Assembly (NCBI GenBank): GCA_002238825.1
Contig: MPNC01000003.1
Span: forward strand, 1-64,000
Source: SAR202 cluster bacterium bin87
Lineage (GTDB): Bacteria > Chloroflexota > Dehalococcoidia > Lucifugimonadales > UBA3495
Length of the DNA stretch: 64,000 nt
Direction of reading: 5' to 3'
Shown piece after piece: positions 1-64,000 of the stretch (within the stretch, counting starts at the first letter, position 1; each line of letters opens with the position of its first letter). A model generated the notes under the pieces. The model did no database searches. It worked only from the letters and a program-made list of their open reading frames with translations, and was not told where the DNA came from. A program made the position numbers and the translations under genes.

Positions 1-59
1 GGCCCAGGCTTAATTTGCTGCCCGGCATCAAACTGATGCCGCCCCGTCCCACATGACCA

Positions 60-626
60 CTACCGCTCCGACCAACGGTAATGGCCCATCCCGGTGACTA
101 CTGCCAACGCCCGGTAGACCTCGGGCAGCTTCATCTTCCGTCGCAAGGCGACCTGGAGGCGTATTGCGGCCTGATGCAGGGTGAGCAGCGCCGAAACCGC
201 CATCACGATCACCAGCCCGGGTTCGATGGCGGTGACCAGATCACCGGCTCCGTAGGCAATTGCACCAGCCACGATCAGCATCAGCGGCGGCGCCCAGTAA
301 ACCGATTTGCGTCGCCGGTAGTTGTAGCTGATGATTATCGCCAGCAATGCTACCAAGATCGGGCCTACCATCAGGGCCGACGCCTGCAATAGAGACACCG
401 CATAGAGATATTCACTCGTGGGCGGCACCAGCAGCGCGATGGCACCGACGCCGGTCACCGCTTCCCCGGTGCCGTCCAGCACCACCCACGGTAGCGCCAT
501 CGCCGCCAGGGGAATCAAGGTAGCCACGAAGGCAGTGATCCTCATGATCAGGGTGATCAGTTCACGGTTCCTGGTCTGATCACGATTCCCCGACTGCATG
601 GTGCGGCTCCGCTCTCTCATTGTCAT
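60..626 (-). CDS. Four-helix integral membrane protein of unknown function
   Basis: A 188-residue protein with a charged N-terminus and about four hydrophobic segments (roughly residues 23-47, 58-75, 80-100 and 112-150). A short RRRK loop lies between segments three and four, and the C-terminus is basic. I do not recognise a family. Its ATG overlaps the stop of the upstream gene by four bases (ATGA), so the two are probably translationally coupled and may form one membrane complex. It is the last gene of the minus-strand run that contains the kinase/phosphatase/vWA triad. Membership in that operon is possible but not proven, because about 120 bases separate the pair from the Nudix gene. Confidence 0.7.
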   Translation of the reverse strand: MTMRERSRTMQSGNRDQTRNRELITLIMRITAFVATLIPLAAMALPWVVLDGTGEAVTGVGAIALLVPPTSEYLYAVSLLQASALMVGPILVALLAIIISYNYRRRKSVYWAPPLMLIVAGAIAYGAGDLVTAIEPGLVIVMAVSALLTLHQAAIRLQVALRRKMKLPEVYRALAVVTGMGHYRWSER

Positions 627-1324
627 CTGGCCTCAAAGGGGGATCCCGTCGCCGCCCTGATGGTCTCGCTGGCGGCTCTGAACTCGCTTAACTGGGCATC
701 CAGTTCCAGGATGGCCGTCGGGACGTCCTGGAACGACGAGGTGTCAAAAACAAAATCGGTCCGCAGTTCCAGCTTGCGCAGACTCGCATCCATATCGTCC
801 AGTTGCTTTCCGATCGCCAGCGCCTTGGCCAGCGCCGAGTTAGCCTGGGCTTCCCACTGCCGGTACAGCGCGAGGTCCCGCTCGTCGTCCTGGCGGGCTT
901 TGGCTTTGGTTGCCGGGTCATTGATCCTATCGGTAAGCGCCTGTTGTGTCGCGAAGTAACCGGCGGCGCTGGCCTTGGCATTGTCGATCGCCGCCTCGAA
1001 CTTGACGTAGGCCAGCTTGGCATCGTCGTAACGCGGCTCCCACCGATCGATGAGCGCGTCAATGCTGGTGATCTTGGCGATCTCGGCAGTGGTGGGCTGG
1101 GAACCGACCTCCGAGGCGTTGCCACCCGAGGTACCACCGGCAAAGACACTCACGTCCCCCAACGCGCGGTTCATGTTCTCGGCCTGGTTTTCGGCCAGCT
1201 GCACAGAGTCAGACATCCTGGCCGCCTCGGTCTGGGTCACCTCCCCATATACCGTGAGGCCCGTGTAGGCAATGACCGCAACCACCACTGCGATCAGAGC
1301 GTATTTCAGCGTTCGTCTGATCAT
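623..1324 (-). CDS. Single-pass membrane-anchored coiled-coil protein
   Basis: A 233-residue protein with one N-terminal hydrophobic segment (about residues 8-27), then a long Ala/Asp/Glu/Lys-rich helical region (about 90-190) likely to form a coiled coil outside or along the membrane. No catalytic motif is visible and I do not recognise the family. A good ribosome site (GAGAGGAG) precedes the ATG. It overlaps the downstream four-helix membrane gene by four bases, so the two products are likely partners. Being downstream of the kinase/phosphatase/vWA triad, it could be an envelope target or sensor for that system; this is inference from order only. Confidence 0.7.
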   Translation of the reverse strand: MIRRTLKYALIAVVVAVIAYTGLTVYGEVTQTEAARMSDSVQLAENQAENMNRALGDVSVFAGGTSGGNASEVGSQPTTAEIAKITSIDALIDRWEPRYDDAKLAYVKFEAAIDNAKASAAGYFATQQALTDRINDPATKAKARQDDERDLALYRQWEAQANSALAKALAIGKQLDDMDASLRKLELRTDFVFDTSSFQDVPTAILELDAQLSEFRAASETIRAATGSPFEAR

Positions 1325-1445
1325 TGACTTCTCCTCTCAAAGAGCGTTTCAGTCGTGGATCCAGCAACCGTGCCCAACTGTCATCGACTGATCATCTATA
1401 GCAACCAACGTGGCGGGGAAGTCAGTTCGTGCCTCTCCAAGCCAT

Positions 1446-1952
1446 TCAGAAGGTTCCCCTGCAGGATCGACATCGGTACGCCTTATGGTGTGGGTCCTGG
1501 CGCAGGCGAACCGACGAACTCCCGCAGCGAGGGCAACGGTTGGGCAGCGGTTGTTTCTTGAGCTCTCTGTGCCGCTCCTTCAACTTCTCCCATGCTTCCA
1601 ACACCCGCCGGTCGCTTTTGAAGGCCAGATCACCGCTCCTCATCTTCTTCGGGTCACGGAACTTCACATCCAGGAATTCCCGGCGCTGGAAATGCAGCTT
1701 TCCACCCACCACCCGACCGGCGAACACCTTGGCCGTGCTGTCGCGGTTCACCCTGACGGTGGAGACGATCTCCACCGCCAGGCCGGTCTCCTCCCGGGTT
1801 TCCCGTCGGGCGGCGTGCTTGCTCCTCTCACCGGAATCCACGAAACCGCCGGGCAGCGACCATTTGCCCTTCTCCGTGCCATAGCCCCGTTGAATGAACA
1901 GGATCTCCCCGCGGCCGTTCTCAACCAGGCAAAACGCTCTTCTTCTGGGCAT
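1446..1952 (-). CDS. Nudix hydrolase with C-terminal zinc ribbon
   Basis: A 168-residue protein. A complete Nudix box (G-x5-E-x7-REUxEExGU) spans about residues 35-58, preceded by the usual KGKWSLPGG. Nudix enzymes hydrolyse nucleoside diphosphates linked to another group, such as ADP-ribose or NAD derivatives; the substrate here cannot be read from sequence. The C-terminus (about 139-168) is a CxxC...CxxC zinc ribbon. Its RLRQD and RCRSC segments match a ribbon in the adjacent kinase protein closely, so the module seems to have been copied between neighbours. The gene starts 27 bases after the kinase stop and probably belongs to the same operon. Confidence 0.88.
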   Translation of the reverse strand: MPRRRAFCLVENGRGEILFIQRGYGTEKGKWSLPGGFVDSGERSKHAARRETREETGLAVEIVSTVRVNRDSTAKVFAGRVVGGKLHFQRREFLDVKFRDPKKMRSGDLAFKSDRRVLEAWEKLKERHRELKKQPLPNRCPRCGSSSVRLRQDPHHKAYRCRSCRGTF

Positions 1953-1979
1953 CGGACATCTCGCTACATTCGTCTGGTT

Positions 1980-4385
1980 TCACAGCCGCGCCAGGCGGTC
2001 CGCCAGATCGGCTAGTCGTTCCCGCTGCGCTACGTGACTGGTCCAGCGCAGTGGTATTGCCGAAGCGCCATAACGGGCACCCAAAACCGCGCCGGCCAAG
2101 GCGGCGTTCGTGTCCGTGTCTCCGCCTGCGTTCACCAGCGCTACCAGCGCTTCCTCGAAGTCCAGCGGCGCGGTAACTGCCCACAGGCCCGCCTGCATCG
2201 TCATCACGGTGTGGCCGCGGACCCCTCGCCTTTGGCCACCGCGCATCCATCTGGTATCCCCAGGCGCGGACCTTCCCCGCATGGCGGACTCCAGAAGTCC
2301 TGTGGGAACTCCGGCCTCCCGAGCTTCGGCGATCAGGTCAGGACACCCATCGGCTCTGGCCGCAGCCAGCAACTCCTTCAGGTCGGGAACTGCGCCACTG
2401 ATCAGAACCGCGATGGCGGCGTTGACGATGACGCAGGACCACTGGCTGGCCGGCGCATAATGGGACACCGCGCAGGTGTCCGCAGTGTCGCTCACCAGCA
2501 GCTCCGGTTGGCGCCTCCGCGCGATGGCCACCGGCGCGCACCTCATGATGCCTCCATTGGGGGCAATCTCGCCCTTGGCGCGATAGACAGCGTAGGCGGC
2601 CACCGGCGGCGGGACCTTGTCCTTCAGCTGGTTGATGGATTGCCTGGTGGTCCGGCCCATTCCCCGTCCATTGAGCAGGCTCCAGGCCACCAGCCGCGCC
2701 GCGAAACGCTCAACCAGATCCCCGCCCTCCAGCAGCGCCTCGGCAAGCTCCACCGACTGCGCCGGATCGTCGTCCAGAGGCTTCGCCATCTCCGAGGGCT
2801 GTATTTCCCTCACCCCATGTGGGTAATGTTCCCGGATCCACCCCTCGGACTTCCCCTCTATTGCCAGGCCAAACAGGTTGCCGACCACCACTCCCAGCAT
2901 CAGGCCACGAGCCCGGTCCTCGATCCGACCGCCCTCGGGCGCTGTGGCTGTGGCGTCAGCGAGATATCGCACCAAGTTGGGGGTACGTCCCACCACCGGC
3001 TCCGTGGGGAGCATCTGGTCAGTGCCGCCGAACACCTTGTTGCACTTGGCACACCGGAATGGCCTTCCGCGCGAGTGCCAGTCCCGGCGCAGGCTGGCCT
3101 CCTGGCTCGCGCAGTTCGGGCATCTCTTGATCAGCGTCCTGCCGAACACCTCGTTGCAGCTCCGGCACCGCAGCGCGTTATAGCGCTTGAACCAATCCTG
3201 GCGCAGCCGGGCGTTCCTGCTCTTGCACTTGGGGCAAGCTCTCTCCATGGCGGGAAAAGCAGGGCGCGGAGCCCGGGGTCTCCGCGTAACCGGTGGCGCG
3301 GGCGGAGCCGGCGCTGGCCTCGGCGTCGAAGCCGTCCGTGGAACCGCCGCCGGTTGCGGTCCAACCTGCCAGACCGGCGGCGTGGCCGATACCCTGGGCG
3401 CAGGCTGTGCCGCTTGCTGCTCCGTGGGCGACACCGGATTCGGGTTCTGCTCCAGGATGCTGGCCCACGCGTCAGCGGTGGGACGACCGACGTGGGAAGC
3501 GCCCGGTGAGAATGCCTGACGGAAGGCGTTTTGCACCCGTTCCGGCATGGACCGCCAGCTCCGCACCTGCCCCGGCGTGGGGCGCCAGCGTCTTTCCCTG
3601 GGCTGGTGGGCAAAACGGTGGTCCTTGATTCGTTCCCTGATGTTGGACACCGCGTCATCAGCCGATGCGTCCACCCCCTGGTAAGGGTGGCTGCCGTTGC
3701 CCAGGAGCTGGTACAGCAGCACCGCAAGCGCGAAGTTGTCGCTGTCCTGGGACCGGAACTGCCGCCGGAAATCGTCGATCTCCGGCGCGGTGTACTCGGG
3801 ACTGCCCACCACGCATGGATACGGCTGGTGACCGGGCGGGCCCGGTATCTGGAAGCTGTCGCAGTCGATCAACATGACCGACCCGTCATCGCTCACCAGG
3901 ATGTTGGACGGGTTCACGTCCCCGATCCGCACGTGGATGGTGTGCAGCCAGCGGAATGCCTCGGCGATCTTCACGCCCAGCCGCGCCCGGTATTCGTACT
4001 CCTGCTGGCGCGCCGGCAGTTGCCGCCGCTCGTTGGCGCTGATGAAACGGTATGCCGTCCCGGCTCCCCGGGAAGCCTTCGGCATACGGTACCGGAGGCC
4101 GTCAGCGTCGGTCTGCAGAACATTGGGCCAGCTCAGCGCCTGCGCGTTCTGCGGAGGGTTGTCGCACATGGCCCGCAGCTTGGCCGCGCGTTCCGGCGTT
4201 GCGTGCTGCTGGTGCAGCACCTTGATGACCATACCGGAATCGTTGCGGTCCTCGTAAACCGCCCCCTCTCCACCGGCTCCAATCAGCTTCCCGATGCTCA
4301 GAGGACCCGATCTCGCCGGCGCCGGTCCGTTGGCCGGTTCCTCTCTCTTCCCGGCTCCCCTGAAACGGTCGATGAAACTGGTCAT
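1980..4385 (-). CDS. Protein kinase - zinc ribbon - ADP-ribosylglycohydrolase fusion
   Basis: An 801-residue protein starting at MTSFIDRF, 14 bases after the phosphatase stop. Residues 28-300 are a Hanks-type kinase: glycine loop GAGGEGAV (36-43), Lys55, catalytic loop IGDVNPSN (Asp156, Asn161) and DCD in place of DFG (Asp174). A Pro/Ala-rich linker follows (315-380), then two CxxC-CxxC zinc ribbons (about 384-411 and 422-449). Residues 487-800 match the ADP-ribosylglycohydrolase (DraG/ARH) family, with DDDP (538-541), NGGIMRCAP (610-618) and GGDTDTNAA (754-762), the last being the metal-binding signature. The protein could therefore phosphorylate targets and also remove ADP-ribose. It is the kinase of a TerY-type triad with the next two genes. 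Co-occurrence of all three modules in one chain is unusual. Confidence 0.9.
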   Translation of the reverse strand: MTSFIDRFRGAGKREEPANGPAPARSGPLSIGKLIGAGGEGAVYEDRNDSGMVIKVLHQQHATPERAAKLRAMCDNPPQNAQALSWPNVLQTDADGLRYRMPKASRGAGTAYRFISANERRQLPARQQEYEYRARLGVKIAEAFRWLHTIHVRIGDVNPSNILVSDDGSVMLIDCDSFQIPGPPGHQPYPCVVGSPEYTAPEIDDFRRQFRSQDSDNFALAVLLYQLLGNGSHPYQGVDASADDAVSNIRERIKDHRFAHQPRERRWRPTPGQVRSWRSMPERVQNAFRQAFSPGASHVGRPTADAWASILEQNPNPVSPTEQQAAQPAPRVSATPPVWQVGPQPAAVPRTASTPRPAPAPPAPPVTRRPRAPRPAFPAMERACPKCKSRNARLRQDWFKRYNALRCRSCNEVFGRTLIKRCPNCASQEASLRRDWHSRGRPFRCAKCNKVFGGTDQMLPTEPVVGRTPNLVRYLADATATAPEGGRIEDRARGLMLGVVVGNLFGLAIEGKSEGWIREHYPHGVREIQPSEMAKPLDDDPAQSVELAEALLEGGDLVERFAARLVAWSLLNGRGMGRTTRQSINQLKDKVPPPVAAYAVYRAKGEIAPNGGIMRCAPVAIARRRQPELLVSDTADTCAVSHYAPASQWSCVIVNAAIAVLISGAVPDLKELLAAARADGCPDLIAEAREAGVPTGLLESAMRGRSAPGDTRWMRGGQRRGVRGHTVMTMQAGLWAVTAPLDFEEALVALVNAGGDTDTNAALAGAVLGARYGASAIPLRWTSHVAQRERLADLADRLARL

Positions 4386-4399
4386 GACGATCGGTCCCT

Positions 4400-5200
4400 T
4401 CAGCCTTTCCTGATGCACACCGCGATGGTGCAATCGTCGGTCGCCTTGCCCGCGTCGCCCACTTTCCGGAGCAGCGCCTCCAACACGGCATCGGGAGTTG
4501 ACGCGAAGGATCGGTTCAGCGCCCGGTACAACGGGCTCCAGAACCGTTCGTAGGGCGCAGTTCCACGGGACAGCGCAACATCCTGAAGCCCATCGGTGAT
4601 GGCCGCCACGCACCTGACGCCGGAACCGGAAGTGACCGCGATTCGCGGCAAATTTCGCGGATTGGTCAGAAACTTGGTCTCGTTGGCGAACTCACCGTTG
4701 TCCGGCTTGCTCAACAGGCGCCATTCGTCACCGTCGCCGGCCACCACGCAACCGTCGCCCACGTGGGCCACACCAACCAGTCGCTCACTGGCCAGCGCCA
4801 GCATCACGGTGCAGGCGTAGTCGTTCACGTTGACCGCACCGGCCGACCGGTGCGCCGTGTCCATCACGCTTCGTCTCGCGCTGCGCACGGCACGCTGCAG
4901 GGCGCTCCGCAACAGATGTCCCTTGACGGCGATGGCTCGGTTCCGCTCAAGCTGACGAGCCAGGCTGGCAACCCCGGCAGCGCAGGCAGCCTTTGAGCCA
5001 AACTGGGAGTATCTGGCCGAACCGGCCCCATCGCTCACCGCCATGATCGCCGCCGGACCCAGACGCCCCAGAAACGACGTCGCCACCACCGCGCTGTCCT
5101 GGTTGGGTGTGCCGTCCTTCAGATGGCTGGCGCCCTGCCGGCTCGCGTGGCCGGTCTGAACGTTCAAACCTCGGCCGTGACTGCGGGTGTGTTCAGACAT
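4400..5200 (-). CDS. PP2C-family serine/threonine phosphatase
   Basis: A 266-residue PP2C-type phosphatase of the compact prokaryotic kind. Metal-binding motifs are present in order: NQDS (about residues 34-37), SDGAGSA (56-62), HVGDG (about 146-150), TDGLQ (about 203-207) and TDDCT near the C-terminus, so it is likely active. The start overlaps the end of the vWA gene by eight bases and the stop lies 14 bases before the kinase start, so the three are co-transcribed and probably co-translated. In related triads the phosphatase reverses the partner kinase and the vWA protein acts as scaffold. No membrane segment is present, so it is likely cytoplasmic. Confidence 0.9.
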   Translation of the reverse strand: MSEHTRSHGRGLNVQTGHASRQGASHLKDGTPNQDSAVVATSFLGRLGPAAIMAVSDGAGSARYSQFGSKAACAAGVASLARQLERNRAIAVKGHLLRSALQRAVRSARRSVMDTAHRSAGAVNVNDYACTVMLALASERLVGVAHVGDGCVVAGDGDEWRLLSKPDNGEFANETKFLTNPRNLPRIAVTSGSGVRCVAAITDGLQDVALSRGTAPYERFWSPLYRALNRSFASTPDAVLEALLRKVGDAGKATDDCTIAVCIRKG

Positions 5201-5936
5201 TGATGGTGGTCCAGTCGGTGGGCGGCAGGTTCACCGCCTCCCCAGGCGTGCTGCGCGATATCGCCGAGACCGACCGGCTCAGCCATACGAAGAAGTCGCT
5301 GAACCGCAGGCTGTCCAGCTGCTGGGGTTGGAATCGGGAGTTCGGATTGGGCAACACTCTCAACATCGCCTGCACCGCCTCCGCGTTCACCCCCACCTTG
5401 AAAATGGTCAACTGGCTCCCGCTCTCCATATCCACCAGACGCTGGTTGGCCCGCTCCATCTCATCGCGTGCGCTGGTGGGCAACCCGTCACTGAAGAGCA
5501 CCATGATGGGCCGGAAGTAGGGCACGCCACCCCGCCGGTACTGCTCCTCGCGGTCTTCCAGGAGGTCGCACCCCTGCTGGATGGCCAGGTGCATGTTGGT
5601 GGCCCCGCCCGCCCTCATGTTGGTTTTGCCGCGCTCGCTGACGGTGCTGAAATCCCGCTCCACCCTGGCCTCGGTGCTGAAGGACAACAACGCCACCTCC
5701 ACCCGGTTGCGCGCGATCTCGTCGTCGATGACGGCCTGGTACAGGTCGTCGACGCCGCGGTTCATCGCGTCAATGGGACGTCCCCCCATGGATCCGCTGC
5801 AGTCGGCGATGATCAGGACGGGACAGCGCGGCTCCGGGTTATCGGCAAACTCAAGGTCCCCCAGTTCATCCTCAAACAGCAGATCCTCTTCGTCCGGCGC
5901 ATCCTCGGGGAACCGTTCTTCCGTAACGTCGCTCAT
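5193..5936 (-). CDS. TerY-like von Willebrand factor A domain protein
   Basis: A 247-residue cytoplasmic vWA protein. An acidic N-terminus (residues 1-38) precedes the domain. The metal-ion-dependent adhesion site is intact: DCSGSMGG (about 45-52), a Thr in GGATNMHL (about 110-117) and Asp in LFSDGLPTS (about 147-155). Size and neighbours fit TerY, the vWA member of the TerY / PP2C / kinase triads known from tellurium-resistance-associated gene clusters. It overlaps the phosphatase gene by eight bases. It probably assembles kinase and phosphatase on a metal-dependent platform; that is inferred from the family, not visible here. Confidence 0.88.
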   Translation of the reverse strand: MSDVTEERFPEDAPDEEDLLFEDELGDLEFADNPEPRCPVLIIADCSGSMGGRPIDAMNRGVDDLYQAVIDDEIARNRVEVALLSFSTEARVERDFSTVSERGKTNMRAGGATNMHLAIQQGCDLLEDREEQYRRGGVPYFRPIMVLFSDGLPTSARDEMERANQRLVDMESGSQLTIFKVGVNAEAVQAMLRVLPNPNSRFQPQQLDSLRFSDFFVWLSRSVSAISRSTPGEAVNLPPTDWTTINV

Positions 5937-5989
5937 CAGATTTCTGCTCCTTCACGCATGGGAGACCATCACCGCCTCTATAACCCAAT

Positions 5990-6853
5990 TTATCGCCGAC
6001 CGCCAGAATCGCGCCGGCGGCTATGGGCGCTCCGATCATCAGGGCTCGCCTCCGCCTCGTAGCGTCCGACGATGCTGGTCACGTGTGGATAGAGCGGCAA
6101 CCGCTCCCTGCCATCCCACCAACGGAAGGATTCCAGCTCACGATCGTTGATCCTGGGTTCGCCTCCCGCGAGGACCAGCACCACCTTGTGGTCGTTGGAG
6201 CTCCCTTCGTTGGTGTAGTCAAAGAGACGCTCGGCACGATAGGCCTTCATGCCCAACTCTTCGCCCAACTCACGGCAGGCGGCCGTCAGCGCCGCCTCGC
6301 CCTGCTCCATCCCTCCGCCAGGGAGAGAATACTTATCATGGCCCTTGTCCCGAACCAGCAAATACCTGTCGTCCTTGACCACCAGCGCCGGGGCCCGCTG
6401 CTGCTTGCCTTGGCGCGCGCCACCGGTACGGCCGCGTTCCCCTTCAGCCGTATAATCTCTCTCCGGCCTGGCGTTGCCCCTCTTGATATCCGCCCAGAGG
6501 CGCAGCGCCTTCCGGTCTCCCCCGAAGGCCAGATCCTCCGGCCGTATCCTTTCAGGGTTGCGCCAGCGGACGTCCAGGCATTCTCTCTCCTGGAAACGTA
6601 GCCGGCCGCCCACCCGTTGACCAACGAACACCTGGATGGGCCGGGTATTGCCAGTGAACAGCCGGTGGGTGATCTTTACGATGACACCCGTCTCCTCCCT
6701 GGTCTCCCTGTAGGCGGCGTGCCGACTGCTCTCGCCGCGGTCCACCAGACCACCGGGCAGCGACCACTTGCCTTTTTCCTTACCGTACGCTCTTTGGACG
6801 AAGAGCACCTCGCCCTTCTCATTCTCAACCAGACAGAACGCCACGTCTCTCAT
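5990..6853 (-). CDS. Tandem two-domain Nudix hydrolase
   Basis: A 287-residue protein with two Nudix domains. The first (about 1-125) has a complete box around residues 34-57 and closely resembles the Nudix domain of the gene at 1446-1952 (both share VENxKGE/GRGE and KGKWSLPGG). The second (about 150-265) is a different subfamily with its own complete box (GGMEQGE ... RELGEELG, about 176-199). The C-terminal tail is basic and Ser/Arg-rich. It is the first gene of the operon, 53 bases before the vWA gene. Together with the downstream Nudix and glycohydrolase domains it suggests hydrolysis of an ADP-ribose-like product or signal; the substrate is unknown. Confidence 0.88.
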   Translation of the reverse strand: MRDVAFCLVENEKGEVLFVQRAYGKEKGKWSLPGGLVDRGESSRHAAYRETREETGVIVKITHRLFTGNTRPIQVFVGQRVGGRLRFQERECLDVRWRNPERIRPEDLAFGGDRKALRLWADIKRGNARPERDYTAEGERGRTGGARQGKQQRAPALVVKDDRYLLVRDKGHDKYSLPGGGMEQGEAALTAACRELGEELGMKAYRAERLFDYTNEGSSNDHKVVLVLAGGEPRINDRELESFRWWDGRERLPLYPHVTSIVGRYEAEASPDDRSAHSRRRDSGGRR

Positions 6854-7420
6854 ATCGACACTCTCTTCAACTCAACCCGCACAACGCGTACGAGCGATCC
6901 AGTGTGTCCGCATTATAGACCGCATCGCCACACCAGTGAATCTGACGCGGGATAACGTCGGAATCGATGCCGTGCAATGTTGAGCACCGGGATGCCTCTC
7001 CGTTCATCTACCCACTCACCATGCGCGTCAGCGGGTTGCCTAGATCAGTTCCAGAGGGCAAGGTGGTAATGCCTGTCGCCACGGGTTGAGGAGCAGAGAC
7101 CAGTCACGCACGGCATTGTCCTACGCATCGGAATCGGGAACGAAACTTACATCGACTTCCGCCGTCCAATTTCAAACGAGGTTGTTACACCCGCTCATCG
7201 TTGGAAATCAAGGGAGCCGGATTATCTCCAGGGCCCTGTCGATCGGCCTATCGATACCCGTCCAAGTTCGCGCAATAGGGTCATTACGTGAACCTCGCTG
7301 TGTCCGCCAGAAAGCTCGACGGCATGGCGCAGCACGTCTGCACCGGCAAGGCGGCAACGCGCTATCCCCGCTGGGCGGCGCGCGCTGGAGAACACCAACC
7401 CCTCAAGACCGCGAGGGAGT
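6854..7420. other. Non-coding gap upstream of the triad operon
   Basis: About 570 bases between the start of the double-Nudix gene and the end of the HEAT gene. It must hold the promoter of the minus-strand operon, but I could not pick a convincing -10/-35 pair. The only recognisable element is one copy of the dispersed repeat near 7250-7300. Confidence 0.5.
7245..7300 (-). repeat. Dispersed repeat copy D (NDPIART element)
   Basis: Contains TTCGCGCAATAGGGTCATTA exactly (about 7266-7285), also found near 25627 and 33202. On the minus strand one frame encodes RNDPIART in this copy and near-identical peptides in the others, so the repeats look like scraps of a small protein-coding gene. Confidence 0.6.
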
Positions 7421-8691
7421 TCATCCTGCTTCGGGCGCCGCAGACTGACGCCCGGGACCTCTGGCCAGGAAAGCCAGCGCGCCGCGGATCGCTTCGCGCA
7501 CCTCCTCAACTTCACCTTCGTCCTCCAGGGCGTCGGTGAGGACAGGGACGGCGCTCCCGTCGTCCAGGTGTCCCAGCTCCCGGGCGGCCGCGGCTCGCAC
7601 CGCCGCGTCACCGTCGCCCAGAGCGCTCAGCAAATGCGGCAGGGCATCCCGGTCAACCAGCGCGGGAAGAGCCAGAACCACCCGCAGTCGCCGCCGGGAG
7701 CAGGGGCTGCTCAACCACGCCAGCATATCGCCGGCGGTGATGGTATCCCCCAGTTGACGCAGGGCGCGCGCCGCCGCCGCCGCCAATTCCAGTTGCCCCT
7801 GCTCCACCGCCAGCCTGAGCATGGGCATGGCGCGAACCACGCCCATTCCGCCCAGTTTGCGGATGGCTGCTCGAGCGACAATATCGGGGCGGGAATGGAA
7901 TATGTTCCTGCGCACCAGGTCGATCAGGGCCTCCTCCGCCTGGGGACCGCCCAGTTCTACCAGGGACGACAGCGCTGCGATGCGCACGTGCCTTTCATAG
8001 TCGTCCAGCGCCCGGATCAAAGCCGGAACGGCCCGGCGGTCTCCGAGAAGGCCCAGTGCGTTGACCAGGTCCTCCCGCAGTCCCCGGCGTTCCTCGGCCA
8101 TGATGTTCGGCGCCCCCAGAGCGTCGATCAGGGCGGGGACGGCCCGGGGGTCTCCCAGGCTGTGCCCAGGGCAACGGCGGCCCGCTCCTGCACCACTCTG
8201 CTGGGGTCGCCCAGAGCATCCATGAGGGCGGGCACGGACGCCGCAGCTCCCAGCGTACCCAGGCTGGCGGCCGCCTGTCGCCGCCGGTGAGGTGGGCCAC
8301 GGCGGAGCGCTTCAAGCAGAACCGGCAGCGACTGCGGGGCGCCCAAGTCACCCGCGGCCACGGCGGCGGCGAACCGAACCTCCTCCTCAGGGTCCTGGAG
8401 CATGGGGAGCAGCGACGGCAGCGACGCCGGGGCCGAGAACGCCCGCAACGCGTCGGCGGCGTGGGACCGCACCAGGGCATCCGGGTCCCGGAGCGCCGCC
8501 GTCAGGCTCTCCACCGCCAACCGCTCCACGGCGGCAGGACCTGACCCCGGTGGCCCGCCCGGGTCGGGAACTGGCCGGATGGATAACCCCAGGGCACGGG
8601 CGGCGGCCCGCCGCGCCGGGGCCGACTCCGATTGCAGCAGGTCCACCAGGAAGTTGACCAGTTGTTCCTGTCCGTCGATGCCCAGCATCAT
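7421..8691 (-). pseudogene. HEAT-repeat protein, frameshifted
   Basis: Two minus-strand reading frames (8691-8128 and 8101-7421) together encode one HEAT/PBS-lyase-type repeat protein of about 420 residues, made of ~31-residue repeats such as DPxAxVRxxAAxALG and AVPALIDAL. The frame changes at about 8140-8155 in a run of C and G: the upstream frame runs into a stop after AWETPGP, while the other frame continues the same repeat as PRAVPALIDALG. One missing or extra base would restore the gene, so this is either a recent frameshift or a sequencing slip in a homopolymer. HEAT repeats mediate protein binding; no enzymatic domain is visible. Confidence 0.75.
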
Positions 8692-8791
8692 GGCGGCTTA
8701 GCGCCTTACCCGGCCGTTGTGGTGGGTCAGCGCCGGGACGATCTCCTCCGTTGGGTAACGGTTCAGCATCGGGCTCTCACTCTCGTCAACG

Positions 8792-8976
8792 TCAACTCGC
8801 CGGCGACGACGGTTCCGCGGACTGCCGTTCCTGGCGGACCCGTAGCCACCGCTCGGTTGCCCTTCGGATCAGCCAGTCGGGATCGCCGCCGCGGTCGCGC
8901 AGGTGCGGTTCCGCCCTGGGGTCTCCGGTCTCCGCCAGGGCCAGCATGGCCTCCCCAGTGGCGCGGGGACGCCGAC
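8792..8976 (-). pseudogene. C-terminal scrap of a second HEAT-repeat gene
   Basis: The minus strand here reads as about 60 residues ending in a stop at 8792, including ALAETGDPRAEPHL and DPDWLIRRATERWL, a typical HEAT repeat. It has no start of its own and stops matching at about 8976, where unrelated plus-strand sequence begins. It is probably the end of a HEAT gene truncated by rearrangement, next to the frameshifted HEAT gene. Confidence 0.55.
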
Positions 8977-8991
8977 GTAGGGCTTGCTACG

Positions 8992-9372
8992 TTGCAAGCG
9001 GCTTACCACGCTGAGGAGTTGTACCGTATCACGTGTAAAGACAATGTGCGCGATGTCCTCGCGGTCGTATCCGAGATTGCTGACACCAAGAGCGATCCCA
9101 ATGCTGAGCCGGGCAATGGCAACCTAGCGCGTCAGTGGAGCAGGTTGTCCGACGCCATCGCGCTGGCCGATACCTCCTACTCCTCGCTGAAAATGGAGCC
9201 GGAAGCACTGGAACTTGAAGAAGCGTTGTCGCACCCTGAAAAGGTGGGGATGTATCTCCGCGATGTGCAAAGCGCGTTGCAGGAAAGCCGTGAATCGCAA
9301 CGCAGGACCGTGATGACGGACAACGGCGTGGAGATAGACATCGCCACTAGTAGACCAACCGCTTTGAAATGA
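8992..9372 (+). CDS. Hypothetical protein, possibly truncated at the 5' end
   Basis: A plus-strand open frame of about 126 residues from a possible TTG at 8992 to the stop at 9370-9372. Composition looks coding (balanced, helical, rich in Glu/Ala/Leu, for example KMEPEALELEEALSHPEK). No family is recognised. It begins exactly where the HEAT remnant on the other strand ends, and no good ribosome site precedes it, so it may be the tail of a gene whose 5' part was lost. Confidence 0.35.
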   Translation: MQAAYHAEELYRITCKDNVRDVLAVVSEIADTKSDPNAEPGNGNLARQWSRLSDAIALADTSYSSLKMEPEALELEEALSHPEKVGMYLRDVQSALQESRESQRRTVMTDNGVEIDIATSRPTALK

Positions 9373-9467
9373 TGGGAATCCGTCTTCACGCCTTGCTTTA
9401 GACCGACTTCGCTGGGGAACCAGGACGAAGCCAGCAACTCATCGTTTCAAAGATTTCGGACCACTAG
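9347..9467. repeat. Imperfect inverted repeat
   Basis: A 27-base arm at 9347-9373 (CTAGTAGACCAACC...) matches the reverse complement of 9441-9467 at 20 of 27 positions, with about 67 bases between. A third copy in the left arm's orientation lies at 11222-11248 (23 of 27 matches), so the thiolase/DUF35 genes sit between inverted copies. Confidence 0.5.
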
Positions 9468-9553
9468 CTGCCGACGCCAAGAACCGCCGCCTGATTCCCG
9501 CCGAACTGACACTGTGACGGAGAGAAAGTCAGGGCAACCCTACGGGGACATGG

Positions 9554-9967
9554 CTACTGTCCGACTCTCCTGAACTTGGGCAGGGTGATCTCGTCGTTGA
9601 CCGCCTCAAAGACTACCTCCACTTCCATGCCGATCTCGATGTCGTCCGCGTCACAGTCCACCAGATTGCTGATAAGGTGGACCCCCTCCTCCATCTCAAC
9701 TTCCACCACGCCCCAGGGGAGACGCTCCCGGAAGGCTGGGTTCACCGGCTGGCGGGTTATGACGTAGGTGTAGACCTTACCCTTCCCCGGCGACTCCACC
9801 CACTCCAGGTTGGACGAAGCGCACTCCGGGCAGTTGGGTCTTGGCGGATGGCAAAAGGAACGGCAGTCCAGGCAACGCCGCAGCACCAGCCGGTGCTGCC
9901 GGCACTGGTCCCAGAATTCCTGGTTGTCCAGGTTGGGCACCGGCAGGGGAAAATTAGCGGTAGTCAC
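9554..9967 (-). CDS. DUF35 OB-fold / zinc-ribbon acyl-CoA-associated protein
   Basis: A 137-residue DUF35-type protein. It has the N-terminal helix (NQEFWDQCRQHRLVLRRC), a rubredoxin-like zinc ribbon (C...C...CPEC, about residues 22-50) and a C-terminal OB fold (about 60-135, with GKGKVYTYVITRQP). Proteins of this family bind acyl-CoA and form heteromers with thiolase-like partners, for example in sterol side-chain aldolases. The gene starts a few bases after the thiolase-like gene stop and is surely in the same operon, matching the usual pairing. Confidence 0.9.
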   Translation of the reverse strand: MTTANFPLPVPNLDNQEFWDQCRQHRLVLRRCLDCRSFCHPPRPNCPECASSNLEWVESPGKGKVYTYVITRQPVNPAFRERLPWGVVEVEMEEGVHLISNLVDCDADDIEIGMEVEVVFEAVNDEITLPKFRRVGQ

Positions 9968-9974
9968 AGCTGAC

Positions 9975-11111
9975 TCACCTCCTCAGTATCAGGGCACCCG
10001 AGCCGTCGCCACTGTCAACCAGACCCAACTCCGCGCCCTCCACCTGGGCCGGCGACTGTCCCCGCAACTGACGCACCACTTCGATGATCTGGTTCATGCC
10101 CTGAAGGTAGGCCTCGGATAGATGCCCGCCGGAAGTGTTGACCGGCAGTTCTCCGCCCACTTCAATCCTGCCCCTCTCGACGAAGGGCCCGCCCTCGCCG
10201 CGCTGGCAGAAACCGTAGTCCTCCAGCTTGGTGATGATCACCGGGCTGAAATGGTCGTAGAAGCCGACCACGTCAATGTCCTGCGGGGTGACCCCGGCCT
10301 CACCGAACAACTCGGGCGCCAGCAGGGCTCCGCCGCTTTCGTCCCAGGAACGCCCGTGCCCGTCCATACCGGCCAGCAGCGTTTGGGCAGCGCTGGTTAT
10401 GTACACCGGCGCGTGTTTCAGGTTGGCCGCCCTTTCCGCCGAGGTGATGACGAAAGCGTTGGCCCCGTCGGCCTCCAGCGCGCAGTCCAGTATGTGCAGG
10501 GGGTCGAAGAACATTCTGGAGGTCAGGTAGTCCTCCATGGTGATGGGCCGCCCGTGCATGATGGCCTTGGGGTTGAGACAGGCGTTATTTCGGAAGGCCA
10601 CCGCCACCGCGCCAAAATGTTCCATCTTGGTGCCGAACTCGTGCATGTGGCGACGCGCCCGTAGTGCGCTGGATTGCCCCGGCACCAACAGGCCGTAAGG
10701 CTCGGTGAATGCGGAGCTGCCCAGGCCCCGGCGGGTGGTGACGGTGCCGGAGCCGTAGCGTTGCCCGGAGCGGCCGTTGACCGAACGATACACCAGCACG
10801 TTGTTGACCACGCCCTGGGCAACGGCCATCGCCGACTGTATGACCAAGCCGCAGGCGGCCCCGCCCAGCGGCCCCAATTCGCCGTAGTACCGCAGGTAGG
10901 GAATACCCAGGCAGGCGGCCAATTCCCCCTGGGGTGTGGAGTCGGCGGTAAACTTCACGATGCCGTCAATATCCTGGGGAACAAGACCCGCGTCGGCGAT
11001 GGCGCGGTTTGCCGCCTCCACGGCCATGTTCAACTCGGTCCTGCCGGAGTCCCGGTTGTAGACCGTCTCTCCCACGCCAACGATAGCGCATTTGTCCTTC
11101 AAGGTGCTCAT
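9975..11111 (-). CDS. Thiolase-like lipid-transfer protein / acyl-CoA aldolase-type enzyme
   Basis: A 378-residue thiolase-fold protein of the SCP-x/Ltp group starting at MSTLKDKCAIVG, with AGGAGG about eight bases upstream. Recognisable segments are the N-terminal CAIVGVGET, the core GPLGGAACGLVIQSAM, YDHFSPVI near residue 289 and the C-terminal NTSGGHLSEAYLQGMNQ. The position of the usual nucleophilic cysteine is not a clear thiolase active site, so it resembles Ltp2-type aldolases that work with a DUF35 partner, encoded directly downstream. Likely role: cleavage or formation of C-C bonds in CoA-linked side chains; the substrate is unknown. Confidence 0.85.
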   Translation of the reverse strand: MSTLKDKCAIVGVGETVYNRDSGRTELNMAVEAANRAIADAGLVPQDIDGIVKFTADSTPQGELAACLGIPYLRYYGELGPLGGAACGLVIQSAMAVAQGVVNNVLVYRSVNGRSGQRYGSGTVTTRRGLGSSAFTEPYGLLVPGQSSALRARRHMHEFGTKMEHFGAVAVAFRNNACLNPKAIMHGRPITMEDYLTSRMFFDPLHILDCALEADGANAFVITSAERAANLKHAPVYITSAAQTLLAGMDGHGRSWDESGGALLAPELFGEAGVTPQDIDVVGFYDHFSPVIITKLEDYGFCQRGEGGPFVERGRIEVGGELPVNTSGGHLSEAYLQGMNQIIEVVRQLRGQSPAQVEGAELGLVDSGDGSGALILRR

Positions 11112-11221
11112 GTACGGCCCTCCTGTCTTGGCCAAACACCCGTCGCCGCAAGGAATGGTGGTGGTTACCGGCGGCGGGCGGGGCACGAATTGGGCTGTGG
11201 CCTCTCCCTGGTAGTCCAGGG

Positions 11222-11248
11222 CTAGTAAACCAACATCTTTGAATTGAT
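11222..11248 (+). repeat. Third copy of the 27-base flanking repeat
   Basis: Matches 9347-9373 at 23 of 27 positions and is inverted relative to 9441-9467. It lies about 110 bases upstream of the thiolase start, so the two-gene cassette is bracketed. Confidence 0.5.
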
Positions 11249-11292
11249 GGATGAGTAATTGGCAGCCTGACGGGAGAGCAGCGATTCCCGAA

Positions 11293-11340
11293 TATTGCTG
11301 TGCAATCAGGCTAACTGATTAACGACAATAAGGAATGCCG
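11293..11340 (+). pseudogene. Relic of the C-terminus of the small protein encoded at 30831-31070
   Basis: The plus strand reads VQSG-stop-LINDNKEC, against HQSGKQLIDDNKEC at the end of the 79-residue protein at 30.8 kb. Seventeen consecutive bases (ACGACAATAAGGAATGC) are shared. The copy has a stop codon and no upstream open frame, so it is a decayed fragment. Confidence 0.5.
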
Positions 11341-11374
11341 GCCTGTTGCCTCACCGAAGAATGTTACCGAAACT

Positions 11375-12006
11375 TTAGCACCGGGGATCCGTTCCCACCA
11401 GCGGCATTCCCGGGGATCCGTTGGGTGCCGTTGGTGCTGCAGCAGTCCCGGCGTACACCAGCTCTTTGGCCATGATGCCGCGCCACTCTTTCAGCCGGCG
11501 CTGCATGGTTCGCAACTGAGCCTCGCTGAACCGGTTCGGGTGTTCAATCCGCAACCGTCCCATTAGTGCCTTGCCGGTTGCATCCGGCTCGGCATGCAAC
11601 CAAGCCAGCACGTCTGCCCACACCCCTTCGAAGGGATCCTTGCGGGTTCGCCAGTGCCGCGGCGCCCGCACTTTCACCATGTGGGTGGGGCGTGCCTCGC
11701 CCTGCCGCCACAGACTGGGCAGTTTGGCCAGGAACGTTTCGAGGCTTTCACCGCTTGGCGTTTCCCTCACTTTCGGAGTCCTTGTTGCCACCAGGGCAGA
11801 CTGGGCTTCCCGAATGCTGTGCAGCAGCAGCACCGGGTCCAAACCGGACCGATACTCGTTCAACTCAGCCTTCAGCTCATTGCCGGTTGCGTCGTGCCCG
11901 ATCAGCCGGTCGCAGGGTGTGGCGGGCGGACTGTAACGCTTGACGGTGGTGGCACCGTCCCGGATCTTATCGATGAGTTTGAACGATGGCTGGAAGAAGT
12001 TCACGC
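11375..12006 (-). pseudogene. C-terminal fragment of an integrase-type (DDE) transposase
   Basis: The minus frame from about 12004 to 11375 contains VNFFQPSFKL, YSPPATPCDRLI, LDPVLLLHSIREAQSAL and RTRKDPFEGVWADVLAWL, which I recognise as the C-terminal part of a DDE transposase of the IS481/ISNCY-like integrase kind. The catalytic N-terminal two thirds are missing. Similar ~31-base sequences (GCCTGTTGCCTCA...ATGTTACCGAA) lie at 11341-11372 and 12005-12035 in the same orientation, exactly at both ends of the fragment, so an internal deletion or recombination between element copies probably produced it. An ATG at 12187 gives an open frame, but its first 60 codons are unrelated. Confidence 0.7.
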
Positions 12007-12187
12007 CTGTTGCCTCATTGAGAAATGTTACCGAACCATCAGCGTTTGGTGGCACCCACGGCCAGCGCCATTTAGAAGTTCCGCCGCAAAGCATCCGTAG
12101 AGATGATTTGTCCGTGCGATGCGCCGGCATCCGTCCCTTTGTGATACCCGCGGTGCTTCGCTCAATATTAGCCGTTACGTGAACCAA

Positions 12188-12757
12188 GCCTGGTAAAGCC
12201 AGCCCTGAGCAAAGCCGGGCCGTGGCGCAGTAGAGGATGAGTTTGCGGACTGTTCATGGCCACCAGCAACCGCCCGTTGTGCACGTCCTCGCCCTGTTAC
12301 ATGATCCCGTCTACCGCGAGGCGAACGCTGGGACGATACGTATGGAATGGCCGCGCATCCTGCTGCCGCACTGGCCCAACGATGATGTGGATGAGTCGCG
12401 TACGGCAATTGCCGCGCGGCAGATGTCTGCCCCGCGGCCACAGTATTTCCGAGCTGTTGATGGCTATGCCGGAACCTATAGTCGCGCCGATGGTGACGCA
12501 GCCGCCGGGCATCGCGGCAACATTCCGGAAGACAATATTCATCGTGGATGGGTTGTCGACTTGGTTGAGTTCGGCCTCCTCGGTTTCATCGTCGGTAGAC
12601 TGTCCCGGAAGTGCAATGCGACCGCGCGACGACTGCAGGCTGGGCTCAGAGCCTATCCCAAAAACAACGGGATAGGCTCTTGGTTCAATCGGCGCCTAGT
12701 GGACACAACGGAGACCGGGCGACTGGCCTTTCGCCCCTATGCTCCGCAGGCAACGAC
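12188..12757. other. Intergenic region without a convincing gene
   Basis: About 570 bases. A minus-strand open frame (12542-12297, 81 codons) has protein-like composition but no recognisable family and no good start site, so I do not call it. The one clear element is the hairpin at 12648-12680. Confidence 0.4.
12648..12680. terminator. Perfect 12-bp hairpin, possible terminator
   Basis: AGAGCCTATCCC (12648-12659) and GGGATAGGCTCT (12669-12680) form a perfect stem with a 9-base loop. There is no T-run on either side, but it lies about 80 bases downstream of the end of the Rieske-amidohydrolase gene (minus strand), where a terminator is expected. Confidence 0.5.
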
Positions 12758-14782
12758 CTACCCCCAGCCGTTCCGCAATAGGCATCCGGGCATCGCTCCA
12801 GTGGGCTCGCCGTCCTCAAAGGTGATCTCGCCGTTCACCAGCGTCCAGCGGTAGCCCTTGGCCTTCTGGATCCGGCGCCACTCGCCGCCGGGCAAGTCCT
12901 CGGCCACCTCAGAAGGCAGCACTTCCAGCTTCTCCAGATCATAGACGACCATGTCCGCCGGCGCGCCCTCACGCAGCGCTCCCCGGTCCTGGAATCCGCC
13001 GAAGTGGGCCGGCAGATACGATAGCTTGAAGTGGGCGTCCTCCAGGGTGATGACCTGTTCGTCTCGCACCAGCCAGGCCAGCATATCCGTCGGATAGATG
13101 CCGGCGGTCAGGAACTTGACGTGCGCGCCCCCGTCGGAAACACCGGCAACAACGTGGTTGGAGTCCAGCACCTCCGCCGTGTACTGCGCTACATCGCGCC
13201 CCTGGGTGTCGGCATAGAACTCCGTGGCCAGGTCGTCCTCCACGCACATGTCCAGCAGCGCGTCGATAACATGCTTGCCCTGTTCGTCGGCGATTTGCTG
13301 AACGGTCAGGCCGGCCTGCGGGCTGGAAGTCTCGGTCTCGTCCGGCGCCAGAGCAATCATGCGCCCATCGACGACGTTGACGACGAAGGACTTCAAGCGC
13401 AGCTCGCCGTTGGTGATGCAACGCCCGCCGTCATGCTCGTATTCGTAGCCGTGGGTATCGCAGACGAACTTGTCTCCTTCATCATCCACGCAACCGCCCT
13501 GGTGCGGGCAGACCACCGACAGCAGCTTGTAGCCGTCGCGGGTGTTGACCAGGAAATAGTCTGCCCCGCTGACATTGACCTTGGCGGGCATCCGGGTGAA
13601 GTCGGTCTCAGCGCCGATGTCGATCTTCACCTTGCGCGTCATCACCTGCAGGCTGCCCACGGAGCCGGGCGTCACCTGGGTGGGGCGCCGACCCGAGTCC
13701 CATTCTTCCTTCAGCTTGAGGCGCATATCCGGATCGGACATCTTGGCCTTCCTGGTGGCCTTGTCGCCCAGCGTGACCTCGCGCCACATGGGAGTGTCGT
13801 CGAACAGATTCCAGTCTTCGAAAGTGAGTTCAAACCCTCCGCGGCGGGTATTGCCTTGTCCGTAAACCCGCAAGCCACGCTCAGCGCAGCTCTCCAGCCA
13901 GCGGATGCGCTCGCGGTGCTGTTCGGGGTGTACCGAGTTGGGAGATACCGTCTGGTACAGCACCGGACGGTTCGAGACCTCGGCTACCCTTTCAAAGAAC
14001 AGGCGAGCCCCTTCGCCCAAAGGCCGCCCTTCCTCGCCGGTCTCCTGGTAGGCCAACTCGATGAAACCCTCGTCCCGGTCGGCCAGCACATTGGCGAAGG
14101 TCAGCACCTCGTGCTCGGACAGCATATCGGTAATCATCGGGGTGCCGTCGTAGTCCCGCTGCACGGAGTTCACCCCCAGCACCTGGGCCGACCAGCCACA
14201 TGCGCCGTGGTCCATGGCCTCGTGGATGAGACGCACCATTTCCTGCAGTTCGTCCTCCGTGGGGCGGCGGTTCTTGGCCTCGTCCCAACCCATGACCCAG
14301 GCGTAGAGCGGCGTCAGCGGCACGTAGGTCAGGCAGTTCACCCCCTTGGGAGTGTTGCCGAGACTTTCCATGAAATCGGGGAAAGTCACCCAGTTCCACG
14401 GCATCCCTTCCTTCATGGCGTCGTAGGGAATGGCCTCGTTACGGGTCATGCTGAGCATCGCCCGGTCCTGGTCCTCCACCCGCGAAGGCGCAAATCCGAA
14501 CCCGCAGTTGCCCAAGGCAACGGACGTTACGCCGTGCCAGCCCGACAGGGTGCAGTAGGGATCCCAGAAAATCTGGGCGTCGTAGTGCGTGTGCAAGTCA
14601 ACGAACCCCGGCGCCACAATCAGACCTTCCGCGTCAATTACCCGGTCGGCGGTGCCGCCGTTCAACCCGCCGATCCTGGCGATCCTACCGTCCTTGATGG
14701 CAATGTCGCTCACGTACCGCGGCGTCCGCGTCCCGTCTACTATGGTGCCCTTCCTGATGATAATGTCGTAATCCGCCATCAT
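12758..14782 (-). CDS. D-aminoacylase-type amidohydrolase with an internal Rieske [2Fe-2S] domain
   Basis: A 674-residue protein. Residues 1-370 and 485-674 form an amidohydrolase of the N-acyl-D-amino-acid deacylase family: HTHYD (64-68), Cys93 in GNCGFGFAPS, SDGGAHV (549-555), and the C-terminal beta-sandwich that completes the fold. Between them, residues about 380-480 read as a complete Rieske ferredoxin domain: CPH (425-427) and CDTH (441-444) supply the two Cys and two His cluster ligands, followed by DGGRC and a hydrophobic FVVNVVDG. The spacing between the ligand pairs (13 residues) is shorter than the usual 15-17. A hydrolase joined to an electron-transfer domain is unexpected; the cluster could be structural, regulatory or remodelled. 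Confidence 0.85.
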   Translation of the reverse strand: MMADYDIIIRKGTIVDGTRTPRYVSDIAIKDGRIARIGGLNGGTADRVIDAEGLIVAPGFVDLHTHYDAQIFWDPYCTLSGWHGVTSVALGNCGFGFAPSRVEDQDRAMLSMTRNEAIPYDAMKEGMPWNWVTFPDFMESLGNTPKGVNCLTYVPLTPLYAWVMGWDEAKNRRPTEDELQEMVRLIHEAMDHGACGWSAQVLGVNSVQRDYDGTPMITDMLSEHEVLTFANVLADRDEGFIELAYQETGEEGRPLGEGARLFFERVAEVSNRPVLYQTVSPNSVHPEQHRERIRWLESCAERGLRVYGQGNTRRGGFELTFEDWNLFDDTPMWREVTLGDKATRKAKMSDPDMRLKLKEEWDSGRRPTQVTPGSVGSLQVMTRKVKIDIGAETDFTRMPAKVNVSGADYFLVNTRDGYKLLSVVCPHQGGCVDDEGDKFVCDTHGYEYEHDGGRCITNGELRLKSFVVNVVDGRMIALAPDETETSSPQAGLTVQQIADEQGKHVIDALLDMCVEDDLATEFYADTQGRDVAQYTAEVLDSNHVVAGVSDGGAHVKFLTAGIYPTDMLAWLVRDEQVITLEDAHFKLSYLPAHFGGFQDRGALREGAPADMVVYDLEKLEVLPSEVAEDLPGGEWRRIQKAKGYRWTLVNGEITFEDGEPTGAMPGCLLRNGWG

Positions 14783-15012
14783 TTCCCCCTTATTGGAATT
14801 AGACTCTGAGATGTATCCCGAATGTAATGACGAAATACGTCAGAACCACGTCCTCGCGTCAGTCTAAATTGCCATCATTGCCGGCGTCAATAACTTTTAT
14901 TCGCACCAAGCCTGAATCGACCAGCGAGAGCGTGGGGTCTGCGCACTGAACAAGGGGAGGGCGCTCCTGTGCATCCGGGATGATGGTTTTGAAACAGACG
15001 CCCAATGCCAAA
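14783..15012. other. Intergenic region
   Basis: About 230 bases between the amidohydrolase start and the IS630 remnant. No gene or repeat was recognised; it should contain the amidohydrolase promoter. Confidence 0.4.
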
Positions 15013-16197
15013 CTAAACTGGAGCCACGGTGAAATCTACATTTGCAGGCCGGAGAGTGTCGGCCGGGGCGCTGGCGGTCGGTTCATCCGCTTGTGCTTGC
15101 CGCATGATCCGGCATCGTCGCTTGACTTCCTCGCGGCGACTGGACAGACGGGCGAAAAAGTCGCCCACCTGCTCCTGCACCGCGGCACGGGTGCCCAGGC
15201 ACTGGTTGGCGGTCGCTTCCTGACGTGCCCAGCCCCAGATGGCCTCGTCAGCTTTGAAGTCTGGGCTGTAGCTGGGCAGATTCATCAGGCGCAAGTTCGG
15301 GCCGGGCGTGGCCAGGTAGGCTCGCAGCGCGTCGCCCCGATGGGCTGGCGAATTGTCCCAGATCACGGTCAGTGGTTCAGGGTGTCGCTCCCGCAGTTGT
15401 CGCAGGAAGGCGGCTGAGGTGGCGGAGTTGCTGTTGCCCTCCAGTTCCATCACCTCCACCTCGCCGGTTTCCAGACTTACCGCTGAGTAGTAGCTGGCCT
15501 TCTCACCACGTCGCGGGCTGGTGGAGTCCACCAGGGCCGGTTCTCCTTTCAGGACCCACTTGCCACGCAGATCAGCGTCTGCTCGAAAGTGGGCCTCGTC
15601 AGCAGTGGGCCTCGTCAGCAAAGAATATCTTGGCCTCAGTCCGTCGGGCCGCCTCTGTTAGCGCGACATACTCCGCCACAAAGGCTTCCCGCCGCGCTGG
15701 GTCCGCCTTGACCAACCGCTTCTTGGGGCGCTTCAGCACAAACCCCAAACGGTGCAGAGCCTGTCCTGTACTCGATACGGGATAGTTCAGGCAACTGCTC
15801 CGGCTCAGCTTCAACCCGAACCGTTCCTCTACAAACCGGCGAACCACCTTCCAGTTCCAGTTGGACAGATCGATGCCCGCCGCAACTGGCGGTTGCTCCA
15901 CCGCCCCTTTCAACCTCTCCTGCTGCGCCTGGTCAGGAGCGGGGGGAACCACCGGTCGGCTCGAATATCAGGGCTGCAGGCCCTCCCTCACCGAATGCCG
16001 ACACCCAACGGCCTATGGTATGGGGCCCGTTCCAGCGCCTCCGCCGTGGCCACTGCCGTCCAGCCTCGGGCCAGCATACAAAGGGCATACCAACGCGCCC
16101 GTGCCCGGGGCGTGGGAGCCAAGATCATCCGCTGGTGCAGATCCTTGACTCCCATCTGCCATCGTTCCAGAGACCGGTCTATCTCCCTCACGCCCAT
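15013..16197 (-). pseudogene. IS630-family transposase with three frame disruptions
   Basis: Pieced together over three frames this is a ~390-residue IS630 transposase. The N-terminal helix-turn-helix part begins MGVREIDRSLERWQ (16197). One frame slip lies near 16035, a second near 15945 in a run of C, and a third is caused by an exact 16-base tandem duplication (15589-15604 and 15605-15620). The last falls on the first catalytic motif, so FFADEAH is read twice in different frames. The second catalytic region (VIWDNSPAHRG) and the third (SPDFKADEAIWGW) are still readable in the last segment. Three lesions mean it is dead rather than programmed frameshifting. Confidence 0.8.
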
Positions 16198-16289
16198 CTT
16201 GAACCCCTCGTAACTCCCGAGACCAGCTAACCCGGGCCCTCCACAAATGCACCCTATATCTCTGCGTATTTCACCTTGGCCTCGGTTTA
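15014..16289 (-). mobile_element. IS630-family insertion sequence, inactive
   Basis: The element runs between TA dinucleotides at about 15014 and 16288. Its ends form imperfect inverted repeats: TAAACTGGAGCCACGGTGAA at the left, and the reverse complement of about 16262-16289 reads TAAACCGAGGCCAAGGTGAA. IS630/Tc1-type elements insert at TA and carry one transposase gene, as here. The transposase is broken. A related solo end is present at 32911-32940. Confidence 0.75.
15589..15620. repeat. 16-base tandem duplication inside the transposase
   Basis: GTGGGCCTCGTCAGCA occurs twice with no gap. Removing one copy restores the ...KIFFADEAHFR... reading frame, so the duplication is a secondary lesion. 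Confidence 0.9.
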
Positions 16290-16358
16290 GTGGGTACGCG
16301 TGAGGCTCGCTGTCTGCACCACTCTGGGGCGAACTGTCTCGCTGACAAAAATGGTGGC

Positions 16359-17639
16359 TCAGTCCAGCCCGAATTGCTCCCGGGCGTTCTGGCCCATCAT
16401 GCGGGCTATGACGTTCCGTTCTACTCGCGCCTGGGTCAGCGCCTGGATGGCGTCCCAAGCGCTGGTCGTGTCGTGGTGCGGATACCGGGAACCCCAGACG
16501 ATTTTATTTTCGTAGGCATGCGGGAGCTCCTGGATCATGCGCTCTTGAGCGTCGAACCCCAGCATGACGTGGCCTTCTTCCCACATTTCTTCAGGATCGG
16601 TCCTGACGGAATAATAATGCTGAAGAGGTATGACCCGTGTCGATGCCTCCATTTTCTCCAGGACTTCGTCCATCCAGGAGGCCTTGCCGTGGGCCATGAC
16701 CACCCTCATCTCAGGGAAGCGCTGCATGACGGTGTAGCCGATCAGCGTGGACGCGACGAACATATGGTTGTCCAGCCATGGGGACAATATCGGCGCCAGG
16801 GGATGCCCCAGCGGGATCATTCCCGTCGCCGGGGATGCCCGGTTGCGGTCACTGGTGCTGCCGCCAGCGAAGGGGCCCCCACCGCCGCCGCCGAGGCCGG
16901 CGGTCTGTGAGAACCGGCCGCTGATCTTTTCTACGAAGGGACCATGGGAAGTCCACTCCGGATTCCATAGGCCGGCCGTGGGATGCACGGCGGCGGCCAA
17001 CCCCAGGTTCTCCAGTTCTGCCCAAAGGGGATCGTAGTAGGGGTGGGTCAGGTACCGTCCTTCCATGAACATGGGCCGGATGAACGCTCCACGGAAACAT
17101 CGCGACCCGGAGACGCGGCGCAGTTCGGCTGAAGCAAAGTCCATGTTGCCCAGGGGGACCATCGCGGCGGCGAACAGACGGTCCGGCGCGGCCTCACAGA
17201 AATCTGCAATCCAGTCGTTGTACGCCCGCGCCAGCGCCCAGGCCACGTCCGGATCCTCAACCAGGTGAAAACCCTCGGCGAACCACGTCGGGTAAAGGAA
17301 GGTCTGGTCGATTCCCATGGCATCCATATCCCGGAGCCTGGCCTGTGGGTCAGATGCGCCTTCACACATCGGATGGCGGGTATCCGGGTCCAACTCGCCA
17401 ACGGAGTCCCAGGTCATTCCGGGCTTCCAGATGGCATGACGAGGAATGTTGGGGTTCGCGCTGTCTCGAAACACCTGGCCGTTGATCTTGAGATACGAGT
17501 CGAAACGCCCTTCTTCGCGCCAGAGGGCGATTTTACCCGGGACCCTGTACTCGGGCTCCAAGTATTTCTCCCACACGTCGCGGGGTTCCACCACGTGGGA
17601 ATCGCTGTCGAAAACAACGAAGTCTTTGCTCATAGTCAT
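16359..17639 (-). CDS. Amidohydrolase-2 family metal-dependent hydrolase/decarboxylase
   Basis: A 426-residue protein of the amidohydrolase-2 (ACMSD-like) family, with an N-terminal metal motif DSDSHVVEP (about residues 10-18), an arginine/aspartate core (RLRDMDAMGIDQ), a His in AAAVHPTAGLW and AHGKASW, and a C-terminal catalytic Asp in WGSRYPHHDTT. A Gly-rich insert near residue 250 is unusual. Family members cleave C-C or C-N bonds of small aromatic or carbonyl compounds; the substrate is unknown. It lies 25 bases downstream of a paralogue at 17665-19029, so both are probably co-transcribed. No good Shine-Dalgarno is seen at this start. Confidence 0.88.
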   Translation of the reverse strand: MTMSKDFVVFDSDSHVVEPRDVWEKYLEPEYRVPGKIALWREEGRFDSYLKINGQVFRDSANPNIPRHAIWKPGMTWDSVGELDPDTRHPMCEGASDPQARLRDMDAMGIDQTFLYPTWFAEGFHLVEDPDVAWALARAYNDWIADFCEAAPDRLFAAAMVPLGNMDFASAELRRVSGSRCFRGAFIRPMFMEGRYLTHPYYDPLWAELENLGLAAAVHPTAGLWNPEWTSHGPFVEKISGRFSQTAGLGGGGGGPFAGGSTSDRNRASPATGMIPLGHPLAPILSPWLDNHMFVASTLIGYTVMQRFPEMRVVMAHGKASWMDEVLEKMEASTRVIPLQHYYSVRTDPEEMWEEGHVMLGFDAQERMIQELPHAYENKIVWGSRYPHHDTTSAWDAIQALTQARVERNVIARMMGQNAREQFGLD

Positions 17640-17664
17640 CGCACGTCATCCGATGGACTGCCGG

Positions 17665-19029
17665 CTAGCGTCGCGTAACCGACGACTCCGGCTTGAGGGC
17701 CTCATTTATCTCGTCTTCGTCGGGCCACCAATCCGGGCGGTGGATCTCGGTAACTCGATCGCGAATGATCTTGCTGGGCGGCTCGATATTGTAGAGCCGT
17801 CGAGCGTTCGCCCCCAGGAACCTGGCCTGGTCGTCGATGGGCAACTCGCACTCTTCCATCGTCTCGATGGCCCTCCAGGCGTCGTCTCCGTCGTGGTGAT
17901 AGACGTCGGAGGCCCAGGCTAGGATGTCCCGGTAGTAGTCGGGCAGGCGCGACGGCGGGGCTTCGTCGCCTTCAAAGCCGGTGACGCAATGCTGGAAGAA
18001 AGTCTCGCTGGGCAGTTGCTTCAGAGGAGGCAGCTTGCGGTCATTTCGGTAGAGCCGATAGGTCTTGTCGCATTCATCCAGCAGGAAGCTCAGCCAGGTG
18101 GACGACGCCTCGAACACGGCGGCTCGGATCTTGGGATGCCTCTCGAAAAACCCCGACATCAGCACCATGGTCACCCATAGGGACGCCTCGGCCTGGAAGT
18201 TTTGCACATTGCCCAGGAAGGTATGCGGCAATCCGGAGGTGGAAATAGTCCTTCTGATGAGTTCTGCGCCCGAATACTGGTCGGAGTAACCCGGTGGTTT
18301 CGCAACCCCGGAAGCCGGGAAGGGGTGCATACCGTAGACCAGGCCGGTATCTTCCAGGGCATTCCACACGCCCTCGTACTTGGGTTGAATCGGGTAGTTG
18401 CCCATGGCATCCATGGGTCTGATCAGGGCAACCCGGCAGCCCTTGGCAGCCACGCGATAGACCTCTTCAACGGCGAACTGGGGGTTCTGCATGGGGATGA
18501 GGGCTGCGAAGTAGAGGCGTTCCGGGTCCTCCTGCGTGTATTCGTATGCCCAATCGTTGTAGGCCTTGCACATGGCCCGCGCCCCCAGGGCGTCCTGAAG
18601 CCAGGGGTAGGTATCGATGCTGGTCGGTATGATCATCACCTGGTCGATGCCCTGGACGTCCATGTCTCGGAGCCGGGGGCCGGGTTCGTCGGCCCCGGCG
18701 TGGGCGAGGTAATCCGACTGCTCCCTCGTGAGCGCAGTTTCAGGATTGAGGTTGCGGACGTTGAAAGCGCGCTGGATGTCGTGTTTGAGCCCGGGACCGG
18801 CTAGCCTCACGATGTCGATGGCGCCCGGACCAGTCTTCGGAACCGGGGAGAAGCTGTTCACGTCAGCCTTCCCGTTGACCAGCAACTGGTTTGTCTCGGC
18901 GTCGTACCACATGGTGGATTTCAGAGCTGCCAACTCATCGCTGGTGAGGTTATCTGCGGCCCGTTCCCATATGACAGCAGGCTCCACGATGTGCGCATCG
19001 CAATCGAAGGTGGGGAAATCTTTGGTCAT
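17665..19029 (-). CDS. Amidohydrolase-2 family metal-dependent hydrolase/decarboxylase (paralogue)
   Basis: A 454-residue amidohydrolase-2 protein from MTKDFPTFDCDAHIVEP. The metal motif is DCDAHIVEP, the core RLRDMDVQGIDQVM, then GMHPFPASG, AVFEASSTWL and the C-terminal SDVYHHDGDDAW. It resembles the downstream gene throughout and they probably arose by duplication. An upstream AGGAGG at about 19060 is better placed for a GTG start at 19053, which would add eight residues. Probable role: degradation of a small carboxylated or ring compound; not narrower than family level. Confidence 0.87.
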   Translation of the reverse strand: MTKDFPTFDCDAHIVEPAVIWERAADNLTSDELAALKSTMWYDAETNQLLVNGKADVNSFSPVPKTGPGAIDIVRLAGPGLKHDIQRAFNVRNLNPETALTREQSDYLAHAGADEPGPRLRDMDVQGIDQVMIIPTSIDTYPWLQDALGARAMCKAYNDWAYEYTQEDPERLYFAALIPMQNPQFAVEEVYRVAAKGCRVALIRPMDAMGNYPIQPKYEGVWNALEDTGLVYGMHPFPASGVAKPPGYSDQYSGAELIRRTISTSGLPHTFLGNVQNFQAEASLWVTMVLMSGFFERHPKIRAAVFEASSTWLSFLLDECDKTYRLYRNDRKLPPLKQLPSETFFQHCVTGFEGDEAPPSRLPDYYRDILAWASDVYHHDGDDAWRAIETMEECELPIDDQARFLGANARRLYNIEPPSKIIRDRVTEIHRPDWWPDEDEINEALKPESSVTRR

Positions 19030-19208
19030 TGGCCTGAATCGCTGCACTGGCACGACGGACCCTCCTCTCCACCGCATGGTGGATTGTACAAAGGCGATTT
19101 TGAGCCCAACCTAACAACGGGGTTTACTAATGTCAACAATCGGATGGGCATAATGAGCCTGAATCGTAGCGGTAGAACCTAGACCTACACCATTCGTTAG
19201 GTTGGCGT

Positions 19209-19610
19209 TCAAAATCGATGCAATATCGACGATTTGGTCTGATTGCCATGATGGTTTCTGTCCTGGAGTTCCGTTGACGTGTTGTTGTCCAGCGATTCTG
19301 TCAGTCTGAGCGGCGGGTGGCTGGTTGATGTGATCGGCCGGAGCCACGGTTGATGGGTCGACTGGGTCCGTGGGTGGGCGTACTTGCGGACCGTGTTACG
19401 GTGTACGCCGAGTTGACGCGAGATCGCGCGCAGGGATAGGCCCTGAGCTTTGGCCTGCTGCACCGCCTTCCAGATGGCCAGATGGCGCGGGGTGAGTTCC
19501 CGGCGGGTCGGGGGTTCATTGTCATGGTTCTCGACGGGCGGATCATCGATGACGGGGGCGGGCTCCAGGTTGGCCAGCTCCCGCGACTGGGGTTGGCTTA
19601 TGCGATGCGA
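19209..19610 (-). pseudogene. Transposase fragment with helix-turn-helix (ISL3-like)
   Basis: The minus strand from about 19610 reads LTPRHLAIWKAVQQAKAQGL and then SLRAISRQLGVHRNTVRKYA, a typical helix-turn-helix of the kind inserted in ISL3-type transposases. The frame ends at 19209 after unrelated, low-complexity sequence. No DDE residues are present, so only a scrap of about 80 residues is real. Confidence 0.5.
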
Positions 19611-19619
19611 TCAGTCGTG

Positions 19620-19928
19620 GCTTGTATCCGGCAGGTGGCGTCGGTAAGATAATTGGGCGGCCCGCTCAGTTTGGACTGTGGTGTGGGTGACATCGACACC
19701 CGTCGCCCACCCGCACTACGCGGCTCGTGTACGTGCCACCCGAAGGACGTTCCCCCTTGTGTTTTGTGAAGTATGCGAAACACTCGGCCCGTAGGCTTTA
19801 TGCTTACCTTGGATCGGTAAAGGAAACGCACGCTGTCGTCAGGCAAGCGTACAGTTCGCGAAAGCCTTGCGCCGATGCCCACCGCAGACCAGGCTCGGAG
19901 ACGCAGTCGCGACGAAAGGTGCCCCATC
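19620..19928. other. Upstream region of the TPR gene
   Basis: About 300 bases with no recognisable gene. A GAAAGG ribosome site at 19913-19918 precedes the ATG at 19929. Confidence 0.4.
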
Positions 19929-21590
19929 ATGGCTTACGAGTTCGATCTCGGTTCATACAGCCGGCCGATAACAACATCTTCGCCGGAGGCCCAGCTCTGG
20001 TTTGATGGGGGTCTGCTATGGACCTACGGATTCAACCACGAAGAGGCCGGCTTCTGCTTCAAGCAGGCAGCAGAAGCCGATCCGAAGTGTGCCATGGCGT
20101 ATTGGGGTATCGCGTACGCCATGGGTCCCAACTACAACAAGCCATGGGAAGCGTTTGATGAAGCGGAAACAGCGAAAACGCTCTCCGAGGCCTATGACGC
20201 GACGATGAGCGCCGCGGCGCTAGCGGGCCGCGGTACCCAGTCGGAAAGGGACTTGATTGAGGCGCTTCACCAGCGCTATCAGTCTGCTCAACTGTCGCAC
20301 GATTTGCCCGCCTGGATTGATGACTTTGCCGCCGCCATGCGAGCCGTCTACCTCAAGCACCGGGAGGATGCGGATATCTCGGCGCTATTTGCGGAGGCGC
20401 TGATGAACCGCACGCCCTGGGCGCTCTGGGATCTGGAGTCCGGCGAAGCGGCAGCGGGCGCCGACACCGAAGAGGTTAGGCAGGCGCTCGAAAGGGGTAT
20501 GGAACTTCGCGCGAACATGGGCGCCCCGCCACATCCGGGGTTGCTGCATATGTACATCCACCTGCTGGAAATGTCGCCCTTCCCGGAACAAGCTCTGCTC
20601 GCCTGCGATCAGTTGCGAGGCTTGGTGCCGGATGCCGGCCATCTGCAGCACATGGCGACCCATATTGACGTGTTGTGCGGCGATTACCAGAGCGTGGTGA
20701 ATTGGAATGAGGAAGCGATGCGTGCCGACCGCCGGTATCTGGCGGCCAGAGGGCCGTACAACTTCTATACGCTATACCGCTGCCATGACTATCACTTCAA
20801 GGCGTACGGCGCGATGTTCCTGGGCCAGTACCAATCGGCCATCGAGGCGGCTGAAGAGTTGATCGGTGCCCTCCCCGAGGACCTGCTGAGCGTGCAGTCG
20901 CCGCCCATGGCGGACTGGTTGGAAGGGCTGGTGCCCGTCAAGCAGCATGTACTCGTGCGGTTCGGGAAATGGAAGGAAATCCTTGCGCAGGAACTACCGG
21001 CGAATCCCGATCTGTACTGCGTGACCAGCGCGACCATGCGGTATGCCAGGGCCATCGCCTTCGCCACGCTCGGGCATCCGAAGTCGGCGGAGGCCGAAGC
21101 GGAGGGGTTCGAGCGGGACTTTGACCGTGTGCCGGAGAGCCGGTATCTGTTCAACAATTCCTGCCGCGATATCCTGGCGGTCGCGCGGGAGATGTTGCTC
21201 GGTGAGCTCGATTACCGGCGGGGTGACATCGAATCGGGATTCGTGCATTTGCGTCAGGCAGTCGCCTTAGACGACAACCTGCCCTATGACGAGCCTTGGG
21301 GCTGGATGCAGCCGGCCCGGCACGCCCTCGGCGCCCTCCTGCTGGAACAGGGGCGTGTGGCAGAAGCCCTCGCCGAGTACCGGGCTGACCTCGGCTTCGA
21401 CCCGGTGCTCAAACGGTCAAGTCAGCACCCCGACAATGTCTGGAGTCTGAGCGGCTATCACGAATGCCTGGAGCGGACCGGCCAGCACGAATTGGCGGCG
21501 GTCGCGAAGCAGCGTCTCGACCTGGCCCGGGCGCGCGCCGACGTGCCGGTGCAGGCGTCCTGTTTTTGTCGGCTTGAGAGCGCGGGGTGA
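19929..21590 (+). CDS. Large TPR-fold protein
   Basis: A 553-residue cytoplasmic protein starting MAYEFDLGSYSRPITT. Helical TPR-like pairs occur throughout: WFDGGLLWTYGFNHEEAGFC near the start, then AMAYWGIAYAMGPNYN, HPGLLHMYIHLLEMS, HLQHMATHIDVLCGDY and a final ALGALLLEQGRVAEAL. Conserved His residues (HMYIH, HMATH) are typical of a widespread bacterial TPR family with no known activity. An upstream ATG at 19875 in the same frame is less likely because its extension is very Arg-rich. Confidence 0.85.
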   Translation: MAYEFDLGSYSRPITTSSPEAQLWFDGGLLWTYGFNHEEAGFCFKQAAEADPKCAMAYWGIAYAMGPNYNKPWEAFDEAETAKTLSEAYDATMSAAALAGRGTQSERDLIEALHQRYQSAQLSHDLPAWIDDFAAAMRAVYLKHREDADISALFAEALMNRTPWALWDLESGEAAAGADTEEVRQALERGMELRANMGAPPHPGLLHMYIHLLEMSPFPEQALLACDQLRGLVPDAGHLQHMATHIDVLCGDYQSVVNWNEEAMRADRRYLAARGPYNFYTLYRCHDYHFKAYGAMFLGQYQSAIEAAEELIGALPEDLLSVQSPPMADWLEGLVPVKQHVLVRFGKWKEILAQELPANPDLYCVTSATMRYARAIAFATLGHPKSAEAEAEGFERDFDRVPESRYLFNNSCRDILAVAREMLLGELDYRRGDIESGFVHLRQAVALDDNLPYDEPWGWMQPARHALGALLLEQGRVAEALAEYRADLGFDPVLKRSSQHPDNVWSLSGYHECLERTGQHELAAVAKQRLDLARARADVPVQASCFCRLESAG

Positions 21591-21868
21591 GAGCGGCGCA
21601 ATGTGCGCCGGTAGGCTCACCGAATCTGCGGTTCCTACCATGATTCCCGCTAATGCCGGTACGTTCGCGGCGATCCGCGAATTACTCCGTGAGCGCGTCG
21701 TAGAGGAAATCAAAGGCTGTCGCCGAGGGGATGCAGTGACCTGCCCCCGGTGGCGGTGCCGCGGTTTACGTTAGCCCGGCCGTCGCTGGGACGGCGGCCG
21801 GCTCGCAAACTATGATCCAGAGCAAATACGGCCCGCTCTCACCACGGTCAGCAGGCCATTTGCCTCCG
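21591..21868. other. Intergenic region with a GC-rich hairpin
   Basis: No gene recognised. An imperfect GC-rich hairpin (CCGGCCGTC...ACGGCGGCCGG, about 21777-21803) could end transcription of the TPR gene; there is no T-run. Confidence 0.3.
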
Positions 21869-22192
21869 CTATGTACTTGTTTGAGACGCCTCGGCCCGGC
21901 TTGATATGGTCGATTTGAGGCGCTTGGGGAGTTTGCAAACACGCCCTAGTCCTGCTGGTTCCCGGTTGCCTCTTGGCGAACTGAGCCATGAAACGTGAGA
22001 TATCTGACCACAGTCGTCGGAAAGAAAGGCTCGCTGTAAAGCATCGGCGAACCCGATTTCAGTATCCATCTTTCCACCATAGTCTTCCGCCATATTGATA
22101 CTCTCGTTGGTTCGTGCAACAGCTGTTACGTTCAGCGGTTCCAAGTACGAGTCTCGACCGTATTTTGCAACGCACAATCCCTGTGCCATCAA
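21869..22192 (-). CDS. Hypothetical small protein (possible remnant)
   Basis: A 107-codon minus-strand frame. The first 80 residues look coding (CVAKYGRDSYLEPLNV, ARTNESINMAEDYGG, GFADALQRAFLSDDCGQ), while the last 25 are basic and less convincing. The middle resembles peptides encoded by the dispersed repeats near 7.3, 25.6 and 33.1 kb (xxNDPIARTN ... DAxxRxFx), so this may be the most complete member of a small gene family or another relic. In-frame codons continue upstream to a stop without a good start, so the 5' end may be missing. Confidence 0.35.
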   Translation of the reverse strand: MMAQGLCVAKYGRDSYLEPLNVTAVARTNESINMAEDYGGKMDTEIGFADALQRAFLSDDCGQISHVSWLSSPRGNREPAGLGRVCKLPKRLKSTISSRAEASQTST

Positions 22193-23024
22193 CCGGCGAG
22201 CGTTGTCCGCAACAAATCACGCGGTGGTGCCGTAGGCCTACCTGGATCGCCCGACGCCTTAGATGCGGCCGTCATCGGAATAGTTTCTCCTCGCCTACTG
22301 CAACTGGTTCGATAAATCCGTAACATCTGGCGCCATGCTGGTGCTCAATTGCAGACATGGCCCGATGACTGAGCTGGAGTTGAATATAGGTAGTCGCCTG
22401 GATCCGACCACATTTACCGTTCATGACATTGCGCCGGCCACCGGTGGCGGGAACAGCGGGATTGATCTGGTGGCCCGCTACGGGAATAACATGAGCGGAT
22501 CCTTTGTCTACAGCCTGGTGGCCACCGACGTGTGCACCGGTTAGACCGAGGGTACCCTTGCCGGCCAGAGAGCAGTCTCTGGTGGTGGCTGGGTTGGAGG
22601 CCATCGCCTAACAACTGCCCTTTCCCATCTTCCGCAAGCTTCACCCCTTTCTTGGGAAAGTTCGCGGCCGTCCCGAACCAAACCCCCAAGGGATGCCTCA
22701 GCCGGGCACCCAGACACTCCTGCAGCGTTTCTCACCAAGTCGTCGTCCCAGCCGGCCTCGGTGAGAAACGCTGCAGCACCTGCGGCGACCGTCCGACACG
22801 TTCTCTGCATTGCGCGGCTCATGGAACTACACCAGTAAACACTGCAGGTACTACCCGCTGCTTTCCCGCTACCGCTTGCGGCCGCAAGCCGGCGCAAAGT
22901 AGGCATGGAAATCCTGAAAGGCTTGGTGAACCCTCCCAAATCTGGCGCGTCCATCACTCCGCCTCGTCTCCCGACGCATCCGATGGTTCAGCACTACCCT
23001 ACCAGATAGCCTGTAGTTGTGATG
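22193..23024. other. Region without a recognisable gene
   Basis: About 830 bases. Several open frames overlap on both strands but none looks like a known protein. A plus-strand frame near 22765 has a CxxC motif, which I judged too weak to call. The main structure is the inverted repeat at 22720-22776. Confidence 0.4.
22720..22776. repeat. 17-bp perfect inverted repeat
   Basis: CTGCAGCGTTTCTCACC (22720-22736) and GGTGAGAAACGCTGCAG (22760-22776) are perfect reverse complements separated by 23 bases. It has no T-run and lies about 250 bases beyond the end of the TPR-phosphatase gene. It could be a terminator for that minus-strand gene, or a mobile-element end. Confidence 0.7.
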
Positions 23025-25034
23025 CTAGGCGGTGTCTTTGTTCCACTCCAGGATGTATCGTGCCTGTTCGGCATTTTCCGGTGAACAACGGTTGAGGGAC
23101 TTGGGATTTTCTTTCCATAATTCCTGGAGGCGGTCCAGCGCGGCCTGGCCGGGTTCATAGTGGCGCGCCAGCCAGCAGCCGATGATGGTGCCGGTGCGTC
23201 CGACGCCACCCCAGCAGTGGACGTACACCGTCTCACCCGCCGCCAGGTGGGCGTCGATGGCGTCCAGCGCCGCTTTGGTCAACTCCGCCGATGCCGGAAT
23301 GCCCTGGTCGCGAATGCCGAACCGCTGGTGGGACGGGCCGTCCAAAAGGTAATCATAGGGTTTCATCGGCTGACCGTGCGAAGCAGGTTCGTGGGGTTCG
23401 GTGAGATCGATGAACGCTGAAACGCCGGCGCCGATGAGCGCCGCCAGTTTTTCCTTTGAAGATTCTTCGTGCGGGGTACGCGGGTATTCACCGGCGAGCA
23501 ATTTGCCGTGTATCACCCAGTAGCACATTTCGATGGGATGGGGAGGGTTTTCAACGTGTGCCCGAGATGCCACCCCTGAATCGATCGCCATTGAGCTTGG
23601 TCTCGCCTCTGGTTCCTGGTCGGTGCTGGCCTTGCCCGGATCAAGCTCTATGGCTCGGGCGAAATCGGAGATCGCTCCCAGGTAGTCTTTTGCGCTTGCT
23701 TTGGCTGTACCTCGGTTCAGGTAGTAGTCGGCATTGGACGGCTGGAGTTCAATGGCGCGGTCAAAGTCAACAATCGCTTCGTCAATGTTGCCTTGGTGCC
23801 TCTTCGCGAGACCCCGGTCGTCGAAAGCCGCCGCGTTATCCGGCCAAAGTTCAATAACCCGGTCGTAGTCGGCTATCGCGCCTTCGTAATCCCCTTTTTG
23901 CGTTTTGATGTAGGCACGAGCGATGTAAGCCACTTCGTAGTCTGGTTCTACTTCCGCGGCCCGGGTGTAGTCGGCGAGCGCTCCGTCATAGTCGCCAATG
24001 GTCTCTTTGACGATGCCCCGATTGACGTACCATCCACCGTCATCGGGTTTGAGTTCCAGGGCACAGTCCCAGTCGGCGATTGCACCAAGGTGGTCGTCCT
24101 TGTTCTGCTTACAGACAGCTCGATTGACGAATGCTCCCACGTTCTCCGGATCGATCTCGATGGCGCGGTCGAAATCCGCAATCGCGCCGTCATAGTCTCC
24201 GATCTTTTGCTTTTCTATCCCACTGCTGACGTGGGCAGCGGCTTCGGGGGCGCCTTTGAGCGCGTCTTCTTCCTCGAGAAAAGTGATTTCCTCGTTTCGT
24301 TCGACTTCCTCACCGTTATTCGTTACGTCCGCACCGTCCGCTTGTTGCAACAACTGGTAGTTGATTGACAAAGAGTTCGGAGCGACCACCGCCTCGTCTG
24401 TTGAACGGGCTTCGCGCAAGCCGAAATTCTGCACCCAGCGCATCGTCCGCATCCGCTCTTCATAGTAGCGGGCGGATTCTTCCTTGCCGATAAGCCCCAT
24501 GGGGTCACTCATCCGAGCACCGAACGCCAGGGTTCCCTGAGCCTCCTGCAGCAGTTCGTTGGAATCAGTCTCGTATCCACTGATGATCTTGGCACGCACT
24601 GCCCCTACTGCCCCATCATCTGGGTCCTGATACCGGAACATCAAGCCAGCCGTGAAACCGATCATCAACGAGCGACGTTCCAAGTCACCCTCTTCCTGTG
24701 CCCGCATCGCCTCCTGCAATGCAGCCCCAAATTCGAGCGCGTGAATTTCGCTTTCCCTGGTGCGGGCGTAATGCTCGTCGCCGCTGTCAGGACGTTCCGA
24801 CGCCTCGCGAAGAATATAACGCATGAAATCCAAATCGCAGTCCTCATAGGCGTCGGAGATGTCGTCGCACATTTCCAGCGCTTTGACACCGAAAACCCCG
24901 GCAGCCGCCGCTATTCCGGCAGCCTCGCCACAGTGATATGCGTAATTGAGACCATCCAGTTCGAATTCGTCCTCATCGTCGGCTTCAAATACGACAAAGG
25001 CATACTGCAAAGCTGCCGCGACTAGATCAATCAT
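23025..25034 (-). CDS. TPR - protein tyrosine/dual-specificity phosphatase fusion
   Basis: A 669-residue protein. Residues 1-240 form an acidic, helical N-terminal region of unknown family. Residues about 270-475 hold six canonical 34-residue TPRs (repeating GDYDGAIADFDRAIEIDP). After a linker, residues about 510-665 form a cysteine phosphatase of the dual-specificity/CDKN3-like kind: FIDLTEPHE gives the substrate loop, and HCWGGVGRTG (about 606-615) is a complete HCx5R active site. The start has GGAG at a suitable distance. The enzyme probably dephosphorylates a protein recruited through the TPRs. No kinase partner is adjacent. The coding quality is uniform across both halves, so the fusion looks genuine. 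Confidence 0.87.
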   Translation of the reverse strand: MIDLVAAALQYAFVVFEADDEDEFELDGLNYAYHCGEAAGIAAAAGVFGVKALEMCDDISDAYEDCDLDFMRYILREASERPDSGDEHYARTRESEIHALEFGAALQEAMRAQEEGDLERRSLMIGFTAGLMFRYQDPDDGAVGAVRAKIISGYETDSNELLQEAQGTLAFGARMSDPMGLIGKEESARYYEERMRTMRWVQNFGLREARSTDEAVVAPNSLSINYQLLQQADGADVTNNGEEVERNEEITFLEEEDALKGAPEAAAHVSSGIEKQKIGDYDGAIADFDRAIEIDPENVGAFVNRAVCKQNKDDHLGAIADWDCALELKPDDGGWYVNRGIVKETIGDYDGALADYTRAAEVEPDYEVAYIARAYIKTQKGDYEGAIADYDRVIELWPDNAAAFDDRGLAKRHQGNIDEAIVDFDRAIELQPSNADYYLNRGTAKASAKDYLGAISDFARAIELDPGKASTDQEPEARPSSMAIDSGVASRAHVENPPHPIEMCYWVIHGKLLAGEYPRTPHEESSKEKLAALIGAGVSAFIDLTEPHEPASHGQPMKPYDYLLDGPSHQRFGIRDQGIPASAELTKAALDAIDAHLAAGETVYVHCWGGVGRTGTIIGCWLARHYEPGQAALDRLQELWKENPKSLNRCSPENAEQARYILEWNKDTA

Positions 25035-25868
25035 GCTGTCATCTCCATTCGGTGCCTAACCGCGCTCAATCTCTTTGAGGCTGGTTCCGTGACGTAACGG
25101 TATAATCCCCAGCCGCTTGTCGGCCGGGGATAAGCCAGCCCCTGCGGGAAATGGGAGGAAGGGGAATATCGGGATTGGGTCCAACCATGAAACATCGGCG
25201 CGTGGCACTAAATCCCCTTCAGCGCGTTATCAATCACCTCAAGATCTCCCAGACCGAGCAAAGACGGTTCCTCGTCAATCCGATCCTCAAGCCACTGCTG
25301 ACTAATCGCCGGGTGTTGCCACATATTCACGGACGTTGCATTGGTCAAGTTTGGCGGAGTCATTTGTTCATTTCCTTTGTGGTGATTCCGCCAGCAGCAC
25401 GAACGTAGCCGCGTCGGCGCTGTCGTGTTGGTATCTTACATCGTACCCAAAGCTGCCGCCTCCATCGCCCCACCTCACGTCCCGAAGCCTCCGATTGTTC
25501 CCCACGATCCTCCCAGATAACCCGTCGTTGTAACGTTAGAAGCTGGTCAGCCTCGTCGGCAAGACCCGCCGGAAAGCATCGGTGGACCAGCTTTGCGTAC
25601 GTTGCGCGAGCGTCCGCTTCCTATTGGTTCGCGCAATAGGGTCATTATGCAAATCGCTCCGTGCGGGACAGCCATCGCCAAGGAGCCGGGGACCGCACGA
25701 GACACCATGTGCAGGTCGCCTGCGCCGAGGAGCCGCCCACTGGATGCGCCCGGACCGATGTGGGTTCCGATGGCGAAACCAATCTGCACGGTGTAGGGGT
25801 TTTCAGGGGCGGACAGGTCGGACAGCCGATGCCGCATCTCTTCGCCGGTGCGGCCCCTCGTGCGCCGG
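25035..25868. other. Long intergenic region with a dispersed repeat
   Basis: About 830 bases with no convincing complete gene. It holds repeat copy B (25545-25670). Confidence 0.4.
25545..25670 (-). repeat. Dispersed repeat copy B (NDPIART element)
   Basis: Contains TTCGCGCAATAGGGTCATTA (25627-25646). On the minus strand one frame reads DLHNDPIARTN..., continues to TDAFRRVLPTRLTS and ends in a stop at about 25539, so this copy keeps a plausible C-terminus of about 40 residues. Confidence 0.6.
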
Positions 25869-26657
25869 TCAGCCCACGCTCAGCCATTCGAAGACAAGCG
25901 GCAATTCATCCCAGTATTCTGCCAACGGCGGGAGATCGGGAAGCTGATTTCCCAGCATACGAACCCAGTCAATCTCCATCTCTGCTCGCAAATCCTGTCC
26001 TTCCAAGTCGGCCAGGGTAAATACTGGCAAGCCTTTGCTGCGACATTTCTCCACGTACAGTTCCGCAGCCCGATCAGCGTGAATGACCTCCTCACGTCTT
26101 CTGAACAGGTTAATGACGTCGTAGAGGTCCCGCGGCAGGCACCGGTCCCCCAGCGCCCTGACCTTCTCGGCGAAAATCTCCTCCAGGCCGTAGCAACGCA
26201 CCGACACCGGTTCCGGCGGATCATCAGAGTACTCATGGGAAACCGGTCGCAACATCGTTGGCAGCAGCACCCGTTCAGCATCGGTGGTGGTAACGTCGAG
26301 TTTGATCCGGACCGGAGGCGCATTGCGCGGCCCTCGATAGTAGATTCGGCCCTCGGCGGATGTGCCATTATCGCGCATCCCAAACCGCGGCTCCCGGCTC
26401 TGAAAATCTATGCCCGATTCATCGCTGACCCTTTGCAACATTCGCGTCAGCGCCGGCAGTACCTCCGCGGCGTTGACCGTGCCATCAGGAAGAGAGGTGA
26501 AATCCAGGTCCTCCGAGAATCGATAATCTCCCAGGTAGCACTTCTTCAGGCACGTCCCGCCTTTGAAGGCCCACCAGTCGGCCAGATCTGGGTCCGATCC
26601 GATCCCCCACAACGTCCACCCGATGGCGTAGTCTTTCTCAACCACCTCCGGGCGCAT
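25869..26657 (-). CDS. abiEii: AbiEii-type nucleotidyltransferase toxin
   Basis: A 262-residue protein of the AbiEii/AbiGii toxin family. The nucleotidyltransferase signature is intact: GGTCLKKCY followed by FSEDLDF (about residues 33-53), with IKLDVTTTD (about 118-126) and EEIFAEKVRALGDRCLPRDLYD (a family hallmark, about 158-179). Such toxins block growth by modifying tRNA ends in characterised examples. The family normally begins about 15 residues earlier with ISxxELNERV; that segment is present in frame (TTG at 26702 with GGAAG upstream) but is cut by a TAA at 26667-26669. Translation may restart at ATG 26657, or the toxin may be inactivated. It pairs with the antitoxin gene just upstream. 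Confidence 0.85.
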   Translation of the reverse strand: MRPEVVEKDYAIGWTLWGIGSDPDLADWWAFKGGTCLKKCYLGDYRFSEDLDFTSLPDGTVNAAEVLPALTRMLQRVSDESGIDFQSREPRFGMRDNGTSAEGRIYYRGPRNAPPVRIKLDVTTTDAERVLLPTMLRPVSHEYSDDPPEPVSVRCYGLEEIFAEKVRALGDRCLPRDLYDVINLFRRREEVIHADRAAELYVEKCRSKGLPVFTLADLEGQDLRAEMEIDWVRMLGNQLPDLPPLAEYWDELPLVFEWLSVG

Positions 26658-26714
26658 GCTCCACCGTTAGACCCTCTCGTTGAGTTCCGTTTGACTGATC
26701 AACTGGCCGCTTCC

Positions 26715-27530
26715 CTAATTGACGTTGCCATTCACCCGAAGGTTCCAGCGCCTTGTCGCAGGCCCTTGCCGCGGCAGGTCGGGATCCAGCAGGCTTATTC
26801 CCGAGGTCAGGCCATCACGGCACTTGCCCAGCGTGGTGGGCGCCGGAACGTCCAACTCCTCCAGCAGAAACCCCAGACGCTTGTAGGCCGCTCCGTTGCC
26901 GAATCGGGTCAGGTAATCGTCAAGACGACCCTCGTCCCGGTGCTCGCTGCGGAAGTACTCGACGACGACCTCAGCGACGTGGCGTATTCCCCCACCCAGG
27001 GAGGGTTTGTCCAAGAGATCCACCACTGTCCGCGCGGGGTCCGACACATCCACTCTGACCCTGTCCCGCCACACCGGCCGCGTGCCGAAGATACGCTCCG
27101 GTGAGACGCGGCGAATGCAGAATGGAAAGCCCTGCACTTCGGTCTCCGTACTGCGCACCCGCCGCGTGGTGAAAACCACGGTCCCGCGGAATATCTGGTC
27201 GGTCAGGTCCCAGTGCTCACACGCCGTCCATCCGCCCAGGTAACAGTCGGGGCCGAACAGCTTGGTGGCCACCACCCAGGGATCTTCCCGCCACTCGCCG
27301 GGTGTTTCGGCTTCCAGGGATACCGTGGCATAGAGCCCATGACGAACTCGCACCAGCCAGCCCCGATCTGCCAGGTAGGCCAGAAACCGCCGAGCCTGAG
27401 GCATGCTGAAGTCCAGTGCGCCCGCGGCCTCACGCACCGTGAACGGGGCGGGAAACTCCCGGTGCAGCCTGGTCAACAGGCGGCGGTTCCTACCGGAAAT
27501 CCCCGCAGGCAATGTTGGTGAGTTAAGCAT
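26715..27530 (-). CDS. abiEi: AbiEi-type transcriptional regulator / antitoxin
   Basis: A 271-residue protein starting MLNSPTLPAG. The N-terminal winged helix (about residues 15-75: RRLLTRLHREFPAPFTVREAA ... LADRGWLVRVRHGLYA) is typical of AbiEi antitoxins. The C-terminal part has the family's GGWTACEHWDLTDQIF and DPARTVVDLLDKPSLGGG. AbiEi represses the abiE promoter and neutralises the toxin (type IV toxin-antitoxin). The stop is 12 bases before the original toxin TTG start, the usual operon arrangement. Confidence 0.88.
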   Translation of the reverse strand: MLNSPTLPAGISGRNRRLLTRLHREFPAPFTVREAAGALDFSMPQARRFLAYLADRGWLVRVRHGLYATVSLEAETPGEWREDPWVVATKLFGPDCYLGGWTACEHWDLTDQIFRGTVVFTTRRVRSTETEVQGFPFCIRRVSPERIFGTRPVWRDRVRVDVSDPARTVVDLLDKPSLGGGIRHVAEVVVEYFRSEHRDEGRLDDYLTRFGNGAAYKRLGFLLEELDVPAPTTLGKCRDGLTSGISLLDPDLPRQGPATRRWNLRVNGNVN

Positions 27531-27961
27531 AGACCATGTAATGCTGCATGATGGAATGTTGAGCACTTATAATATCACACCCCATGATCACCATGCCGGC
27601 ACCGTGATCTTCGCGATGGATCCCCGCCGACCACGCCGAAGATTGAAACTGCCCGCCCCCGGGAGGCCATCTCGTGACCGCCCCAGCACATCACCTTGTG
27701 ATTAACGACAGTGAAGCGATGCAATTCGGCAAATGTAATCGACGCTGGACAACTGGCTGCTCACCTGATAGAAGCCAGCGGTTTCATTGCATCCCCTTCG
27801 AGCGGCGCTGTCCGTACGTGGCTGGTGTCATCCCGATGAGCCTGGCCCGACGGCAGGCCGCGAATATGGTCGACCTGAGAAGGGAAAATGCCGAGGACAG
27901 CGATGGTGTCAATCGCGGTTTGACTTGTCGTGGCGTCGGGCTCCTTCAGCGCTCCATCTGA
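27531..27961. other. Intergenic region upstream of the AbiE operon
   Basis: About 430 bases. It should carry the AbiE promoter and AbiEi operator; an AT-richer stretch lies at 27535-27590 but I could not define repeats. No gene is supported. Confidence 0.4.
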
Positions 27962-28838
27962 TCACGCCTCGTGGGATGCGAGTTTATCCTGGATTGCATT
28001 GACCGCCTGGCTAAAATCCAGCCTAAGCGCAACGGCCTGACGCATGTCAGCGTCCATGCGCTCCGGCGCGCGTTGAGCATCGTCGGACTCCGGATCTGCT
28101 CTTTCAAGCTGGTCCGTGTGGCGGGATAGGCTGGCAATGATCCGGTCGGCGTCACGGCGTTGCCGCAGCAGATCCTGTTCGAACTCGGCCATCAGGCCTT
28201 CACGTTCTTCCATTTCTCTGCTTTCCTCGGCGTAACGCTGTTTGGCGTTTTTCTCACGCTTGCCGGCGACCCAATACCCAATGCCGAGTTGTACTGGTAC
28301 AGACAGCAGGGCGATGGGGCCAAGGGCGAAGCGGCCGGCCGTCATCCCAGCCGTCCCAAGCGTGGCGTCCCGCCCGATCCAGGCAGCGGTGGCAGACCCG
28401 GCCGCAGCACCGGAGAGTGCGCTTATGGCGGTTCCAGTCGCCGCAGTGCCAAAAGCCCCGACCAGCGCCCAGGCCCGCCATCGGAGCGCCCAAAGACACC
28501 CCGAAGGCGGGTAGGGAGCCAACGAGGGCTCGCTTTGGGTCAGGATCATGTCCGTCTGCACCGAGAGACGACACCGGCCTGTACCACCCGGCGGCAAGAC
28601 TGCCGTCGTCGTCGATGCCCACGGCGCCACTTTGGATCAGCGCATCCCAGGCTGACTGATAGGTTGCCTCCAAGGCTTGGATTTGCTCGCCCGTCTGGCG
28701 GTAGCTTGCGTTGAATGCCCCCACCGCACGCTCGTGTGCGGCTGCCCGTTGCTTGTGCTCGTCGTCGGCCTGCTTGTGCTCGGTGTTGGCGGTGAGACCC
28801 ATCGTGAGAGCAGCCGCTAGATTTCGTCCAAACCCCAT
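27962..28838 (-). pseudogene. Membrane/coiled-coil protein, frameshifted
   Basis: Two minus-strand frames give one ~290-residue protein. The first (from MGFGRNLAAALTMGL at 28838) is helical up to about 28460. Then the other frame continues with a glycine-zipper membrane stretch (GAFGTAATGTAISALSGAAA), a second hydrophobic segment (LGPIALLSVPVQLGIGYWV) and a C-terminal coiled coil ending at 27962. The switch is near 28455-28480, around a CGGGGC TTTT run. The rest of each frame is coherent, so a single indel or a sequencing slip is the likely cause. Function unknown. Confidence 0.65.
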
Positions 28839-28912
28839 TCGCTTTACTCCTGCTTACTGGGCCTCTGTCACCACATTGCCTTCGCTTGGGAACCAACTCT
28901 ACTCTCAACCGC

Positions 28913-29890
28913 TCATCCCAAGAGTCGAAGGGCCACTTGAGCCAAGCCGATCAGGGCACCAAGACCAGCGCCGAAATAGTTGATCCACCTGAGGTGATGG
29001 CCAGCCACATCTAGGATCATCCTCTCCACCTCAACAACGTCGAGCGTTTTCACCTGCGTCATCACCAGTCGCTCCACATTCAGCATGGCGCTGATCGCGG
29101 GCAACTCCGCGCTCAGGAACGCTATGAGGCGTTCCATCAGATAACCGTCAATCCTGGCCTCCGTCGCCTCCGACAGAACCAGGAAATCGCTCGCCTTCTT
29201 GGCCCCGTCTGTCCGCATCCATTGCCGGATCAACCCGGCCATCCGGTCGGGTGTGGCGGTCGATTCTGCCGAGGCGATTATTGCATCGACTATACTGGGC
29301 ATCCGGTTGATGATGACCCGGTCCATCCCGCTTGCGCCGATCGCAGTCCTGGCCACAGCTCCCCGATTGGCAACCGTGTCCCGCACCATATCGGTCCCGA
29401 CTTCGACCATCGCGGCGCGCACCGCTGGTTGGCGCAGCATCCGGCGCAGTCCTTCCATCATCGTCGGCATCAGATCCGCCAACAACTCCTGAACGTCGGC
29501 CCCCGACGTATCGAGCCGGCTGTCCATCAAGCTCCGGCGTTGAGCACGTATCCAAGCCTCCAGGCTGACACTGAGTTCAGGGTTGTTCAACCGGGCACGC
29601 ACCGCTTCCGGCGAAATCAACTCACCCGCCACCGCCCGTGCGATGCTCTCCGCCAGTTCGTTGCGGTTCTTGGGAATGATGCCCGGCGTGAAGGGTACAT
29701 GGAAGCCCAGCATTCGCTTCACCGCCCGGGGACGAAACAGCATTTGGATCGCTATCCGGTTGGTCACGTAGCCGATGACGGCCCCCAGTATCGGCGGAGC
29801 CAGCCAAGGCAGTAAGTTGATGAGTACATCCATGTGCCAGAGCTGGCCGATCACCGCATCATCGCAGGATCCGGTGGGGCAATCAGCCAT
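28913..29890 (-). CDS. DUF445 family membrane protein
   Basis: A 325-residue DUF445 protein. The N-terminal hydrophobic hairpin carries PILGAVIGYVTNRIAIQML and FRP, then PFTPGIIPKNRNELAESIAR, both hallmarks of the family. A long helical middle region and a C-terminal membrane segment (INYFGAGLGALIGLAQVAL) complete it. The chosen start MADCPTGSC lies two bases after the EcsC gene stop; MDVLINLLPWL at 29833 is an alternative. Function is unknown; the family is membrane-associated. Confidence 0.85.
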   Translation of the reverse strand: MADCPTGSCDDAVIGQLWHMDVLINLLPWLAPPILGAVIGYVTNRIAIQMLFRPRAVKRMLGFHVPFTPGIIPKNRNELAESIARAVAGELISPEAVRARLNNPELSVSLEAWIRAQRRSLMDSRLDTSGADVQELLADLMPTMMEGLRRMLRQPAVRAAMVEVGTDMVRDTVANRGAVARTAIGASGMDRVIINRMPSIVDAIIASAESTATPDRMAGLIRQWMRTDGAKKASDFLVLSEATEARIDGYLMERLIAFLSAELPAISAMLNVERLVMTQVKTLDVVEVERMILDVAGHHLRWINYFGAGLGALIGLAQVALRLLG

Positions 29891-29892
29891 AC

Positions 29893-30579
29893 CTACTCCA
29901 TGACGGCATCCAGTTCCAGCCATTTGCGGGCCTCACGACCCACATAGGTGGTGAGCCCCGCGTTCACCCCACTGCTGATGACCGCTCCCACACCGAACGG
30001 AATCGCTTTCTCCACAGCCTTGCGTGTAAATACGATGCCAACACGTTTGAACGCCTGTTTGGTCGCCAGTAGCGCGCTCCCCCTCAGCTGCTGGCGCAAT
30101 ACCCTCACACCCGCTTGGGATGCCAGCCGAGTCGCCGCACCCCCAACCTTTCTGGCGCCTTGTTTCTCAAGCGTCCCATAGGACGCCAGGGTTACGGCCA
30201 GGGAGAAAGCTTCCTCAGGCTCCATGTCCGGTTTGAAGACATAGACCAGGGCGTGGCACATGTCGACGTTGACCTTCATCTGCAATATCACGTCGGCAGT
30301 CACGCCCGCGCTGATGGCAGCTACGGTTCCCACTCCCGGTACTGCGCCGATCAACCCCGTGCCACCGCCGGCCACGCCGGAACGCAGGGTGTGCCCCCGT
30401 ACAATCGTCTTGGCCACTCTACTTTGCAGGTCCAGATCGCTGGCTCCGGGAGCCTTGGTCCTAGCTTGAGCCAGCCTTCTCCGCGCGAGCTTTTGGGTCT
30501 CATCCGAACTACGTGCAATCTTGCGAACTGCCTTCTCCAGCAGATTGCCGTCAAACGACGTTGATGCAATGTCGACCAC
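29893..30579 (-). CDS. EcsC-family protein
   Basis: A 228-residue protein matching the EcsC family. It has an N-terminal basic helical region, then GLIGAVPGVGTVAAISAGVT (about residues 75-94) and a second hydrophobic segment IPFGVGAVISSGVNAGLTTYVG near the C-terminus. EcsC accompanies an ABC exporter in Bacillus, but here it is paired with DUF445, two bases downstream, so both probably form one operon acting at the membrane. Ends in TAG, showing that TAG is a normal stop in this genome. Confidence 0.8.
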   Translation of the reverse strand: MVDIASTSFDGNLLEKAVRKIARSSDETQKLARRRLAQARTKAPGASDLDLQSRVAKTIVRGHTLRSGVAGGGTGLIGAVPGVGTVAAISAGVTADVILQMKVNVDMCHALVYVFKPDMEPEEAFSLAVTLASYGTLEKQGARKVGGAATRLASQAGVRVLRQQLRGSALLATKQAFKRVGIVFTRKAVEKAIPFGVGAVISSGVNAGLTTYVGREARKWLELDAVME

Positions 30580-30830
30580 CGATCAGTCCCTCCCTGACCC
30601 GCGACTTGCCTCCCGCAGAATCACACCTGCACGAGGTCGGCGTGGCAAAGCGCATCGTATTACCGCCGCTTTTGTCGATCAACGAATATCCAATCACCAC
30701 TCTCAGCTTCTGCCGGTTCAAGTCGACTTGCTGATACCCGCTAGACTTCGCTCAACGGCCGGTATGTAAATCCGACTTTCCGGTAGCCTCATATTTGAGG
30801 CAATGCGTCCACCTCAACCGGCAAAAATAG
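30580..30830. other. Intergenic region
   Basis: About 250 bases between the EcsC gene and the small gene at 30831; no element recognised. Confidence 0.35.
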
Positions 30831-31070
30831 TCAGCGCAAGAGGCATTCCTTATTGTCGTCTATCAGCTGTTTCCCCGATTGATGAAGGCTTGCTTTCATC
30901 TCTTTCATGTTGTCTCGGCACGCAACGTAGGCGCTACCGTCAGACCCCACCCAAACGCGCAAAGCATTTGAACTGAGGCAGTCTTCGCGCATCACCGCAA
31001 AGCGTATCGGGCTGTCCCGAAGTGGCAGCGACAATGCCTGTTCATGCCCGAGGTTAGTGTAGTAAGCCAT
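30831..31070 (-). CDS. Small conserved-looking protein, 79 residues
   Basis: A 79-residue soluble protein with an Ile/Val-rich core (SPIRFAVMRED, ALRVWVGSDGSAYVACRD) and a terminal MKEMKASLHQSGKQLIDDNKEC. Phrases of this kind (an xDxYVxxRD stretch followed by KASLHxSG) occur in small bacterial proteins of unknown role. A GGAGGAG lies about 11 bases upstream of the ATG. A degenerate fragment of the same 3' end occurs on the other strand near 11.3 kb, so the gene belongs to a duplicated family. Confidence 0.65.
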   Translation of the reverse strand: MAYYTNLGHEQALSLPLRDSPIRFAVMREDCLSSNALRVWVGSDGSAYVACRDNMKEMKASLHQSGKQLIDDNKECLLR

Positions 31071-31195
31071 GCCGCTGTGGTCTCCTCCTCATGAATTTGG
31101 TAACTGTGTCACCGCACCCTGCCCCTGACGGATAAATCCCTGTTGGCTCCGTCTACATGCTTTGCAAGACCGATTCCTGGACATCCGTGAGGTCG

Positions 31196-31456
31196 TTAAG
31201 TGGCTTCACGAGCACCGGTGGCGTCGCCGCCGGCGTCCAGCGTGTCCCGCTCGTGCAGCGTCGCCGAATCGCCCGGCCCGATTGCCGCCGCGATGCCGCC
31301 CTGGGCATAGCGGCTGTTGCAGTCGTCGATGCGTCCCTTGGTCACCACCAGCACGCTGCCGTGCTCTGCCGCCAGCAGCGCGGTGTTCAGCCCGGCGATC
31401 CCGCTGCCGATGATGATGTAATCGTATCGCGTTGTGTCCATATCAGCAGTTGTCAT
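31196..31456 (-). pseudogene. nadB: L-aspartate oxidase, N-terminal stub
   Basis: The 86-residue frame begins like L-aspartate oxidase: FAD-binding YDYIIIGSGIAGLNTALLAA (about residues 11-30), VLVVTKG, then NSRYAQGGIAAAIGPGDS and a HxxDTLDAGG segment. The family is normally about 530 residues; here the match ends at DAGGDATGA and a stop follows six codons later. The flavin domain is incomplete and substrate-binding and catalytic parts are missing, so this is a truncated pseudogene. It starts three bases after the TPR lipoprotein stop. Confidence 0.75.
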
Positions 31457-31459
31457 CGC

Positions 31460-32905
31460 TCACCGCGTGCAATCGTAACCCAGTGCCAGGGCCGCGCTGC
31501 GGTCCTGCTCGGCCTTGTCTTCGTCGCCTGATGCCCTCAGGGCATGGCTGCGATTGCAGTATGCCTGCGCGTATTCCGAATTGAGCCGGATTGCCGCGTC
31601 GTAGTCAGTTATCGCCCGGTCATACTCACCTGATTTACGATGGGCGACGCCTCGGTTGTTGTATGCAGAGGCGTGGTCTGGATCAAGACGTATCGCAGTG
31701 TCATAGTCCTCCATTGCCCGGTCCGATTCTCCAATTTCGCGGTAGGCGTTGCCCCGGTTGTTGTAGGCGCTGGCGTCCTGCGGATCGAGCCGGATGGCCG
31801 CGTCGTAGTCATCGATAGCTCGCTCGTGCCTCCCAAGTCTTATGTGGGCGTTGCCCCGGTTGTAATACGCTTCGGCATATTCCGGGTTGAGCCGGATGGC
31901 CGTGTCGTAGTCCTTTATGGCCCTCTCGTGCTCGCCCTGCCGTCCGCGCACAAGTCCACGGTTATAATACGCAGCTGCAAATTCTGGATTGAGAAGGATG
32001 GCTTGATTGTAATCCCTCATTGCCAGTTCATCGTTGCCCATGCGGAGATGCACGTTGCCGCGGTTGTAGTGCGCCCGGGCATATTGGGAGTTGAGCCGAA
32101 TGGCTGTGTTGTAGTCCGCGATAGCCTGGTCATATTGGCCTTCATCGTCGTGTACGGTGCCCCGATTGTTGTAGGCTAAGTCCAGTTCCGGATCGAGTCG
32201 TATCGCCGTGTTGAGGTCCTGCATGGCCTGGTCGTGCTCTCCAATTTCGCCGTAGGCGTTGCCCCGATTGTTGTAGGCAACGGCGACCTCTGGGTCGAGC
32301 TGGATAGCCACATCCAAGTCCTCTATGGCCAGGGCAAACGCACCCATGTCGTGGTAAACGTTGCCCCGGTTGATGTAGAATTGGGCGACTCCCGGGTCGA
32401 GCCGGATGGCCTCGTCCTGGTCTTCTATGGCGCGGTCGTACTGCCCCATGTCGTAGTAGGCGATGCCCCGGCCGTTGTAGGCTAAGGCGACACTCGGGTC
32501 GAGCCGTATGGCCATATCGTAGCTCTTGACAGCCCGGTCATACTCCCCCTTCCGGTGGTAAGCGGTGCCGCGGTAATAAAACGCTGCTGGATATTCAGGA
32601 TCGAGCCCGATGGCCATGTCGAAGCTCTGGATGGCCCGGTCATACTCCCCCTTGCTGTGGAAAGCGATGCCTCGATTGTAGTACGCGTCGAATCGTTCCT
32701 GGTCCAGTTGAATCGCGGCGTCATAGGCCGCGATTGCTTGCTCAAAATCCCCGGCCTTGACGTGACCATCGCCCTCGTTGATGAAGCGGTCCACTTCGTC
32801 CGCCGCGCAGCCGATCCCCAGCATCAGGACCGCAACCGTCAGCGCCAGTAGCCCGCGATGGAGCCACCGTCGGCTGTCTCGAATGTCACAAATGCCAATC
32901 ATCAC
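31460..32905 (-). CDS. TPR-repeat lipoprotein
   Basis: A 481-residue protein with a signal peptide (hydrophobic residues about 14-31) ending in a lipobox LGIGC (Cys33), so it is probably a membrane-anchored lipoprotein outside the cytoplasm. The rest is about thirteen near-identical 34-residue TPRs of the form YNNRGxAYxxxGxxDxAIxDYDxAIRLDP, nearly perfect in spacing, suggesting recent internal amplification. The C-terminus (residues about 450-481) is less regular. TPRs bind peptides or other proteins; no partner is identified. A solo IS630-type end lies just upstream at 32911. Confidence 0.88.
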   Translation of the reverse strand: MMIGICDIRDSRRWLHRGLLALTVAVLMLGIGCAADEVDRFINEGDGHVKAGDFEQAIAAYDAAIQLDQERFDAYYNRGIAFHSKGEYDRAIQSFDMAIGLDPEYPAAFYYRGTAYHRKGEYDRAVKSYDMAIRLDPSVALAYNGRGIAYYDMGQYDRAIEDQDEAIRLDPGVAQFYINRGNVYHDMGAFALAIEDLDVAIQLDPEVAVAYNNRGNAYGEIGEHDQAMQDLNTAIRLDPELDLAYNNRGTVHDDEGQYDQAIADYNTAIRLNSQYARAHYNRGNVHLRMGNDELAMRDYNQAILLNPEFAAAYYNRGLVRGRQGEHERAIKDYDTAIRLNPEYAEAYYNRGNAHIRLGRHERAIDDYDAAIRLDPQDASAYNNRGNAYREIGESDRAMEDYDTAIRLDPDHASAYNNRGVAHRKSGEYDRAITDYDAAIRLNSEYAQAYCNRSHALRASGDEDKAEQDRSAALALGYDCTR

Positions 32906-32910
32906 GAGCC

Positions 32911-32940
32911 TAAACCGAAACCAAGGTGGGATTTACATTT
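32911..32940 (+). repeat. Solo IS630-type terminal repeat
   Basis: TAAACCGAAACCAAGGTGGG and the following bases match the ends of the IS630 element at 15014-16289. No transposase or partner end is nearby, so it is a remnant, and it lies five bases upstream of the TPR lipoprotein start, where it could affect expression. Confidence 0.6.
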
Positions 32941-33485
32941 ACTGGGTGGAGAGGATCGGCTTGGGCGGTGTCGGTCAGTTTTACCGCGCAAGCCTGAAGC
33001 CCATCAACAAAGGCGCATTGCCTCACATCAAATATTACCGACATGTGCTTGCAGCAAGCATCGATGGTGCATCAGCCACAAAATGCGAGATGGCTGATCA
33101 CCCGCGTCGGAAAGACTTGCTGCGACGCATCGGAGTTCCGGGTTGTCCCGTACACCGTGCCGCCGTGCCGGTGTCTCGCTATTTTATCGATACCCGCCGT
33201 GGTTCGCGCAATAGGGTCATTACGTAAATCGCCCCCTGCAGGGATCCCGTCCGCCAGGCTCACGCCGGATTTCGTCGGCCTGTGTTGGACCATCTCGATT
33301 ACGGATACTCCACACCGTCCACCCACGGGTCGTCGCTCCAGGCAGACATTCCCCGCCCAGCGCGACGCATTCCGTCGTCACCATGCCATTCCTGTCATTC
33401 GGCCCCCGGCGATGCTTTTGATCCCGGATGCGGACCAACCCGAGCGCTTTTCACCCGCGTTCTTCCCGCAGATTTCGCCCCGTAC
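32941..33485. other. Intergenic region with a dispersed repeat
   Basis: About 545 bases; repeat copy C (33075-33240) is the only recognisable element. Confidence 0.4.
33075..33240 (-). repeat. Dispersed repeat copy C (NDPIART element)
   Basis: Contains TTCGCGCAATAGGGTCATTA (33202-33221). The minus strand reads DLRNDPIARTTAGIDKIAR and, 30 codons on, SDASQQVF, matching copy B (DLHNDPIARTN ... TDAFRRVL) and the small gene at 21869 (ADALQRAF). Confidence 0.6.
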
Positions 33486-33791
33486 CTATTCACAATAGCG
33501 AGCGTAGTCGGCCCTGATCTTCGCCATCGTGACCCCGCCCCGCTCCAGTCGGCCACGCAACCGTTCCTCCACCGCCTCGGCGCTCAACGCAACAGTCCCG
33601 CTGGCGCTGGACACGTTCAGCCGGTGCAGGGTGGTGTTGGCGTCCACCATCCATTGGGAGTACCTGCGCACCATCCTGTCGTCGTCGTCCACCCCTCAGG
33701 CCAGCAGGGTCCAAAGGACGATAATTAGCAGCAGCGCGTTCCACAACCGATGCACAGTCGCTTCTCCCGAGAGGCCAACGGCGGGATCCAT
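33486..33791 (-). pseudogene. Short membrane protein interrupted by an in-frame TGA
   Basis: From ATG 33791 the frame encodes MDPAVGLSGEATVHRLWNAL and a transmembrane stretch (LLLIIVLWTLLA), then TGA at 33696-33698. The same frame continues without shift as GVDDDDRMVRRYSQWMVDAN ... MAKIRADYARYCE to 33486. The two halves would make a sensible 101-residue single-pass protein, so TGA is probably a nonsense mutation; alternatively the second part starts at GTG 33692 as a separate 68-residue protein. The ATG overlaps the stop of the preceding gene (TGATG). Confidence 0.5.
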
Positions 33792-34324
33792 CAAGGGTGC
33801 TCCGAGCCCTCGGCAGGCTGGTCCGGAACCCTCTCGCCGAACATCCAGGACGCCGCCACCGCCGGGAAGTCGGGATCGACGAAGTAGCTCTGCAGCGGGC
33901 TGTTGCCCACCACCGGCCGGGAAAGCGTCATCTCCCGTTCCCGCTGAAACCTCCGCAGCGCGTGGCCCATCCGCATCAGCAACGAGCGCAGCTCCGCCGG
34001 AGCCAGGTCTGTACGCTGGCAAAGTGCACGTCGGCGGATGCCCGCGGTACCGGCCTGCCACACGCAGAGCGCCATACGCCTGGCCGCAGCGCCCAGGCTC
34101 GCCGCGAAGTCGGCGGCCAACTCCTCCGTCCAGCCACTGGACAGTGGCGCTGGGGAGATTTCCGCCGCCGACCGCTCCAACACGGGGTTGGTCTCCGACC
34201 GATCCTGCCCCATGGCGGGGAGCTGTTCCCCACCAGGAACACGGACGGTTGCGCCGCCCAGGTGGCCCATGACCCGAACCACCTCGTCAGCATCACCCGC
34301 CACTTCCACTCGTATCCACACCAT
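33791..34324 (-). CDS. Hypothetical protein with C-terminal winged-helix-like region
   Basis: A 177-residue protein starting MVWIRVEVAGDADEV with GGAG eight bases upstream; a GTG at 34402 would add 26 residues. The N-terminus is a small beta-rich domain. The C-terminal part (WTEELAADFAASLGAAARRM ... ALCQRTDLAPAELRSLLMRM ... FVDPDFPAVAASWMFG) resembles the winged-helix end of small hypothetical proteins often found near mobile DNA. It is coupled (TGATG) to the short membrane protein downstream. Function unknown. Confidence 0.6.
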   Translation of the reverse strand: MVWIRVEVAGDADEVVRVMGHLGGATVRVPGGEQLPAMGQDRSETNPVLERSAAEISPAPLSSGWTEELAADFAASLGAAARRMALCVWQAGTAGIRRRALCQRTDLAPAELRSLLMRMGHALRRFQREREMTLSRPVVGNSPLQSYFVDPDFPAVAASWMFGERVPDQPAEGSEHP

Positions 34325-34639
34325 ACTGTTCGCTCCGTTGCCCCGGACGGGCGGCATCGCGTCAACCAACGTTAATTTTGCGCCGTCGACTATAACCCGC
34401 ACCGCCCGTGCTTGCCCACCGCCATGGGTCTCAACGAGGCGAATTCGTCACTCCGGCGAGTCGCCCGACTGGTTGCATTGTCGAACTTCCCTGCCGGGCG
34501 CGGTTGGCCTGATCGGGGACAACCGTTTGTTGCCCACGGATTCAGCCTTGACGTGCGCCATCGTCCGACGGGCAGCAATTTGCGATATGTCATATCATGG
34601 CCCCAGTCTCGCCCGGGAGACGAGCATGGGCAGTCGTCA

Positions 34640-35420
34640 ATATTGCGGCCGCGGCGTCGGTTGGTTTCACACCAGCCACCCTGGGTGCCGGGACGCACGC
34701 CGCAGTGGCCTCGCCCGGATGGTTGACCTGGCGGCCCGGGCCGCCGAACGTCCCGAGTTCACCCAGCGGCGCGTGCTGCAGGTCCTGGAGAAGGCTGGCT
34801 CAGGAATGTTACGTGCCCGACGATGACCTTCCCTCAGTGCTGGCGGCTGGATGGCATCTCTCTCCCATGAACCGCAGGTGGACTACGTTCCCACCCGGGC
34901 TGAAACGGACTGGCTGCGGCTGCTGGGCGACACGGGCATCGATCTGGACCGGGAGGCCGCCCTGCTGCTCTACGCTCGGCACTTCAACGTGGACGACGGC
35001 GAGTTGGACCGCCACGGGATGCTCGCCTATTCATCCAGGGAGCGGTCATCGCGGCGTCAGCCGCTGGCCTGATACCTCACTGGATGACCTTTCCCGACGC
35101 CGTCGTGGCATCCCTGCCTGGAGGGATCGGAGCAACCGGTATGGCTCTTTGACGACGCGGAGTACCGCCTGGGCCGCCTGCCAGCGGATCGGGCCGCGAC
35201 CATCACGTGCGTGGCTGCGGCCGGCCGCACATTGCCCCACTACCCACCGCAGCTATTCGTGGGTCGCGAGGCGCCCAGCGACGGCTGGGAGACTGTCACC
35301 ACCGGCCAGATGGTCTTCGGGCAGCCACTCCTGCAAGGCCTGGCGCAGCAGCAGTCGTTGATCCGGATCATAGGGAAGGTAGCTCTTGCTCATCGTGGTT
35401 CACCGGCAGCTTCGTGCTGG
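34640..35420 (+). pseudogene. Degenerate coding remnant on the plus strand
   Basis: Protein-like pieces occur in changing frames: ERPEFTQRRVLQVLEKAGSG (about 34740-34810), VDYVPTRAETDWLRLLGDTG and ALLLYARHFNVDDGELDRHG (34880-35020), and PVWLFDDAEYRLGRLPADRA with HYPPQLFVGREAPSDGWETV (35130-35310). The composition is strongly coding in each, but stops and frame changes separate them. I do not recognise the family. It is probably one decayed gene of about 250 residues. Confidence 0.35.
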
Positions 35421-35756
35421 AACCATCTTATGCCAATACCTCAACAACCGTGTTTCTCGGACAGCCAGCTAGGCAGCGATGGGTGGCCTACAGCCGGGCC
35501 GGCCGGCAAGTGTGCTGTCGCTGCTCGGACACCGCGCATACCGCCTTCTCCTGCATTGACCACCGCCAATACGCCCGGATTTGTACCACACAAGCCGTTG
35601 TATGTTCAAATTGTAACGAGCCGGCCGGAACGGGGCGGGTCTGTGTGTTCAATGCTGGCCGGCTTTCTTCCGCCCGAAGTGGGTCGCGTGATGGCCGTAG
35701 TGGTGCCTGCGTGTCACAGCGTTTGCGATTGGTCAGGTCGTGCTTGGCCGCGCTGG

Positions 35757-36313
35757 TCAGAAGTCGTCGGTGGTGGCGGCCTCGTCGTCATGGTCAGCGT
35801 CGACGCGTGCTGGGCAGTCACCGGCCGTGATGTCGCAGAAACGGCACTCCCGCCCCAACGGTACCCGCCTCGCTGGTTCGTTGCGAGAGAGCCATCGGAT
35901 GAGCGCGCCGAGGTTCTCGATGAACGTGTCGTGCACAGCGTCCGCCGTTATGCGGACTGTGTCGTCGCGGTACGTGACCTGCGGCGTAGCTTGGCGTTCC
36001 GATATGGTTCGAGCGCCTTGGGGACGGCGTACAGGTAGATCATGACCTGGACGGCGTGGCTCTGACCTTCCTGGCCGGTCTTGGCGTCCACAATGACGGA
36101 TTCATCGTCGCGGTGGGAGATGATGTCCGGTCTGCCGGCCAGCGTTGCCGTCTTGCCGCGCAGACCAAATCGGTTCTGCGCTTCGACGTCGACTTCAAAG
36201 CCGCCGACTTCCCAGTTTCTGATGCGTTCGTTGACGAGGGTGGCGTGGCTCAACAGCCACCTGGTCTTGTCGAAGTCGGTGGCTGGCGGTTCGCACAACA
36301 AGCCATGGAGCAC
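35757..36313 (-). pseudogene. PD-(D/E)XK (RecB/Cas4-like) nuclease, frameshifted
   Basis: The first 110 residues (from GTG 36313) carry a PD-(D/E)XK core: GRPDII, SVIVDAKTGQ and HAVQVMIYLYAVPKAL. After YRN the frame slips (near 35990) and runs out, while the next frame continues with RDDTVRITADAVHDTFIENL, LGRECRFCDITAGDC and an acidic tail to a stop at 35757. The Cys cluster (CRFC...C) is typical of RecB-family nucleases with an iron-sulphur site. Restoring one base would give a ~185-residue protein. The family includes Cas4 and small DNA-repair nucleases; there is no CRISPR context here. Confidence 0.65.
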
Positions 36314-36440
36314 CCACGCTCCCGCAACCGTCGGCTAGTCTGCGGGCGAGTTCCGCCTCTCATCTTGCGACAGGGATTATACTGCTCGCGTGGCGGAACC
36401 GTGGCCGCCACTGACAGCCTCGTACTGCCGTGGTTTGTGG

Positions 36441-36650
36441 TTACGACAGGATGACCATCGTGACGATAATTGCCACGCAGCCGAACAGGCCCAGCAGCAG
36501 CAGTGCGCTCCTGCGGTCAAGAAAGCCGAGCCGCCACCCCATTGTCCCCTTCGTGGTCACTACGGTGTTCCATCCGCCGCAGTGCAGACAATGGTCAGCA
36601 GTGAGCGGACTCTCCATCTGACATTCGTGGCACCACCGTATTTGTTCCAT
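36441..36650 (-). CDS. Zinc-ribbon membrane protein
   Basis: A 69-residue protein. Two CxxC knuckles (WCHECQ and HCLHCGG, about residues 7-26) form a zinc ribbon, and a single transmembrane helix (ALLLLGLFGCVAIIVTMVIL) occupies the C-terminus. Small zinc-ribbon tail-anchored proteins of this type are common and uncharacterised. The composition and motif spacing support a real gene; no neighbour suggests a role. Confidence 0.6.
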   Translation of the reverse strand: MEQIRWCHECQMESPLTADHCLHCGGWNTVVTTKGTMGWRLGFLDRRSALLLLGLFGCVAIIVTMVILS

Positions 36651-36975
36651 AAGGCGTCATGTCTCCCGCTACGCAGGTACGAGGCGAAGCGTATTGGGGG
36701 CCGTCAGATGTGTCAATGCTGGAACCCACCGCAAGGCGATTTCGGGTGGTGTCACCTTGTAAGCACGTGCATTTGGCGTGGGTTGAGACCCTGCCGGCGA
36801 TGCGCGCGTCGCAGTGCTCGGGCAATGCCCGCGTCAGGGCGTACTGGTAGATCATGAGCTGGTAGCGGTACCAGGGACGTTCCTGGCCGGTCTTGACGTC
36901 GGTGACGAGGGCGTTATGCCTGTTGAGTACCAGCCGGTCGCGTGGTGGCCTATGTAGCTGCAGTTGGCACTGGGG
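36600..36975 (-). pseudogene. Second PD-(D/E)XK nuclease relic
   Basis: The minus strand reads RDRLVLNRHNALVTDVKTGQ, then QERPWYRYQLMIYQYALTRA and LPEHCDARIAGRVSTHA. These match the core of the nuclease at 35757-36313 (VDAKTGQ ... QVMIYLYAVPKAL). There is no start codon and the C-terminal Cys cluster is absent, so it is a fragment of a paralogue, overlapping the small zinc-ribbon gene. Confidence 0.5.
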
Positions 36976-37110
36976 TCCGGCTGGATGGTGCGCCTGTTGG
37001 ATCCGCTGGGATCGTGGCTGTTGATCCAGCGGTCAACGCAGTAACTCGCACGCATGAGTCCGCCTGCAGTCCTGTGCTCCGTAAATCTGACGGGTATGGG
37101 TGTACAATTA

Positions 37111-54015: not shown

Positions 54016-55808
54016 TCCCCATCAGCCCGTGATATTGCCACCAGAACAGGTCCGAAACACAAACGGCAGATCAACCACCACGCGTAATACGCTCCACCGG
54101 TATAGAAGTCCGCTGACGACATCAGCCCATGGCTTAGCCGGTCGCGTAATTTCAATCCGTGATCGTCGGTGAACAGCACCTTCATTTCTTTGACTACATC
54201 TGGCGACCCCAATATGTCTCCCAATTCGCTCTGGCTAAGAATGCCGCCCATCATGCGCACATCTTGAACGCGCATTTTGTCCATCGATGAAATTTCAATA
54301 CCATTGTTGGACAGGAGGCATCGCAGCCCGTTCTCAAACTGTGGCACCAGTTCGGACAATGCCTGCACCATATCGCCCCTGAGGCCGGCCAAGAGACCCC
54401 TAGCAAAAAGTTCCTCGTGCCCCGCCGGGACGAGCGGACTGTTACCAACGATCCTATCCACATCGCGGAATGTCGGTGCGTGCTCCAGAGCCAACTGTTC
54501 TATTGCCGGTTGAATAATCGCGTGCCCCCTGACATGAAGCTCAAGGCCCACGTTCCGAGCAGTATGCTCCCACAATTCCGCCCCATTATCATTTGGTTCC
54601 CCGATATTCATTGGCGTGTTATGAGCGATCGTTCTTCCGTCGCTATCGACGGTTACACCAGATGCCAAACGAATCAATGGGGTCTCTTCTAATCCTTCCG
54701 CTGTGGCTCGTTGGGCCTCATCAAAATCGATAGGTCGAACGATAGCGAATAATCGCAACAGGGCTTTTAGGAAATCGCACCCCGAAACGGCGGCTCTCGC
54801 GTTCTCTACTTGTTCGGTAACGTCTATTGGATTAGTCTCCAATACCTCCATCGAATCCGCGGCTTGCCGTTGTGCCGTCCTGAGCGAGGCATAAACTTCA
54901 TCCGCCTTTTCACGCATCCCTGGCGTTTCGCGGTAGGTCGTGTACGCCATCTGAAACCAATGTGAGGCCACCAAGCCCTCGCCCGCTTCCATATACATGG
55001 TGCCCTGTACTTCAAAACAATTCGCAATTCGGGCCTTCGCCAGTCGCTCGCCTTCAATATCTTTCAATCGATGATAACAAGCGCCAAGGTTTTCAAGATG
55101 CCGGCGTGTTTGCTCGAACCCGGATGAATCCAACGCAATCGTCGCGGCTTTGTCCGACAGGTCCGCCAAAGACTGGATGTCGCTAGAGCCATATTCCAAC
55201 AAGAGCGACACCAGTTTGACGGTCAAGAACAACGGGTCTCGTCCATCGAGTCGTAACACCGCATCTTCTATCTCGGCGACGATTGTGTCGCGCAGATCAC
55301 TTTTCCTCAATATCGTTGCCAGTCTTAGGGCACGTTCGAATCTTTCAGCACAAGGCGGCCATTTGTCGGGGTCGAATAAGTTCCTTGCGCTTTCTAAATA
55401 CGCAGGAATTGCGGTTTCGGCTGCCGTGTGGTTGTGATTCGCTTCCCATGCCACATCCAAAAGTCGCGCCCGCAACTCCGGGTCTTGGATTTGCATACCA
55501 ATCTCAAAAATCGTGTTCGCCGGTTCACCACGAAGGTCAGCCGGGACCATGGTCCTGTTATTTTCCCATTGAGCCATGGGCCTGAATGGTTCGGCTTTGT
55601 CTCCTGGATGGAACATTATGTCGGTGATGCACTCCAGTAGCGACCAAGCCCTGGAATAGACGGATTGGTCATCCCTCTCGCATTCTTGTGCGCGCTCGCG
55701 GAATGCCTTGCTGTATGAGTGGCATTCTCGCGACTCGCTGAACACGAGTGCGCCTTCAATCGGCAATTCCAGGAGTGCGTGATGCACTTCGATTATGTCG
55801 TTCAGCAT
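54012..55808 (-). CDS. DUF4209-domain protein (HEPN-like)
   Basis: A 598-residue soluble, mostly helical protein. The C-terminal part (about residues 440-580) fits DUF4209: VPAGHEELFARGLLAGLRGD, FENGLRCLLSNNGIE and LKLRDRLSHGLMSSADFYTG. RDRLSH is an Rx4H motif typical of HEPN-type helical domains, so it may act on RNA. The N-terminal 430 residues are TPR-like or otherwise helical and may be a sensor region. The next gene starts at its stop codon. No membrane segments. A strong hairpin lies about 85 bases upstream. Confidence 0.75.
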   Translation of the reverse strand: MLNDIIEVHHALLELPIEGALVFSESRECHSYSKAFRERAQECERDDQSVYSRAWSLLECITDIMFHPGDKAEPFRPMAQWENNRTMVPADLRGEPANTIFEIGMQIQDPELRARLLDVAWEANHNHTAAETAIPAYLESARNLFDPDKWPPCAERFERALRLATILRKSDLRDTIVAEIEDAVLRLDGRDPLFLTVKLVSLLLEYGSSDIQSLADLSDKAATIALDSSGFEQTRRHLENLGACYHRLKDIEGERLAKARIANCFEVQGTMYMEAGEGLVASHWFQMAYTTYRETPGMREKADEVYASLRTAQRQAADSMEVLETNPIDVTEQVENARAAVSGCDFLKALLRLFAIVRPIDFDEAQRATAEGLEETPLIRLASGVTVDSDGRTIAHNTPMNIGEPNDNGAELWEHTARNVGLELHVRGHAIIQPAIEQLALEHAPTFRDVDRIVGNSPLVPAGHEELFARGLLAGLRGDMVQALSELVPQFENGLRCLLSNNGIEISSMDKMRVQDVRMMGGILSQSELGDILGSPDVVKEMKVLFTDDHGLKLRDRLSHGLMSSADFYTGGAYYAWWLICRLCFGPVLVAISRADGE

Positions 55809-55891
55809 GGTTGGCGCTCCGTACGGTGGGCGACTTGATATCGCTAAACACGCTCAAAATTCGATGACATAATATCGAATTTCGTCTTGTG

Positions 55892-55932
55892 ACAGCGAAC
55901 GCCCCAACGCAAACGGCTGGGGCGTTCGCTGT
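55892..55932. repeat. 15-bp perfect hairpin
   Basis: ACAGCGAACGCCCCA (55892-55906) and TGGGGCGTTCGCTGT (55918-55932) pair with an 11-base loop. It lies between the DUF4209 gene start and the tRNA-like genes; role unknown. Confidence 0.7.
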
Positions 55933-56033
55933 GACACTCCTATCATTCGATGGGGAGTCCGACTCTGGATGGACGTTTTTGGGAATGAAGCGGGTTTGAC
56001 AGCGGTCCGGAGTCATCGCTTAGGGTTGGCGGT

Positions 56034-56103
56034 GTGGGTGTGTTGGTCAACGGGGGTCCTGATAAGCCTATCCGTCCGGGTTCAAATCCCGGCACCTACA
56101 CCA
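56034..56103 (+). tRNA. tRNA-like gene, possibly tRNA-Ile(GAT), degenerate
   Basis: Acceptor strands GTGGGTG (56034-56040) and CACCTAC (56093-56099) pair with one G-U, the T arm is perfect (CCGGG-TTCAAAT-CCCGG, 56076-56092), and an encoded CCA follows (56101-56103). CCTGATAAG (56059-56067) looks like the anticodon loop of tRNA-Ile(GAT), but its stem pairs poorly and the D arm is short; the body is only 67 bases. It may be a decayed or phage-type tRNA. Confidence 0.4.
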
Positions 56104-56190
56104 CCAGAGGAGGTGTCACCATGACTTGATGACAAAGAGCGGGGGCCAAGCGTGTCGCTTGCCGGCTAATCGCCCGGCCCCAACAGAACC

Positions 56191-56280
56191 GGAGGCATGA
56201 CCAGAGCGGTCTATTGGACCCGGCTTTCACCCGGGCGGGGTGTCGCAGCACCCCCGTGGGTTCGAATCCCACTGCCTCCA
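56191..56280 (+). tRNA. Class II-shaped tRNA with UUC-type anticodon
   Basis: Acceptor GGAGGCA (56191-56197) pairs perfectly with TGCCTCC (56273-56279), the T arm is GTGGG-TTCGAAT-CCCAC (56256-56272), the anticodon stem CCCGG / CCGGG encloses the loop CTTTCAC (anticodon TTC, reading Glu GAA), and a long variable arm has a six-pair stem (GGGGTG / CACCCC, around TCGCAG). A long variable arm belongs to Ser, Leu or Tyr tRNAs, not Glu. The D arm also resembles a serine-type tRNA. The CCA is not encoded (TCA follows). Confidence 0.5.
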
Positions 56281-56446
56281 TCACACCATCATCGTACCAC
56301 AGCCGGGACCACCGCATAATGGATGGAATCAGTATGGTTCTCACTTACAAAAACGGACAATTGACAGCCGACTGCGCCATTGCTCCCTTGGAAAAAAGGG
56401 GAGAGCCGGCGGGTCGGGGGATGACCGATAAAGGAGAACAGTCATC

Positions 56447-57520
56447 ATGGCCAGGGGCAGAGCGTCAATCACACCAAATGGCGAGATTTATTTCGAGGGC
56501 GAAGAACGCCCAAATACTCTACCGGATCGTGCGGGCACGCCACCTCCGCGTCGTGGGCAGACCAAGAAAGAACAGCAGGACATCATCGGCTTTTTCAAAT
56601 TTGAGGAACGGATACCCAACGAAGCCGCCGCGATTGCCTTTGTGGAAGAAGCTATTTGGGGCGACGACGGGCCATGGTGTCCTCGTTGCGGTGGCGACAA
56701 CGTGCGCCGCGTTCCCAGTGGCAAACCATCGAGCCACCATTGCCGCGACTGCAACCGGTTCTTCTCGGTCCGCGTCGGTACGACCATGGAGAGCACCAAC
56801 TTGCCGCTGCGTAAGTGGTTGCTGGCGATCCATCTAATGCTCACGGCGCGCAAGGGTATGAGTTCCGTCCAACTGTCGAAGCACCTAGAGATCATGCAGT
56901 CTACGGCATGGTTCTTGGAACAGCGCATCCGCGAGGAGATGGAGCAGGGAGACCCCGTATTTACCGGCATCGTGCAGGTGGATGAAACGTTCGTGGGTGG
57001 CAAGGAGAAGAACAAGCACGCTAACAAAAAATTGCATGGTCACTGGACGGATGGCAAGACGGCGGTGTTCGGGATACGCGAGGATGCTCCAGCTGGACTT
57101 GTCATCGCCTTCCCAATCAAAGACACCAGCCGGGACACTCTCCTCGATGCCGTGGCCGACCACGTGGAACAAGGGTCAATGGTTTTCACGGACGGCTATC
57201 CGGGTTACAACGGGTTGAGCGATATGGGCTACGAACATGGGAAGGTAAACCACAATATCGGTCAGTACGTAAATGGCTATGTCAGCACTAATGGGATTGA
57301 AAGCTTTTGGGCACTTGTCAAACGCGGCTACATCGGTATTTTTCATTTCGTGTCGCCAAAACATCTGCACCGATATATGGATGAGTTCACGTATCGTCAC
57401 AACGTCGGACCCGGCAATGGATTCCGCACCATGGCCGCGGTTCTGGTGCGAATGGTAGGACGACGGATCACTTACGAAGAGTTGATCGCGCCACCGAAAT
57501 GCGAGGACGGGCAGCAGTAG
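56447..57520 (+). CDS. IS1595-family transposase, intact
   Basis: A 357-residue transposase with AGGAGA upstream. An N-terminal zinc ribbon (WCPRCGGDN ... [12 protein letters not shown], about residues 77-105) precedes the DDE catalytic domain: Asp in [10 protein letters not shown] (about 186), Asp in FTDGYPGYN and the final Glu of [18 protein letters not shown] (about 285-302). IS1595 transposases have exactly this layout and length, so it is likely functional. Terminal repeats of the element were not found. It lies about 170 bases after the tRNA-like genes, a common insertion setting. Confidence 0.9.
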
Positions 57521-57728
57521 GAACCGTTCGGCCCGCTCGTTGATCGCGAGTGGGCCGAAAATTTAGACCTCTCCGACATCACGGAGGGCCATTCACGGGT
57601 GTGGAACTGACATGGGATTAATTCCCAGATTTAACCCCGTATGTCTATTTTGGTGGCCTAGCATAGGCTACAACGGTCAAGCTGGCGATAGATCGCGATA
57701 ATAGGGTGTGCTTTGTAGGGGGTCTAAA
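57521..57728. other. Region downstream of the IS1595 transposase
   Basis: About 200 bases; likely includes the element's right end, but the repeat was not identified. Confidence 0.3.
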
Positions 57729-57902
57729 ATGGAATGGAATTCAGCAGCAACAGCATTCATATTGGGACTGAATCTGGGAGCAGTAGGGTGCGGTATAGCA
57801 TTCATCCTAGGCGAGTTATCGTCAGCCAACCCGCAAATACCGTGGGTACGCCGAGTACAACGACGGCTAACGAAATCCAGCCAACGCGCTTCTGATGCCT
57901 GA
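57729..57902 (+). CDS. Small membrane protein, uncertain
   Basis: A 57-residue frame from MEWNSAATAFILGLNLGAVG with one hydrophobic helix and a basic tail. It overlaps a more convincing minus-strand membrane protein (57802-57978), so at most one is likely real over that stretch. Confidence 0.3.
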   Translation: MEWNSAATAFILGLNLGAVGCGIAFILGELSSANPQIPWVRRVQRRLTKSSQRASDA

Positions 57903-57978
57903 ACCGGCGACTAGCGAAAATCCCACCGAAAATCATCACTATGCCTAGCGCGATTAACGTCCATCCTATGAAAAGCAT
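57802..57978 (-). CDS. Small two-helix membrane protein
   Basis: A 58-residue protein from MLFIGWTLIALGIVMIFGGI with two transmembrane helices separated by a basic loop (RRFRHQKR) and ending VPTVFAGWLTITRLG. The hairpin layout is common in small inner-membrane proteins. No good ribosome site was seen. Confidence 0.45.
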   Translation of the reverse strand: MLFIGWTLIALGIVMIFGGIFASRRFRHQKRVGWISLAVVVLGVPTVFAGWLTITRLG

Positions 57979-58073
57979 GGCGGATTGTATCACGCCTGGT
58001 TATCGACGTTGTCGCAAATGGACAATCTCAAGGCCCATTCCAGTCTACCGCCTTCGATCGAATGGTCGCCTTA

Positions 58074-58161
58074 GCGGATCGTAATCTCCCGGAGTCAGAG
58101 ACGATCATCGGCCCGGATGGGAACATGTCAATACGTCTCTGACTCGGAGATTACGATCCGC
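58074..58161. repeat. Large near-perfect hairpin, ~28 bp arms
   Basis: Left arm 58074-58103 begins GCGGATCGTAATCTCC; right arm 58134-58161 ends GGAGATTACGATCCGC. Apart from two extra bases in the left arm the arms are reverse complements, with a 30-base loop. No open frame uses it. Confidence 0.75.
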
Positions 58162-58360
58162 CTATGGTCCGGCGACGCTAATGGTTGTTTCCGCGGCGGA
58201 GGTTACGGTTCGGCTGCGTGCGCATTACGGGCTGGATAGGCCCCCGGTAGGACCCTTCCGCCACGCACGGTGGCCGCGACGATGTTCATGCCTGGTCTGC
58301 CCGGTGATGTCAGTGATGACGTCGTTGCGATCGGCGTTGGTTTGGGTCACCGACTTATGT

Positions 58361-59482
58361 CTATGCTGGCGTTGCGTGACTAAGCGACGGGACCAATCGG
58401 TCGTGATCGTGCGGGTCACCGTCGACTGCCGGCGTTTGGACTTTGACATCGGCTGCATCCAAGGCCGCTTCACGGAAAAGCCGCCTCAACTCCTGTATTT
58501 CGGTGAACAGCTCTTCACGCTCCTTGGACACAGCAAGGATCTGAGCTTCGGCTGCTTCGGCACGCACGATGGCTTCATCGCGCTGCTCTTCCAACTGGCG
58601 GGCCGGGTCTTCCGACTGCAAGAAACGAGGTCGACCGTTTGGATTACCATTCAGAAGTTGACGACGGAGTTCTTCAACCTCAGATTCCAGCTCCTTGACC
58701 CGGTTGGCGAGATCTCGCTTGGTCGAATCCCGTTGTCGGCGTTTGTCGGACGCAGCCGACAGTTTCTCCCGAGCCAATAGCCAGGCTGTATCGAAATCGA
58801 GCGCGTCGCTGAACACTTCTCCTCCTAACCCCGCTGCCTTCACATCGGTCATCCGTCGGTACGCTGTTCCAAACTTCAATTTTCGATTGATGACCAAGTC
58901 GGCCAGCCCGAATGAACAGATTTCTTTGGCCTTCTCGATATAGCTTTCGCTCACTCCTGCGAGGCGTGCCAGCTGGTGGGCGGTTTTGGGGTGCAGTTCA
59001 GCCGTCAAAAAATCCGCAATTATTGAGGATTTATGGGGACGACCCCGCGTAGTCCACGGATAAATGTGGGTCACGATGACGGCCCGGGTTCCCTTGTCGA
59101 GATGGAGTTTATGCAGAACCCGCATGCACATGAAGGCGATAGGGTCGTCACCTGAGTATGTGATGTACTTGATGGGCAACCCAAGTCCCCTGGCGGCTCT
59201 GTACAGGTCTGGGTCCCCCAGTACCTGGCCGTCGAACAGGAAGACTTCCACGGGCCCGCCCGAGATTTGCATGGTTTCGGAAAGTTGCTGGAACTGTTCG
59301 ATTGAACGCTTGCCAAACAATCCGCTGCACGGGTGGGCAGGCAGCGGTTGTTCCCGAGCCGCGGACGAGGGGATGGGGGGTTCGTCGTGCGGCACCGGCT
59401 TTTCCGTGTCAAAGAGTTCTAGCCCTAACGGTTCCTGATGGCTTTCGTCGGCTGCGGTGTCCTGGTTTTGACTCATCATCAC
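58361..59482 (-). CDS. ParB-like protein with C-terminal coiled coil
   Basis: A 373-residue protein. Residues about 75-145 (VEVFLFDGQVLGDPDLYRAA, GLPIKYITYSGDDPIAFMCM, LHKLHLDKGTRAV) match the ParB/Srx-type N-terminal domain. A helix-turn-helix region follows (LARLAGVSESYIEKAKEICS), and residues about 235-340 form a coiled coil. Relatives serve as partition or transcriptional regulators of mobile elements. The acidic N-terminus and Ser/Pro end are poorly conserved. It has no ParA partner in the window. Confidence 0.7.
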   Translation of the reverse strand: MMMSQNQDTAADESHQEPLGLELFDTEKPVPHDEPPIPSSAAREQPLPAHPCSGLFGKRSIEQFQQLSETMQISGGPVEVFLFDGQVLGDPDLYRAARGLGLPIKYITYSGDDPIAFMCMRVLHKLHLDKGTRAVIVTHIYPWTTRGRPHKSSIIADFLTAELHPKTAHQLARLAGVSESYIEKAKEICSFGLADLVINRKLKFGTAYRRMTDVKAAGLGGEVFSDALDFDTAWLLAREKLSAASDKRRQRDSTKRDLANRVKELESEVEELRRQLLNGNPNGRPRFLQSEDPARQLEEQRDEAIVRAEAAEAQILAVSKEREELFTEIQELRRLFREAALDAADVKVQTPAVDGDPHDHDRLVPSLSHATPA

Positions 59483-59921
59483 ACTCGTCCTGTCGTTTGC
59501 GACGCTTCGACCAACGCCACAAGAATTTCGGAAGGCCTAATGGCCGGTGGTCTGGGGACAGTGTGAAGGCAACCTCGGTTTCGCCGTTTTGCGGAAAATC
59601 CCTCCCGCCTCACCACGGGTTAGCCGCGGGGCAGCTTGGTCAAAAACTCAGTTTGATTGTTGGCCCAATGCCGTGGATTGCCAGCGAATATCAGGAGCGT
59701 TTGCAGCGGGTTCTCGGGCCTCTTGGCCGGGACGGACTCAAGGTCTATCCGGAGCTGGAACCAAAGTGTTCTTGGAACGCATTGACGGCTCCGAGTCGCC
59801 ACGCATTCGTCGCGTCAGCGATCGGGCGTGGCGCCATAGGCGATTCCAGAGTGACGGCCGCCGCGTTTGTGGTAATAGCAAGGATGCGATTTCGCTACTC
59901 GACCGGTCAGAGTGGGCGGGA
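59483..59921. other. Intergenic region
   Basis: About 440 bases without a recognisable gene; plus-strand open frames here are antisense to the HEPN relic and look non-coding. Confidence 0.35.
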
Positions 59922-60281
59922 CTACTTCTGGTCCAGCAGAGGTATCGGCTTGTCCAGCAGGGCCTCGATGTCGTCCAATCTTTCGGCGACCTCGAAAGCC
60001 TGCATCACGTTTTCATAGAAGTTCTCCTACAGCAGGATGGCGCTTCCGAACAGCCAGCGGATGTCTCCGTGGCCGGTCTCAGACCTGAGTCGGCTGACCG
60101 TAAGGAGGTGGATGTGGTGCCGGCTGTGTTTCCAGCCGCGCTGTTCTGCGACAGCGTTGAGGATTTGAACAGTGGCGCCCCAGCCCTTCTCGGACGTTTG
60201 GGCCAGATCGCGGTCGGCGAGTTCGCGCCTGGCCTACACGATGAAATGCTGACTGGCTTGCCGATACTGCTGGGTGATCAC
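59922..60281 (-). pseudogene. HEPN-type small protein with two in-frame TAG codons
   Basis: From a GTG at 60281 one frame reads VITQQYRQASQHFIV, TAG (60234-60236), ARRELADRDLAQTSEKGWGA, ... GDIRWLFGSAILL, TAG (60027-60029), ENFYENVMQAFEVAERLDDI to a stop at 59922. The pieces fit the PaREP1/HEPN-like small family (xARRELAxxDLxQASEKGWGA ... NFYEN), usually about 120-150 residues, with CAG or CAC expected at both TAGs. Two stops and no alternative frame make it a pseudogene unless TAG is suppressed. Confidence 0.6.
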
Positions 60282-60578
60282 TTGGGGCTGCTCCTGCTGC
60301 TCCGCAGGTTAGCGTCTCAAACTTTGCTGGGCAACGTTGCCGGCGCGGCGTTCATGATGATGCTGGAATGGCCGTGGCGAAATCGCCTCAATAGTAGGAT
60401 GAAGCCATTGACGTAGGTAAAAGCATCAATCCGGTTTCAGCCGATGACCCGGCCCGGGCGAAACTCGGCGCGCGCAACAGGGGAGGGGCGGACGCTACGG
60501 GCCAAACGCAGCGGTCGGCGCCGACCTGCCACGACATAAGGGCGGCGGTGACCTGCGCTCGTCGGTGGCCGGTGGACA
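60282..60578. other. Intergenic region
   Basis: About 300 bases; no gene or RNA recognised. Confidence 0.35.
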
Positions 60579-62390
<1,812 letters not shown>

Positions 62391-62418
62391 GATGTACTCG
62401 ATCGTTGGAGGATGTTTT

Positions 62419-62453
62419 GAGGCTGGCGGCGTGCATGCACGCCAGCCAGCCTC
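62419..62453. repeat. Hairpin between the nuclease and helicase genes
   Basis: GAGGCTGGCGGCGTGC (62419-62434) pairs with 62437-62453 except one bulged base, around a two-base loop. With no T-run on the minus strand it is more likely an RNA-stability or attenuation element than a terminator. Confidence 0.5.
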
Positions 62454-62459
62454 AGCGTT

Positions 62460-63392
62460 CTAGCTGAATGGGTAAGCGTCGTCGAAGCCGTCGTCAACGA
62501 CGACCTCAACCAACGGGTCCGGTTCGATGACGGGAGGATGGTCGTCGTCGCAGTCGCCGGGGACGCCGGGGACATCGGCAACCGGATCTGCGGTGGGAGC
62601 AGCGTCGTCGCGCCCGGTCTTCGACACGGACACATCGTTGTGGGGCGCGAGCGTTTCCGAATCGGGGACGTTGATGTGCATCGTCCCGTAGTTGTAGATT
62701 ACGAACTTGTACATGGCGGAGACGGGAGCGTCGGCACGGGCGGGCAATGCGGGATTGTTCGAGAGCGCCAGCAGGTCGGCGGACATGGTGGAATCGTCGG
62801 AGCCTTTTTCCGCCGCCTCGCGCGATAGCCACTCTGCCGGCGGTTTGCTCTGCAGCAGCGCCGCCGCCGCCGCCGCCATGTCGAGTTCATCGGGCGGGTT
62901 CCGATCGGGTTTGTCTTGGATGAACCGAAGCACTTGTTGCTCTTCGTTACCCGCTCCCCAAATTACGCTCACCCTGCTGTCCGCCGCGCATTTGGTGATT
63001 TCAGGATCCTCGACGTCCATGCTGGGCAGTACCAGGACGGCGTTTATCCACCATTCGGTACCTCCCAGGCGGGCTTTCAACGCGTCCCGTATCGCCATTG
63101 CGCCGGCTACTGCCTGATCCAGAGGCGAATCCTTCAGCATGGTTAAATTGCCGTTCGCTTCCCGTCGATAAAAGATGCCATCCTTCACCATATGATGACC
63201 GCCCTTAACCTCGACGGCGCCTCTCCACTCGCCGGGGATTTCGAGATACATGTCGATCTGCTTCCCCGCGCGTACGTCGTAGAAGAGATTGCCTTCCAGG
63301 TTGGTGGCGAGCAATGCGTCAAAGACGGCGATTTCTGCTTCGCGATCGCGTTCATTGCGCTGACTATCTGTGGGTTCCTTGATGGGCTTCAT
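62460..63392 (-). CDS. NERD-like PD-(D/E)XK nuclease
   Basis: A 310-residue protein starting MKPIKEPTDSQRNERDREAE, with GGAGG four bases before the ATG. The first 110 residues resemble a NERD-type nuclease: REAEIAVFDALL, then QIDMYLEIPGEWRGAVEVKGG (about 47-67), giving the Asp, Glu and Lys of a PD-(D/E)XK site. A helical middle region follows, and the last 60 residues are acidic and Pro-rich (DDDHPPVIEPDPLVEVVVDD). Its product probably cuts DNA together with the helicase encoded next; this is inferred from adjacency and family. Confidence 0.7.
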   Translation of the reverse strand: MKPIKEPTDSQRNERDREAEIAVFDALLATNLEGNLFYDVRAGKQIDMYLEIPGEWRGAVEVKGGHHMVKDGIFYRREANGNLTMLKDSPLDQAVAGAMAIRDALKARLGGTEWWINAVLVLPSMDVEDPEITKCAADSRVSVIWGAGNEEQQVLRFIQDKPDRNPPDELDMAAAAAALLQSKPPAEWLSREAAEKGSDDSTMSADLLALSNNPALPARADAPVSAMYKFVIYNYGTMHINVPDSETLAPHNDVSVSKTGRDDAAPTADPVADVPGVPGDCDDDHPPVIEPDPLVEVVVDDGFDDAYPFS

Positions 63393-63934
63393 TGTGCCTC
63401 CAGTTGATTGTGTGAATCCGTAAGCAGGGCGCTTAGCAGGCCGCCGCCGCCGGAAACCAAAAGAACGGCGGGGCGGTCGCAAAAACATCGCGACGAGGTG
63501 GCGCGTTCCCGATCTCAGGTCAATTTGGGATGCTCGCAATCGAAGCCTGGTCCAACGCGTGAGTGGTGGATTGGCTACCCATGTGCGACGAGAACGACTG
63601 ACCGCGTTCGAAGTCGACGACCGCCGGGCGACGCCCATATCCAGGCTGATTGTTGGGGTTCAAATTTGCCGCCCATGCACCGGCGTTTGAGATGTTCTTC
63701 CCGAGGTGACAGAGGCAGGCGTACCCATCTAAAGATGCATATTTCGCGTGATCCAGCGAACCGACAGCCGCTATTGGAAGCTCGCGGGGTCGGGTGTGGG
63801 TGTAGCAAGCGGTCTACGCCCAATTCAGTTCCACGTTGGAGGTCCAGCGGGAACTGATTGTATTCGCCCCGCGCTCGTTCAGAGCCTGTAGTCCAAAAGC
63901 TGAGCAGGCAATCTTGGGAACGTTGCGGGCTCTT
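63393..63934. other. Upstream region of the nuclease gene
   Basis: About 540 bases with several overlapping open frames that lack recognisable families. It should hold the promoter of the nuclease-helicase operon. Confidence 0.35.
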
Positions 63935-64000
63935 TCAAGCCATCAAGTCGGGGTGCTTTCCCAGAATATCCGATGGGTCGTTACCCATCAGGCCAGCGAT
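63935..64000 (-). CDS. Possible partial gene entering the window (C-terminal 21 residues)
   Basis: The minus strand from the window edge reads IAGLMGNDPSDILGKHPDLM and a stop at 63935. Composition is plausible but too short to assign. Confidence 0.25.
   Translation of the reverse strand: MAGLMGNDPSDILGKHPDLMA

Follow-up and report, generated by a model that had tools for sequence, protein, structure and literature searches.

Monooxygenases with the amidohydrolase fold are known in Pfam family PF04909, where AibH1H2, PtmU3, and SfbO have been described (PMC7782822, PMC10811679, PMC10401708). AibH1H2 hydroxylates aminoisobutyrate with electrons that pass from NADH through AibF to the Rieske protein AibG (PMC7782822). 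Of the AibH2-like genes, 90% have a small Rieske gene next to them (PMC10401708), and it was the Rieske-gene neighborhood of AibH2-like genes that led to SfbO (PMC10811679). A second family, PF07969 (Amidohydro_3), includes D-aminoacylase, N-acyl-D-glutamate deacylase, and PpOngB; these subtype V enzymes require a Cys/His/His metal site, with the cysteine on strand b2 and the histidines on b5 and b6, and PpOngB harbors an insertion domain after b7 that contributes to its substrate pocket (PMC12017989). On the basis of the fold alone, many genes are annotated as "N-acyl-D-amino-acid deacylase." The protein analyzed here, in which a Rieske domain is nested within the barrel, is filed neither as a PF04909 oxygenase nor as a D-aminoacylase: we propose that it works like the first, and it looks like the second. 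The openly accessible literature (Rieske-amidohydrolase fusion, D-aminoacylase, Amidohydro_3, SAR202) yielded no description of an amidohydrolase with an internal Rieske domain. Thus, the combination, which a sequence-only reading of this DNA had called unexpected, is known as a pairing in the sister Pfam family, but that literature turned up no case of in-frame nesting.

An in-frame Rieske domain within an Amidohydro_3 protein

The window, which is the whole 64,000-nucleotide stretch of DNA from SAR202 cluster bacterium bin87, a marine-type member of the Chloroflexota, that was analyzed, contains an ATG-initiated, minus-strand reading frame of 674 residues whose coordinates and strand had been called correctly from the sequence. 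The segments of the fused gene and its key residues are as follows.

12758-14782, minus strand: whole fused gene, encoding the Amidohydro_3 barrel and the Rieske domain nested in it; 674 aa, or 673 aa from the ATG at 14779
14785-14790, minus strand: Shine-Dalgarno-like AGGGGG ahead of the start codons, as read from the sequence
13703-14782, minus strand: residues 1-360, which comprise the N-terminal portion of the barrel (strands b1-b7) and a small beta domain (predicted model and alignment to D-aminoacylase)
13316-13702, minus strand: predicted Rieske [2Fe-2S] insert, residues 361-489, b7-b8 excursion (Pfam, predicted model, and alignments)
12758-13315, minus strand: residues 490-674, which comprise the C-terminal portion of the barrel (from strand b8) and of the beta domain (Pfam and model)
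14585-14593, minus strand: H64 and H66 of the HxH motif where strand b1 ends, candidate ligands of an alpha-site metal, invariant in 58 of 58
14504-14506, minus strand: Cys93, aligned equivalent of D-aminoacylase Cys96, invariant in 58 of 58
13508-13510, minus strand: Rieske ligand Cys425, invariant
13502-13504, minus strand: Rieske ligand His427, invariant
13460-13462, minus strand: Rieske ligand Cys441, invariant
13451-13453, minus strand: Rieske ligand His444, invariant
13133-13135, minus strand: Asp550 after b8, equivalent of the D-aminoacylase catalytic Asp366, invariant in 58 of 58

The second ATG, at 14779, is better suited to the ribosome site AGGGGG, with a spacing of 5 nt, and is the start used by nearly all orthologues. 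In Pfam searches the Amidohydro_3 match to the fused protein is divided between two segments (82.1 bits; cut-off 29.7), the C-terminal one covering residues 492-655, and Rieske PF00355 matches residues 391-458 with 26.8 bits in the whole protein and 30.6 bits when the insert is searched alone (cut-off 20.3). PF01979 is also among the matches of the fused protein; PF04909 is absent from them, and so is the ring-hydroxylating alpha-subunit catalytic domain, even with E values of up to 10 allowed. The fused protein was predicted at a mean pLDDT of 89.3. As b7 comprises residues 306-310 and b8 residues 544-546 in this model, the Rieske domain is placed in the b7-b8 excursion, a predicted location that matches that of the PpOngB insertion domain after b7 (PMC12017989). 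By alignment, uninterrupted relatives have about 30 residues at this site.

The fusion is real and conserved. In a sample consisting of the window's genome and 59 relatives, the insert lies inside a long open frame in 10 of the 60 genomes, which represent four genera of one family (Chloroflexota, Dehalococcoidia/SAR202-type). Over 672-674 residues, full-length orthologues share 79-99% identity, several of the ten genomes are single-contig assemblies, and the joins are identical in position. When about 85,000 species genomes were scanned, the hits were Dehalococcoidia/SAR202-type MAGs plus three loci in two alphaproteobacterial MAGs, where proteins of the same architecture share 78-79% identity with that of the window. 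The search for the same architecture in other genomes that had been suggested from the sequence thus succeeded, with identities of 78-99% in ten Chloroflexota genomes and two alphaproteobacterial MAGs. A chimeric join, which that reading had also considered, is ruled out by the joins that these genomes share and by GC3, which stays level over both joins (0.82/0.86/0.83), with no composition break; the probability that the gene arose by an assembly chimera or frame accident is vanishingly small.

In a sample of 393 genomes of the same class, the insert had no match at E 1e-15 or better outside family f1, and no viral homologues were found. Plasmids held no relative above 60% identity, the best places being in Novosphingobium and Sphingobium, with the annotation amidohydrolase. 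One alphaproteobacterial copy, in an Acetobacteraceae MAG (L057, 7854-10016), adjoins the genes for ribosomal protein L17 (rplQ), rpoA, and secY and therefore lies in a core chromosomal region; it may represent a transfer between Chloroflexota and Alphaproteobacteria.

The Rieske insert and the candidate metal site of the barrel

The four Rieske ligands lie within the amidohydrolase without frame breaks, as had been read from the sequence, and the C-x-H...C-x2-H set C425/H427/C441/H444 is invariant in all 17 aligned inserts and free-standing Rieske proteins, an invariance that persists down to 24-29% identity. The 13-residue gap between H427 and C441 had been noted as shorter than usual. The value is correct and the ligand loop is short, yet in these alignments it falls inside the 13-16 residue range of the free-standing relatives; that of T4moC has 16 residues. 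The insert is predicted to have a Rieske fold. When it was folded alone, its core exceeded a pLDDT of 90 and the top PDB matches were all Rieske proteins, with Z scores of 11.8 against the naphthalene dioxygenase ferredoxin and 11.7 against T4moC (the best fold match, at Z 11.8, covers 98 residues). The Rieske part was searched separately because a fold search with the whole model returned only amidohydrolases, one domain filling the list. Among solved structures, the Rieske profile best matches T4moC, which serves a diiron monooxygenase as its ferredoxin. Both ferredoxins share the fold and the ligand motif with the insert; unlike them, the insert is nested in the putative catalytic chain.

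All three segments of the gene are under purifying selection, with dN/dS values of 0.04-0.26. The Rieske segment has evolved faster, reaching 0.26 compared with 0.04-0.10 for the barrel, and in the whole-protein model its pLDDT is below that of the barrel. Both observations would suit a structural or decaying domain, in which the Rieske fold is merely a lid and the cluster plays no catalytic part. However, the conservation of all four ligands down to 24-29% identity and the persistence of purifying selection argue against a structural or decaying domain, which we regard as very unlikely.

The barrel closely resembles that of D-aminoacylase (1m7j; Z 44.1, rmsd 2.8, 442 residues in the fold search). 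Like the subtype V enzymes of PF07969, the fused protein contains the HxH motif, the cysteine, and the catalytic aspartate, the last within an SDGGAH sequence that aligns with SDGLPH of D-aminoacylase, and both have an insertion after b7, which in the fused protein carries the Rieske domain. H64, H66, D68, C93, E116, D550, and H554 are invariant in the 58 aligned members. In contrast, none of these 58 members, whether fused or not, has a conserved histidine at the ends of b5 or b6, and in an alignment the b5 and b6 histidines of 3gip have no counterpart in the fused protein. Because both histidines of the Cys/His/His zinc site are missing clade-wide, the barrel is not a D-aminoacylase; it had been described as an otherwise complete one, but two of the three catalytic metal ligands are absent (alignments; PMC12017989). 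Judged from the alignments, the residual 2-His/1-Asp (plus Cys) site is of alpha type and is a candidate metal site, in which the metal is possibly zinc. Relatives without any nearby Rieske gene retain the same HxH/Cys/Asp residues in the alignment, indicating that the barrel site as such does not need a Rieske protein.

This candidate site also appears to differ from those of the dinuclear oxygenases, which use three histidines and three carboxylates. Where these contain a D-x-H-x-x-E motif the fused protein has HTHYD, and its candidate ligands are HxH, Cys, and Asp; H64, H66, D68, E116, D550, and H554 are the invariant residues of relevance to a dinuclear set. The Rieske non-heme iron oxygenases are similar in combining a Rieske domain and, possibly, a mononuclear 2-His-1-carboxylate site in one chain. 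Their catalytic domain, however, is unmatched in the fused protein, where a TIM barrel surrounds the Rieske domain in sequence.

Recurrent coupling of Rieske genes with the barrel family

Genetic coupling of a Rieske protein with this barrel family recurs, and it takes three forms. In arrangement (a) the Rieske domain is fused within the barrel chain. Arrangement (b) consists of a separate Rieske gene of 122 aa that is convergent with an uninterrupted amidohydrolase paralogue, the gene ends lying roughly 70-530 bp apart; 10 genomes have it, the window's own among them.

C49:100216-100584 (Rieske) and 100822-102480 (amidohydrolase), convergent: type (b) pair of the window's own genome

Another convergent pair is that of L038 (8202-8570 and 8805-10502). 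At one further locus, L047, a cupin gene separates the Rieske gene from the amidohydrolase gene, and the two share a strand. In L042 the uninterrupted amidohydrolase is duplicated in tandem (4158-5831 and 6061-7737), adjoining a convergent Rieske gene. In arrangement (c), seen in a proteobacterial MAG (L082, 3021-3341 and 3353-5137), the Rieske gene precedes the amidohydrolase gene by 12 bp; in related MAGs it is located directly upstream (L084) or directly downstream (L086), and the upstream Rieske match in L087 is only partial. The flanks of the other relatives, checked over up to 8 kb, contained only three large Rieske-oxygenase-like ORFs, none of them adjoining the amidohydrolase. Most genomes of the genus have loci like L039 7872-8306, which encodes a third, more distant free-standing Rieske protein, about 35% identical to the insert. 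It has no neighboring amidohydrolase of this clade and is possibly a general ferredoxin.

The insert is 45-49% identical to the type (b) Rieske proteins compared with 24-29% to those of type (c), while the fused barrel shares up to 54% identity with barrels that have no nearby Rieske gene and 40-43% with the type (b) partner. Since the insert is thus nearest the type (b) Rieske proteins and the barrel nearest the Rieske-less barrels, these identities suggest that the fused barrel captured its Rieske domain rather than that the two were coinherited. Each Rieske-linked group forms one clade in the tree. AU tests of a single origin gave p values of 0.051 for all Rieske-linked rows and 0.077 for the fused and convergent ones, so that a single origin of the link is disfavored but not rejected, and we do not claim three independent recruitments.

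These arrangements also bear on whether the Rieske domain, sensing or switching from within the lid over the substrate, might gate a hydrolase or lyase whose barrel chemistry is not itself redox. In favor of such gating, the domain occupies the excursion that in D-aminoacylases contributes to the substrate pocket (PMC12017989), and both HxH and the catalytic aspartate are retained. Yet the Cys/His/His site is lost, and separate ferredoxin-like Rieske genes in the two other arrangements are easier to reconcile with electron donation than with a switch inside the protein. We therefore consider a redox-gated enzyme unlikely. The sequence-only reading had offered two roles for the cluster; the precedent of AibH1H2 and AibG better supports electron supply for an oxygenase-like step, and deacylase gating is weakened by the disappearance of the Cys/His/His site.

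Proposed mechanism and genomic neighborhood

AibH1H2 with AibG, and many AibH2-like proteins, resemble the fused protein in pairing a TIM barrel of the amidohydrolase superfamily with a small Rieske partner. The dedicated Rieske protein is supplied in cis in the fused protein, as a neighboring gene in its relatives, and as the separate AibG in the case of AibH1H2. The fused protein differs from the PF04909 oxygenases AibH2, PtmU3, and SfbO in belonging to PF07969 and in having the Rieske domain nested in the barrel. Because counterparts of AibH1H2 and AibG are present in one chain, and because the Rieske domain is nearest the T4moC-type ferredoxins, we propose that this is a Rieske-fed, probably O2-using enzyme. 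By this analogy, the protein would be a two-center redox enzyme in which the Rieske cluster supplies electrons to the metal of the barrel, probably to drive chemistry that depends on O2, a reading to which we assign a probability of roughly 45%. A reductase would load the cluster, which we infer to occupy the Rieske site, and the cluster would pass electrons to a redox-active barrel metal, either within the chain or to a neighboring subunit. The metal, probably iron or manganese, would be held by H64, H66, and D550 together with C93 or nearby carboxylates, and would carry out an O2-dependent or otherwise redox step on what may be a small catabolic substrate. The fused protein would then be the single-chain counterpart of AibH1H2 plus AibG. 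More tentatively, such proteins could constitute a new family of self-sufficient Rieske-powered oxygenases with a D-aminoacylase-type barrel and a mononuclear 2-His/1-Asp (plus Cys) metal, the donor having been recruited both as a neighboring gene and as a nested domain.

A clade that lacks the deacylase metal site is repeatedly tied to Rieske proteins, and one lineage has built the Rieske domain into the barrel. The fusion probably marks an enzyme that uses O2 or redox chemistry and that databases would wrongly list as a plain deacylase. Should the barrel prove to be an oxygenase, O2 activation would reach a second amidohydrolase family, outside PF04909, in a single-chain system that needs no separate Rieske ferredoxin and still requires a reductase. 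It would also add to the oxidative enzymes known from SAR202-type Chloroflexota.

Upstream of the fused gene in the window are two PF04909 genes, 25 bp apart (16359-17639 and 17665-19077, minus strand). Both encode a D-x-H-x-x-E motif near the N terminus and have PtmU3 as their best solved relative; the first has an arginine at the position after b8 where PtmU3 carries an aspartate. From their sequences they look like an AibH1/AibH2-type pair, one member of which is possibly noncatalytic. An IS630-type transposase (DDE_3) split between two frames (15013-15952, minus strand) separates them from the fused gene. These PtmU3/AibH-like genes so closely upstream (16359-19077), together with the luciferase-like monooxygenases that are common neighbors in other genomes, raise the possibility that the fused protein is an electron hub for a separate oxygenase (the PF04909 pair or a luciferase-like monooxygenase), with its barrel as a partner or docking platform. 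However, in G010 a long distance separates the tested PF04909 gene (C1:3921571) from the fused gene (C1:1656165), in G008 and G014 the two are on different contigs, and G003 and G006, both of which contain the fused gene, gave no match; the transposase intervenes in the window itself; and no partner is conserved across all fused loci, although flavin or luciferase-like oxidoreductases are frequent neighbors elsewhere. We thus view a hub function as unlikely. A conserved operon with the upstream pair is ruled out by this lack of linkage, and the pair is not taken as functional evidence. Across the fused loci no reductase or conserved operon partner was found, and synteny is limited to close kin. 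Elsewhere in the window (9554-11186, minus strand), a thiolase-like protein adjoins a ChsH2-type zinc-ribbon/OB protein, a pairing known for steroid side-chain aldolases.
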